A DNA stretch of 64,000 nt from Zopfochytrium polystomum (lineage: Eukaryota; Chytridiomycota; Chytridiomycetes; Chytridiales; Chytridiaceae): contig JAIVFJ010000244.1 in the NCBI GenBank assembly GCA_025765615.1, positions 26,417-90,416 of the forward strand, read 5' to 3'. Positions 1 through 64,000 of this stretch are shown here, piece after piece. The stretch's first letter is position 1. Every line of letters starts with the position of its first letter. Below the pieces are notes generated by a model. The model was not told the origin of the DNA. It made no database searches and worked only from the letters and a program-made list of their open reading frames with translations. The position numbers and the translations under genes are program-made.

Positions 1-177
1 ATTGTTTGAGCGGCAGTCGGCGCCGGCGGCACCGAAGTCGACGACGAAGTTGGTTCCGACGATGATGATGATGATGATGATGATGATGACTCCCCCTCTT
101 TCTTCTCTTCTGTCACGTCCTCCGGCGGCGACGATGGCGCGGTTGTGGTCGCAGTCGTCGTCGCCGTCGTCGCTGTC

Positions 178-208
<31 letters not shown>

Positions 209-816
209 TTGTCGTCGTCGTCGCAGCGGTGGTGGTGGTGGTCGCCGTCGCGGTGGTCGTCGCCGGCGTCGTCGTCATTGCAGTCCAGTGTCGGTTGGTC
301 GGTTTGGTCACGGCGAGGACGGATTTGACTGTCTCTCTGTCTGTCTGTCTGTCTGCCTGCGTTCTGGGTCACGCGAGTGTCACGTGTGTGACATTGAGTG
401 GGCACCCACACACCACACCACACCAGCAGCGTCATTCTGATGCGCGTTTCTTCTTTACATGAATCCCAAAAACCGAATCATCCGGCTATTTGTAGCGCGC
501 AACGCTAACCTAAAGGGTGAAGAGGAGGAGGAGGAGGAGGAGGAGGAGGAGGAAAAGGACGAGGAGGAGGAGGAGGAGGAGGAGTAGTTGACCACCGAGG
601 GAGTTTTCAGATGAAACCGATCAATGGGCCACGCGAAAGCGGTTGGGGTGGGTCGGACCTGAAGACTGCAGTGCGGCTGTGGCGGTGGCAGTTCGAGCAG
701 TACGGGGGGGCTGGTAAGGGCGGTGTGGGTGGGGGACGTGTCTGCACGACGCGGTGCACCACAGACTCTCTGTTCGAATCGTGAGCAACAAACAATTACC
801 CCCCCGCGTGAAAGCA
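1..816. other. low-complexity left edge, no gene recognised
   Basis: The stretch is dominated by simple repeats: a GAT run at about 61-88, GTC/CGT triplets at about 143-285, a CTGT run near 330-355, and a GAG run at about 523-585. Open frames here read as poly-Ser, poly-Val, poly-Asp or poly-Glu according to frame and strand, so openness is no evidence of coding. The upstream end of the lipase gene or its promoter probably lies here. I see no conserved domain. Confidence 0.5.
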
Positions 817-1180
817 ATGCTTGGCTACCTCTTCGGCGGAAGACCGTCAAAGCACGACGCGCCGCCGCCGCCGCCGCCGACCGCCCAAGCAACGACCGGT
901 CCCGCCGGCGACATACGCCACCGAGCTGAAGCCGCTGCCGCCCTCACCACCCTCGCCGCCGCCACGCCCTCGCCGGCGTCCACGTTGACGACGGCCGAGT
1001 CGCACGACGGGCAACGAGGCCCGCGTCTGGTACGGTGGCACTGCCGATCGGGGGGTCGTCGCCCGCCACCGCCGCAGTCGCCACAAGTGCCTCCTCGGCG
1101 ACGGATTGGGCGACCGTGCGTATTTTTCGCCACCTTTCCCCCGCCTCGATCCCACGTCTAACCATCACCCACCCTCTTCC

Positions 1181-1215
<35 letters not shown>

Positions 1216-1468
1216 CCCAGCGCGTCTCGTCAGCCGCGCACGCCGCCCAAAGTCGCCATCACGACGGCCTCGGCGGTCTCGGAGACTGCGCTGACGGGCG
1301 CGCGGTGGGGCACGACGGTGGCGCTCGGGTCGCGCGGTCGTCGCTGGTGAGCGCGCTGGCGAGCGCGCGCGGGACCAAGGCGACGACGGTCGGTGGGCTG
1401 AGCGTGATTGAGGAGGTGACGGAGGAGGCGACGGGGGCCGACGGGGAGCTGGTATCGGGCGACGACTT

Positions 1469-1499
<31 letters not shown>

Positions 1500-4400
1500 C
1501 GAGTCGGAGAGAAGGACAGGGAGGAGGACGCGCGCGTGCTGACGCGGGGGAAGGGGGCGGGTCGGGCGTCGGTGGTGTCGCGCATTGCGAGTGCGCGGTG
1601 AGCTTTCTTTCCGCCACATAACAGGCAGCGCTAATTCTTAAATATCGCCCACGATTTACTAGGCCGGACCTCGTCGATCCGTTCCATCGCGTGCTGGACC
1701 GGTACGCCGAGATGGGCGTCGGGGCTGTCAACCGCGCGTTCTCGCTGGCCGAGCTGTTCACGTACGGGACGTGGCACCTGGCGGCGTCCAGCGTGCGGTT
1801 TTCGTTCAAGGTTTGGTTCCGCGAGGGAGTTAAGTTCTCTCTTTCTAATCTCGCGCATTATTCCATACTCGCCCACCGCACCCTTCTTTTTCCACCCCCG
1901 CTCCCTAACGCCCGGCAAAAGGCCGCCGAAGAAACCGTCAACGCGCTGGACGGGATCTTTGGCTCGACCGAGACGTCGCGCACAATCTCGACGCTGGTGC
2001 AGCTGGTCCGCGACGAGCTGACGCTGGACAACGGCGCCGCCGGCGTCGACGGCAGCGGCCGGGCGGCATCGCCGGCCCCGCCTCCCAAGGGGCTGTTTGC
2101 GCGCGCGTTCGACACGGTGGCGCTGATGGGCGGCGTGACAAAGGCGGTGACGGCGTTTTCGTGCTTGCAGGTTGTGACGGCGCGGCGGCAGGACGCGCGG
2201 CGGCGGGTGGTGCTGGTGTTTGAAGGGGAGGCGGGGTTGGAGGAGATGAAGAGGGAGCGCGTGTTGCGTGTTGTGCTGGCGGAGTGGGGGGCGGCGGCGG
2301 CGGTGGCGGCGGAGGGAGGCCAGCTGCCGAGGGAGGCGCCGAGGGTGGTTGACGGTGGCGGTGGCGGCGGTGGCTCCGAAGAGGTGGAAGAGGAGGGGGT
2401 GGATGAGTGGAGGGACGCGTGGGTTGATGCGAGGGGGAGGGAGGAGCTGGAGAGCGAAGCGTCCACTGGTGCGCCTGCTTCGAGGCTTGACGAGTTGGAT
2501 TCGATGCGCTCATACAGTAGCGTCTCCCAGGCTGCGATGACTGCGGATGAAAGTGCGTCGGGCGTGTACCACGAAGCGGGCGACGGCGCAGACAGCGCCA
2601 CGATGGGCTTGTCCGCGGATGCGAGCAACCAACTCAATTCGATTCGCGTTAACGACGACGACGACGACGACGACGAGTACTCATACGCGCTCGAAATGGC
2701 CAAATCGTTCTTTGTCGAAACCCGGCTGCGCGGGCAGGACGTTGACATTATCGACGACGCAAAAACATTTATTCTGGAAGCGGGGCGGCGGCGCGGCGCG
2801 GACGTCTGCGGGTGGTCGCCCGGCGCAGCGGCATGGAATGGGTTTGACGCCGAGGCCGCCGACGGCGACGGCGATGGCGATGATGACGAAGGTGGTGTTT
2901 GGGACTCAAGCAACTTGCTTGATGAGATGTCGCGGTTCTACGCACAGCAGCAGCAAGAACAGCAACAGCAGCAGGACCGATCGTTTTCGGCGTCGTCGTT
3001 CACTTCGCTGCACCACCGTCGTGCCGCTGGCAAGGGAATGTCGCTGCCGCGGCGGGGAAATGGTGGTGTCCATGCAGGAGGTGGTGGCAGCTGCGACCCA
3101 AGCGTCGTCGGCACGCCGCTGTCGCTTCTGTCGCCGTCCGAGGCCAACGCGGTGTTGAGGGACGTGGTCGCCGTCGACTTTTGCGGGAGGCCGATGCGCG
3201 CCGCGGTCGAGGCTGCTGTTGCGGCAGCGGCGGCGGCTGCTGCTGCGGCTGGTGGGGCTGGTGCGGATGGCGCGTCGCCGAGGGGGTCGATGCCGCGTGC
3301 GGCGGCGGCGGCTGGGCAGCTTGGTGGCGGGGGTGGATACTTTCCCGAAGCTAGCGCGAGGCGGGGGAAGGTTGGGTTCGTGCCTGAACGCGAGGCGAGG
3401 AGTGAGGATGAGGAGGACGCGGACGAGGACGGCGCGTCGGTGTCGTTCGTGTCCGCCGTGTCGCACTATGATGTTTCGGAGCGGTCGTTGTCGGTGTCGG
3501 CTTCGGCGTCGGCGTCGTACGGAACGGCGCAGGGCCGGTCGGTGGAGTCGCGGTCGTCGCTGACGCGGGAGGAGCGGCAGCAGCCGACGGAGGCGACGCT
3601 GCCGACGGAGTCTTGTAAGACCTGGGGGAAAATGGCTCTTTGTCGTTGATCGGAAGGGAAGCGAGAGTTGACAACCTTTTTCTCTTTTGTTTTTGGGGCC
3701 ACCAGCTGCAACTATTCCGACCAACGAAAAGGCGCTCGTCGACATTTCCGCTCCGACGCCGCCGCCGCAACCGCAGCTGAAGTCAACCGACGACGGTCCA
3801 GGTCGACCGGACGAGGTGGACCGAGTCGTCGCGAACCGGTTTCCGTTTGTGGGCACGCTGGAGAACTTGCAGTACTTCCTGCGGTTTGCGTGCGCGGCGT
3901 ACGGTCAGTCACGGATTTTTCTATTTCCTGCTCTGCATATCTTTGTTTCATTCTGGGTTTGTGTCGCTAAACTCTTTGCCTTGTGCAACGCGCGCCGGCA
4001 ATGCAAAATCGAACAGGCAAGGACTTTTTGTCGCTGTTTGGGACGCGCGTGCGCGACGTGCACACGACCGACCCCAAGGTGCCGGCGAACCACATTTCGT
4101 TTGCGATCCACGCGAGGACGCCGATCGCCGGCATCGTCTATTCGTCGTACGAGGACGACGACGACGACGGTGGCTTTGGCGGAGGGCGTCGTCGGAGCGC
4201 GGCGGGGTCCGGCGAAAGAAGCGGGCGGGCGGCGACGCAGCGGGTCGATCCGGTCACACACTATGTGGTCGTCGACCGCGTGTCGGAGTGCGTGGTCGTG
4301 GCGTTTCGAGGGAGTTTGAGTTTGAGGTAATTTTTTTTTTTTTTTTTTTTTTTTTTTCCCCGTTGTTGTTATTGACACTTTGTCACAGCGACATTTTGAC

Positions 4401-5710
4401 CGACCTCAAATTTGACTATGCTGAGTACCGCGGCGGCAAGGCGCACGCCGGAATGCTGCACGGCGCGCGGATGCTGGCGGACCCGTCGTCGCGGCTGTTT
4501 AGGGCGGTCAGGCAGGCGCTCGAAGACAATCCGACGTTTGGGCTGGTTTTGGTGAGGAGGATGTGAAGGCGTGGTTTGGGCCGGCGCGGTGGAAGGTTCT
4601 TGCCTCTCTGACCAATTTTCTCCTGTTCCTTCCCTGTGTGGTTAATTCTGGTTGGGGCGCGCCAGACCGGGCACTCTCTTGGGGCAAGCATGGCCACGCT
4701 CGTTGCATGCGAATGGTCCACCCCGTCGGCACCGTCACCCGGACATCCGACGACGCCGTCGACTTCGTCAACTTCGACGACTCCGACGCCCTTTGTCACG
4801 TCGGCCGCCAGCGGCCTCCCGCCCGGTCGGCCGATCCACAGCTACTGCTACGGCCCTCCGTGCACGGCGTCGCTCGGCGTCTCATTGGCAACAAAGGGTC
4901 TCGTGTCCAACCTCGTCAACGGCGACGACATTGTCAGCAACCTGAGCGTCGGCCTACTGCGCGATCTCAAGCAGGTCACGGTCCACCTGCTGGAGCCGGA
5001 GAGCCGAGGACTGGCGGAGCGCATTGTCGCGCGCACCGTGGGGTGGGGCGCGGGCGCCGGGTCCTCCAGGTCGAAAGAACGGAAGGCGGTCACGGATGGG
5101 AGCGAGGGGGGGAAGGAGGCGGTGGGTGTGGTGGCGGTTGCGGAGCGGAACGAGGGCGGGGTGAAGCAGCAGGAGGAGAAACGGGAGGCGGAGGAGACGG
5201 AGGAGAAAGAGGAGGAGGCAGAAGAGGACGAGTTTTTCTCGAGCGCGCTGGCACGGGTGAGCGCGGCCATGACGAACGAGAGGCTGTATCCGTGCGGCGA
5301 CGTGTTTTGGATGCGCTCGTCAGAGACCGGTAAGCGCGGGGTTTTTATTCTCTTATTTCTCGTGCAAGGCAGCGCGTAACCTAACGAGTTTACCCCACCG
5401 CCCCGCCCCACCGCCACCCACAAGTCATTCGCGACGCGAAAACGAGGAGCACGAGCACGACGGTGCGCTCCTCGCTCTTCTACTGCCTTGACATGCGGGA
5501 GATCGCGACCACGCCGCGCTTTTCGTCGCAGACGCTGTCGAATCATACACCCATGTCGTATGAGGTGAGGCGCGGGCGAGAGCGGAGTGAGAGGACCTGC
5601 ACCCGTCTCACCATGCATCCAAAAAAAAAACAAAAAAAAAAAAAACAACTCCTTTTTTGCAGTACGTCATGTCCTGCTTGACGACAGCCAAGATTAACCA
5701 GCGCGAGTAG
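817..5710 (+). CDS. sn1-specific diacylglycerol lipase-like (class 3 lipase)
   Basis: Serine hydrolase of the alpha/beta class 3 lipase family, expected to release a fatty acid from diacylglycerol at a membrane. Supported exons: about 1221-1597, 1663-1810, 1922-3614, 3706-3903, 4017-4326, 4389-4551, 4666-5329, 5425-5564 and 5663-5710; each junction keeps frame and uses GT-AG (the 1811 donor GTTTGG is weak but restores the family junction FSFK-AAEETV). The nucleophile elbow GHSLGAS lies just after an intron; VNGDDIVSNL supplies the candidate acid and the C-terminal SNHTPMSYE the candidate histidine. The N-terminal half carries the fungal family blocks VLDRYAEMGVG and LDGIFGSTETSR. Exon 3 and the lipase insert hold long Glu-, Asp-, Ala- and Gln-rich runs. 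The start (ATG at 817) and everything before 1221 are guesses. Near 1325-1335 the family-like reading moves between frames, suggesting a one-base error. Convergent with the peroxiredoxin. Confidence 0.82.
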
Positions 5711-6026
5711 AGTGGGTTTTGGCGTGGTGGCAATTGCCCAAAGGCATGGGGTGGATGCAATCTATGAATTGGGGGAGTAAGTGGCTAGAAGGGTCGGAGT
5801 CATCAGCTGGGCGCTCAACGCTCAAGGTTCTTCATATCATAAGACTGGAATAAAGAAAAGAAGCAGTCCGAGTTTGACAAAGTGGGTTTGATTGTCCTGG
5901 ATTATAAAAAAAAAGGGCTACCGGACGGCTGCTTCCGTCTTTTCCCGTTTCGGTGGGACAAACGTAAAGGAAAAAACCACACATCGAGCACAAAGCCCCG
6001 TCCCCCGTTTTTTTTTTCTTCCTTTT
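5711..6026. other. convergent intergenic spacer
   Basis: This 316-base gap separates the stop codons of the lipase (+) and peroxiredoxin (-). It contains an AATAAA-like motif near 5850 and A-rich and T-rich runs that could serve 3' end formation. No coding signal is seen. Confidence 0.5.
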
Positions 6027-6184
6027 TCAGTTGACGGCCTGGAAGTACTCCTTGGACTTGAGCGGGTCGGCGAACATTGTCTTTTCGCCCTTTTTCCAGC
6101 CGGCGGGGCAGACTTCGCCGTGCTTGTCGGCGAACTGGGTTAGGGGGGGCGGGGGAGTGAGATGGTGAGTGTGTGAGTGTGTGT

Positions 6185-6216
<32 letters not shown>

Positions 6217-7346
6217 GCAAACGGTTCAAGTCAGAACATTCTTTGTGAATCGTATCTTTCACAGACAGCAATCCAACCACCCACACCCTCACCTGCAACG
6301 CCTCGACCAGCCTCAAGGTCTCGTCGACGCTCCTTCCGACGGGCAAATCGTTGACGGTGATCTGCCTCACGACCTGTGCCGGGTCGATGATGAAGGTGCC
6401 GCGCAGCGCGACGCCAATGTCGCCGCCCTTTTCGATGAGCACGCCGTAGTCGGCCGAGATTTGTTTGGTGATGTCGGAGACTTTTTTTTTAGGTGGTTGT
6501 TTTTTGGGGGGGTTGTTGGTCGTTAGTGTCGGAGGGGAGCCCGCTCGGGGTATTATAAGGGGGAAAAAAACTTACGGACGGGGATTTTCATGGCGCCGAG
6601 GCCGCCTTCTTTGCGGGGCGTGTTGATCCACGCGCTGTGTTTTTGGGGGGGTTTGAAGGATGTCGTTTAGACGGATGGCGAACCGCGAACAAGGGAGGGG
6701 GAGGAAAAACTCACAGGTGGCTGTGCTTCGAGTCGACCGAGGCGGCGACGACCTCTGTGGTAAGTGTTTGAATCGAGAGGGGTTGTGTTGGGGAAGGGGG
6801 AAGGAGGTGGGTTATTGGTGAAGCCCACAAGCATGACGGAGTTCCGAAACTGGCGCGGGAAAGCCCCACAAACGCACCGCATCCCAGGGCCTTGAACTCG
6901 TCGACGCGCTCGGAAAAGGCGATTATTTCGGTGGGGCAAAACGAACGTAAAGTCGAGAGGGTAGAAGAAGAGGACGAGCCATTTGCCCTTGTAGTCGTCC
7001 AGGGAGATGGTCTTGAACTGATGTTTGGGTGTGGTGGTTCGGGTAGCGGCGGTTGTTGTGAGATCGCGCGCAGGTTGCACCGCGTGCATGTGCAGGAAAC
7101 AAAAACGCGTGCGCAGGCCCGCGCAGCGACTCCTCACCTCTTGTCCGACGACGGCCTCGGCGGTAAAGTGCGGGGCGGCGTCGCGGACTTTGGCGATGTA
7201 CGCGCGAGACTGAGTAGATCGGAGGAGTCCGAGGACGGTGCTGGTGGGGGTGGTGGTGGTGGGTGGCGCTGGTGGACGCCCGGAGGAGGAAGGGCCGCGA
7301 GAGCGAGCGGGGCGGCGAGAGCGGCGGCGGAGCGTCGGGCGAACAT
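6027..7346 (-). CDS. 2-Cys peroxiredoxin, probable mitochondrial form
   Basis: Thiol peroxidase of the AhpC/Prx1 class that reduces peroxides. Exons on the minus strand: 7138-7346, 6878-7017, 6715-6754, 6576-6634, 6293-6480 and 6027-6134. Recognisable blocks in order are [36 protein letters not shown], the peroxidatic Cys region, [49 protein letters not shown], and the resolving Cys in [10 protein letters not shown]. The start [18 protein letters not shown] is Arg/Ala-rich without acidic residues, like a mitochondrial presequence. The frame breaks exactly at the peroxidatic Cys codon: positions 6938-6941 have four A (plus strand) where three would give FVCPTE. A second single-base break is needed inside exon 1 in a CCA-repeat tract. 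All other exons join in frame. Shares a divergent upstream region with AGXT. Confidence 0.88.
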
Positions 7347-7631
7347 GATGGATGGATGGATGGATGGATGGAGTGAGTGGAGTGGATTTCTTTACGAATG
7401 AATGAAGGCGGCGGTGGGAGGAGCCGGAAGGGCTGGCACGAAGGTAAGAGGGCGGAGTAGAAGTTCTTCTGCGATCGGACAGAGAGAGAAAGAGAGAGAG
7501 AGAGTAAGTGAGTGAGAGAGAGAGAGAGAGGAGAGAGAGAGAGCGAGAGAGAGACAGAGAGAGAAAGAGAGAGAGTGAATCAGACAGACAAGGCGAGAGA
7601 CAGACAGAGGGTGGTCGTTCTGGCACGAAAA

Positions 7632-7665
<34 letters not shown>

Positions 7666-7678
7666 AGCCCACGCACAA
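7347..7678. promoter_or_regulatory. divergent upstream region with GA and CA repeats
   Basis: This 332-base interval lies between the start codons of the peroxiredoxin (-) and AGXT (+), so it must hold both promoters and 5' UTRs. It contains a GATG run next to the peroxiredoxin start (about 7348-7372), a GA-rich purine tract (about 7481-7575) and a CA run (about 7635-7663). No TATA-like box is evident. The role of the GA tract in regulation is inference from position only. Confidence 0.45.
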
Positions 7679-9843
7679 ATGCGATCGATTTTGCCGCTGC
7701 TTCTTCAGTCAAGCCGAAGCCGAACCGCCGCCGCGTCCTCGTCGTCGTCGTCGTCGTCGTCGTCTTTCACTGCAATCGCCACTCGCTCGTCGCGACTGCT
7801 CCGTACAGGCCCCCCAGCGTCCGCACCATCATCATCATCATTACAGCACCCTCCGCGCTTGACCGTCCACTCGCCCCTCCTTGATAGCCAATCCAAACGA
7901 AACATGGCCTCCTCCTCCGGATCCACCGCGGCTGCTCCTCCCCACAGGCTGCTCATGATTCCCGGTCGGTGTGACATATCATCCTCATCCAACACGCGAC
8001 TCGCTTTTCTCCGCTAACTGCGAGCATTTTTCTTTCTCCTTCCGCTCCCCCCACTTTGGCAGGCCCCGTCGAGTTCGACGACCAGGTACGGTAGGAGGAG
8101 GCGCGAGAGTGGGACTCTACTTGGTTCGAGAGTGTCACGCGATCGACTCGATCTCATCACTCCAATCCCATGAAATGTCCATCTCATTTGTTCATCCTCG
8201 TTCCTCACGCGCAACAAAAAATGAAATGCGTACGCCCGCGCGACGCCCGCCCCCATCATCGCGGCTCGCTCACCACCCATCCATCTATCTGCTGCACAGG
8301 TGCTTGCCGCCATGGCCACGCCCGCACTGAGCCACGTCGACCCGTACTTTATCGACAAGTTTGGCTCCGCCCTCGAGCTGCTCCGCAAAGTGTTTTACGC
8401 GCCGGTAAACCTGAACAAAATCGATTCACTTCCTCTTTTGATTGCTGCTCCTTCCTTACTCTGACCTGCAGACCGGCCAACCGTTCATCGTTGCTGGCTC
8501 CGGCACGCTCACGTGGGATGCCACCGCAGCCAACCTCGTCGAGCCAAATGACCCGGTGCTTGTCATCAGGTAATTCACTGTTTCCCGTCTGCCTGTTCCC
8601 ATTCCCACGCTGATCCCATCCCCGCCCCCCCTCAATCAATAACCCATCCGTCCACCAGCACCGGCGTCTTTGGCGAGTGGTTCGGCGAGTGCATCCAGGT
8701 ATACGGCGGCGACGTGACGTACCTCCGCGCGCCCGCGTTCGGCGACAGGCCGTCGCTGGAGGCGATCGAGGCGGCGCTGCGGCAGAAAAAATACAAGCTG
8801 GTGACGGTGACGCACGTGGACACATCGTCGGGGGTGCTCAACGACGTCAAGGCGGTGGCGGAGGTCGTGCGGCGGGTGTCGCCGGACACGCTGATCGCGC
8901 TGGACGGCGTGTGCTCGGTGGCCGCCGAGGACATTCAGCAAGAAGCGTGGGGCATCGACGTCGTGATGACGGCGTCGCAAAAGGCGCTGGGCGTGCCGCC
9001 GGGCTTGGCCGTGATGGTGGTCAGCCAGCGCGCCTTGGACGTTGCGTTGAACAGGAAAGCCGCACCGTCGACGTACTTTGCGTCGTTTAAGAAGTGGTGC
9101 GTTTTTATTCATTCGAAGTGGATTTTTCTTTTTTATCTACCGGCAAACCAGAAAATTCCTTACTTTCGTAATTAACTATTCCGACAACAGGCTCCCCATC
9201 ATGAAAAAATACGAAGCCCGCCAGCCGTCCTACTTTGCGACGCCCCCCGTGCAGCTGATCCTCGCGCTGCAAGTGTCCCTCACCCAGTTCGTCCAAGCGC
9301 AGCCGTCGGGGACGCTCTCGACGCGCTTCGCCGAGCACGTTGCCGCGTCCGAAAAGGTCAAGGACGTGCTGGAGGGCGAACTGAAGCTCAAGCTTGTTCC
9401 CGTGCGGCGCGAGGTGGCCGCGCACACGCTGACGGCCGTTTACTACCCGGCGGGCGTGGCGCCGGGCGAGTTCCTGGGCAAGGTCGCGAGCAAAGGGGTC
9501 GTGCTGGCCGGCGGCTTGCACCCGGACCACGCGACAAAGTACTTTAGGGTCGGGCACATGAACGTGTCGGCTGTGAAGGACGGCGAGCTGCAGCACCTCG
9601 AGAAGACGCTCAAGGCGATCAAGGAGGCTTTGGCGGTGAGTTTGGCAGTTTGGTTTTCTTTCTATTTTTTTTTTTTTTTTTTTGGGGCTGTTGCTGCTAT
9701 TGTTGTTCTTGGTTTGTTGCTCTCTGCTTTATGCCGTCCCAATGCTGATACCATCCCTCGCTTCCCCGTCCGCTTCCCGCCGTGTCGCACGCAACTGGCA
9801 TAAACCCCTCCCCCAGGAACTTGGCTACAACGCCCATTTGTGA
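7679..9843 (+). CDS. AGXT: alanine-glyoxylate / serine-pyruvate aminotransferase
   Basis: PLP-dependent class V aminotransferase converting glyoxylate plus alanine to glycine plus pyruvate. Exons 7679-7964, 8063-8085, 8300-8404, 8472-8569, 8659-9096, 9191-9635 and 9817-9843 join in frame with GT-AG introns and give 473 residues with no frameshift. Blocks: LMIPGPVEFDD at the domain start, GSGTLTWDA (cofactor phosphate region), [11 protein letters not shown] (PLP-contacting Asp253) and [12 protein letters not shown] (Schiff-base Lys279; the 26-residue spacing equals that in human AGT). The first 75 residues are Ser/Arg-rich, like a mitochondrial presequence, followed by a second in-frame Met76 (MASSSG) immediately before the catalytic domain. 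The protein ends in AHL, which fits the PTS1 peroxisomal consensus. The catalytic family is certain; localisation is inference. Confidence 0.94.
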
Positions 9844-11109
9844 GGACGCGGTCTTACTGGCAAGCAAGCCCCCCCATCGTCCCTTTGTTTGCACGAAAGA
9901 ACAACGAACGGAAGGAGAAAAGAAAAAAAAAAAAAAAAGCTCAAACGACTCGCAGCATCTTGTATTTTTCACTGTCACAAAACTTGAGCGAGCGCTTTCA
10001 TTGTGAGTAGCAAGCCCCGCCGCTCAGAGATAGAAGCAAGGAAACTGGGGGAAGGACAAAAGAAGAGGGTCGCCACAAAAAAAAAGGGTGTCCAATTGAG
10101 GTTCAATAGACCTGTCGACAGAAGACATTGGAGCGACCCGGGCGTTGCAGCGGCCGACCCATTCCTGCGATCGAGCGACGGGACCGTAACAGCGACCGAT
10201 CGACTGCAAGCAAAAAGTCGATAGATCGATCGATGGATCGATCCGATTTGGAGTCTTGAACCCCCGAGGTCCCCTGCTAGAGCCTGAATAGATAGCCCAC
10301 TTCGGATCCACCTCGCTCGACATTGCGAGTGTTGCGATTTGCGATTGCGAATACGGCGATTGCGAATACTGGCGTACCATGTCTCCGCTGCGTCATCACT
10401 TCATCAATCTTCGCCGTCCAAGGACCCAAGCGATCCCAGTCGCCCACGTCCCATGCCTCTGGCATACACGGTAGTGCCGTCGGCCACTTGAATCGCTTGG
10501 GCGAATATTGATGAAGGGATGGCGCAGCGGAGGACATGCCCCCGTTCGTCGCACTCCAAATCAATATCACGACACTGCAACGGTTCGCAATGCTCCAAAG
10601 GTGTTCAAAGCGCGTTGAGTTGGTCGCGGCTACGCTCGGATTGCTGGGGATCAATTATAAGGAGACTTATTCTCCCGGGCCGACGAAAATAAAAAAAAAA
10701 CTCTGCTCTTTCTAGTATTGTCACGGCGCTGAGAGAGGGCGATTCTTCAGTGGAAGTGAAAGCCTCACGAAATTCTTCTGCTCTGCGATGGTTTTTGGTT
10801 TTTGGTTTCCAACCCTGTCCTGACACAGTCTTCTCCATCCCCTCTCCCTCTCGCGCCCTCTCTCTTACTTTTTATCTTGCTTTATATCTTTTCTTTTCTC
10901 ATCTCTGAGGCTCCCTCTCACTCCCTCTCCCTCGTTTTCTTTCCTTTGCCCTCTCTCTCCCTCCTTCTTCCTCTTTCTTCCTCTCGAAGCAAAGAACACA
11001 AAAAGGGGTGTGCCAACAATGAATTTTTTAATTTCTTCAACGTTTCCCAATTTGCGCGTGAGCGCTTTTTCATAGTGCAATTCAGCCCGCAAACCCCCCC
11101 AGAGATACC
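9844..11109. other. intergenic, no gene recognised
   Basis: The gap lies between the convergent ends of AGXT (+) and lanosterol synthase (-). It holds an A-run at about 9928-9938, GATC-rich short repeats near 10216-10245, a stretch of short tandem TTGCGA-like repeats near 10320-10375, and a long pyrimidine tract at about 10828-10985. Frames of up to 125 codons exist (for example 10277-10654 minus) but show no recognisable domain and no intron signature like the neighbours. Confidence 0.45.
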
Positions 11110-14100
11110 CTACACAATCGGCTCGTTCCCCCACACTTTGGCGTACTTGCCGAGCGCCCACATCGTGAAGATGAACTTGTAGTTCGGGTAGCCTTGAAAG
11201 TTTTTGTTGTTTAAAATGTTTTAATTAATTGACAAGGGGTTAGCCCTGTGCGCAGTACGAGGAAGAACAGATCCAAAGAAAAAAAAAATACTTACTGATC
11301 ATGCAATTCTATCCCATCCGAAAACCACGCGGCCGGCAAACGGAACAAGCAAAACGAGAAAAAAAAAATGGCTGGAGTCAGTTACCCCCCAACGCAAAAA
11401 CCAACCGAACGATCAAGCACTCGCCCCGCCAAATATTACCTTATTAAACAACGCCCTCGATCCCTTCCTGCAGCCACTCCCCGTTGTCCCTCTGCCGCTG
11501 CATGACGAGCCGCGCGGCGCGGCGCAGGACGTCTTGTTGCGGGAAGCCGGCGGCGAGGAGCGCGAGCATGGCCCACGAGGTGTTGACGACCTGGCTGCCG
11601 GCGGGGTGCGGGACGTAGGTGTTTGTTTCGCAGGACTGGGTATGGGGGGGTTGGGGTGGTAAGTGGTTAATGGGTGGACGACGGGGCGAAAGGTGGAAGG
11701 CGGAGAGGTACCTTGTACGACTCGCCCCACCCGCCGTCGGGGTTCTGTTTGGACGCCAGGAAGTGGCATGCGCGGCGGACGGGTTCGCTGCAAACGTGAG
11801 AAAGTGGGGGTGAGTGCGTGCGTGTTTTGTGTTTGTGTTAACGTAAAACAACGAAAGAAAAAAAAAACAAAAACAAAAAAACAAAAAAAACAAAAAAAAA
11901 ACAAAGAGCAACATTACAAGAAGGCCAGTACCTGTTCTCGTAGTTCATTCCGACCGAGGCCAGGCTCTCGAGCGCAAACAGGGTGCCGTAGGTGAAGCAG
12001 ATGGCCCACGAGCCGAACCAGCTGCCGTCGGGTTTTTGCACGTTGAGGATATACTTGACGGCGCGTGCGATGGTTGCGCTAAGATTCGCAAAGTGGCATT
12101 CTATGAGCAGGAGGAAAGAAAGAAAGAAAACCCCCCACTACTCACTCAATCTCCTTCCTCCGATGGTCGGGGTACACCTCCTTAAAGGCGCTCAACCCAA
12201 TCACAACACTCGTCGTGCACTCCGGGTAGCTGTACTCCAACATAATATTCCCAAACACCTCGGCGACGTTCATCCACTCGAGCCAAAACGGCGCCCTGCG
12301 CTTCTCGTAGCTGCCGATGCCGCCGTCGTCGGCGTTCTGCATGGAGAGGAGGACGTTGACGGCGTCGTGGATGCGCGGGGTGGAGACGGGGTTGGGCAGC
12401 TTGAAGGGGAGGTGGTGCTGGAGGAGCAGGACGGCTTTGAGGCCCTCGGCGGTGCAGTCGGAGACGGTGTAGGACTGGTCGCGCGTGCTGAAGGGGAAGG
12501 CGCCCTTGGTGATGTGGCGGTAGCATTTGGAGTGGGGGATTGTCGGGTCTTGTTTGATCTGAATGTCGTTGTTGGAGTGGTCGTTGTGGTTGGTAGGATT
12601 GTCAGTGCGGGGAAAAAAAAAAAAAAAAGAATTGTCACACCACCACCCAAACTCTTCTTCACCTGCGTGACGTCCAAAAAGTGAATGGCCTTGTCGAGCG
12701 ACGCCCTGAACTCTGGCTCGGTGGCGAGGCCGGTCTCAACGAGCGCCGAGATGGCGAACGATGTGTCCCAGAGCTGCGACCCGTTCGTTCCGTTCATCAT
12801 CATGCCCTCGGCGCCCTTCCTTGCGTCGCGTTAGTAGCAGCGTGCGCGACGCGTACACGAGTGTGTGTCAGATTTCAACTTGTAAAACGAGTAAAACGCA
12901 CCGCGCAACCACCAAAAAACTCACCACAAAAAGTCATTGTTTCTAAAACAATGCTGCCGGAACGACTCGGACTTTGGCCCGTCGTTGAGCCAGACTACGA
13001 TTTGGTTCATCACCTTGTTGACCTGTTTTTCGCGTTTACCCCCGCACAAGAAAAGTTAAAAAAAACGAAAATAAGGAAGAATACATTGAGGGTGGGAAGG
13101 AACAAAAAAAAAAAAAAGAAGAAGAAGAAGGAGCGGAAATCATCTCACCGGCCCCAGGTCCAAGTACTTTGTGTTCGTGTCCTCGTAACGGATCTGCCTG
13201 AGAGCCTCTGCGATCGCGGGTTTCCGCAGCCACGAGTTTGGGAGCCATTCGTACCATGCCAGGACGCCTTTTTTCCCGATTTGTTCGATTGTTCGTTTGT
13301 TTTGTTACATGGAATTTTTTTTTTGTTGGTTGTTGTTGTTGGTTTTTCGGTAGGGGGTTCCGAGTGAACAAGAGAGAGGGGCGGTCGGTCGGCGACGTCG
13401 AACAAAAAGTTCACATTTTCTCTCGATATTCGCTTTCACGCACCGTTCAAAAAGTCCATAATCTTTGTGTGCGGCGAGTACAGGTCGACCTTTGCGACGT
13501 TGTTGCGCTGCGCGGGCCAGTAGATTTGGTCGTACGGCGTGGTGTAGAGTTCCTAGTGTAAGTTGGTTCGTTTTATGGAAGGGGATTTTTTTTTTGATTT
13601 GTTACGTTTTTCTGTTTTTCTTGGATGGCTAAACGGGCGTCGAGAAAAAGAAATCGGAAGAAGAAAAAAAAGTCCGCCAACCAGTGCCTCAACAAGGTTT
13701 CAGCGGATTCTATGAAGCATAGAGGGCAATAGGCTTATTGTTACCGCTGAACCTTGTTGAGGGTGATTGCGGATCTTTTTTCTCCCTTTTTTCCTTTCTT
13801 CTTTTGGCGTCTCTCAGCCATCGGCTATCCAAAATGAACTCACCTCGCGCAGCGCCAGGATAAGCGGGTCGACTTTTGCTTGGAAGCGCACGCCGTACAG
13901 GTAGCTCATGGGGAGGTAGACCATTCGCGAGTGCACCCACATGCGGGACGCGTGGATGGGCATGAACTCGGGAATGATCCTGTGTGGGACGGGGACGGAC
14001 GTCACGAGGGGCGGGCGAGAACGGGTCGATTGGTGAGTATGGAACTGGCGCGCGCGCGCGTACAACACAGCACACACACCCACACACACATACACACACA

Positions 14101-15201
14101 CACACGCACACGCACATACGCACACACACACACAAACTCACCACAGCTCGGGCGGGATCGAATTGTTGCCGGCCCAGTCATAGACGTTGAGCACGGCGAG
14201 CCAGAACTTGCCCCATGACGGGACACCCGTGGCGCCGCCGAGCTTGTGGAGCGTGGCGCGGGCCTTGACGCAGACGGGGTCGTCGGGCGGCACGCCGAGG
14301 AGGCGGAGCGCGACGTAGTTGAGCGCCGTGCCAAAGACGGTCGAGACGCCTTCGATGTGGCTTGCGGTGTTGGTGGTTGGGTTTGTCAAACAAAAAACAA
14401 AAGTTGGATGAGCGCTCCTTGTCAAAGTGCCCACATGAGCCGGATCATAGACGACAAGCACACATTCACTCTCACACACCTTCACAACACACCCACACTC
14501 ACTCTCAGGCTCTCACACACACTCACTCACTCGGGGGGCGCAACTCACATTCCCCAACCGCCGTCGTCCTTGTTCGCGCGCGCCCTCAGGTACTTGACAA
14601 GCTCCGCTTTCTGTCCAGGCAGGTAGGGCGCACCCGTGACGTAGTTTGCGATGCACAGGCCCGGGATGAGGAACATGGGCCCGCCGTACTCGCCGGCCCA
14701 GTGGCCGTCGGGCGTCTGCAGCCGCTGGAAGAAGCGGTAGCCGTTTTTGGCCGCGTCGTACGGCGTTTTCGCGCGCTCTAGGGTCGGCGCGCCCTTGGAT
14801 GGTTTGTTTTTTTTTTTTTTGTTTGCGGTGGTTGTGGACAAAAAAGTGGTTTGTGCGGGGTGTGGTTGGGCGTGTGGTGGTGCAGAGAGTTGAGGGAGTG
14901 TCAGTCGGCACTCCGAGAGACGCTTGCACGAGGTTGGACTCTCTCTCGTCTCGACGACGCGACTCACGGTGGGGAGGCCCTGCCAGTACAGGTCGTAGGG
15001 CTGCGCGGGGGGCACGTCCTTTTCGTTTTCGCAGTCGCCGTAATAGTGCCACGTCTGTCTACCCTCGTCGACGGCGAGGCGCCAGCGCAGCGGGTCCGTC
15101 GTGGTCGCCGTCGTCGCCGTCGTCGCCGCCGCCGTGGTCGGTGGGTAGACCGGCTTGGGTGGCGCCATTTTCTGCTTTTTGGCGTTGTTTCGGGCTTTCA
15201 T
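11110..15201 (-). CDS. ERG7: lanosterol synthase (oxidosqualene cyclase)
   Basis: Cyclises 2,3-oxidosqualene to lanosterol on ER or lipid-droplet membrane, in the sterol pathway. Fourteen exons on the minus strand: 14968-15201, 14549-14793, 14142-14360, 13844-13979, 13444-13552, 13149-13267, 12925-13022, 12663-12819, 12146-12558, 11932-12078, 11712-11787, 11440-11635, 11296-11308 and 11110-11192. They sum to 748 codons after removing one base, matching family size. The catalytic VSDCTAE motif (Asp about 473) is intact; QW-type repeats include [28 protein letters not shown] and [10 protein letters not shown]; the N-terminal block [19 protein letters not shown] is complete. Exon 13 is only 13 nt yet is needed to make FNKNCMISYPNYKF. 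One extra base at about 11449-11452 breaks the frame just before FNK. An upstream Met precedes [10 protein letters not shown] by 11 codons. Introns hold CA repeats (about 14060-14135) and A-runs. Confidence 0.95.
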
Positions 15202-15339
15202 TTTTTCTTTTTTTTTGCCTTTTTTTTTGCCCCCTTTTTCATTTTCCTGTTTATTGTTGTTTGGAATGAAACGGGATCAGGCCATTACCGTCACTGGAGC
15301 TGGTGACCCCGATGGACCGGCGGCTGATACTCGGACACC

Positions 15340-15404
<65 letters not shown>

Positions 15405-15716
15405 CGAAAGAGAAACCGGCTCGGAACTCTGGCGACGGCCCCCCGCTCTGTACGCGAGAGATGTCAGAGCACAGGGGGAGTGAATCTCTGCGACTTTGAA
15501 CACGGGCCGCAAGCGGGACAAGCCTTATACTGCGTTTTTTCAGGCCCGCACTGTTGGGATTTTGGGACTGGGCAAGGGGAACAATGAGGGGGCGGTCAAC
15601 ATAAGGGTGGCTTGGGTTGAACCACGATGGAACAAAAAGGAGGGATGGTGGGTGGTGGAACCGAACAAAACTTGAAAAAGAAAAGACAGTCACACGACAC
15701 ACCCGCTCACTTTGGA
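15202..15716. promoter_or_regulatory. divergent upstream region with GA repeat
   Basis: This 515-base interval separates the start codons of lanosterol synthase (-) and the DEAD-box helicase (+). A GA microsatellite fills about 15344-15402, resembling the GA tract in the other divergent promoter at about 7481-7575. No TATA-like box or small gene is evident. Confidence 0.45.
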
Positions 15717-18432
<2,716 letters not shown>

Positions 18433-18894
18433 GGGCGAACCTACAGACGCCCCAGTGCACTCGATCCAAGTCACCAACCACTTTCCGGTCCTACGTTTGT
18501 ACTTTCGCTTTCTCCGTCTTTTGTATGTTCAGTGCTTTTGTTTTTTTGCACCAAGGCCCCACCAGTTTTATTGGCATTGATTAGCCTTTTTGCTTTGAAG
18601 ACCTCCACACTTTGGTTGGTTCATGGTGGAGACCGTTTTCTTCCTTTGCGTGGAATAAGCCACCCCGCCCCCTCCCTTCTGGCTTCCTCTAATGTTTTGC
18701 TTTCCTCGCTTTCCCCTCTTTCCCCTCTTTTGTCTCGATCTTCTGCGAGCCGACAGACTTCCCGCCTGCCCGCCTTTTTGCAATAGTGGTAATGAAAAAT
18801 GAGAATGTGAATGCGCAAAGCGCAGTGATCACGTGGACGAGGGTCATTTTATTTAAATTCAACGCCACTCCGACTTGTCAACTCTCGTGTCCGA
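18433..18894. other. intergenic, 3' region of helicase and upstream of orphan gene
   Basis: No coding signal is seen between the helicase stop and the next start. The sequence is pyrimidine-rich near 18660-18735 and A/T-rich near 18790-18860; both the 3' UTR of the helicase and the promoter of the next gene must lie here. Confidence 0.4.
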
Positions 18895-19139
18895 ATGACA
18901 GAAACAACCTCGAAAACCTCGTCCGTCTCCCCACCCACACTTGCACCAAAGCCCCGCATGTCGTCGGAGGCGAAGGCGAAGACGATGACGACTGAGTCCT
19001 CGGAGTCGGCGGAGTCGGCGGTGAGCGGCACGACCCTCGCTGCTCCGCGGCGATGGATGAGGAGAAGCGGCTCTTTCGCGGTAAGGACCATCCGATCCTA
19101 TTCTCTTGTTCGATCGCTCGTTATTACTCTCTCGCACAC

Positions 19140-19178
<39 letters not shown>

Positions 19179-22100
19179 TACAATTGCGCCCACCCAATAC
19201 CCACAAGTGCTCACCCACACACACCTAACTTGCTCACGCTCAAACAGTCGCTCCCACCTGCCGTCCTCTGTGAGATCCTCGAGCACCTCCCAACCGCCAA
19301 GCACATCGTCGCCGCTTCGCTTGCGTGCACAGCGCTCCGCTCCGCGGCCACCGCCGTCGCCAGCAAACTGCTGCTCTCCTTTGCAGACACCATCGACAGG
19401 CTGCAGCAACACCTTCATGTTGAAGAACGGACTACCCACCGCTTCAAGTCCTCCATCCCGGTTACTATCCTGGCGTCCGCCGTCGCCGCCGGCGCTGGCC
19501 TCGTCTTCCACTTTCCCGGCATGGCAGGGCGCGCGGTCGACCGCTTTCGTCGAGCTACGGAGCCCCTTGTGCGCGAGGTTGAAAATTTCGGCTGCGATGA
19601 AGACGACGCCGACGCCGACGAAGACGACGACGAAGTCGACGTCCCGGCACACCAAGTGCCGCGGCGAAAGCGGCCGCCGCTGCCCGCTGGAGCGGTGAAC
19701 GCATACGAGGCGTGCGCGGTCGTCGCGGCGCGGAAAAAGCTGACGATGGGGAAGCCCCTCCGGCGAACTCTTCGCAGCGCGGGAGAAACGCGCTTCAACG
19801 AGTGGGAAAACGTCGTGCGGGCGTTGTTCCTGCAAATCGTGGATGATTCCGATTCGGTGGCGGCCGCCTGGCACTTTGCATCAGCTTGCATCCTTTTCAA
19901 CAGTGATGTGATTAAGGACGCATCCGACCGTGGCGTCTTCTCTGTGCTGACAAGCAGACTCGATCTCTCCAACGCCAACTTTGCAACGGAATTGAATCGT
20001 CTCGCCTTGATTTATCCAGGCTCAGAAAGAACCGAAGACCCACGACGGGTCCCTACTCATTGCCTTCGGTCTGTCAAGATTTGCCACTGTGCGTTTTTTG
20101 TTTGCATGTTCGCGCAGGAGAACTTGTCGACTCCACTGGTGCCCCACACGTTCTGGCCGGAAACGCTAGCGCCCTTGTTGACGGATATGCCCACGTTGAA
20201 GCTCGATCAATTTAGGTTCGAGAAAGTCGCCCCGGTGCTTGCAGCTGTAATCGAGGCGGGAGTGATGGCGGAGGAATGGGTAGTGGTGGTGGCGCGTTTC
20301 TCGGTCCGGATCGTGAAAGAGTGGATTTTCAGTCAGGAGTTGGCGGACAACAGTATCAAAGTGCTGAGGAGCGCCACCAACTTTTGTCTCCGAGAGATTG
20401 AGAAAAACAAGGACTCTGACGCTATGGAGTCGTCGTCTGCTTCGAACGAGTCACTTTTGGGTCTGCTGCGTACTTCTTGGACAGCTTGGCTCGATGAGCA
20501 TCAACTGGACACGTTCCAGTGGAAAAGGGACGGAATGCAATGCATCTCGGAGGTTCTCCCACCTACCGAGGTCGCCGCCGACTGGGAGAAGAGGGTTGTG
20601 TACTGGAAGCTGAAGAGGAAGAAGAAGAAGAAGCCCATGTACCTTTGGACGGGGTTGAAAGCGTACCAGCAGGAGCCGGTCTTCTCGGCGACGGTTCGAA
20701 AGCTTTGCAGCGAAAACGAAGAGCTGGTCGAGATCCAGGAACGATGGCTTCACAGCGCCCTTGTGTCGCCGTGCATGACGGACGAGCTGATGCGCTTGAT
20801 ACACGCCAAAGTAACGCGCGAGGTCTTGAAGAAAAATCGACACCACCATTTGACCAGGCTTGTGCGGCGGCTCGCGGAGATGTGGCGGCCGGCACCGAAC
20901 GACCCGTTGTTTTTGGCGTTGCTCAGCATTTCGGTGAGGCCCGAAGAGTTCGGCAGGAAAGCTCGACGCGTCTTTTTGAACATTCTCTGCATCCTTGCCC
21001 GAAGAATGGGAATGGCAGCCGGGGGGGACGAGCCGAGACGGGCAGATTGCCGCCGTGTGGTCGATCTTGGACCTACTTTGCGACACGGCGATGCGGCAGC
21101 AGAAGTTGGAGTACCCATTTCTGGACGCCAACTCTTGGGACCTGCTGCTGGACCACGCAAGCCCAGTCCAACATGACCGCATATCGCAGCACGTAGTCGG
21201 GCTGGTAGTCAACGGTCTCGCGTACACGCCGCCGCTCGCGCTGGACGACGACTTTGAGGACCCCAGCGTCCTCTCGGGCAACAAGCTGAAAAAGCGGCTC
21301 CAGGACGACAGCATCCACCCGCTGATCCTCGCCGTCGCGTTTCCGTGGCGCCGCCTCGTCCCGCGCGACGTGGTGCTGCTGTGGTCGCACCTCGGCTTGG
21401 GCGCGAGCGGGCCAAAGCCGTTGGGCTCGCCCGACCTGAGAACCCTGTGGAGGAACCTGGGGAGGCTGCCCGCGCCGCCGTTGGATTTCACGGGAGAGCC
21501 CCCCGTGGCGCCAAAGCCGAAAGAGAGCCGGCGCCAGCGCCGCCGACGGGAGCAGCGGCAGCAGCCATCGCCGTCCTTGGCGCCGACCGGGAGATTCGTG
21601 GCGCAACCAGTGCCGTTCGACACGCAACCGTCGCAGCGGAATGTGGTCAACGCTTCTTCGCCGACGCGGTCGGTGTATGTGGCGCAACAAATACCGTTCG
21701 ACACGCCACCGGTGCCGCCGTCGCGGCGGCTCTTCCACATCGATGAGAGTCCCTTCCAGCGCCCGCCGCCGTCGTCGCCAATCGTCTCGGAACCTGTGCC
21801 GCCCTCGACGCCGTCAGCACCGTCGTCCCCGACCTCCTCGAAACCAGACTCCGACCCCGAACCGGACCCCACGCCGCTGCAGCCGCCGGCGCCACCGCGC
21901 CAGGGGGTCTCGCGCCCGTCGGACCTCGTCGAGCAAGCGGTCTTTGCGTCCCTGCGCCTCACGGGGAACGACGACGACGAGTTCCAAGAGTGCCTCGTCA
22001 CGGCGTTTGCGCGCGTCGCGCCCGCCTTGCGCGACCCGGCTCCGACGGAGGCGCGCTTGTGGCGGTGGCTGTTCAAGTCGCTGCCCAGCGTCGCCCACCA

Positions 22101-22215
22101 CGCCGAGGGGGCGGTCAAGGTTGCGGCGCCGCGCGCAGTGAGGGCGAGCGGGTGCGTTGCGTTTGCGGCCGCGGAGCTGTGGGCGGCGATGGCGAGGAGG
22201 TTGGCGGGGAAGTGA
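18895..22215 (+). CDS. orphan protein with F-box-like N-terminus
   Basis: Exon 1 (18895-19080) joins exon 2 (from 19248) across an intron containing a CA repeat; the join gives GSFA-SLPPAVLCEILEHLP. That Leu-rich block, continuing HIVAASLACTALRSA, resembles an F-box, which would suggest a ubiquitin-ligase adaptor, but this is a pattern call only. The remaining roughly 950 residues match no family I recognise: an acidic Asp/Glu run near 19595-19640, helical Leu-rich segments, a basic KRKKKKK patch, a block LEYPFLDANSWDLLLD, a Pro-rich linker and a C-terminal block LWRWLFKSLPSV. One extra G in the G7 run at 21021-21027 breaks the frame; both sides otherwise stay open. A second start at 18958 (MSSEAK) is possible. 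A diverged paralogue lies on the minus strand beyond ERO1, which supports both being real proteins. Confidence 0.7.
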
Positions 22216-22870
22216 TTAGGGGCGGGAGGGGGAGGGAGCCCGGAGGGGTGGTGGTGGGGAGTGGGTAAGTGCCGAGGTGGAGGGTGGTGCGCGCATTTTT
22301 AGTTATAGTTGCATTACTGTATTTTTATTTTTTATTTTTATTTTAACGGTTGGTTCACGCAAGTGATGCTCACATCAACGCATCCTTTGCACGGCGCTCA
22401 ACCCAACCCCCCTATTATCTTGAAACCCCTTATGCTACACAGTGAAGGTTTCTTTACACTACCTCAGTGTTAAAGAGAAAAACGGTTTTTAATGAAAATG
22501 GCCGGTTGCTTTCCTGATCGGTCTGCCGTTCAGAGCTGCTCAAAAAAAAAAAAAAAAAAAATCGAGCGTATTCGGCGGTTTAATTGGCATGTACGGGATA
22601 TGTGGAATGGGTCAAGTTGGGTTCTTGTTTGAACGCCTTAAGAAAGCAGAATCGCCAATCACGAAACGCTGTGAGGCCGATTGGTGGGTTCGCGTCCAAC
22701 ATGGTCAAATGAGTCACTCAAATCCGGGCATGTATCGTTCGTGAGCCAGGAATCGTCATGATAGTCAAATTACGTAATTGCACGCGACACCAGCACCAAC
22801 AAACAAAACACCACCACCAACACCATCGCCAACACCGCCACCACCATCCGCTGAGACCCCGTAAAAGGCG
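22216..22870. other. intergenic, no gene recognised
   Basis: AT-rich compared with the genes on either side, with T-rich runs at 22320-22345, an A-run at about 22541-22560 and a CCA-rich stretch at about 22790-22850. I see no coding signal. The promoter of ERO1 should lie in the right part. Confidence 0.4.
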
Positions 22871-24819
22871 ATGCCCTCCTTCGCGACGATCCGTGCAGCC
22901 GCAATTATGGTAGCTACGACGCTGCTTCCCCTCCTCGCGTCTGCCTCCGCGTTGCACGCATCCTGGTCAGAGCGGACCGGCATCCCTAACCACCGCTTTG
23001 TAAGTCGAAGTCCTCCTTTCAGCCTTCATGCCCTCCAAAAAATAGCGGGCTGATCCCCATCGCCAGCCACACGGCCACATCAAAGATGCATGTTGCGAGT
23101 ACTCTGATGTGAACCGCATCAACGATCAAATATCACCTTTACTCCAAGACCTCGTTAAAACCTCTTTTTTCCGCTACTACAAAGTAAGGGAAGTCCTTTC
23201 CCAACGACCGATCTCCGTTTCGTTTCGCTTCAACTAACCACTTCGCGTCCCACCCGATCAAGGTCAACTTGGAGAAAGGATGCCCTTTTTGGAAGGAGAA
23301 TCATCGATGCTACTCGATTGACTGCGCCGTTGCGACGGTGGACGAAGTAAGTAGCTTGCATTTGTCAGCTGGGGCAAGAAAGTTTGTTGACCCCCCGAAA
23401 TGCCTGTCAACAAAAAAAAAAAAAAAAAAAAAAAAAAAAACAGTCCGAGGTGGCCGAGCAACTCAAGACCGTCGCCATATCGAAAGCAGATTTCAGCACG
23501 GCTGGCGACAACGGATTCGGGCTCTTTCATCGCGACTGCGAGTTCTCCGAGAACGACTTTTGCGTTGTGGAGGAGGACGACGTCCGCAGCGAAGGAGTTT
23601 ACGTCAATCTCCTCCTGAACCCGGAACGGTTCACTGGTTATGCCGGAGAATCTGCCGCTCGCATATGGAACGCGTTATACAAGGAAAACTGCTTTCCGTT
23701 GGATGACTCTGGCAGTCGCCAGCTGACGTCTGATCACCAGCGGTCTTGGGATGACACCTGTACGGAGAAGAGGGTGTTGTACCGGCTCATCTCGGGCCTG
23801 CACGCATCGATTTCGACCCACATTTGCGATAAATATCTGGACAGCAAGACAGGGATTTGGGTTAGTTGTGTTGTAAAACTTCGTTGAACGCGGATTTATT
23901 CACCCTGCATTCAAGTACCGCAACTTAGACTGCTTCCTGGACCGTGTTGGACGCTTCCCTGAGCGGGTGGAGAATCTGTACTTCACTTACGCCGTCTTAC
24001 TTCGCGCGGTGACGAAGCTGTCTCCGTACTTGAAGACCTATTCGTGGTGCGCGGGAGTTGAAGGCGACAAAGGCAAGATTAAGGTGAGGTGAACAGCTGG
24101 CTGTCTGTTATGTCTAGCTCAGAACTTTCTTTTTCAATATTTTGCAGTCCCTCGTACGTGACATTGTGAAGGTTACCAAATCGTGTCCACCGGCCTTCGA
24201 CGAAACGCAGTTATTCGCGAACAGCTCCTCTGATGTTAGTATAAACATATGTGACTGTTTTATGCCGTAAGACCCATGACTTCGTGTGCGTTCAAAATTC
24301 CTTAGGCTATAAAGGAAGAGTTCAAGATGCATTTTCGAAACATTTCTCGGATCATGGACTGCGATGGCTGCGAAAAATGCAGACTCTGGGGCAAGCTTCA
24401 AATTTCTGGTGCGCTTAGAGGCCCTGCCCCCGCTATTGGCGTTGGATCTTACTCATCTGCATGTAGGACTCGGAACAGCTTTGAAGATTCTCTTTTCGTT
24501 CGGAAACAAGTAACTAACTTTTGGTTGTTTGGCTTGAAATGGGTCTTATTTATCTCGCGTAACGATTGGTCCCAAACCGCACCGCAGGGTGTCATCCTAC
24601 CATCTCACAAGATCAGAGCTGGTGGCTCTCATCAATGGCTTTGCTCGAGTGTCCAACTCACTGTCTGCCGTTGCACGGTTCCGCGCAATGACGCAACAGG
24701 AAGCGCTGGCGGCTCCCCTCGATGCGATTGATGGCAAAGAAAAGTCAGACGAATGGACACAATCAACAATCGTCACGAGCGGGACAACACAATCTGCCGA
24801 CAACGGAGGTCCCAAATGA
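22871..24819 (+). CDS. ERO1: ER oxidoreductin 1 (thiol oxidase)
   Basis: Flavoenzyme that reoxidises protein disulfide isomerase in the ER lumen. Nine exons join in frame without correction: 22871-22999, 23067-23183, 23263-23346, 23444-23860, 23916-24083, 24148-24234, 24306-24408, 24467-24509 and 24588-24819, giving 459 residues. An N-terminal hydrophobic stretch ([19 protein letters not shown]) is a signal peptide. Family blocks: [14 protein letters not shown] (shuttle-Cys region), [42 protein letters not shown] (FAD region), and the active-site motif [16 protein letters not shown] with Cys353, Cys356 and Cys359. [10 protein letters not shown] and RSELVALIN close the fold. No C-terminal membrane segment is seen. 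Sits between the orphan gene and its inverted paralogue. Confidence 0.96.
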
Positions 24820-24930
24820 CACGAAAGCCCCCGAAGCGGAGCCAACAAACGCCGATCCTCTGAGTGCGGGCCTTTTCTTTTAATATATATCAATTTCTTC
24901 GAGCCACGCAGCGGTGTTTGGTTGATTGGC

Positions 24931-25186
24931 TTGGGTTTGATGGTGTACGGCTCCTTCTACACCGGCCGTCCCCTCCCAATCCACCCAACTGATCGAGGCC
25001 GTGCTGCTGGCAACCTGGACCGTTGCAGTCGACCCGGCCGCTCCGCCGCCGCCGGAGACGTTCGACCTGCTCCCGCGCATCGACGACGTCGAGGACGCGG
25101 AGACGGCGGCGCGGTTGTGGCGGCTGCAGCAGGAGCAAGTGCGTGGCGGTGCGTTCGGTGGGAGGGGCGGCGGCAGCGGCGTCTGA
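24931..25186 (+). pseudogene. inverted C-terminal piece of the orphan-family paralogue
   Basis: Plus-strand frame reading APSTPAVPSQ, then QLIEAVLLATWTV, a Pro run, and TAARLWRLQQEQV. This resembles the C-terminal part of the intact orphan protein (PSTPSAPSSP ... LVEQAVFASLRLT ... EARLWRWLF). It is on the opposite strand to the rest of the damaged paralogue immediately to its right, where the minus-strand frame turns into Arg-rich nonsense. This looks like a local inversion. The similarity is by eye and moderate. Confidence 0.45.
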
Positions 25187-26582
25187 CGGCGCCGAGCTCC
25201 TCGCCGTCCTCGTCGTCGCTGTACAGTTTCCGCCCATCCGGCCCCTCTGGGTCGAGCATGAGGCGGACAACGTGGAAGTGTGAGATCAGCCGGTGCTGTT
25301 CAGGCGTAGGTTGGTCGAGGAGCAGGTGCCACGACGCCCTGCGAAGGAACGGGTACTCCAGCCGGATAAGTGCCTCCACCAGCACCTCACAGGTCCTCCA
25401 CGCGTCCGCGCCGCGAGGTTCGAGTCGTCGCCTGTAATCTTTCGAGCGAGGGCCGCTGAGAATGTCCAGATAGTTTAGCCACGAGGCCGAGCCGACGGAC
25501 GTTGTTTTCGGCCAGCTTAAGCAAGGTGGAAAACCGGGGGCCGGCATCTGCGGGTCTGGTTTTGGCCGAGGACCGCCGGAGGAGCCGCACAAGAGGTTCC
25601 GAAAATACCTGTTGTGGGCGGAGGGCTAGCTCCACAAACAACTTGAAGCGAATGGTTCGCATAAGCTCGTTTGTCATGTTGGGGTTGTTCAAGGCACGGC
25701 GGAGCCAATCAACACTGTCATCTGTCAAGGGTGTTTGGGCATGGCCTAATTTCTCGATGAAAACAGAGCCTCCTGGCCTCACAAACTGCCAAACTTCCGT
25801 TGGCGCCGTCTTGCTCAGCACTCTTCGCTTTCAGTCAGAGTACACATACGTTGGGAAAAGCACCTCAGAGATGGGCTGAATGTTCTCTGTCATCAACGAC
25901 GGATAGTCTGCGGTGATCGAGGTCCACATTTCCTCTATAATGTAAAAGCAAGGCCGGGTGCCGCACATGTCGTCTCAGCTGCGCCAAGGCGAACTGCAGT
26001 CTCTCGTGCCAGAACTCGGCAGGCATGAGTGGGTACGAAGCCGTCGCCCGCACGCAGACGCAGCTCAGCCTCGACCGGTTGACCGTGGGAAACAGCGAGG
26101 CAAAGGTCCAACCAGTTTTCGTATCGAGCAGCTCCTCAAACCCTCGAGCAGAGCCTGGGCACATGCCTGTGTGCACAATGTCGATCGCAGCACACACCAA
26201 CGACTTTACGAGCGACGACGGGCTGACGCGGCTGCAAACGCCCGAGTACAGCTCATAGTCCGAGGAGGCGAGCACAGAACCGTCCAGGAGGATACAAGAG
26301 GTGGCAAGCTTCCACGCCGTCAACACGTCGGAGCAGCCCGACGCAGAACTCATCAAAGCCTTGAGCAAGTCCCAGCAGAGTTTGACGGCCTTCTTGTCCT
26401 TTCCAAGCTTGCTCAAAGCAGCGCGAGAGCGCAGTGCGGGCTGGCGACGTCGTCGCCGGCGGCCGAACCAAGGTATGCGAAGTGAGCAGCGAGGATTGGG
26501 GAGCGGCGGCTGCTCCCACTGTGGCAGCAGCGGCAGCCGCAGCACCCGCAGTACCACCACCAGCAGCGACGTTACTGTCCAT
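25187..26582 (-). pseudogene. damaged paralogue of the orphan F-box-like family
   Basis: Minus-strand blocks align in order with the orphan at 18895-22215: DVLTAWKLATSCILLDG (versus AAAWHFASACILFNS), YPLMPAEFWHERL (versus TPLVPHTFWPETL), NPNMTNELMRTIRFKL (versus SPCMTDELMRLIHAKV), and RLEYPFLRRASWHLLLDQ (versus KLEYPFLDANSWDLLLD). The blocks lie in at least three frames (26582-26400, 26400-25865, 25821-25500, 25500-25187), so the gene needs several frameshifts to read. A possible start is MDSNVAAGGG at 26582, followed by Ala-rich low complexity. I see no F-box-like block here. The gene may be dead or badly sequenced; the inverted C-terminal piece next to it favours real rearrangement. Confidence 0.65.
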
Positions 26583-27220
26583 GACGTTGAAGGAGCGAAG
26601 TAAAGAAGAGCCGACGCGGCCCTGTCACCAGTCTCGCTCCGCTCGACGCTCCACCCACTCACTCACTCACCCGGCCCCCCTCCCCCCCAACCATTTCAAT
26701 ATAACTGCAGTTGAACAGGAACGGATCCAATGGAACAAGTACAGTCTTGGGAGGAGGTGTGTTTCCTTACAGAAACGAGATATAGTGGACCGAGGCTGCT
26801 GTTCTCGTCCATACGATGAATGAGTGAAAAACCCCGCAGTACACGTTCAAGCAGCGCTCGCCTTCAACAAGCGACGTGTGTTTTTTCAGTCTTTCGTGTT
26901 GAACGCCGAGTCGGAGAAGCAACACGAGAAACCCCTTGACACCACCCCATATGCCTCCTCCATCCAGGCGACAACTCTCCGCCGTAACGCGGTTTTTGTC
27001 TCGCCCAGCGAGCGAGCCAGAGTAACACCGCGTCCTCAATAACACCCCCGCCATCTCCCCCACAAACACCAGCAACAACGCTGCACAGTAGCAACAGCAG
27101 CAGCTGCAGAGAGTGCGACGCGTGCAGTAAGAAACTGCCGCTTTGAGGTTGGCGTCCAGCTCCCCCTTGAACCCAGCGAAGGAGAAAGCTCAACCCAAAC
27201 CAAACCAAACAACAACAACG
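26583..27220. other. intergenic between divergent loci, no gene recognised
   Basis: Between the paralogue (-) and the TOM6-like gene (+). Contains a CACT/CTCA short repeat near 26655-26672 and CAG/CAA-rich sequence near 27060-27105. No domain is seen in either strand. Confidence 0.4.
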
Positions 27221-27726
27221 ATGGAGGTGCAGCGACAAGGACCGTTCGCCGCCGCCCCAAAAGCCGATCCGGTCCCGCTCGCAGAGGCCGTCGCGAGGTA
27301 CGGAGCGATAGATATGCGATGGCGAACGAACAAAGGGGAGGGAGGGTGGGTGGGAAGTGCTCGGTCGAGGAGAGTGATGCTGCTGCGCGATGCGGCTGGG
27401 GGCTCGCAAGCGAGTCGTAGCGAGCTGGCACCCAAACTACTGGCAGGCCTCTGCGATCGGCTGGATCCGGCGGGGAACCGTTTCGCCCAACTCACTCTCC
27501 CCCGCACCTTCTCAACTCACGACCCACCTACTACCTAGGGAGCTGGGCAACCCGGGGAACTCCAAGATCCTGTTCCACGGAGGAATCTTTGTTGTCGCCC
27601 TGGCGCTGTTTGGAGTCGTGAGTAGTACATTAGTTTTTTTGACTCCCGACGTGCGAGAGATTCTTGCTGCATGACTGACATTCTATTCCTTTTGCCCAGC
27701 TCGGAGAGGACCTGTTCAACATCTGA
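27221..27726 (+). CDS. TOM6: small single-pass membrane protein, TOM6-like
   Basis: Three exons, 27221-27297, 27539-27617 and 27700-27726, join in frame (GT-AG) to a 60-residue protein. The N-terminal 25 residues are soluble and Ala/Pro-rich; the second half GNPGNSKILFHGG then FVVALALFGVLGEDLF forms one membrane segment followed by a short acidic end. Length and the N-out/C-membrane layout fit Tom6, an assembly subunit of the mitochondrial outer-membrane translocase. Sequence conservation in Tom6 is low, so the assignment is tentative; another tail-anchored protein is possible. The gene itself is well supported by its splice sites and intact frame. Confidence 0.55.
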
Positions 27727-27922
27727 GGGAGCTCGTCGCCCGCCAGTCCTTTCCGCTCCTCTTTCGTTGCATTCGCAAGGTGCCATCGTGTCGCATCAAA
27801 TAAACGCAGTATTCTTGTACACCCCCCACTTCGTCTAGTGTTGTATTCAAAGGATGAAAGAGCGCGATTTCATCGCCCCAGGATCGCGATTTTACTGCCC
27901 CCTCCCCTCTCGAGGCCCCACC

Positions 27923-29798
27923 TCACAGCGCTGCGGCGGCCGACTCTCGCAGTCGTTGCAGCACCTTTCCTTTAATCCTTACTTTCACCGTATCTCGCAC
28001 GATCACGTCCGGCGGGAACTCGGCGGGTGGAAGGTGCAGGAGGTAGCTCATGATTTCTCCGCCGGATGGGCATTTGTGAAGAAGGTGGTCTTCCCCAAAA
28101 TTAAAAAAGCAGTAAACGGTTAGCAGCCGGACGTCAACGACAAAGATGAACCCCTTCGTACTTTGGCTTCGCAGCATTATGGCCAGCGTTACGCGGAACA
28201 AGACCTTGATACCTTTTCACGGCGGGTCAAAGGGGCGTCAGCCGGTGAGCAAATTACCAAGCAGCTTCCGTTTGCGATGTGCAGCAGCCCGCGCTCACCT
28301 TCACAAAAGAACATGTCCCATACGCGAAGGACGGACGGCCACGGAAGCGTGACGGTGAACATGGTGAGAAGCCATTGCGGCAAGTAGATTAGCGACTGGA
28401 CTTCTTGCGATGCCTGCCAGCGAAATGGGGGACCGACGCAGAGTGCGCTTGCGTTAGTTTGAGCCAGGGGTCGGATCCAAGAGGTTTTGGGGGGCCTCTC
28501 CACAACAGACGACGAAAAAAAAACAAATTCCCCCTCTCGAAACGACAACACCCACACCAAGTGCTTCGCCAGCCTCCGCGCCTTGCCCGCCAGCAACCCG
28601 TCAAACACTTTCGAGTCGGCCTGCAGCCTGCGCAAGCTGTCTTCGTGGAGACCCAGGGCGAACCTCGCGTCACCCAGGGTCGCGACGAGGAGCCAGAACG
28701 CGTCGGCGGGCGGCAGGTACATGAGCATGAGGCCCGCGAGCATTCCCATGCCCTGGCAATATCCGACGGACGGGTTGTAGTGGGCGTAGGCGCGGAGGAG
28801 AGTGCGGAGGTTGGATTGGCCTTGGCCGTTGGGGTCGTGGAACATGATGTGGTCTATTTTTTTTTGTACGTTTACATCAGCAACACTGCGGGGGGAGGGG
28901 AACGAAACGAAGAGTAAGAAAGCTCACCAGGGAAGCATCTTCCAATATCTTTTTCGATGGCGTTATAGATGGGCAGTGGCTCTCTGGCCAACAGGTTCTT
29001 GAATCGAAGTATAAGCTGTATACTTTGCGCCCCCCTTGGGAGAAAACTCACTTCATAGACGGCATGATCCTGCAATGTGTGGCAACCAGCGAGGCGAAAC
29101 CACGCTCGGCCCCTACAGGAATCTGGTATCCCCTCTCGACAAAGCCCTTTTATCTGTTTCGAACACCGATTGATATAGATTGTGCCGCAAAACAGTTTGA
29201 GTAAACCCGCCGGGAGAAGCTGCCTTCCTCGAAAGTACCTTTTTCTCCTTCCTGGGATTGCCAATATCCTCTCCGTCCAAGATCGCGGTCCAGATCTTTT
29301 CTTTTGCGGCTGTCGCTTTCGATTGCTTGGCCGACGCCGGAGAGCGGGGCGAGGAAGGCGATGCCGGGTTGAAACTGATGAAGGCTTGGATCGGATGAGG
29401 ATACTTGCCCAAGGAAAGAAATCGCCTCGCTTCCGGGGAGGAGGGGTGAGAAGCGGACTCACCTGATTTCGTGCTCATCCAAGCCCTGAATCTGTGGAGA
29501 CGAGGAGGCGGCGCCTGCGACCTCGACGTGAATTGGAGCAAGGGCGTGCTTGCCGCCGCCGCCGCCATTGGCCGACCCCGGTAGATCCCCGGCCCCAATG
29601 CTGCGGCTACCTGCCTCGGGCTTCTCCGTTTCGACGATGATGAAGCCGTGGTCGTCCACACGCATCCAGCCGAACTCGAAACAGGACTAACGTTGTTTGA
29701 TCAGAATTCGCAGGGCCACCACCACCAAAAGCACGACAATCCCAGCCGCCCCCCACCTTGTCAAGAAATCTTAATCCCAGTCCTTCGACACTCGCCAT
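27923..29798 (-). CDS. TBC-domain Rab GTPase-activating protein
   Basis: GAP for a Rab GTPase in vesicle traffic. Minus-strand exon 1 (29757-29798, [14 protein letters not shown]) and exon 2 (29463-29686) encode a variable N-terminus; later exons carry the TBC domain: REGIPDSCRGRAWFRLAG, YNAIEKDIGRCFPDHIMF (arginine finger in IEKDIGR), RAYAHYNPSVGYCQGMGML (glutamine finger in YCQG), YLPQWLLTMFTVTLPW, RVWDMFFCEG, and the C-terminal helices ending RLRESAAAAL. The junction FP-DH before IMF and the junction EG-IK before VLF keep frame. The exon between about 29240 and 29440 is modelled loosely. Both catalytic fingers are present, so activity is likely. The ATG at 29798 overlaps the RPL39 start on the other strand; the alternative start is MRVDDHG at 29665. 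Confidence 0.85.
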
Positions 29799-30552
29799 GG
29801 TAAGCACCGCCCGACGCAGACAACGTCGACCTCTCCTCCACCCACCCCGCCATCCTATCCCATTCCATCCCATCGCATCCCATCTCGTCGCGATCCCCGC
29901 CCGTTCTCAAACGGGTCGGTCGTGCTACTGCTGGGGCGGCGTTGCGCTATCGTGTTGGATCGGATCGACTCTCTTGAGCTTCTCGGCCACTTTCGAAATC
30001 AGCTCGAATCGCTATCCACCTCAGCCTCGAGTTCATCGGGCTGACGCTCGATGGAAACAGAAAGACCATCGCCTCCTGCTGTCTGGATCTGCTCCTCGTT
30101 AGCAGTCCCGCTTAGAAAAGTTACTTTCAGGGTGCTTGGGCGATCGTTGGTCGCCGATGGCAAAACTCCACGATCGACGCCAACGGGATCGTCGATGCTG
30201 TTCTCTACTCCCCTCAAAGTCCATTCGCTGGCCAAACCGCCAGCCCAGCCACTGCAAAACCTCTGATCTCCTCCCTCCTTTTAATCTTCCCTCTTCGGAA
30301 AAAACCATCCAGCCCTCCCACAAGTCTTTCAAGATCAAGCGCATTTTGGGCAAGAAGCAGAAGCAGAACCGGCCCATCCCCAACTGGATCCGGTTCCGCA
30401 CCGACAACACCATCCGCTACAACGCGAAGCGCCGCAACTGGCGCAGGACCAAGCTCGGGTGAGTTTCACTTTTTTTTTTGTTTTGAGAGCTCGTTTCTTT
30501 GAATGTCTTTATCTAACTCTGTTTTTCTTCCTATGACTATTGCAGCCTGTAA
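29797..30552 (+). CDS. RPL39: 60S ribosomal protein eL39
   Basis: Exon 2 (30313-30458) and exon 3 (30546-30552) encode [40 protein letters not shown] and [10 protein letters not shown], essentially the whole 51-residue protein, a small basic protein of the polypeptide exit tunnel. The initiator Met must come from an upstream exon. Between 29800 and 30312 the only ATG followed directly by a good donor is at 29797 (ATG then GTAAGC), giving a first exon whose coding part is just ATG; an intron at or near the start codon is common in this gene. The resulting intron is 513 nt. The final coding exon is 7 nt. The CDS body is certain; the start is inferred. Confidence 0.9.
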
Positions 30553-30900
30553 ACCAGGCGCCCTTTTGGGCGTGTCGACTGTCTGTGGGTTGTTTCTTCT
30601 GGTTTGGATGATGGGGGGGTATTGAGAAGGCGCAACTGCGGGTTGCATTTTGAGTCTGCGGCGGAGGCTGTCTGAAATACAACTCCCGTAATGAGCAGAA
30701 GATTTGAGTGTAATGGTTGACACTGGTCTTGTCGAAGTTCAAGGAAAGCACGCGAGTTGAACGGGCCGGGAACGTCCGCAACACTCTCGTTCCGGGAATG
30801 TATGTGGGCGCGCCAGTGCTCATCTGGGGCCTCTCGCTCGTCTGTCACAAACAAAAACCCACAACACCCCGCACCCCCCACCCCCACCAAAAACCAGACA

Positions 30901-31453
30901 GCCCTCGTTCATCGCTGGACGGACGGCCGGTATGTCGAGGAGTACGACTACGCGATCGACGAAGTCCTACGCCGGTGGCGCACCCTCGACCAGGAGCAGC
31001 CGCAGCAGTAGCAGCAGCAGGCCGTCATCGCGGACATCGCACACGTGATCCTGGAAGCGCCTCCCGCGATGCGATGGCAGTACGCGCGCCAGTGCGACGG
31101 CGTCGTGCTCGTGTACTCGATCGCGTCGCGGGGCTCGTTCGGCGAGGCGTTCAAGCTACGCGCGGAGATTGCGCGCGTGAGGGGACGGGGACCATGCGGT
31201 CCCGCTGGTGCTGGTCGGGTGCATGGCCGATCTTGACTACTGCAACGGCGACGAAGGTCAGCGGCGGGAGGTGTCGGAGTTGGACGGGAGGATCGCGGCG
31301 AGGGCGATGCGGGCGGACGCGTTCTTGGAGGCGTCGGCAAAGACGGGGGTCAACGTGAACAACGTGTTTGAAGCGGTGGTGCGCTGTGTACTGGACGAGA
31401 AGCGGATTGTCGGCTCCACCGCGGTTGATCGGCGGAGGTGTGTGCTCTCGTGA
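30901..31453 (+). pseudogene. Ras-like small GTPase, damaged or incomplete
   Basis: After an acceptor at about 30896 the frame reads TALVHRWTDGRYVEEYDYAI (switch I region), then VLVYSIASRGSFGEAFKLR, VPLVLVGCMADL, FLEASAKTGVNVNNVFEAV (ETSAK-like G5 loop) and ends in RRRCVLS, a farnesylation-type CAAX box. Problems: an in-frame TAG at 31009-31011 within a CAG repeat; a one-base shift near 31180-31190; the G4 Asn-Lys-x-Asp motif reads GCMADL; and no P-loop (GxxxxGKS/T) exon is visible upstream to 30560. It may be a decayed gene, or the first exon may be misassembled. The family call rests on the switch I, G5 and CAAX features. Confidence 0.6.
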
Positions 31454-31662
31454 AAACGGGTCTGAGGGGAGGAGCGGTGTGCGCGTGTGCGTGCGACCAG
31501 GTCGGCGGCGCAGAGACATGATGCATCGGACATCGTAGGATTCGCATATTCATGTATGTAGGGGTCTGTGTACTGTGGTACTTGTATTCGGTTGTGGGAC
31601 CTTCGAATGTGTAAAGTACTAGAGGGGGTGGTTCTTCTACCAGCCTCGCACAAGTTTTTTGC

Positions 31663-33271
31663 ATGAACGCAAACAGGACACCCCTTTCGATCATGGTGAA
31701 GTCGTCGCCGTCCACAACCCGATTCAACCCGTCGTTGGCGCCAGCTGCATCGCCGCCGCCAACACACCCACCTTTTCCGCCACCGCCGGACGGCGCCGCC
31801 TCCGCCGACCATGACAACGCTCCCTCCCACGACCACGGTGGCGGTGGCGGAACCCCCTTCGCGCTGCAGACTGCCGGGCACAAGGACGCCATCCTAAGCC
31901 TGTCACCCTCCGTCCTCGCAAAGCCGCTCTCCGCCATCGAGCTCGCATTTTACCGCGACGCCGCTGCCCCCGCATCCGCCGCCGCCCCCGCCACTGACCG
32001 CGGCATCCACCTCCGCCCTTTCCTCCCCTCCTTCCTGGGCCTCGCAACCCTCTCCCCAGCAGCGACCCCCACCCCGATCCCCGCCACCCCGGCCACCCAG
32101 ACCCCGACCCCGACCCCGAAGGACGCGATTCCAACCCCTCCACCCGCCTCGCACCCACCGCCGCCGCCCGCGCCGACGCACATCAAGCTGGCAAACGTGC
32201 TGCACCCGCTGCGCCGCCCGTCCGTGATGGACGTCAAGCTGGGCACGCGGCTGTACGGCGACGACGCGGCGGCGGCGAAACGCGCGCGGATGGAGGCGCA
32301 GGCGGCGGCGACGACGTCGGGCGCGACGGGAGTGAGGGTGTGCGGGATGAAGGTGAGGGTCGTGTCTTCCACTTACGATGACTGTTTTTTTTTTTCTATT
32401 TCTTTCAAGGTGGTGTGCTAACCCCCCTCAAAATCGCCCCCGCTCAACCCAGCGCTACGACCCGTCCACGTCCGCCTACATCACCCACGACCGCACCTTT
32501 GGCCGCAGCCTGACGCCGGAGACCCTCACCGCGGGGGTGCGCACGTTTTTCACGATCCCGTCCTGCTCCTCCTCCTTGTCCTCGCTCGATAAGGACGCGG
32601 GGGTGAGGCTGATCCCCGCGCGGACGGTGGCGGCGGTCGTGCGGCGACTGCGGCGGCTGCGGGCGGCGGTGGCGGCGACGACGGCGTGCAGGATGTACGG
32701 GGCGTCGGTGCTGGTTGCGTATGAGTGCTGCGCGGAGGAGGGAGGTGTGGCGGGGAAGAGGAAGAGGGGGGTTGGGGCTGGGGACGGGGAGGGGAGGAAG
32801 AAGCGAAGGGTCGGGAAGGTTGCGAGGGAGGCAGAAGGAGAAGAGGAGGAGGAGACGGTGGAGCAGGAGGAAGAAGACGAAGGCGAGGAGAAGCCGGACG
32901 GCGACGACGGTGCGGTTTTAGCCGCGGTCGCGGACGGCGAGCGCGCGACCGACGGGACCGCTCGCGGCGTGAAGCGCGCGCACAACTCGGACGACTCCGA
33001 CTCGGCCAACCCCACGTCGCAGCGCCGCCGCCTCCCATCCACCACCCCAACCACTATGATGTCCACCGCTACGGGGACCGACCGCGTCGTCGTGTCGCTG
33101 ATCGACTTTGCGCACTCGCGGTTCCTGTCCGCCGACGAGTTGGCGGCGGAGCAGGCGGCGGCGGGTGGGGCGCGGGCGGACGCCGGGGTGCTGCTGGGAC
33201 TGGACAATTTGATAGGATATGTGGAGGCGGTGCTCGCGGAGGCGGAGGCGGCCGAGGCGGTGGGGGGTTGA
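31663..33271 (+). CDS. inositol polyphosphate kinase (IPMK/IP6K family)
   Basis: Two exons, 31663-32352 and 32453-33271, join phase 0 to a 502-residue intact protein. The family signature PSVMDVKLGTRLYG (PxxxDxKxG, inositol phosphate-binding) sits near residue 190, YITHDRTFGRSLTPE follows, MYGASVLVAYE matches the nucleotide-pocket strand, and SLIDFAHSRF is the metal-binding DFAHT-like motif, followed by GLDNLIGYVEAVL. It would phosphorylate inositol phosphates to IP5 or pyrophosphate forms in nucleus or cytosol; IPMK and IP6K cannot be separated by eye. The N-terminus and the region before SLIDF are swollen by Pro/Ala/Thr and Glu/Gly low-complexity inserts. A second Met at 31693 (MVKSSPS) is a possible start. 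Confidence 0.85.
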
Positions 33272-33735
33272 AGGGCGTGTGTGTGCGTTTTGCCTTTTCC
33301 TTTTTCGTCATGGATAGCAGAGGGCTCTCCATTCCAAGGGTAAACACCGCGCAGCCCACTTGATTATTTTTCTTTCCCCAACAGTTATATATACAATGTA
33401 TGAGAACTTTGTCGCCCACCACCGAACCTGCGCTGCCAAGTTTGCCCTTGACACCCGTCGTCACCTTGTCGTCGCTGCGCTGAGGGATCGCAGGTGTGGC
33501 TGGTCCGAGCAGCTGAGTCTAACCCTCACAATACCGCCCTCCTCCTCAACGGTCCATCCGCCTCTGCCACTGCCGGCGCTGCGCAGGAGCCTCCGTCCAG
33601 CTGTGGCGACTCTGGTGCTCCAGTGGGAACGTCCGAGGTCTCGGCGGTGCAGGGCGGGGTGGGGAGGGGTGCAGGTTGCCAAACGCCACACAGAGATCAA
33701 ATATTTTTTGACATTTCTGCCATTGCATTTTTGTT
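33272..33735. other. intergenic next to the YR retroelement
   Basis: I see no gene. The right part (33640-33735) is A/T-rich and abuts the outer short repeat of the tyrosine-recombinase element. The 3' UTR of the kinase lies on the left. Confidence 0.4.
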
Positions 33736-33780
33736 GCAATAAACTGTGCTAGGCTTAAGTCATGCATCGGCAGTGGCCCC
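33736..33780. repeat. B2, 45-nt short terminal repeat of the YR element
   Basis: Identical to 34111-34155 (begins GCAATAAACTGTGC, ends CAGTGGCCCC). The two copies lie 375 bases apart, flanking the A2 repeat and a spacer. The homology ends sharply on the right and at GTT/ATT on the left. Confidence 0.85.
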
Positions 33781-33947
33781 CATTTTTGGGGCGAAGCCCC
33801 GAAAACAGGAACCATTGTGTGCCTGCACCTGCCGCTCGAGGGGAGTCGAACCCCACGAAGCCCAGCGGTCGGTGCAGGGACAGCTAAGAAAACAACAACA
33901 ACAGCAGAGGAAACATATGGTGTGGGCGGGAGGGAGAAAATGCTTGA
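33781..33947. other. structured spacer between B2 and A2
   Basis: This 167-base segment is unique within the window. It contains a small palindrome GGGGCGAAGCCCC (about 33788-33800) and, around 33813-33870, a long imperfect hairpin with outer arms CTGCACC/GGTGCAG, middle arms CCGCT/AGCGG and an inner GGGG/CCCC arm closing a TTCGACT loop. The inner part mimics a tRNA T-arm but the flanks do not fold as a tRNA. Confidence 0.5.
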
Positions 33948-34110
33948 CTGTGCGTGTGTGCTGTGTTCTATCTAGTGAATCCCCACAGAGGCAGATCCCA
34001 TTATTGCACACACACTACTTATACGGCCTCTCTTTCATGCTCGGAGCTTTCTCCAAAATCCTCCGTGCACTTCAGTGAGCACGTGAGCCCACACGTGATT
34101 TGATTTTATT
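33948..34110. repeat. A2, 163-nt terminal repeat of the YR element
   Basis: Appears identical to 39756-39918 by direct reading (begins CTGTGCGTGTGTGCTG, ends GATTTGATTTTATT), 5,808 bases apart and in the same orientation. Immediately followed by B1. Confidence 0.92.
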
Positions 34111-34155
34111 GCAATAAACTGTGCTAGGCTTAAGTCATGCATCGGCAGTGGCCCC
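34111..34155. repeat. B1, 45-nt short repeat of the YR element
   Basis: Same 45 bases as 33736-33780, directly adjoining A2 and about 50 bases from the stop codon of the recombinase gene. Confidence 0.85.
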
Positions 34156-34203
34156 TCATTCACGGTGCTCATCCCGGTACTGAAAATATGTGGCCGTGTG
34201 CGG

Positions 34204-35481
34204 CTACAGCTCCGTGACTGAGGGGATTTGCATAGTATCAGAGGAAGCAAAGAAGAGAAGCTGCCGATTAGCCTGGATCCAACGAGAGAGATTCGCCATC
34301 CATTGTGCTGGGTCGCCGCCAGCAGTGACAGGGACAAGGTGACTGTAGCGATTCGCCATAGAAGCAGTGCGCCAGTTGCCCCGACTCATGACGTCGTGAA
34401 GCTGGTCTGGGGCCATGCGAGACGAGATGGCGTTCCCCACCCGAAAGCCATAGACTGTCACTGTGCGGCCCAAAATCTGCTGGATGGAGCGGTTGACAGT
34501 TGGGATTGCAAGGGGGGCCGTAGAAAACGCGGTGTCTGTGTGATTAAGAAATAGCTTGGGCTGGGCCATGACGTCCAGACCGGCTGCTGCTGAGGCCTCC
34601 CTAAGACGTGAAAGTGCTCGGACAAAGCAGAGGCGCGGATCCTCTGGTGAAGCAAGGATAGCCACATATTCAGCTGCGCCCTTGGATGTAGTCTTGCCCG
34701 CAAAGAAACCCAGGAGGACGCCGTCATAGTTTGGGAGGTGCCAGACAGCTGTGGGCATAAGCTGGACAATATCCCCCCCGCGACCACCAGTGAGGCCACA
34801 AAGCAGGGTGAATGCATACCAAGTGCAGAGGCGGAGCTGAGAACGGAGCTGAGTGACATGAGACGAACGAATAGTGGTGGCTGTCTGAGAGGAGGCCCAC
34901 TGACAGAGAACCTGTCGCAGGTCATCTGCGAACGCAGGCGTTGCTTGGAGTGGGGTCACTTGGGCCGACGATGCCAAGGATGTCATCCATTCAACATAGG
35001 ACGAGACCAGAAAGGAGTCAGCTGGATTCCCCCTTGGATTGTTGGGAGACCAGGGTTGATCAGAGCCCAGCTGAACAAATGTTTGCCGGAGGTGGCTTAC
35101 AATGGTGGACAGGGAGGAAGGGGCTGCGTGGAGAGAGCAGAGTGTGGGATCAGCTGGGCCTGCCCGATCATTGCGGTGAGGGCAGCTGGAGAAGGAAGGG
35201 CAGGTGGAACCATCACATGAGTACCCCACCAGCTGACGTTTGCCTGGAGTTGCATGGCCTTTGTGGGGGCAGGAACTGGTGTGAAACTGAGTGGTGCCGG
35301 ACTGATCTTTTGAGATGAGGAAGTCCACTACAAGGGTGGGAGTTGTGCCAGAAATGGGAATGCCCCGGATTGACAGGAAGTGGGCCAAAGCGTCTCGTAC
35401 GGCATCCTTGGGGAGTTGGCGCGGCCGTGAGCGGAGGAACTCATGAAAGAGCTGGCGACGGGCAGCAATGTATGGGTTCAA
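34204..35481 (-). CDS. tyrosine recombinase of the YR retrotransposon
   Basis: A 425-residue frame. The C-terminal half has the tyrosine recombinase fold: LCGLTGGRGGDIVQL holds the first catalytic Arg, GKTTSKGAAEY a candidate Lys strand, VYGFRVGNAISSRM the second Arg box with Tyr where His is usual, and GNWRTASMANRYSHL ends with the candidate nucleophilic Tyr. It would join circular cDNA to the target. The N-terminal third carries a Cys/His cluster (SSCPHKGH, SCDGSTCPSFSSCPHR) that could bind zinc. Last of the three genes; starts about 100 bases after the RT frame ends. Confidence 0.9.
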   Translation of the reverse strand: MNPYIAARRQLFHEFLRSRPRQLPKDAVRDALAHFLSIRGIPISGTTPTLVVDFLISKDQSGTTQFHTSSCPHKGHATPGKRQLVGYSCDGSTCPSFSSCPHRNDRAGPADPTLCSLHAAPSSLSTIVSHLRQTFVQLGSDQPWSPNNPRGNPADSFLVSSYVEWMTSLASSAQVTPLQATPAFADDLRQVLCQWASSQTATTIRSSHVTQLRSQLRLCTWYAFTLLCGLTGGRGGDIVQLMPTAVWHLPNYDGVLLGFFAGKTTSKGAAEYVAILASPEDPRLCFVRALSRLREASAAAGLDVMAQPKLFLNHTDTAFSTAPLAIPTVNRSIQQILGRTVTVYGFRVGNAISSRMAPDQLHDVMSRGNWRTASMANRYSHLVPVTAGGDPAQWMANLSRWIQANRQLLFFASSDTMQIPSVTEL

Positions 35482-35583
35482 TGAGTCGGCCTTGAGTGCT
35501 GGTGCGCAGGGCCTGGCAGATGGAGCGTACCCACACCGGGGGCAATAACACTAGTGAGAAAGGTTGCAAGTTTATTGGATGGG

Positions 35584-37890
35584 TCAGCCATTGAATGAGA
35601 AGGCCATCAGTGGGTAAGGGAGGGGGAGGGGGCACACAAGCTTAAGAGCCTTATGATATCCGAGAACCAAAGGCGGATCACCTGGGGAGTACAGGAGCCT
35701 CACACGAGAGGCCCGAGACTGGATAAATGGAAGAAGGGGATGGGCCGAGAGAGGCGCAATGAGGGTAAAGCAAACATGAAGATCTGTAAGAAAAGAGAAG
35801 ACAGCCGCAATGAGAGCAAAGGGAGGGTAGACATAGACATTATGTTGCTCCAACGGAGGGCTGGGACGCCAAGTGAAGAAATTGACCAAGGAAGGGGGGC
35901 GGCCTGGGATGAGGTAGCGAGTGAAATAGAAGGGGCAGTGAGAATTAAGTGGTGAGGCCATGGCATCCATTGTGAATGGTCCGAACTGGGCATTCAACAT
36001 CGCAAAGGTGACTGAGGGGAGGCGAAAGTCGTTGCCTGAGTCTTCTCGAGAGATTCTGTCTGCGATGGTGTTTTCCACGCCTGGGACATGGTGGAAGCGA
36101 AGGAGGACATTGTGCAAACGAGCAAGGCGCCAAATGCGCTGTAGGGCGCTGCTAATGAGGGGCTGCCGAGAGGCGCCGTGTTGGAGCGCCCCCAAGACCC
36201 CTGAATTGTCCACACCAAGTGCCACAACGCTGAAAGGCGGAGGGTTGAGCGACGACACCAAGTCTGAGGATGCATCTGGTAGCTCCACATCCAACCATGA
36301 GTGGGATACAAGGGGCAGGAGAGCTTCCAAGGTGCGGGCGGCCGCCTCTGCCTCTCGAACATTGATTGACGTCTGTGAGCTTGCCAGGAATGTTGCTTCA
36401 AATTCGTCACCGACATGAACCTCTGCGGTGACGCGCTGGCTGGCAAAGAGTATTCCCCCATAGCGGCGGTCGCTTGCGTCGGAGTGAATGACAGCGCGAG
36501 TGTGCATCTGGTGTAGCCATGGGCAGACTAGTCCAGGCTGAATAAGAGTGCGCCATTCTGAGAGCTCTGCCAGAGCCCCGTCTGTGAGGAGGAGTGTTGA
36601 GCCTCCGTTCCGGCGGTGGGTGGAAATGCAGCCGTACATGTGGCGGGTAAACGTGAGGCCGCCTTGAATTATGAGGGAGAAGTTGGCGCATTTGCCAACA
36701 AAACTTTCGACTGTAGCTGCGCAGATAGGCTGGCTGGTGGAGGCTGGGAGCCAGATAGCCTCCAAAAGCGTCTGAAACTTGATGCCCTTCTCCAACGGGA
36801 TGCTGAAGGTCCGATTGCCAAAATCAGAGACAAACCCCAGGTACACCAGAGCAGACAGCATCTCCAGCTGGGACTTTGAAATGCTTATGAAATAGCCGCA
36901 ATTGATAAATAGCAAGCATACGATACAAATAGACGTCTCCGCTTGCACTGGGGGTGGCGCTTGTGCCACTACAGAGTCCGAGGGCCAGGCAAGACGACGT
37001 TGAAAGATGGCGTCGTCCAAATACATAGCAGATGGGATGTGTGAATGGCGAAGAAATGCAACTAGTGAGTCTGAGAACATTTGAAAGACGTAAGGGCATG
37101 GGGAGCCACCAAAAATGAGGCAGAGGGCCTCAAAGTAGTATTCAATCCCATTCAGCCGTCCCCTTGTGCCGAAATAAGTGTAGCTGTTTGGGGCCAAGGG
37201 AATGTTGAAGTAGCCAGCCTTGAAATCGATGCTAGCCGCAGAAGTTCCCAGCCAACCCGTAAGAGTTGTGATTGTGTCAAGGGAAAAGGAAGGTGGTGAG
37301 AACCAAAGGTTGAGAAAGGTGCAATCGTCGAACTTCCGAGGCTTGTTGGGCTCGATCCCTGTGGGGCTGACAATATGTGGTGGGTGGGGGCAGTTGGCCA
37401 CTGGGCCGACGATACGGCGTGCGCCAGAGCGGACCTCGTCCTCAATTGTCGAGGCCATCCAAACGGCGAATGGGCCAGCCTTGGGGTGCGTACCTGGTGG
37501 AAGTGGGTAATTGCGAAAGACGCGGTGTGGTGGAGAGGGTGCGTTGTAGGAGCGGCCTTGGAAAATGCCCTGGAATGGACGGAACATGCGCGTTACATCG
37601 ACCCCGTTGGAGAGCCAGTCCCGAACCATCGTCGCTCGCCAAGGCGGGGAATAGCAGAGAATCTTGTCCCAGAACGAAAGGCGATTAGAGTTAACGCAGC
37701 ATGCTGTAAAGTGGCGGTCGTCTGGAAAGGGAAGCTTGGAGATGCGAGCGGTGCAGTGGCCCTCAAGTAGGCTGTCAAACAGGGTTTCCAGCCCCGAGCG
37801 ATTTGGGGGGTGGCAGGCAATCTCCGGAAAGGTTGCGCCATAGTTCTGGTTCTGCGTGCGAGGACATTGAGAAGGCGCAGAGGATGTCAC
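35584..37890 (-). CDS. reverse transcriptase-RNase H of the YR retrotransposon
   Basis: A 768-residue uninterrupted frame. RT blocks: RKFDDCTFLN, SIDFKAGYFNIPLAP, YFEALCLIFGGSPCPYVFQ, and the active site SAMYLDDAIF (YLDD box). RNase H follows: IHSDASDRRYGGILF (first Asp), VALGVDNSGVLGALQHG (third Asp region) and HHVPGVENTIADRISRE. The order RT-RH without protease or DDE integrase is typical of DIRS-like elements. No frameshift is needed. Confidence 0.93.
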   Translation of the reverse strand: MTSSAPSQCPRTQNQNYGATFPEIACHPPNRSGLETLFDSLLEGHCTARISKLPFPDDRHFTACCVNSNRLSFWDKILCYSPPWRATMVRDWLSNGVDVTRMFRPFQGIFQGRSYNAPSPPHRVFRNYPLPPGTHPKAGPFAVWMASTIEDEVRSGARRIVGPVANCPHPPHIVSPTGIEPNKPRKFDDCTFLNLWFSPPSFSLDTITTLTGWLGTSAASIDFKAGYFNIPLAPNSYTYFGTRGRLNGIEYYFEALCLIFGGSPCPYVFQMFSDSLVAFLRHSHIPSAMYLDDAIFQRRLAWPSDSVVAQAPPPVQAETSICIVCLLFINCGYFISISKSQLEMLSALVYLGFVSDFGNRTFSIPLEKGIKFQTLLEAIWLPASTSQPICAATVESFVGKCANFSLIIQGGLTFTRHMYGCISTHRRNGGSTLLLTDGALAELSEWRTLIQPGLVCPWLHQMHTRAVIHSDASDRRYGGILFASQRVTAEVHVGDEFEATFLASSQTSINVREAEAAARTLEALLPLVSHSWLDVELPDASSDLVSSLNPPPFSVVALGVDNSGVLGALQHGASRQPLISSALQRIWRLARLHNVLLRFHHVPGVENTIADRISREDSGNDFRLPSVTFAMLNAQFGPFTMDAMASPLNSHCPFYFTRYLIPGRPPSLVNFFTWRPSPPLEQHNVYVYPPFALIAAVFSFLTDLHVCFTLIAPLSAHPLLPFIQSRASRVRLLYSPGDPPLVLGYHKALKLVCPLPLPYPLMAFSFNG

Positions 37891-38001
37891 GCTGACTGAG
37901 GGCAGTCTGGAAAATGGTGAACGGCGATTGCAAGAAATGTATTTGGACCCGTGCGATTGACAAGAAAAGCAGAGAAGAAGGAAGGAGCGGAAAAAAGTGG
38001 T

Positions 38002-39733
38002 TCATTTGCACTGATCGCGGGTGCATTTGCCCGAGCCTGCTGCATCGCACTTGGAACGGCAGTCGGCTGGCGAGTGGCGGCTGTATTTGTGTTTGCAATG
38101 GAGGCAGCGATCTGCCTCAGGGACGAGGGCTCGAGCTGTGCGATTCTCCCCATGCGGGGCGCCGGATCGGAAAGAGGAGGACGGGGAGGCAGCGGGGGGC
38201 CGAGAGCCAGTGCGACGAATGGAGTGCAAGTTTGCCGTCTGGCCTGAGCGGCGGAGGCGCAGGCTTTTAACGTGGCGGTCCAGACGTCGGCGATCGCGGC
38301 TCGAGAGAGAGCCAGTGTGGGATCCTCCCAGCATGGTGTCCACGATTGCCACAGAGTCTGCTATGTGTGAAGAGAGGTAGCTTTGGGCCGAGAATATGCG
38401 AGTCCAGGCCCTGCAGTATGAGGTTGCGCTTCGTTGTGCCTCTGATGCAAGCGACTGCATCTGATCGACGAGATCCGGGGTGGAGTGGAACGTGCCACGG
38501 CCAAGGGGGTGTTCCGTCTGAGAGCGGATGTTTGAAACAAACGTCTGAACCTGATTGAGATAGCGTCGCAGCTGTGGTGCGGACAGGTAGACATAAGGCA
38601 GGAAAATCGTAAGCCGAAGAAGTGGCGAGAGGGGGGCTTGAGGCCGCGTGCCCTCGAGTGTGGAAGGGAAAATGGGTAGAGGAGAAAAGGTCAGGGGAGG
38701 GGGGGAGGGGGGAGGGGGGGGAGGGGGAGGGAGGGGGAGGAGTCTCGTGGAAGGAGGGTAACGCGACTGTGACACCTCACACGCACACAGCGTCGGAAAA
38801 AGGCTGCAGCCTCAACCTCGGCCTCCCGAAAAACAGCAGGCATGCCCTCAGGTGGAGCAAGGAAGGGGAAGGGCGGGGAAGGGCAGGAAATGGGGGAAAT
38901 GGGTAGAAAGAACGGGCACGTACTGAAAGATCGGATGCCGACAGTGGATCGACATTCTGGCCTACGTCCACCATGGCCTCCTCTTCATCCGACGAGGAGG
39001 AGTCTGAGGAAGAGACGGACTCCGTACGGGGGCGCTTGCTGGTAGGGACAGGGGTGGGGACCGGAGTGCTGGTGCTACTGTTCCCAGAAGAGGGTGGTTG
39101 AGTACCAGTCGCCAAAGAGAGAGCTGCAGAGATAGCTTGGGCGACAATGGCGTGGATTGCCTCAGCAGAGAGGGCGGGGTGCACCGCGGGAGCTGCAGGA
39201 GAGGGTTGAGCCGACAATGGGGGTGGAGCAGTGGGAGCTGCCGCTGGTTTGGACGTGACAGGCGCGGCTGTGGATGGGGCTGAAGCGGCAGGTTGTATTA
39301 AGGGCGGAACCGGCGGAGGCGGGGTCGATACGGCCGACGAGTTGCAGGCAGGCGCGGGAGGAGGCGAGGAGAGCGGGGGCAGGAGTGGTGGGGCCGTCGT
39401 CGCCCCTTTCTGACTACGTGCTCGCGAGGTTGGGGGCGACACGGTTGGGGTGGGGGAGGGGGGTGGAGGGGGGGGTGGAAAGGGGAAGAAACCGTGGCTG
39501 TCCGCAGTAGGGCCTGGCACGAGGTCATGGAAGAAGGCCAAGGCGACGGCATGAACCTGGGGCATGCTTAGGGGGGTAGAGGACGATGAGGGCGGAACAG
39601 AAAAGGTGGGGTACGCTGATAGGGCTTGCAGGAGTTTCTCTGGCGTGTTGAACTCAGCCAGCGTGACGCCGTTTACAGTTACGTTGAGAGCCGTTGGTTG
39701 CAGGGGAGGGCGGGAGGAAGTTATGGAAGTCAT
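38002..39733 (-). CDS. Gag-like protein of the YR retrotransposon, probably spliced
   Basis: Two minus-strand frames appear to form one protein. The first (from 39733, MTSITSSRPP, 22 bases inside A1) has a short ordered start (NVTVNGVTLAEF), a long Pro/Ala/Ser region and an acidic Ser-rich block before 38950. The second (ending 38002) has helical segments (LRRYLNQVQTFVSNIRS) and a Cys/His-rich end CLHCKHKYSRHSPADC then CDAAGSGKCTRDQC, resembling nucleic-acid-binding knuckles. A donor GTACGT after ASDLS and a CAG acceptor before LRRYL would join them; a frameshift is the alternative. Confidence 0.65.
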
Positions 39734-39755
39734 GTTGAGAAGAAAAGAGCGAAGG

Positions 39756-39918
39756 CTGTGCGTGTGTGCTGTGTTCTATCTAGTGAATCCCCACAGAGGC
39801 AGATCCCATTATTGCACACACACTACTTATACGGCCTCTCTTTCATGCTCGGAGCTTTCTCCAAAATCCTCCGTGCACTTCAGTGAGCACGTGAGCCCAC
39901 ACGTGATTTGATTTTATT
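39756..39918. repeat. A1, 163-nt terminal repeat of the YR element
   Basis: Matches 33948-34110. It forms the right (upstream, minus-strand) end of the element; the similarity stops at 39918 where genomic flank begins. Confidence 0.92.
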
Positions 39919-40155
39919 CAGATGACCAGATTACCTGTTCTGATCAGAATTGCGACGACAAAGCCGTGATGACATGTTTGGTTGTTGAAAAACAGGGGTG
40001 CCATTCTCAGCTTTGTCTTCTCATACCGTTGGCAGAAGAGAAGCGCGTATGACACGCCAGCGCCAGAACGGTCAGTCCCCGTCTCACATTCGAAGTGCGG
40101 AAATTGTAGGCTACACCACACGTGTCTTAACCCAGACTATCGCACGTACGCAGAG

Positions 40156-40237
40156 CGTCCTGCACAGGATTCGAACCTGCGCTCCCAGAGGGAAATGCCT
40201 TAGCAGGGCACCGCGTTAACCACTCCGCCAACAGGAC
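40156..40237 (-). tRNA. tRNA-Ser(GCT)
   Basis: 82 nt on the minus strand. Acceptor arms GTCCTGT and GCAGGAC with discriminator G; D region TGGCGGAGTGGTTAACGCG; anticodon stem GTGCC/GGCAT around loop CTGCTAA, giving anticodon GCT; a long variable arm (TTTCCCTCTGGGAGC) as in class II tRNAs; T-arm GCAGG-TTCGAAT-CCTGT. All stems pair. Reads AGC/AGT serine codons. No intron. Confidence 0.95.
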
Positions 40238-41900
40238 GGCAGAGTGAGAATTTGGAATTTAAAACAAAACGGATGAGCGGACGTGACTGCGCCTCTCCCA
40301 TTTTTCTGATGCAGATCGGCACCACGATTGCAAAAAAATCCATCCCCGAGATCAGTATGCGAATCTTCGGCACCCGACGTTTCTTCCGCGGTCGGCTTTC
40401 CCTTCTCCCAAAATCAGCCAGCGTTTCGCGGCCACCGGTGAAAACTCAAAGTTCAACTGATCTGAATTCCTGGGGTGGATCATCCTGCGTGCAGATCGCA
40501 GTTCTCTGTGGGAGATCCGTGGATTCTGGACAACCTTGAATCGGAGGTAATGAGCAGCCGGCTCTAAAAGCTACGATCTACAAAAATGAACTTTAGCTCT
40601 TGTGGTTCGCCAAAATCCGGCACTTCTGCCCACAGACACCAATTGTCGTCGTTGGGTGCCAAAAGGATCTTATGGACGAGCCGGAAAGCAAGGGGAATCT
40701 GGCAAGAAGAGGATTGCAGCCTGTTACGTTGGATGAGGTACGGGATCGTCTGTCAATCATGGATTAATGGAGACCCCATCTATATGGCTTCCGAATGATG
40801 CAACGCAACGCATGGGTTCGACTCGATACATCGAGTGTCCCGCAATGCAGAACGTCGGAGTTACCGATGTGCGGCAATGTGTAGCCCGACCTTCAATTCC
40901 AGCGACGAGCCGTCGCTGTGTGCTGCTTTGAGAGATGCTGGACCATCATTGTTCCATTTAAACATTGTGAGTCCAAGGCGGGCTGACTGCGTGCGCGACG
41001 CAGCTGATAGCACGCTTGACACCGTCATCATCCGCATCCCCACCCTCCGCCCGTCCCTCCGTTTTCCCTCACCGGGCAATCCGAAACCCTCAAGCTCCAC
41101 ATTACCGCGCACCTGCGCTCCAACATGTCCCGCGCTCGCTTCTGCACGCACCCCAACGTCGTCCCCGCAGACATCTGCGTTGTCTACGCCACCGCCGTCG
41201 TGCGTTCCTGCCTCCGCAAAAATCGCCGTGGACGCGGCGTTTTCGGCTGGCCGCCGCGGTTTGAGGCCGCTGTTCTTCCACCACTGCCGAACACAACTGT
41301 GCGGGTTATCAACCCGATTCGCGTCATCGGTTGTACTTCAATTCCAGGTCGACTCACTGCAGAACCACAACATGTCCGAAATCGCTCGCTACATCGACAG
41401 GGGGTTCTCGTTGTACTCGAGGAGGGAAGAGTCCGCTCTCGTTCCTGAACCAATCCAGAACGCTCACGTGGCCGCAAACACTTGTAGCGGAGCAGCGCCT
41501 TTGAAATCCACTTCTCCAGCTGTTTCTCGACGTTTTCAGCCACTAGCGCAGGATGCCGATGTTGCCGTTACAGCAAGGGTAGCTGATCGCGTTCTCCGTG
41601 TAGCGGGGCGGGAGGCCGCTGGCCTGGCAGAAAAGCAACAGAGGAGATCGACCAGCTGCCAGTAGTTTTTTTTTTTGTTTTGCTTGCCGCGTCCAGGTCC
41701 TGGTGGAGGTTGTCGTGGTACGTGCAGCATGGTGATGCGAAGGGGGTGGCGAATTGGAAGGGCTGATTGAAGTAGAGGTATTTGGCCATCTTCTCGACGG
41801 CGCTGACGGGTAGGGAGGGCCTGCGGGCGTTGCTGCTGGTAGTGGTCTGTTGCGGCGTCGTGGACTGATCCCTCCTGCCCGCAGTCGCACCAGCGCACCG
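40238..41900. other. region without an identified gene
   Basis: About 1.6 kb. A coding-like reading exists on the plus strand near 41010-41230 (TVIIRIPTLRPSLRFP continuing, after a one-base shift, as SETLKLHITAHLRSN) and again near 41345-41420 (NHNMSEIARYIDRGFSLY), but I recognise no family. On the minus strand, 41540-41850 has Cys-containing frames (KYLYFNQPFQFATPFASPCC) with no known domain. These may be gene fragments. Confidence 0.3.
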
Positions 41901-41908
41901 TATAAATA
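41901..41908 (+). promoter_or_regulatory. TATA box of the U2 snRNA gene
   Basis: TATAAATA, about 39 bases upstream of the predicted U2 5' end, an appropriate distance for a TATA-directed small RNA promoter. The surrounding sequence is C-rich, so the motif stands out. Confidence 0.6.
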
Positions 41909-41939
41909 CCCCCATCGCCCCCATCACTTGTTCTCCACA

Positions 41940-42133
41940 ATCCTCTCTGGCCTATTGGCTAAGATCAAGTGTAGTATCTGTTCTTTAAAGTGTGATAACT
42001 TTAACCGCCGGCATAGCCGGCGTATCTATTATCACAGTTATTTTTGAAAGCCCACTCTGGTCGCCGTCTGGCAGCTTGCTGTCGCGGCCCGGGCACTGGT
42101 CTCGCTGGCCTCACACTACCGCTGGCTGAGGCC
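41940..42133 (+). ncRNA. U2 spliceosomal snRNA
   Basis: The 5' part is near-identical to the universal U2 core: TTGGCTAAGATCAAGTGTAG then TATCTGTTCTT, including the branch-site pairing segment GTAGTA. Stem-loop IIa is TTAAAGT-GTGATA-ACTTTAA and IIb is CGCCGGC-ATA-GCCGGCG, both perfect. A U-rich Sm site (TTATTTTTGA) follows near 42040, and a terminal hairpin GGCCTCA/TGAGGCC closes the molecule. The length of about 194 nt fits U2. The first about 12 nt are slightly unlike other U2 5' ends. Confidence 0.93.
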
Positions 42134-42454
42134 TAAATCCTTCTTTACCCACAAATGATGAAAAGCCACTGACTGACTGACTGCGGCGGCATCCACCACA
42201 GTAGTCTTTCAATATGTTGGGTTTTGCATGGGGAAGCAGTTCCCCATCGGGCGCACCGCCGCAATCTGCGCCCACTCGCAAACGCCTTTGGGTGGCTGGG
42301 AGCTTGTCCGTGTGGACAGTGCAGGGTGTTTGGCTCGGACACCTAATACGGCTTATTGGAGTTTCGAGACTGAGCCACCCACTGGACCTGTGTCATCGTC
42401 GTTGTCATCTCCCAACAGTACTCGGAAATCAGAACTTGCTGCCGGTTTTTCGAC

Positions 42455-42652
42455 TTGGGCGAAGGAGGCGGGTCCCTTGAGATCCGCCAAGTTTGCAAGA
42501 ACCTTGGCGAAGGGATTACGGACGATGAGGCCGATGAGATCCTGAAGGACGCGAAGATTGATGTGGACGGACAGGTTTACTATAATGACTTTGTTGAGTT
42601 GCTTGTAGGGCATCCAAATTGCGCATTTCACAATAAGACAAAGTACGAGTAA
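42455..42652 (+). pseudogene. calmodulin-like EF-hand C-terminal fragment
   Basis: The frame reads EIRQVCKNLGEGITDDEADE followed by AKIDVDGQVYYNDFVELL, closely matching the last EF-hand of calmodulin (helix, loop DxDxDGxVxxxxF, helix). The loop here is KIDVDGQVYYNDF with the first Asp replaced by Lys, so calcium binding is doubtful. The rest of calmodulin is not seen upstream, and the C-terminus adds GHPNCAFHNKTKYE. Either a gene remnant or the last exon of a diverged CaM-like gene whose upstream exons I could not find. Confidence 0.55.
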
Positions 42653-42752
42653 TCAAATGGTTGAATGCAGCGTTGGACAAGGGAATTGCTTTTATTCCTT
42701 TTTTGAAAGATGTATCATCGGTCGTCGATATCGACGAGAAACAGCCACCACA

Positions 42753-43592
42753 TCACGCGACCGAGTCGAACGCACCCGCTCTCGCCTCGAGCAGAGCGGC
42801 AAACTTGTCCGCGACAGCCGACAGCTCGATTTTGGCCCTCCCGGAGCCGTCATCGAACCCGGTGCCCTTCACGGGGCCCATGACGGTCACGCTGCCCGCG
42901 TACACGCCGACGGCGCGCAGCTCCTCGTGCAGCACCTGCACCGTCTTGCGCTTGGCCGCCAGCATCGGCGCCAGGCTCGAAAACCGCCAGGCGACGGCCG
43001 ACTGCGCTCTCTCCACGGCGTCGAGCTCCATACCGCCGCCGGTGACCAGGACCGCGCCGCGGGCGGAGGTGAGGTCCGGGAGGGAGGCTTGGACGGCGGA
43101 AACGAGGGAGCCGACGTTGGAGGCGAAGGAGAAGTTGAGGGCGGAGATGGAGGAGGGGTCGAGCAGCAAGGTGGCGTGGGTGGTGGAGGCGACGTTCCAG
43201 AAAAGGATGTGGATCGGCCCGAGCATGGTGCGGACGGATTCGATCGCGCGGCGGGTCGCGTCGACGTCGCCAAAGTCGACGGGAAAGCCCTTGGCGGTGA
43301 TGCCCTCGGCGGCAAACTCTGGGCGCGGGGGGTTGGTTTGACGGGGGTCAGTCAAAGTCATTCGACTGGCATATGCTCGACTCGTACGAAAGCAACCAAA
43401 CACACACACACACACACACACACCTTTCTCGGCGTCCCGCAGCCTGGACTCAGTTCGCGCCAGCAGCGCCACGGCGAGGCCCTTGTCCTTTGCGAGCCGC
43501 AGGGCGACGGTTCGGCTGATGCCGGGGCCATAGCCGGCGACCACTATGACGGGCGTTTCGCTGCTTTCGCTGGTGGCAGTTGTGGAGGTCAT
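42753..43592 (-). CDS. short-chain dehydrogenase/reductase-like protein, atypical active site
   Basis: Minus-strand exons 43424-43592 and 42753-43318 join (DAEK-EFAAEG) to 244 residues with no correction. The Rossmann start VIVVAGYGPGISRTVALRL is a variant of the TGxxxGxG cofactor loop; ALLARTESRL follows as the strand-2 basic cofactor selector; ILFWNVAST takes the place of the NNAG motif. The catalytic Ser and Tyr of SDRs are not conserved: the strand-5 motif reads VLVTGGGMELD and the Tyr position in APMLAAKRKTVQ is Met, though the Lys is kept. It may bind NAD(P) without normal dehydrogenase chemistry. The intron is mainly a CA repeat. Confidence 0.82.
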   Translation of the reverse strand: MTSTTATSESSETPVIVVAGYGPGISRTVALRLAKDKGLAVALLARTESRLRDAEKGVCVCVCVFGCFRTSRAYASRMTLTDPRQTNPPRPEFAAEGITAKGFPVDFGDVDATRRAIESVRTMLGPIHILFWNVASTTHATLLLDPSSISALNFSFASNVGSLVSAVQASLPDLTSARGAVLVTGGGMELDAVERAQSAVAWRFSSLAPMLAAKRKTVQVLHEELRAVGVYAGSVTVMGPVKGTGFDDGSGRAKIELSAVADKFAALLEARAGAFDSVA

Positions 43593-43696
43593 TGCGTTGA
43601 GAGGGAAAGTAGATGGAGAGTAGAGGGAGAGTAGAGCGGGAGAAGCGCGTGTGAGGAGGTGTCCGTGTCACTGTGTGATGTTGTGTTTGGTCGATC

Positions 43697-43747
<51 letters not shown>

Positions 43748-43885
43748 CATTATAATTTATAGTTCTCCCCGCAACACACACGCACACACGGGAGACGGAT
43801 TGTCGAGCCTCCACCACCACATCCGCGTCGAACGAACAAACAAACAAACAAGCAAAGGAATTACAAAGCAAAAGCCTAAACTGAC

Positions 43886-43921
<36 letters not shown>

Positions 43922-45385
43922 CAAGGGCTCTTCCACGGTTGTCGAGGGGGAAGCGCAACCGCAACCGAAGCGAGAAGAAATGCAACATGCTACCGGGCAG
44001 TTTATTGGTTACGCAGGCCGGGTTCGAGCTCGAGTTCGTGCCGAGGCAAAGTGGAACATTGCGTCACTGTTTGCGGCGTGTGCTTCCGACGAAAACCTAT
44101 CTTTTTGACGAGTCGGAAAGCTGACCTTTTGGACAGTGACGGTTAGTGAACCAAGCGTCTTCTCGTCTGCCTGGCCCTGGCGGCTCACTCTTCGATGCAA
44201 CGGACAAAGACGCCGCGAGCCCATACTGAAGGTAATCCCAGTTGGCGACGGTTGACAAAGGATCTGGCGTTAGTTCTAACCTTTATATGTAAAACAAACT
44301 AAATCATAAACTCGTTTACAACTAGCGTCATTGCGACTGCCTACCCTACCAGTCCCTTCACATTACATCTCCTCATTTAAAAGCGCTAAACCCTCACCCC
44401 AAACGAAATAAATCTGGGAAAAGCAATAAAGATCTCGTCAACTGGTTTGTTCAGCACAAAGGACCTCCTTTCCACGCGAGTAAAGCTGCCCACGCCCTGA
44501 AATGCCAAGCGTTCAATATGCAAGGGTTGCATTTTTCATGGTGTGGTTGTCCCTCGACCTCTGGCAGTAGAGATCGCGGGCTGCATCTACGATCAACCCA
44601 CATTGGTGGAAGATGGCGCCATGGCTCGTTCCGATGTTGGCCAGAACGCTGCCGATCTTCCAGGCGGCCACTCGCCCGGTAACATCGCCGTTGTGGACTG
44701 GTGCACCAACCACTGCTGCCATTGGCGCCATTGAATCGTTCGATTTGAGAGCTATACTGGAACATCGCGAGCCCATGCGGCGCATATCGCGCCTGCTCGG
44801 ATGGCTGTACTCGCGCTCGCGTGTTCACGCCGAGCCGGGCCCACAGCTATATGCGCTGGGGCTTCATGCCGCCGACCACATCAAAACGTGCTGGAGGGGT
44901 GGAAGCGTCAACGCGCTCGCGGCCGTGACTTTCGGGACAGCTAGGCCGCGGCGACCAAGTTTCGCATCGCCGTTCTCGACTGGTGCTGGAACAATCATAC
45001 TTGAGTCAGCGGCCGTGAGCACTGGGAACGATATGCTTCGCGCGTCCCGCTTTCGTCTCCCCGTTTCTCATGTAGCACGGCGCCGACAACAAATGGCCCC
45101 TGGCAGGGTTTCCGTTTTTGCCGCAACCTCCAGTCCTTGCACAACGACGGCGATGGTTGAGGCGGGCAGTTGCTGGGTTGACGGGCGCGGAGGGGAGAGG
45201 GGGCCATGTAGAATAAGGCCGACTCTTCGCGCCCAGATGGCTGCAGTCAGCTGCAATTGATGGTTCGACAGCTCCTTGAAGATCTTTGCACCCGCGGCAA
45301 TGAAGTGATATTGGGTGAAGATAAGCAAAGGCGAAAAGTTTCCCGAAGGTATTCGAAGAGGGGCTGCCGGACCCTGTAGGTCACC
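43593..45385. other. region without an identified gene
   Basis: Begins with the SDR promoter side, a GTT microsatellite (about 43699-43746) and a GT repeat (about 43890-43920). Between 44450 and 45260 both strands stay open for 90-215 codons, but none of the frames shows a domain I recognise. A paralogous piece of a methyltransferase starts at about 45386. Confidence 0.35.
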
Positions 45386-45640
45386 GTGGGCCTGCTGCCG
45401 TACCTGACGCAAGCCGCCGAGGACCAGCTCCTCGCCGCCGTCGACCGCTCTACACCCGCCGGGAGCTGCATGCTTGTGGACGCCTGGGGCGGCAGCAGCG
45501 ACGCCGGCCAGTTTGAGCTCGGCGCGCTCAAAGCGGTTTCCCCGCCGCCGCCGCCGACGCGCCGCCGCGGGACTACTTTCGCGCGTTGGCGCACTGGCGA
45601 TCTGAGGCGCTGCTTGGAAATCAAATCCTCTAATTGCCCA
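45386..45640 (+). pseudogene. partial copy of the SAM-dependent methyltransferase
   Basis: Reads GLLPYLTQAAEDQLLAAVDR, then AGSCMLVDAWGGSSDAGQFE, then ALKAVSPPPPP, nearly the same as the middle of the methyltransferase at 48884-49795 but on the plus strand. The upstream SAM-binding part and the C-terminal end are missing, so this is a truncated duplicate. Confidence 0.75.
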
Positions 45641-45749
45641 CACATTGGCTCGGCAGTGGCTTGGTGGTGTCAGAATTCGGTGGTGAGGAAAATTCGAAAT
45701 GCATTGAGCAATTTACTTTATATTTTGCTATATACCGATCTACGCAACC

Positions 45750-45821
45750 AGCAGAGTAGTGTAGTGGAAGCTCGTTGGCCTCATAACTCAAAAATCGAAC
45801 GATCGAAACATTCCGCTGCTG
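45750..45821 (+). pseudogene. decayed initiator tRNA-Met copy
   Basis: 72-nt match to the tRNA at 50585-50656 with substitutions that break stems: the acceptor AGCAGAG no longer fully pairs with CGCTGCT and the anticodon stem TTGGC/CTCAA has mismatches. The CAT anticodon and ATCGAAA T-loop are retained. Downstream flank also matches that of the intact copy, so a larger segment was duplicated. Confidence 0.75.
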
Positions 45822-45994
45822 TAAATTTCGTATTTATTTGCAAGGGAGAGGAAGAAAAACTTCGAAAGCGTTGGATGGGTTAAGTTATTTGATAGGCATG
45901 GTGCCGCCATTTCAATTGCAGAAGTCGCGCAAAATTCGCCACAAAAAGATTGCCCGCGTTTGATGACTATCATCAGAAGCTTCTGAACGAAAAA

Positions 45995-47426
45995 TCATAT
46001 TTCCGCCCATTCTGAGTCAGTCTTTGGAACGCCACACCGCACATGCTTACGCGTAGCCGCCCTCCCCACCAAAAACTCTGCGTTTCTCGTTATCCTCCTC
46101 GCGTTCCGGCTCTCGTAGCAAAAGTACGCGCGCTTCCAGTCAACGTCCCGCTCATCGTAGTCTCGCACCGCGTCCCTGACGCGAGAACCCCGCACCCTGG
46201 CGAATCCTGGAACGCGAGCGAACCCGTCGCGTTTCGAAATCGTCCGCCACGCAGTCGCACGGCCATGATGATACCATGCGCGATTTGTTGAGAGCAGGGG
46301 GAGGGCACTCCGCCCGTCGGCGAAACTCGTGCGATTGCGCATCCACTTGGCTACTTTTGCTGCCTCGTCATCGTCGTCGTCCCCCTCAGCGTGTTCCGCG
46401 TCGCCTTCGCCGCCGTCCTCGCCGTCGTCGTCATTGTGGGTCTTGGAGGTCCTGGTGGGTGCTGTGAGCCAGTCGAGGATCTTTGAGAGCACCAGGGTAG
46501 GGAGGTTTTGCGGGGAGGCAAGATGTGGGAATTCGCCCGATGGTGGCGCTGGTGTTGAGGGCAGTTGGGCGGTCGTCCCATCAGTCGGCACCGCCACTGA
46601 CGGGATGGGAACGATCACGATGCCACCCTCGTATGTGCCTCGCCTCAGTCGGAACTTGAATCCATCGCTCGATATTTCGAAGACGTCGTCGGCGCCAAGA
46701 TTTTTAGTTTTTGCGGCCACTTCGTTCCACAATGGAAGATCCGGAAAATATGGATCAATGCCGTAGTCCTTCTGCCACCAGATCGTGTCGGGGCGAGCAA
46801 AGCAGTAGGCTTGCCAACCAAAGAGGGCTCCATAGAACTCGTTCTGGATCTCTTGGATACTCGCACCATCGGGACAGCATTCTTCAAGATCGCCCATCCA
46901 CTTAAACGAGCCTTCCTGATCCGCGACAGTCTCGCCGAGGTACGCGACCAGCTGCTCCAGCGACACGCCCCGCTGAGCCAGCGCGCAGCAGATCCACTTT
47001 GCGCAGCCCGCGTGGAACGGGAATCCGAACGCTAAGCCGTCCTCCACCTCGTCGTCGCTGTAGAATGTGCTTGCTCTGGCATCCACTGTCGGCGGCGATG
47101 GGTCCGCTGCCATGGCGAACCAGCAGTCCGTCGCGGCGTCTGGATCAAAATCGGGAACTTCGCCTGCCTCGAGCGGATCCTCAGGGTCTGGTACGCACAG
47201 AGGGTAGAGGCAGCCACTGCTTTCGTCTCGACCGGGCCGAGTCCATCTCGCGTCTAGGAGGTGGGCTGCAGGGCGTGGTGGTCAGTGCGAGCTTGTTCAG
47301 AACCTCCTCCCACCGAGCCCATCGAGCAAACGCACCTCTGGCGGCAGTGTGGAACTGCGAACCACTGAGGGCGGTCTCGAGCGCAGTGCCGCACAAGATG
47401 CAAAACTGGTAGCGGGGGCCGCACAT
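45995..47426 (-). CDS. uncharacterised protein with Cys pairs and acidic segment
   Basis: Minus-strand exon 1 (47336-47426) starts MCGPRYQFCILCGTALE and joins exon 2 (45995-47253) in phase 1 through a GTGCGT donor and a CCTAG acceptor, giving AARDARWTRPGRD and 449 residues without correction. Near the N-terminus two Cys pairs (CILCG and CLYPLCVPD) and a later HAGCAKWICC segment suggest zinc binding. The middle reads WQAYCFARPDTIWWQKDYG; residues about 285-315 are a dense Asp/Glu run; the C-terminal third is Arg-rich. The FHAGCAKW-like block recalls the region near the F-box in fungal F-box families, but I cannot name the family. Function unknown. Confidence 0.65.
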
Positions 47427-48777
47427 ATGATTTTGGCTTTGGCGGTGGTCGGTCGGTCGTTTCGATTTTTTATGCTGCGTCCGTCGGCGCAGGACTTTGC
47501 AGCACTGGCACAGTCACGCCCGTTTCTAATCTTCAGTGATGTCATTTCAACCGCTAACTCCATGACCCGCACGATCGACACTTGTGACACTGTACTCACT
47601 CCTTTGACCCTGGGATCTGGGCCTGAGAGTGAAGGAAAGCAAATAGCAGACCAAAACTAACTTTATTGGGCTGTTGTCTTAGGGGTGTTTCAGCCCTACT
47701 CATCTGTCTAACAGGGGTCTCCACACAAAGAATGGAGGTTCAGAGACAATCCTCTGAGGATCCGAGCAGGAGTGCTGATGACTATTGTGGCCGTGGGCTG
47801 GTGTGAGAGGAGATGGAAGGGTGTTCCCAAGGGAGCAACACAACCGCAGAATAAAGGGTGAGAAGGGCAACAGGTGTTTTATCTTGTAGGACCTAACCTC
47901 AAACACAACGGAGGCAGATAGTAGTGGTGGTGCGGTGGGACAGGCAGGGCGTGGCTGGCGCCCCTCACCGCATGGGCGCTGAAGAATCTCGTCGTTGCCA
48001 GCGACAGTAAAAAAGAGTTAGTAGCCAAGCTGTGGTACAGACAGGTTGCGGCCAGCAACCCTCGCTGAACAGCCGCTGAAGAACCATTGTCGTCGCCATC
48101 GACAATGGACGAATGGTGCCAGGGGCGCTACCGGACAGGCAGAGTAACCCTTGTCGTGCAGAAAGCTGAAGAACCCTTGTCACGGCCAGGGACAAGGGGT
48201 GAGAGATTCGGAAGGTCACCAGCGGGTAACTCAAACCTGGGAACACCTGTAGTCGCGTAAACATTGCTTAACGGTCTGTCTCTGTATTGGGATCTGATTT
48301 TTCACTCTGACCTTACATAAACCTGCCTCCCTCTTTTGCACCTGGCCTACCCTCCCTTTTCTTCACGTGTGAGTGGGACTGATTGCCATTGAGGGCTGAC
48401 ACTCTACTCGCTGCTGAACAGCTGTAGGTGAAAGATTTCGTTGGGCTGGGTTGTCTATGGGTTGTGCTGCTGTGGAGACATGGAGGTAGTACACTACTGA
48501 AGGTGGTGGTGGTGGGAGGTTGATCTTGGCTTCTGTCAGTCTTGTGTTTGTCTTTATACAAAACTGTTACAAGGACCATCACTTGCAAAATGCTGCAAGT
48601 TATCCTTGCAGAGCAGTATCAAGTCAAGCTCCTGCACACTGCTTACACCAAAAGACCCAAAACTAACAGTAGGTGGGAGTAGCTTTGTCACTCACGGAAT
48701 CAGTGCAAGGGGAGGTTTTCACACAGCCCGAAAGCCAACAGTGGCCTGGGCCGATCCATCAATGTGTTTTTTTTTTT

Positions 48778-48811
<34 letters not shown>

Positions 48812-48883
48812 GTTGCAAGAAGCTGAGTAAGCGCTGCTGCGCGGGGGGTGCGTCAGCCGGACGGCAGCCAATGGAAGTACCAT
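47427..48883. other. non-coding, repeat-like region
   Basis: No gene is recognised. The interval includes a three-unit tandem repeat with hairpins (47978-48199), GT/GGTGGT-rich sequence, and a T-run of about 40 bases (48769-48810) that abuts the end of the methyltransferase. Its base composition is less GC-rich than the gene block, like the retroelement region to the right. Confidence 0.4.
47978..48199 (+). repeat. tandem repeat of about 91-96 bp carrying hairpins with GCCA loops
   Basis: Three units start with GCTGAAGAA at 47978, 48074 and 48165. Right after each start lies an inverted repeat: GTCGTT/AGCGAC, CCATTGTCG/CGACAATGG, and CCCTTGTC/GACAAGGG, with different stem sequences but all with GCC(A) in or at the loop. 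A fourth hairpin, GGTTGC-GGCCA-GCAACC, lies at about 48053 within unit 1. The stems change in a compensatory way between units, which suggests selection on the fold or inheritance from a structured ancestor. Confidence 0.6.
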
Positions 48884-49795
48884 TTATTTGTGTATGGTCT
48901 CGCCCGCCGTCACCCTTTCTGCACAACAAAAGCGCCCTCCAAGTTTGAACCGGCGGAAGGCGACGGGATCCCACTTTGACCCAGCGTACTCGCCGTTGTC
49001 GTCGCTCAGCAGCAGCGCCTCGGACCGCCAGTGCGCCAGCGCGCGAAAGTAATCGCGCGGCGGTGGCGCAGGGGGCGCATCGGCGGCGGTCGGCGCCGGC
49101 GCCGGGGAACCGCTTTGAGCGCGTCTAGCTCGAACCGGCCGGCGTCGCTTCTGCCGCCGCCCCAGGCGTCCGCGAGCATGCAGCTCCCGGCGGGCGAGAG
49201 GCGGTCGACGGCGGCGAGGAACTGGTCCTCGGCGTATTGCGTCAGGTACGGCAGCAGGCCCTCGGCTACCCACAGGGTCGGCAGCCCCTCGTCGAATCGG
49301 CGGGCGGCAAGCTCGCGGGTCCACGCGTCGGCGAGGCCCGCGACGTCGGCGACAACGGTGTGGAACGCGACGGTCAGCGGCTCCGCACCAGCGAGTCGCC
49401 TGGCCTTGTGGGCGGCGATGGCCGGACTGCCTTCGATCTCGTAGGCATTGCAACCGGCGAGGCGTGGCAGGCGGTACGCGCGGGAGTCGAGGTCAGCGCC
49501 AAGGAGCACGACTTGGCGGACGGCTGCGGGGGTCGCGGCGATAGCGTCGTCAAAGAGGCTGTGGCGGAGGACGGTTGTGAGGTATTCCGGGGTGGTCGTG
49601 GCGCGGAAGGCTGCTTACATGGCGGGCGAAGGGGACGTTCAGGATGCGGTCGAGCCGGTCGGCCTCGTCGGCCCTGGCCCGGCCGACGGCCACGCTCGTA
49701 TAGTCGGATAGGTTGGCGTTGGTGATCCCAAAGTCGGCCATTGCCGCGGATAGGGCACCGTATGTGTGTGGGGGGAACCGTGTGTGGGACGCCAT
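48884..49795 (-). CDS. SAM-dependent methyltransferase (LCMT/TIGR00027-like)
   Basis: Start MASHTRFPPHTYGALSAAMA at 49795 on the minus strand. The class I SAM-binding motif is VVLLGADLDSRAYRLPRL (GAGxDxRxxRL of this family), followed by NAYEIEGSPAIAAHKARRL (the acidic ribose-binding position), TLWVAEGLLPYLTQYAEDQF (strand-4 block) and AGSCMLADAWGG. Two one-base breaks are needed: near 49600 (between PFARHV and TTTPEYLTTVL) and near 49085-49105 in a C-rich tract after LDALKAVP; then DYFRALAHWRSEALLL continues to the stop. The family methylates carboxyl or O/N acceptors; the substrate is unknown. A truncated copy lies at 45386-45640. Confidence 0.72.
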
Positions 49796-49831
49796 ATGAA
49801 AGTATTTATTACGCGATGTAATAGACAGTTG

Positions 49832-49837
49832 TTCGTG

Positions 49838-49871
<34 letters not shown>

Positions 49872-50216
49872 AGCCAAGCGTTCATAGCGACGTTGCTTTT
49901 TGATCCTTCGATGTCGACTCTTCCTATCATTACCACGCAGAAGTGGTAAAGTGTCAGATTGTTCACCCACCAATAGGGAATGTGAGCTAGGTTTAGACCG
50001 TCGTGAGACAGGTAAGTTTTACCCTACTGATGACTGGTACATCACCAGTAATTGGGTATTTTGTTTGTCAGGGGCCACAGTAATCGAACTTAGTACAAGA
50101 GGAACCTTTTGTTTGCATAATTGGTTTTTGCAGTTTGCCAAAAGGCGAGTGCTGCAAAGCTACCATGTGTCGGGTAACAGCTGAGCGCCTCTAAGCCGGA
50201 ATCCGTGCTGGGTTGC
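49832..50216 (+). pseudogene. 28S rRNA 3' fragment (domain V-VI relic)
   Basis: Matches the conserved 3' part of large-subunit rRNA: AAAGTTACCACAGGGATAAC, TTCATAGCGACGTTGCTTTT, GTTTAGACCGTCGTGAGACA and AGCTACCATGTGTCGGGTAA are recognisable. It is alone: no upstream 28S, ITS or 18S lies here. The sarcin-ricin loop reads AGTACAAGAGGAACC instead of AGTACGAGAGGAACC, and there is other divergence, so this is a relic, not a working gene. Its 5' break lies about 40 bases upstream of the methyltransferase start on the other strand. Confidence 0.85.
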
Positions 50217-50584
50217 CCCTGGTGACAGGTTAACTTAACTTAAGTTAAGTTTCCCTTACCCTCAGCGGCACCAATGCAGGGAGCCCCGCCGTGAATATAA
50301 ATAAAGCGGACTTGAAGGAGTCCGCACCCCCCGCATTTTTTGCTTCCGCGCAAGTTGAGTACAGAAAAGTAGTTATGGATTTGCCACATGGGACTTGTGA
50401 TTTTCCAGTTTCAAAGTCAACTCCTCTAAACCCCACATCTTGGTTCGTCCCTGTGCAGGCGTTGGCGCTTTGGTGCGGCAGCTGCACGCGGCGCCACGAC
50501 GACGCGTGGGTGAAAAAGAGTTCGGTGACGGAGATGGATGAGGGAGAATGCGTCTTGAGTTGTTATACTCTGATATTAGCCACG

Positions 50585-50656
50585 AGCAGCGTAGTGTAGT
50601 GGAAGCACGTTGGGCTCATAACCCAAAGGTCGAACGATCGAAACGTTCCGCTGCTA
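50585..50656 (+). tRNA. initiator tRNA-Met(CAT)
   Basis: 72 nt. Acceptor AGCAGCG/CGCTGCT with an A1-T72 end pair and discriminator A; anticodon stem TTGGG/CCCAA with three consecutive G-C pairs around loop CTCATAA; T-loop ATCGAAA, which lacks the usual TTC and is diagnostic of eukaryotic initiators. All stems pair. A decayed copy lies at 45750-45821. Confidence 0.95.
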
Positions 50657-50880
50657 TAAACCTCGGGTCTGTTGGGAGGTCAAGGAACGAGACTTTTCGC
50701 AAGCCGTGGATGGGCAGAGCAGCCCAGCACCTTGCTCGGGTTGTTTGATGGGCATGGTGCTTCCATTTTATATTGCAGAATATCGCAGTCGCGCAAAAAT
50801 CGTACTGCCGTGTTGGTGGTGGTGGATACTTACCATGAGCAGTAGCGTTGATGACAATCATCAGGCCTTGCTTCAGTTGC
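50657..50880 (+). repeat. flank duplicated with the tRNA-Met segment
   Basis: Matches 45822-45985 in several ordered blocks: GATGGGCATGGTGC (versus GATAGGCATGGTGC), ATATTGCAGAA then CGCAGTCGCGCAAAA (versus CAATTGCAGAAGTCGCGCAAAA), and TTGATGACAATCATCAG (versus TTTGATGACTATCATCAG). The match extends the tRNA duplication by about 200 bases. Confidence 0.65.
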
Positions 50881-51452
50881 TCTTGTTTTAAATCCCCGGT
50901 ATTCCGAGTGTGCAGGCTTGGAAGGGGCTTGTAACATTCTCAGGACTCCATCGAAGGTGCGAAGTCAAAGTTGGAATCACAAGCTTACAGCAATATCCCT
51001 AAAACTTAAGGGGCGCCGACTTGTTTTCAAATCTGTGGGAGTTCATGCTTGCACTTCCATGTTGTTGTATGGACGAACTTGTCTCTAGAACAAAAGAAAA
51101 AAAGTTGAACAACAAACCCTTCGTCCCACCTGGACTGGGACGATCATCCTGCTCGCACCAAGTTAGCAGCAGCACTCACACGTTATCAGCACTACTCCCA
51201 AAGGGGAGCGATCAGCTGGCGCCAGGGCAGGATCTGGTGAAGTTGCAGATGACGAGATTGACTGCAGCGAAATTGCAGTGATGATCAAGAACAATCTGAT
51301 CACGCAGGCAAAGTATTGCGATTGCAAGCCTTCAATCGCGACGCACCATCACAACCTGACACAAGAAAAATCTACTGGTACGATCCCGCCCCGGAGAGAA
51401 CAGCACGGTTGCTGAGCAGTCAGCTACTAGATCACAATGACAGACAAGTGAG
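50881..51452. other. no gene recognised
   Basis: Contains only short frames. Near 51180-51300 a reading leading toward the Copia-like remnant (QLAPGQDLVKL) may be part of the same decayed element. Nothing else is seen. Confidence 0.3.
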
Positions 51453-51900
51453 GTGCTGACCAACGACTGGCCTGACTTCAACCATTTATTCACAACCTAT
51501 TTGGAAGTCAAGGAAATGCTCTACATTGTAGAGTGTGAAAACAACACATACACAGGTTCCAACAATACCATTAAGGTGGCACATCAGCGCATGAGAAAAA
51601 GAATGACACACAAGCTTGAAGCTGGCTACTTGGAAAGCTACCACAGGCATCTAGGGACCTAAGATGATCACCTGAAGGAGGTCTATACAACGGTTACTGC
51701 GTCAATGACCATGAGTACATTGGAACAACTGTTGTTGACGAAGTATGACAGTGGCTGCAACATTAAAGACTTCATTGGTTCAGTATCGGCACTTGTCCAG
51801 TGCCTCAAGGATGCTGGAAACCTCAACTGGGACCAGATTTATGTCTGTATTCTCCTGATGGCAATGCCCAATACTCCTGCATGGCAGAATGTAGTGGGGA
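51453..51900 (+). pseudogene. Copia-like Gag remnant
   Basis: Ordered blocks LTNDWPDFNHLFTTYLEVKE, KVAHQRMRKRMTHKLEAGYL, then after a stop at 51661 TLEQLLLTKYDSGCNIKDFI and SVSALVQCLKDAGNLNWDQI ending in MAMPNTPAWQNVVGTL. The spacing and the final LL-x-MP-x-x-W region resemble the UBN2-type Gag domain of Ty1/Copia retrotransposons. No protease, integrase or RT follows, and a stop interrupts the frame. A degraded fragment. Confidence 0.5.
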
Positions 51901-52740
51901 CGCTATGTGCACACTGTGGGCCATGGCTCTGGTTCCAGCAGCAACCATTTTTTGATCTGTTCATACTGGTACTGAGTGGGTCCAATTTTGGCTCCCCTTT
52001 GTTGGGGCGGGAGAAACCATTTTTCATTGATTCTGGTCCAGGAGATCCCATTTTCTTGTGCATCTGTAATCCATTTTCATGTAAAATGGTAGCTGAAGGT
52101 GCCAAAATAATTGGCTCTCAGGTCCCATTTTCACCATGGCTGAATCTGCCATATTTACAAAAGACATCAAAGAGGCAGCATCCCCAGTTCCACTCACACC
52201 AGAAATTGTCAGAAAGAGAATTGTCTTTTATCCATTTATTGATATTTTACTGCCCTTCCAGCTGCAAGCACACCAGCGCACACCACCAAGCTGACAATGG
52301 CGCTCACTCCCACAGTCACCCCCCTGGAACTGCCCACGCCACTGCCGCTGCCAGTGCATTCACAGCTGCCACCCAGCTCAAATAGCGTGATGCCCTTAGG
52401 CGCGGACGTAACCCTACTCTGCTGCAAGCCTGCCTGCCCTGAGTCAGCGTCACACTGCTGTTGCTGTTGTGTGCCGCTGTCGAGCGCCATTGACCAGCCA
52501 ATTTTCAGCATCAAAGTGGAAACAGCCAGCACCTTGCCAAGCTCAACTGGGTTGCCCGTTACTTGCAAGATGAAGTGGGATTCAGGCATTTTTTCGGTGA
52601 GGGGGAGGCGGAGGTGGGGTGGAGAAGTGTTGGACTGTCATTTGGTGGAATCAGTCCAGACACACTACTTACACCATACAAGCACGACTGCCTCATTGCC
52701 ATCTCCGCATCAGCTGAGTGTTGTCGTCAACGAGGCTGCT
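51901..52740. other. no gene recognised, left flank of the long repeat
   Basis: Several frames of 60-200 codons are open (for example 52297-52887 plus) but without domains, and one of them runs into the LTR. Probably decayed mobile-element sequence. Confidence 0.35.
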
Positions 52741-53835
52741 TGTGAGACTGTGCTCTCTAAATCTCCTCACCCTGGGCTGGAGGTGGAAATAGAGCAATGG
52801 CCTAAATACCAATCCTATCTAATGAAAAGGGGCAAAAGAAGGTGTCTAGGGGTCACCAGACAGGAAAATGTATTTGGAGTCTACTAAAGCCCTTCATCAA
52901 ACACAAAAGAAACTCTTTAAACACAAAAAAGAGCAGTTATCACACATCTAAAAGGGAAACATAAGAAAAGTGTGACAAAGGTGGCACAATCACAAAAGAA
53001 AGTGCAAAATGCCTCTGGTCCAAGACACAGAGAAACCCCAATAGCAAAAGCCAAAGGGACCGAATCACTCGGTAAGGAATGAGACTTAGGGCAACAAAGG
53101 GGGCGCCTAAGGCAGCACCAACCAATCTGTGCCAGCTCCTTCCCAAGGCAGAAGCCAAGGGGGAAGGCAAGAGAGTGGGGAGGAAAGTGGCCAGGTCCCA
53201 ACCTGTTGGAGCCACCACCTTGGAGCACCAGCTCCCTCTCTGCCAAAGACAAGCCCTAAGTTGGAGGGGGTTGGACACAAAGGGCAAACACAAGGAACAA
53301 TTAGTGTGCAGAGATGCCTGTTGGATCAAACCAGAACTGTTTTCCACTTAACAGAACCAGACACATCTTGTCTCACTCCCAAGAGAGGTTCCAACTCAAT
53401 CCAAGGAGGGGGCACACAGGGTGGGAGACAGTGGGACTCTTCTTGCTTCACCCTACTAGGACACAGACATCTGCCTCACCAGGCCAGAGGAATCCCCTAT
53501 CTTAGAAGCAAGGAAGGTTAAAACCCACTCCCACACACAAGTGTGACACCATGACATCACAGGCATTAATCTGAGAGAAAGAGGGTCTGAACCCAGTGAA
53601 GACCAGGCCCACCAGAGGCCACAGGAGCCAACAACCAGGGAGATGGGGGCATACCTGAGAGACCATTTCTGCAGCAGTACCTGACCAGCCAGCTCATTCA
53701 TATCACCTTGAGAGACCTGGATTTGACTAGATGTATTGACAGGAACCTAGAGGCACCACCACAGATTTACCCTCTATCCTTCCATCACCAAGTGGCTCCT
53801 ACCCAGTCCAACCCAAGCAGCATGCAGAATGGTGA

Positions 53836-53905
53836 GGTGCACTGGGGATCGAACCCAGCACACTGCCATGATGGCCAAGAGGACTCCAACCTCCTGTCAC
53901 ACACC
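53836..53905 (-). other. tRNA-like segment inside LTR 1 (perfect T-arm)
   Basis: 70 nt on the minus strand. Acceptor-like arms GGTGTGT and GTGCACC pair with wobbles, D-like arm AGGA/TCCT, and T-arm CTGGG-TTCGATC-CCCAG is perfect with a B-box-like core. The anticodon arm is replaced by a palindrome GCCAT/ATGGC. The same layout recurs in LTR 2 at about 60061-60131 with changed bases, so it is an element feature. Confidence 0.45.
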
Positions 53906-54565
53906 AGGGGACTGCCACCCCCAGCTCATACACACAGTCAGGAAGAAAAGGGCAGGCAAGGGACTTCAGGTACAGTTCTCACAGTCAACAAGAAGGGGGG
54001 GCAGCAGTTTAAATAGGAGAGGGTTGGAATCACAGGGAGGAGAGGAAAAAGGAGGGAAAACACATACAAAACAACAAAACAATAAATAAAACAGTAAAAA
54101 ACAGAAGGGATGGGTGATTCACCAAATGGGGCTGAGCCATCAACAAAGAGAGACAGCTCAGAGAATCATGGAGCCATTTCTTGGCAGACAGCCACCAGAG
54201 CAGAGTGGAGGGGGGGGTGGAGGAACTGGCAAGAAATGATTGGTGCAGACAAGAAGACACTCACCACAGCCACAGAAAGAAAGGAAGACACACAAAGAGA
54301 GACAGTAAACAAACAACTAAATAAAAGATAAAACAAGAAAAAGAGCCAAAACAAAGGAAAATACTAATTGGAAAAATAAGTAAAAATCATCAACAGAAAG
54401 AGAAAGAAAAGCCCTGTCTTCTCATACCACTCATATGAGGCATTACATCATGGTAGCTGGGCATCTGGACTTTGCACTTCTCCCACAGAAGTGGTTCAGT
54501 CCTTAGTCATTCCAAAAGTGAGGGGTTATTAGCTGGACATGATGGACTTTGCAGCCCAACAGTCT

Positions 54566-54630
54566 GCATGTCTCGAACTTGGCACCTTCCCAATTGAAGG
54601 GAGCGCTCTAACCACTGAGCAAGGAAGCCC
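54566..54630 (-). other. tRNA-like segment inside LTR 1 (A and B box motifs)
   Basis: Minus strand reads CTTGCTCAGTGGTTAGAGCG (a good Pol III A box) followed 30 bases later by AGTTCGAGACA (B-box-like). A hairpin TCCC-TTCAATT-GGGA would expose CAA at the anticodon position. The acceptor arms do not pair, so this is not a functional tRNA. LTR 2 has the same module at 60844-60908. Confidence 0.5.
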
Positions 54631-55007
54631 TATGCCAGCAGTTGAGCAGACACTGAGTCACTCGGTCTGCAGCCATTGTACAGAATAATAATAATAATAA
54701 TGGCACAAATAATAATAGTGACAGGTGACGCAGGCGCGACAACAAGTGTCAGTCGGTGGCTTATGTGGACAACCAATAATAATAAAATAATAATATATAC
54801 AGCAGAGTCCAAGCCGAATGCGTGTATAACGTGCTTCGAGACGGGTGGATAATCCTCACAATTATCAGTGAAAAAGTGGGTATACACTCTTTTATTTGAG
54901 GTCACAGGCTTGACGGCCTGTCGTCCTCACAGTACCTCTTTTTTATTCTCGCAGCCATAGATGCGACAAAATAAAGGTGTGTGCAAACGTGTTTGCAGGT
55001 CCAAGGG

Positions 55008-56252
55008 TCACTTGGTTTTTTGCAGGCGGGCGCTTCGTCGCGTCCCAGGTGCAGGAGGTGGGATTGGTGTGGCGGGCTTGGTGGAGCTCACCAGTGGGGC
55101 AGGAGTCGCTGCAGGTGCAGGCTCTTTGCCTTTGGTGGTCGAGGCACGTGTGCGCTTCGGTGGTTGTTTTGCAAGGAATCCCTCGCGTTTCTTGAACTCA
55201 TCTGGGTCGTTGTCTTTCACGAGAGCCCAGTAATCATGGATAGCTTTCGGGTGTAAGTCTTCCTCAAGCTGGTTCCAATCGTGTTTGGAGGAATATCCGA
55301 GCCACTTTGTCAGATATATGTACTTCTCACCATCAAAGGTGTGGGATTTGATTCGCTCGATTTGATATTCAACATCGGCAGGGTCTTCTTCATCCTCTTC
55401 AGGCTCAAAGTATCGCCTAACAAACTCAGGATGAATTCCAGGAGCCATTGTGGTTTTGGAAGACGGTTGGCGATGACGCTTCTTAGCGGTACGCCATTGT
55501 TCAAGTTCTTCATCATAAGTTACACCAGCAAGCTCTGCAGCTTCTTCAGCAGAGTCAGTGGGAGCGCGTTCTGTGTAAGGTCGCAGTCGTGAGACATGCA
55601 CAGTCCTGGTAACAATCTGGTTTCCAGGGAATGCTTCAACAATCGTACATTGAGCTTCGGAGTCCTTGCCAGTTATCGCAATGACTCGCACAGGGCCAAC
55701 CCAACGGAACATGAGCGAGCGGTTCTTGTCATTAAGTTTGCCAGGGTTATCAAGAGGGACAGAAAGCCATGCTCTTTGTCCAAGTTGAATTTTATGCGCC
55801 TCTTTATCCTTATCAAGGGAGACTTGATGCAAAAGGTTTTGGTGGTCCTTTGCACGTGTCATGACAATCTTCTGTGCAGCAGCAAGTTTGTCAACAACTT
55901 CAGCCACATAAGGCTCCGTCAGAATGAGTTCTGAATTCATCGATTCTTCTGGGTCTGTGGAAGGGAGTTCAAACAGGAGCGGCGCAGAGGTTCCAGCCCA
56001 AAGTGGGAGAGAGGGCGCTAGTGTCGCCAGCAAGGGCGGCTTGAACAGGTTAAGGGTGACTTGGTTTCCTGTTTTGTCTGCATAAACATATGAAATCTCT
56101 CCATTTCTGGACAGAACAGTGAGTCCGCGAGTGTGCTCACAGGCTTGAGCTGGTTTAAACAAGTGCTCAGGACAGATGAGGTTGCGGGGCCCGTACACGT
56201 AACAGGCAGAACGGTCGGTAAAAACTTGTGACGCAACCAAAGCTGTTGTCAT
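55008..56252 (-). CDS. integrase C-terminal part and chromodomain, Ty3 copy 1
   Basis: The frame reads MTTALVASQVFTDRSACYVY, a linker, QRAWLSVPLDNPGKLNDKNR (GPY/F-like region with RWVGPVRVIAITG), ARTVHVSRLRPYTE-type end of the integrase barrel, then the chromodomain EYQIERIKSHTFDGEKYIYL with TKWLGYSSKHDWNQLEEDLH and HDYWALVKDN. The aromatic cage positions (Tyr, Trp, Tyr/Trp) appear kept. Chromodomains of this class steer integration to heterochromatin marked by histone methylation. The tail is Arg/Pro/Thr-rich. Confidence 0.9.
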   Translation of the reverse strand: MTTALVASQVFTDRSACYVYGPRNLICPEHLFKPAQACEHTRGLTVLSRNGEISYVYADKTGNQVTLNLFKPPLLATLAPSLPLWAGTSAPLLFELPSTDPEESMNSELILTEPYVAEVVDKLAAAQKIVMTRAKDHQNLLHQVSLDKDKEAHKIQLGQRAWLSVPLDNPGKLNDKNRSLMFRWVGPVRVIAITGKDSEAQCTIVEAFPGNQIVTRTVHVSRLRPYTERAPTDSAEEAAELAGVTYDEELEQWRTAKKRHRQPSSKTTMAPGIHPEFVRRYFEPEEDEEDPADVEYQIERIKSHTFDGEKYIYLTKWLGYSSKHDWNQLEEDLHPKAIHDYWALVKDNDPDEFKKREGFLAKQPPKRTRASTTKGKEPAPAATPAPLVSSTKPATPIPPPAPGTRRSARLQKTK

Positions 56253-56390
56253 TCCACCAGGGTTCAGAGAACTTCGGAGGAAGGGGGGAACTTTAGATGT
56301 TCAGGTCGTCGACCTGCAATCGCAGGAGGTCGTTCATGAAAGATGTAAAGCACATCAATGGAGTATCTGAAGATAAACTCGCTGAGCACT

Positions 56391-57600
56391 TCATGAATAG
56401 GATATTCTGTTGGGAAGGGCCAGAGTTTCATTGGCAGATACTGTCGCAGTGTGAGTCTTGGATTGGTTGTTCTCAAAAACACAATCCGGAGTTGTGGGGG
56501 AAGGAGGCACTGGATCTTTGGAAAAGAGGGGTAGTGCTTTCTTCGGGTACACAGCCTTTGTTGTAAGCGTCTCAAGTTCATCAAGAATGGGGCTCTGAGG
56601 CTCGCAATCGAGACTTAGGGCAGGAAACATGTCATCATCCAACAACAAAGTTTGCGTGTTGGGCTCTTCATCCTCGTCATCAGAGGGGTAAAGAGCTTTT
56701 TCCTCTTCACTTAGAGGGTCTTCTCTGTCAATTCCAGAGAACATATCAATAGGCAGTCGGCAATCGCGTCCATGCATCAGGAAAAACGGGGTTTCTCCAG
56801 TCAGCGGGTGAACGTGCGTTCTGTACGCAAACAGAATGTATGGGAGTACAGAAGGCCAGTCGTCGTGAGTTGTCTGGTCAATGAAAGACCTAATCATAGT
56901 CTTCAAACTCTTAATGGAGCGTTCTACAGCACCGTTTGCTCGAGGCCACCGTGGCGACGAGAAGGTTTTCTTGGTTCCAAGTGCTTTGCACAGAGCAGCA
57001 AACAATTCACTAGAGAAGGGCTGTCCTCTGTCAGAGTGAAGGAACACAGGAACTCCATGTCTGCAGAACACTTGTTCTACTAAAGAGCGTGCAGCAGTTT
57101 CTGCGGAGATGTCAGTGACGGGGATTGCTTCAATCCAGCGGGTGAAGTAATCCATCACAACCATAATGTAGTGGTAGCCTTCAGGAGTCTTTTTGAAGGG
57201 TCCTGCAAAGTCAACAGCCACTCGTTCCCAGGGATACATACCAATGGGGACAGGGTGCAGAACTCCAGGACGGGACGGCACAGGTTTGCTTTTCTGACAA
57301 GTGTCGCAACTCGCAATATGGTTGCGAAGGTCTCTACCCATTGTTGGCCAGTAGAACCGTTCAGCTAGGTTATCGAACACTTTTCTGGCACCAAGGTGTC
57401 CGGAAAGGAGGTCGTCATGGACAGTTTAAGGACATTTCTCCTCAAATTGTCTGGGATGCATACAGCAAGTCGTAGTGGGGCTCTCTTCATCATGAAAGAG
57501 TAGGAGTCTCTCACAGCGTGGAGCACTCCGTGTCGTATCACCATCATAGCTGCGCGTGTAGGAGTCATAGTACGACAGGTAACGCCTTCAGGAGAGTGCC
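56391..57600 (-). CDS. DDE integrase, Ty3 copy 1
   Basis: Head: VIRHGVLHAVRDSYSF, then after a one-base shift near 57375 FDNLAERFYWPTMGRDLRNH and the CDTCQKSKP knuckle. Core: VDFAGPFKKTPEGYHYIMVV (first Asp), VFLHSDRGQPFSSELF (second Asp), RWPRANGAVERSIKSLK (Glu), and AYRTHVHPLTGETPFFLMHG. All three catalytic acids are present. The frame is open from 57380 to 56391; a frameshift near 56400 separates it from the C-terminal part. Confidence 0.9.
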
Positions 57601-57859
57601 ATCTCTCCTAAAACGAAGGATAGGTCCAAAGTAAGGGGTCTTTGTTTTGAAGATAACTCAGTGCGCGTGGGTTATCTAAAATCTGAACCTCAGATGGGAA
57701 GCTCTCAAGTGCAGCATTTGTGTCGACAGCAGGCGTGCTATCCTCATAGGTACTACAGTGGTCGTATCGAGTGGTGAAACTGCACCGGCAATTTCTTGCT
57801 CCGTTGGAGCAGCAGGGACAAGATCTCCAAGGTCTGTGAGCAGTTCAATACGATAATGG

Positions 57860-59019
57860 TCACTTATGGCAAGGCCATCAAACGAGGGGTGTTCTGTGTG
57901 AATTTGGACACTGTACTGTGAGGGGTCAATATCGTTACCTCACAAGGAAGTAGTCTACTCTCAGCAGAGGGATCCATTCGCCGGAGCACGAGGACTTCAT
58001 GGTCCAAGTCAGTCCATGGGAAGAAGGGAAAGTGTGTCGGAATGCGTCGACATAGCCAGATGCTAAGATCTGTCAACCACTGTCTCTCACTCTCTAAGAG
58101 GCCAGGGAAGGTCGCATGCTCTCTCTTCAGGCGGAGGCGAAGGGAGTGGTCAACGTCTAAGTCAGTATGCGCGATGTTCATATCTCCAGCAACAATGACT
58201 ATAAATCCTTGTGTACGGAGGGCTGAACAGTTTGCAGGAATGTCTTCAAGGAATTCATCTTGTAAGGTTGTCGGGAACCAGTTTCATCAGCGAAGCTACT
58301 GGGAGTGTAGACATTCAGGATTGCAAAAGGTCCGACAAGTAGAACAACAACACGTCCTTCTTGGTGTGTTGAGGGTCTCCCAAAAAGGTGAATTCTCTGC
58401 CGTTCAGCTCAGAACAGTAGAAGGTTGCAACGCCGTTATTCCCAGTTCGAGGATCACAAAGTAAACACTTCCATCCTTCAATCTGGCATAACTCATCAAC
58501 AAGTTTCTGGCGTTTTACACCAAGACGCGTCTCTTGCAGACAACAATACAAGGAGGTTGGGAATTGGAGGAAGTCCTCAAAATCGCTTAGCTGGTCGGTT
58601 TGTTGTGCAAAGTCGACACCAGATTTGTGAGCGACCCTAAGCCAGGAGTACAAACCATTAACATTCCAGGAAGAGATGTTAAAGGTAGGAGTCCATTTAG
58701 GTGTTTGTACACTTCTACAACAGCAGCTCACGGCTGTCATATAAGATGGTGGCGAAGTATATCGATCACAGGGTCAAAGAGGGATACTTCACGCAGTGGT
58801 TGGTCTGCATTTTCAGATTCCAACCGTTGTTCTCAGAGTCAGAATCCTCGGAGTACAGTCTATTGATTTCGTATCCAAAATCTTCATCAGTAGCATCAGC
58901 TACCTTTTTTTGCTGCTGTCTCCGCCTGATGTTGTCTCATCAGGGGAGGCTGCAGGTTTGGTGGGAGACATCTCTGTCTGTGTGGCTTCATCAGTGAAAA
59001 CGAGGCGCTTTCCTTTCAT
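57860..59019 (-). CDS. ExoIII/Apn2-like endonuclease (EEP) domain in the Ty3 element
   Basis: ATG at 59019 overlaps the RNase H stop. MKGKRLVFTDEATQTEM and an acidic linker (SEDSDSENNG) lead to the nuclease: FNISSWNVNGLYSWLR (Asn), CCLQETRLG (catalytic Glu), GNNGVATFY, AILNVYTPSS, IVIVAGDMNIAHTDLDVDH (Asp-x-Asn pair), SERQWLTDLSIWL, FFPWTDLDHEVLVLRR (Asp before the last strand), and GLAISDHYRIELL (the Ser-Asp-His catalytic His). This is the complete motif series of ExoIII/APE1/Apn2 nucleases; GDMNIAH is cellular AP-endonuclease-like. Frame breaks near 58905, 58770, 58315, 58180 and 57940 prevent translation as it stands. The sequence continues without a recognisable gap into the integrase head. 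Confidence 0.8.
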
Positions 59020-60060
59020 TGCGCAGGTCCAATAAGAACACGTGAAAGGGCGTCAGCAACAACTGTGAGACTGTGCTCTCTAACTCCTCACCTAGGGCTA
59101 TAGGTGGAAACTAGAGCATGGACCTAAATACCAATCCTGACTAATGAAAAGGGGCAAAAGGAGGGTGTCTAGGGGCACTAGACAGGAAAGTGTATTTGGA
59201 GTCTTAAAAAGCCCAAGAAAAACACAAATAAATCTCTAACACAAAAGAGGGGTTTCTCACACCAAAGCATGAAACAGACACAATCACAAAGAAAGCATAA
59301 TCCTCTGGTGCAAGACACAGAATGGTTTCATCTGGGGCACAAGGCCAAAGCCAAGTTAGACCAGAGACAGAACCGACTTGATCGGTAAGACCGACTGAAT
59401 CGGTAAGGGGAGTGGCAAGCCACTACAACCCATCAAAAGAAACAACAAAAGAAATAAACAACAAGTCAAACCCTGAGTTGGAGGGGGTTGGAGAGACAAA
59501 GGGCAGACACAAGGAACAGTTAGTGTGCAGAGGTGCCTGTTGAACCAAATCAGAACTGTTTTCCACTTAACAGAACCAGACACAACTTGTCTCACTCCAA
59601 GGAGAGTGTTCCAACTCAATCCAAGGAAGAGGGTGCAACCAGGGTGGGAGACAGTGGGACTCTTCTTGCTCCATCCTACCAGGAGACAGACCTCTGCCTC
59701 ACCAGGCGAGAGAGAATAACCTGTCTTAGAAGCAAGGAAGGTCAATACCCACTCCCACACACAAGGAAGACACCAAAGACAACCACAGGTATTAGCATGA
59801 AAGGAAGAGGGTCTGAACCCAGTGAACCAGGCCCACCAAAGGCCAAAGGAACCATCACCAGGGACAGGGAGGAATACCAGAGAGACCATACCACCACATA
59901 ATACCTGACCAGCCAACTCATTCATATCACCTTGAGAGACCTGGATTTGAAGTGATGTATTGACAGGAACCGGCGAGGCACTACCACAGTTTTACCCTCC
60001 CACCGTCCATCATCAAGTAGCTCCTACCCCAGACCAGCCTAAACAGTATGTGCAGAATGG

Positions 60061-60131
60061 TGAGGTGCACTGGGACTTGAACCCAGCACACTGCCATAAA
60101 TGGCCAAGAGAACCAATTCTCCTGTCACACA
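60061..60131 (-). other. tRNA-like segment inside LTR 2 (perfect T-arm)
   Basis: Counterpart of 53836-53905. The T-arm is CTGGG-TTCAAGT-CCCAG, acceptor-like arms GGTGTGT/GTGCACC are the same, and the palindrome in the anticodon position is GCCAT-TT-ATGGC. The stems are kept although loop bases differ from copy 1. Confidence 0.45.
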
Positions 60132-60843
60132 CCAGGGGACTGCCACCCCCAGCTCATACACACAGTCAGAGAAGGAATAAGGGCAGGCAGAAGACTTCAG
60201 GTACAGGTTCTAAGGGGCAACAAGAATGGGGGGTGGGCTGCTTAAATAGGAGAGGGTTGGAATCAGCAGGGTGAAGGAAGAAGGAAGGGAAAAGAGGGGA
60301 AAACATATACAAAAGAACAAAACAATAAATAAAACAACAAAGAAGAGAGAGGAGGAGTGAGTCACCAAACAATGGGGCTGAGCCATCAAACAAGGAAGAC
60401 AGCTCAGAAAATCATGGAGCATTTCTTGGCATCAGCTGCCAAGAAAGATGGAGGAGATGGAGAGAGCTGGTTGGTGCAAAGAGGAAGACAGTCACTCACA
60501 GCCACAAAAGAAAAGAGAGACACACACAGAGACAATAAACAAACAAATAAATAAAAGATAAAACAGTAAAAACAGGAAAAACAGGATAAACTACTAATTG
60601 AAAAAATAAGTAAAAATCATCAATAAAGAAAGGAGAAAAAACCCTATGATCTCATACCCTTTCATGAGGCCTTTCATCATGGTAGCTTATGTAGCAGCTC
60701 TGTGTTAGCTCTGTGTACACCTGGACTCTGTACTTCTACCCACTTAAGCACATCATCCTAATCCATTTCCAAAAGTGAGGGGGGCAAGGCTTAGTCATTG
60801 TGCAGAACTTAGCATTTCTGCATCATTCAGTCAGTGACTGCCA

Positions 60844-60908
60844 GCATGTCTCGAACTTAGCACCTTTCCCATTGAAGGGAGCGCTCTACACCACTGAGCT
60901 AGAGGGCC
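60844..60908 (-). other. tRNA-like segment inside LTR 2 (A and B box motifs)
   Basis: Counterpart of 54566-54630. Minus strand reads TAGCTCAGTGGTGTAGAGCG (A box) and AAGTTCGAGACATGC (B-box-like). Confidence 0.5.
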
Positions 60909-61267
60909 TCTGGCCAGTAGTGCAGAGCAGCCTGAGCCATTCGGCCTGCAACTTAGTGCGTAATAATAACATGAATAATATACATGGCCGCGGCTAAGAG
61001 ACAGTCCAAATCTCAGTGGTTCGGCTTGCAGGGACAATAATAACCCATGAAAATAATAAGAAATGGGGTCCAGCCGTGTTACGTCACTTTGTGAAACGTT
61101 GTTTGGTCAAGTCAAATTGATAATCCTCACAAGTTATCAGTTAAAAAAGCGGGGTATACTCTTTTTATTTGAGGTCGCAGGCTCAACAGCCTGTCGTCCT
61201 CACAGTACCTCTTTTTTATTCTCGCAGCCATAGATGCGACAAATTAAAATAAGGTGGGTCCAAGGCG

Positions 61268-62195
61268 TCACTTGGATTTTTGCAATCGGAGGCTACGTCG
61301 CGTTCCGGTTGCAGGTGGTGGGTTTACTGGGATGAGCTTCTTTGTGGTGCTCATTGGTTTTACAGGAGTTTCTGCACGTGTTGCAGGACTCGTGTTTTTG
61401 GGACCTGGGGCGTTGGAGCGCTTGGGTCGGTTTGAAATGAATTCTGTGTGTTGCTGGAACTCATCTGGATTGTTCTCTTTTACAAGAGCCCAGTAGTCTT
61501 GAATAGCTTTGGGGTGTAAGTCTTCTTCAAGTTGGTTCCAGTCATGCTTGGAAGAGTATCCTAACCATTTGGTTAGATACATATATTTTTCGCCATCAAA
61601 TGTGTGAGATTTAATGCGCTCGATCTCGTATTCGATATCGGCAGGGTCTTCTTCATCATCTTCAGGCTCAAAGTATCGTCTGACAAATTCAGGGTGGATG
61701 CCAGGAGCCATTGTGGTTTTGAAGAGGGTTGGCGGGTAGCGTTTCTTAGCGGTTTGCCATTTTTCAAGTTCTTCGTCATATGTTGCACCAGCGAGGTCTG
61801 CGGCTTCTTCTGCGGAGTCAGCAGGAGCTGTAAGGTCGCAGTCGTGAAACATGCACAGTTCTGGTCACAATCTGATTTCCAGGGAATGCTTCAACAATTG
61901 TGTATTGCGCTTCAGAGTCTTTGCCAGTGATTGCAATGACTTGTACAGGGCCAACCCAACGGAAGAGGAGTGAGCGGTTCTTATCGTTAAGTTTGCCGGG
62001 ATTATCAAGAGGAACAGAGAGCCAAGCCCTCTGTCCGAGTTGAATTTTGTGAGCTTCTTTATCTTTTTCAAGGGAAGCAAGGTGCAAAAGCTCTTGATTC
62101 TGCTTTGCTCGTGTCATAACAATGTTCTGCGCAGCAGTAAGCTTGTCAATAACTTCAGCTACGTAGGGTTCTGTCAGAATGAGTTCTGAACTCAT
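61268..62195 (-). CDS. integrase C-terminal part and chromodomain, Ty3 copy 2
   Basis: MSSELILTEPYVAEVIDKLT, QRAWLSVPLDNPGKLNDKNR and RWVGPVQVIAITG (to about 61818), then after a shift ADSAEEAADLAGATYDEELE and the chromodomain YEIERIKSHTFDGEKYMYLT with KWLGYSSKHDWNQLEEDLH, ending in a basic Pro/Thr tail and RRSLRLQKSK. The same domain order as copy 1. Confidence 0.88.
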
Positions 62196-62280
62196 TGTTT
62201 CAGATGGGTCTGTTGAAGGGAGCTCAAACAGAAGTGGTGCCGAAGCGCCAGCCCACAGCGGGAGAGCTGGTGCAAGCGTT

Positions 62281-63878
62281 TCAAGTGAAGGCGGCGGTGA
62301 ACAGGTTTAGGGTAATTTGGTGTCCTGTTTTGTTGGCAAAAAGGTACACAAGTTCTCCGTTTCTTGAAAGAACAGTGAGCCCGCGTTTGAATTCAGTCAC
62401 AGCAACTGATTTCAGCAAGTGTTCAGGACAAATGAGGTGTCGAGGCCCGTACACATAACAGGCAGAACGATCAGTAAAAACCTGCGATGCGGCCAGAGAC
62501 GTTGTCATTCCACCAGGATTCAGTGAGTTTCGCAGAAAAGTGGGGAATTTCAAGTGTTCAGGTCGGCGTCCTGGAATTGCAGGTGGACGCTCATGAAAGA
62601 TGTAAAGAACATCAATGGAGTATCTGGAGATAAACTCGCTTAGCACTTCGTGAACAGGGTACTCTGTGGGGAAGGGCCAGAGTTTCATCGGCAAATACTG
62701 TCGGAAGGTGAGCCTAGGATTTGTTGTTCGCATGAACACAATCCTAAGTTGCGGTGAAGAAGGCAGGGGCTCGCTTGAAAAGAGAGGGAGTGCTTTCTTT
62801 GAGTACACTGCTGTCGTTGTCAGTGTTTCAGGTGTGTTAACTACAGGAGGTTTAAATTCAAAGCTCTGAGCAAGAAAACACATTGTCACCCAGCAGCAAT
62901 GTTGTACTATCAGGTTCGGCATCTTCTTCTTCAGGAAGAAGTGCTTTTTCCTCTGTGCTGAGAGGATCATCTCTGTCAACTCCAGAGAACATATCAATGG
63001 GGAGTCGGCAGTCGCGTCCATGCATCAGGAAAAACGGAGTTTCTCCAGTCAGTGGGTGGACGTGAGTTCTGTACGCAAAAAGAGCATACGGAAGCACAGT
63101 GGGCCAGTCGTCATGGAGATGACTGATCAATGAAAGACCGTAAGGTTGCCTTCAGTGTTTTGATGTAACGTTCTACAGCACCGTTTGCTCGTGGCCAGCG
63201 TGGTGATGAGAAGGTCTTCTTGGTTCCGAGTGCTTTACAGAGAGCAGAAAACAATTCACTGGAAAAGGGCTGTCCTCTGTCGGAGTGAAGGAACACAGGG
63301 ATTCCGTGTCTGCAAAACACTTGTTCTACAAGGGCTCGTGCAGCAGTTTCTGCGGTAATGTCTGTGACAGGGACTGCTTCAACCCAGCGGGTGAAATAAT
63401 CAATCACAACCATAATGTACTGGTAACCTTCAGTGGTCTTTTGAAGGGGCCAGCAAAGTCAACAGAAATTCGTTCCCAGGGATACATTCCAATGGGGACA
63501 GGATGCAGAACTCCGGAACGGGAGGGCGCAGGTTTACTCTTTTGGCAAGTTTCACAACTTGCAATGTGGGTTGCGGAGGTCTCTACCCATAGTCGGGCCA
63601 GTAGAAACGTTCAGCAAGGGTGTCAAACACTTTCCGAGCACCAAGGTGTCCAGAAAGGAGGTCATCGTGGACAAGTTAAGAACATTTCTCCGCAGGTTGT
63701 CAGGATGCATATGGCAAGTCTTAGTGGGGTTCTCTTCATCATGAAAGGAGTATGAATCTCTCACGGCGTGGAGAACTCCGTGTCGAATCACCATCATGGC
63801 TGCTCGTGTAGTCATGGTGCGAAGAGATACTCCGTCAGGAAGAAGCCCATCTTTCCTAAAACGAAGGATTGGTCCCAA
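62281..63878 (-). CDS. DDE integrase, Ty3 copy 2
   Basis: Head VIRHGVLHAVRDSYSF near 63780, then after shifts the core: MVVIDYFTRWVEAVPVTDIT, VFLHSDRGQPFSSELFSALC (second Asp), RWPRANGAVERYIKTLK (Glu), AYRTHVHPLTGETPFFLMHG. The first Asp lies in the segment at about 63450, after a one-base loss relative to copy 1. The downstream frame 62281-63021 holds RSACYVYGPRHLICPEHLL. Confidence 0.85.
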
Positions 63879-64000
63879 AATACTCGTCCTTGTTCTGAAG
63901 GTAGCTTAGGGCACGCGGGTTGTCAAGAACTTGTACTTCTGAGTGGAAACTCTCTAGGAGGGCTTCTGGTGTTACGACCAACTCAGGCGTAAGGAGCTGT

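What the first reader, a model, noticed from the sequence alone, without database searches (positions are those of the whole stretch)
54932..59063. Ty3-type retrotransposon encoding an ExoIII/Apn2-like endonuclease between RNase H and integrase
Seen: minus-strand VVADALSR (end of RNase H), stop overlapping ATG as ATGA, then a full set of EEP nuclease motifs (WNVNG, QETRL, NVYTPS, GDMNIAH, SDH), then an integrase with DDE residues, then a chromodomain, polypurine tract and LTR. Known: chromoviral Ty3 elements carry PR-RT-RH-INT-CHD; apurinic-type endonucleases belong to non-LTR elements, where they precede RT. An EEP nuclease in this place, of the cellular AP-endonuclease type, is not an arrangement I know. 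Inference: the nuclease is part of the element, perhaps helping integration, target nicking or repair of uracil/abasic sites in cDNA, because it overlaps the RH stop and runs into the integrase head without a foreign junction. A captured host gene or a chance insertion in this one copy are the alternatives.
Basis: partly seen in the sequence, partly recalled or inferred. Interest (0 to 1): 0.88.

Follow-up and report, generated by a model that had tools for sequence, protein, structure and literature searches.

The report
Retrotransposons carrying a DNA-repair-type nuclease
In the genome of a chytrid fungus, several families of virus-like jumping genes carry, inside the protein that copies and inserts them, an extra enzyme of the kind cells use to repair damaged DNA, and it appears to be kept intact by natural selection.

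Summary
The window's copy is a decayed, truncated fragment, but the same genome (the chytrid Zopfochytrium polystomum) holds many relatives. Of 41 merged loci of this integrase type, 36 have the nuclease, whole or in part, within 3 kb; the five others are a contig end, a Ty1/copia junction and three fragments. No clean RNase H-integrase junction without the nuclease was seen among the loci examined. Intact copies carry it in frame in single pol frames of up to 3741 codons. It is an ExoIII/APE1-class (Xth) domain, over the TIGR00633 cut-off, with the expected catalytic residues and dN/dS of 0.06-0.09. Lineage B has the same order without a detected chromodomain; its sister family C has the nuclease before RT. 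The ordinary chromovirus copy read here lacks it. Some copies are very young. Mechanism is inferred: most likely an element-encoded AP endonuclease/3'-end nuclease that keeps the cDNA free of abasic sites and blocked 3' ends before integration. Ten full-text searches, seen as listings and passages, showed no earlier description. New variant of a known kind.

The parts
52741..54931 (-). 3' LTR of copy 1 (TGTGAGGACG...GTCTCACA on the minus strand), 2191 bp
   Evidence: Matched ends in both window copies and alignment to the flanks of the C251/C117 relatives; 77% identical (1591 of 2072 aligned bases, short flanks included) to the LTR of copy 2.
54932..54944 (-). Polypurine tract AAAAAAGAGGTAC directly before the LTR
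   Evidence: Sequence read, same in copy 2; nearly the same motif before the 3' LTR of the A2 copy on C442.
55008..56300 (-). Integrase C-terminal part and chromodomain (open frame of 430 codons)
   Evidence: PF00385 E=4.2e-4, under the curated cut-off.
56391..57425 (-). Integrase: H2C2 zinc-binding domain and rve catalytic core
   Evidence: PF17921 E=4.8e-17, PF00665 E=4.6e-14.
57820..58701 (-). ExoIII/APE1-type (EEP) nuclease domain, decayed, in several frames
   Evidence: Pieces match the intact domain of L010 (rows C244); piece 58283-57864 hits PF03372 E=0.0019.
58702..59015 (-). Linker between RNase H and nuclease (decayed)
   Evidence: DNA matches to L010, L018 and L020 at 58964-59063.
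59016..59063 (-). Last codons of RNase H (VVADALSR...) up to the ATGA; the rest of RNase H and everything before it is not in the window
   Evidence: Sequence read; intact RH ends for comparison.
59064..61204 (-). LTR of copy 2, abutting copy 1 inside its RNase H: most simply a nested insertion of copy 2 into copy 1 (inference)
   Evidence: LTR ends; 59805-64000 is 97.8% identical to the C136 copy L010.
61205..64000 (-). Copy 2: polypurine tract, chromodomain and integrase part, cut by the contig end before its nuclease region
   Evidence: Open frames; contig ends at window 64000; INT match C244:89821-90309.

Best explanation
These are Ty3-type LTR retrotransposons whose pol polyprotein carries an ExoIII/APE1-class AP endonuclease as a regular part. 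Shown here: the domain is in frame in many copies, has the expected active-site residues, is under purifying selection and travels with the element. Inferred: it is made with pol, packaged with RT and integrase, and acts on the element's own cDNA, cutting at abasic sites and clearing blocked or ragged 3' ends (and perhaps RNA primer remnants), so that RT can finish the DNA and the integrase can join clean ends. Integration itself is still done by the integrase.
For: In-frame RT-RH-EEP-INT frames of 1435 to 3741 codons. 16 loci have an uninterrupted EEP match inside a frame of at least 1000 codons (my count from the 105 rows, which merge to 69 loci). EEP scores 129-143 bits against TIGR00633 (cut-off 99.05) in the uninterrupted full-length copies of families A, B and C; the LINE on C34 scores 59 (RT and RNase H on it). 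Residues WN, QE, EGR, Y, D-N, D and DH are invariant in five element copies and the host APE1 (their catalytic roles are recalled from APE1). dN/dS of EEP 0.085 (A1 pair) and 0.063 (B pair), like RH (0.101, 0.081) and INT (0.088 A1, 0.053 A2). Model pLDDT 77.6; best PDB matches are ExoIII homologues. Young copies: LTRs identical over 2886 bp in C442, 99.8-100% in the BLAST pieces of C79 and C55. 4-bp target duplications and TG...CA ends in 2 of 2 family C copies read are as integrase makes them. The class has AP-endonuclease and 3'-end-cleaning activities (established knowledge of ExoIII/APE1).
Against: No biochemistry, expression or processing data. The position next to integrase could equally mean a role in integration. 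Family C has the domain before RT, where LINEs have their target-nicking nuclease, and Pfam found H2C2 but no rve core in family C; its DDE-like residues I only read by eye. The ordinary chromovirus copy read does without the nuclease, so the need it meets is unknown. No uracil-DNA glycosylase or dUTPase domain was found in the four upstream pieces scanned. The protease call is weak (E=0.18 in A1; none in the A2 piece).
Confidence: 0.5

Rival explanations
1. The nuclease helps integration: it nicks or opens the target DNA, or processes the integration intermediate, alongside the integrase.
For: It lies between RNase H and integrase in families A and B; in family C it lies before RT, as in LINEs, where such nucleases nick the target.
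Against: Both family C copies read have 4-bp duplications and TG...CA LTR ends, as integrase alone gives; the domain scores as a repair AP endonuclease and well above the LINE nuclease on C34; ordinary chromoviruses integrate without it. Target duplications of families A and B were not tested.
Confidence: 0.2
2. The nuclease removes tRNA or polypurine primer remnants or trims cDNA 3' ends, as a second RNase H or 3'-5' exonuclease, with no role in base damage.
For: ExoIII/APE1 enzymes have 3'-5' exonuclease and RNase H-type side activities (established knowledge); the domain follows RNase H in families A and B.
Against: The element already has an RNase H domain. Nothing here separates this rival cleanly from the best explanation.
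Confidence: 0.18
3. The domain is kept as a nucleic-acid-binding or regulatory module without catalysis, as in Pseudomonas Crc, or acts on host DNA or chromatin.
For: Crc, of the same fold, is among the structural matches.
Against: The catalytic columns are invariant over families that share 25-38% identity with A1. That Crc lacks them is recalled.
Confidence: 0.07
4. A chance insertion or passenger gene in this copy.
For: The window copy alone is decayed and truncated.
Against: 36 of 41 integrase loci and 38 of 39 RH loci of this type have it; order RH-EEP-INT in 28 of 29 loci, the other a mispairing; dN/dS under 0.1.
Confidence: 0.02

Closest known systems
Chromoviruses (Ty3/gypsy, Metaviridae), e.g. 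the abundant ordinary family in this genome (L039)
   Same: LTRs, polypurine tract, RT-RH-INT order, H2C2 and rve domains, C-terminal chromodomain in family A.
   Different: I know of no chromovirus with an ExoIII-type nuclease; the ordinary copy read here, L039, goes from RH to integrase over a short linker. pol frames here reach 3741 codons.
KnitGypsy-Dnmt3 of Klebsormidium (PMC5890265, passages read)
   Same: An LTR Gypsy element with an extra enzyme in pol, key residues kept, under purifying selection (Ka/Ks < 0.2 in that paper).
   Different: There a DNA methyltransferase; here a DNA-repair nuclease.
ExoIII/APE1 (Xth) AP endonucleases
   Same: Whole domain, active-site residues, fold, score over the curated TIGR00633 cut-off.
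   Different: Embedded in a retrotransposon polyprotein; stands apart from the host's APE1 on long branches.
APE-type non-LTR retrotransposons (LINEs)
   Same: A retrotransposon with an EEP nuclease; in family C it precedes RT.
   Different: LTRs and integrase; nuclease of repair type; in families A and B it follows RNase H.
Accessory-domain LTR elements (DnaQ-like exonuclease, chromodomain, PMC6338049; aRNH and chromodomain, PMC5348765; passages read)
   Same: Domains added to pol.
   Different: The passages read do not describe an AP endonuclease in an element with integrase.

Membership tests
Ty3/gypsy LTR retrotransposon | RT, then RNase H, then DDE integrase in one pol | tested here: met
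   Pfam order in L010, L018, L011, L015, L019. In family C (L023) RT-RH-H2C2 without an rve hit.
Ty3/gypsy LTR retrotransposon | Long terminal repeats with TG...CA ends and a polypurine tract | tested here: met
   Window, C79 and C55 whole LTRs; C442 LTR start only. On C40 only a 236-bp match at 94% between the two sides held was found.
Ty3/gypsy LTR retrotransposon | Short target-site duplication of fixed length | tested here: met
   4 bp in 2 of 2 family C copies (GCGG, CCGT). Not tested for families A and B.
Ty3/gypsy LTR retrotransposon | Aspartic protease and gag zinc knuckle | tested here: inconclusive
   Asp_protease_2 E=1.9e-4 in family C, 0.18 in A1; zf-CCHC E=8.9e-4 in A1; all under curated cut-offs; nothing in the A2 and B pieces.
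Chromovirus | Chromodomain after integrase | tested here: met
   Family A only: PF00385 over cut-off in L013 and L015, under it in L010, L018 and the window. Not found in L019 or L023.
Chromovirus | RT groups with chromovirus RTs | tested here: inconclusive
   Family A does not group with the ordinary chromovirus of this genome; the deep forks are open.
ExoIII/APE1 (Xth) AP endonuclease | Score over the curated family cut-off | tested here: met
   TIGR00633, 129-143 bits against 99.05 in uninterrupted full-length copies of families A, B, C.
ExoIII/APE1 (Xth) AP endonuclease | Catalytic residues (QE, Y, D-N, D, DH) | tested here: met
   Invariant in 5 element copies plus host APE1 and in 7 element copies; roles recalled from APE1.
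ExoIII/APE1 (Xth) AP endonuclease | Fold | tested here: met
   Model pLDDT 77.6; best Foldseek match 5j8n, E=1e-16, TM 0.67/0.76, rmsd 4.7.
ExoIII/APE1 (Xth) AP endonuclease | Cuts abasic DNA | not testable with these tools
   Needs biochemistry.
APE-type non-LTR retrotransposon | Nuclease before RT, no LTR and no integrase | tested here: not met
   LTRs and integrase domains present; only family C has the nuclease before RT.

The most novel reading that the evidence does not exclude
A clade of LTR retrotransposons has become self-sufficient for base-excision-type repair or end processing of its cDNA, or couples a repair-type AP endonuclease to integrase-driven insertion, and has kept this enzyme long enough for it to form its own protein clade and to sit at two different places in pol (after RNase H, or before RT).
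Probability: 0.5. Interest if true: 0.88.

Novelty: new variant of a known kind. Interest (0 to 1): 0.76.

Why it matters
Retroelements pick up extra domains rarely, and each one points at a problem of their life cycle. A conserved AP endonuclease in elements that already have an integrase suggests that damaged or blocked cDNA, or some step of integration, limits them. It offers a natural test of whether abasic sites restrict reverse transcription in fungi, and it breaks the textbook split in which AP-type nucleases belong to LINEs and integrases to LTR elements.

Tried and rejected
Relatives elsewhere: the protein search with the family A nuclease region gave none at E <= 0.001 among 7993 scored candidates. 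The search with family C pol (EEP to INT) gave 83 proteins among 7996 scored, 0 of 83 with PF03372 in the precomputed Pfam list and 0 of 83 with my own EEP profile at E <= 10. A scan of IMG/VR (11 pattern matches) and one of GTDB genomes (153) confirmed none. These searches have limited reach (shared words, length limits, two peptides each), and no other chytrid genome could be searched, so restriction to this species is not shown.

Origin: a recent capture of the host's own APE1 was considered and is not supported: host APE1 groups with a Cladochytrium protein. With three LINE rows and C66 in, the two element clades stood apart with open forks; with those four rows dropped they joined at 100/97, with a long-branch warning. 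One RT clade for A, B and C was not rejected (p-AU 0.074; a first run, did not finish), though the free tree does not show it and is 25 log units better. One or two acquisitions stays open.

dN/dS could not be given for the A2 pair in RH and EEP, because synonymous sites are saturated. The Rfam 18S search did not complete. The count rests on rows copied by hand; searches scored 150 of 400 and 150 of 764 candidates.

Rejected: ATGA coupling as a translation signal (intact copies are one frame); chance insertion.
Full report
What was checked. The window is the end of contig C244 of an 80.2-Mb, 761-contig genome. The host APE1 protein spliced from contig C103 (225,962 bases) is 100% identical to a protein of Zopfochytrium polystomum on a contig of the same length, so the organism is this chytrid (Chytridiomycota, Chytridiales).

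The window copy. On the minus strand, 59063-52741 is the 3' part of an LTR retrotransposon: the last codons of RNase H, a linker, a broken EEP nuclease, integrase (H2C2 and rve), chromodomain, polypurine tract and LTR. Only one of three nuclease pieces searched apart hits PF03372 (E=0.0019), but pieces match the intact domain of a relative at 67-76% identity. RNase H is cut exactly where the LTR of the second copy ends (59064). Copy 2 (59805-64000) is 97.8% identical to the C136 copy, whereas copy 1 is closer to the C251/C117 subfamily (about 82%, against 76% to C136). The simplest reading is that copy 2 landed inside the RNase H of copy 1.

The element families. In the same genome, relatives read RT-RH-EEP-H2C2-rve-chromodomain in one frame: L010 (1669 codons, beginning within RT), L018 (2868 codons within the stretch fetched; 3604 in all) and the A2 family L011 and L015 (frames of 3741 and 3723 codons; the chromodomain lies beyond the stretch scanned in L011) and L013 (frame of 1663, beginning within RT). 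Lineage B, L019, has RT-RH-EEP-H2C2-rve without a detected chromodomain; rve there is under its cut-off (28.2 of 32.6 bits). L021 has RT-RH-EEP in one frame and rve in another. Family C (L023) has an aspartic protease match in ORF1 and EEP-RT-RH-H2C2 in ORF2, so there the nuclease precedes RT; no rve hit was reported. L022 has frames with the same beginnings. The family names A1, A2, B and C are only for this report.

Copy accounting. A search with the A1 nuclease gave 105 matches of 112 scored, which merge to 69 loci. 48 integrase-head rows of this type (of 150 listed) merge to 41 loci; 36 have a nuclease match, whole or in part, within 3 kb on the same strand. The five others are copy 2 of the window (contig end), C85 (a Ty1/copia-type frame, by my reading, stands directly upstream) and C19, C22 and C26 (fragments without nuclease or adjoining RNase H upstream; in C22 an RH fragment lies nearby on the other strand). 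42 of the 47 RH-tail rows merge to 39 loci; 38 have the nuclease, and the other, C272, runs from RH into the first residues of the nuclease and stops there. Of 29 loci with all three parts, 28 have the order RH-EEP-INT; the remaining one, on C42, was paired with the RH of a neighbouring copy. At C158 the nuclease match stops at residue 73 and the integrase match starts at residue 111 of its query, an internal deletion. 22 nuclease loci had neither partner in these two lists: seven are B or C type, and I did not look at the neighbours of the other 15. Rows left out before the count: those from C3 onwards (identity 41% or less, ordinary chromovirus type) and the five weakest (C8:452618, C337 three times, C74).

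The internal control. The genome is rich in ordinary Ty3 elements: Integrase_H2C2 gave 777 candidates, of which 150 were scored, most in frames like that of one family with about 1255 codons. The one copy read, L039, goes from RNase H (VADALSRR) to the integrase over a short linker, and ends with a chromodomain-like stretch by eye; neither PF03372 nor TIGR00633 has a row on its contig C317. L040, a second locus of this type, was fetched but not examined.

What the nuclease is. Uninterrupted full-length copies of families A, B and C score 129-143 bits against TIGR00633 (xth; cut-off 99.05), above the two exons of the host's own APE1 taken singly (109 and 98 bits); the LINE on C34 scores 59, and other full-length rows of that score class, not examined, reach 63. 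In the PDB by sequence the best hits are ExoIII homologues: 5j8n at E=2.2e-26 for A1 and 1.1e-23 for B, Neisseria 2jc5 at 1.6e-20 for A2, with human APE1 near 1e-17, 1e-10 and 1e-18 (in the order A1, A2, B). An AlphaFold2 model from seven element copies has pLDDT 77.6 and its best Foldseek matches are ExoIII of Methanosarcina mazei and Mth0212, with APE1 further down (rmsd 4.5-5.4). Columns WN, QE, EGR, Y, D-N, D and DH are invariant in five element copies and the host APE1. That these include the catalytic positions is recalled knowledge of APE1.

Selection and age. dN/dS of the nuclease is 0.085 (A1 pair) and 0.063 (B pair), beside 0.101 and 0.081 for RNase H, 0.088 (A1) and 0.053 (A2) for integrase; the A2 pair is saturated at synonymous sites in RH and EEP. 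LTRs of the C442 copy are identical over 2886 bp (its contig begins inside the LTR), those of C117 over the 1394 bp held on both sides; the LTRs of C79 and C55, about 1976 bp, are 99.8-100% identical in each BLAST piece. On C40 only a 236-bp match at 94% joins the two sides held, so no LTR pair was established there. The two family C copies have 4-bp target duplications, GCGG and CCGT, TG...CA ends and, one base after the 5' LTR of C79, a TGG-initial stretch like a primer-binding site (read by eye).

History. The RT tree (81 rows) joins A1 with A2 (100/100) and B with C (100/99) but leaves their deeper places open. The nuclease tree has the same two pairs, so nuclease and RT have travelled together within each lineage, while between B and C the position in pol has changed. 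Whether A and B/C share one acquisition is open: the nuclease rows form one clade when three LINE rows and C66 are dropped (100/97, long-branch warning), not with them in, and one RT clade is not rejected (p-AU 0.074). The host APE1 is not the near source; a host APN2-type gene also exists (C228).

How it most likely works (inference). Pol is made as one protein and, as usual for such elements, cut by its protease. The nuclease, of a class that cuts at abasic sites and clears blocked 3' ends, would act on the cDNA in the particle or pre-integration complex. Integration remains the work of the integrase, as the 4-bp duplications of family C suggest. A role in target nicking or primer removal is not excluded.

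Literature. Ten full-text searches were run (one of them, only for the organism). The listings were capped in three (20 of 78, 25 of 44 and 30 of 546 papers). No listed title or abstract start, and no passage read, describes an ExoIII/APE-type nuclease in an LTR element with integrase. I read passages only of PMC6338049, PMC3248453, PMC9289625, PMC10799480, PMC9926174, PMC5890265, PMC4112212 and PMC5348765; all other papers I saw only as listings. PMC3248453 mentions complex fungal LTR elements with many additional domains in a supplementary figure that I could not see. The nearest published case seen is the capture of Dnmt3 by a Gypsy element of Klebsormidium (PMC5890265). Subscription papers, preprint servers and Repbase were not searched, so prior description cannot be ruled out.

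Noticed in passing
window 53834-53922 and 54550-54635 (-), 60825-60915 (-); L018:103-191; L020:9731-9819: The LTRs of family A1 contain tRNA-like stretches: ARAGORN calls tRNA-Ser in the window's LTR and tRNA-Phe in L018 and L020, and by eye there are A- and B-box-like sequences. They may be Pol III promoter-like parts or captured SINEs.
   Followed up: partly
L029:2399-2470 (C442:20399-20470): A predicted tRNA-Glu ends 87 bp before the start of the 5' LTR of the young A2 copy on C442: a possible hint of insertion near tRNA genes, one case only.
   Followed up: no
window 34204-38001 (-): Two adjacent long frames: one with a weak reverse transcriptase match (PF00078 E=4.5e-5, under cut-off) and weaker methyltransferase-like matches, one with an ALOG-domain match (PF04852 E=5.7e-6); by look a DIRS- or Crypton-like element (my reading).
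   Followed up: partly
L028:4218-6047 (-) (C66): A frame with 2'-5' RNA ligase superfamily and EEP domains in one protein (PF13563, PF03372).
   Followed up: no
L021:4408-8512 (-) (C20): A family B copy whose integrase core lies in a separate frame from RT-RH-EEP.
   Followed up: no
L041 (C85:60200-63300): A Ty1/copia-type frame (by eye) next to a family A integrase fragment.
   Followed up: partly
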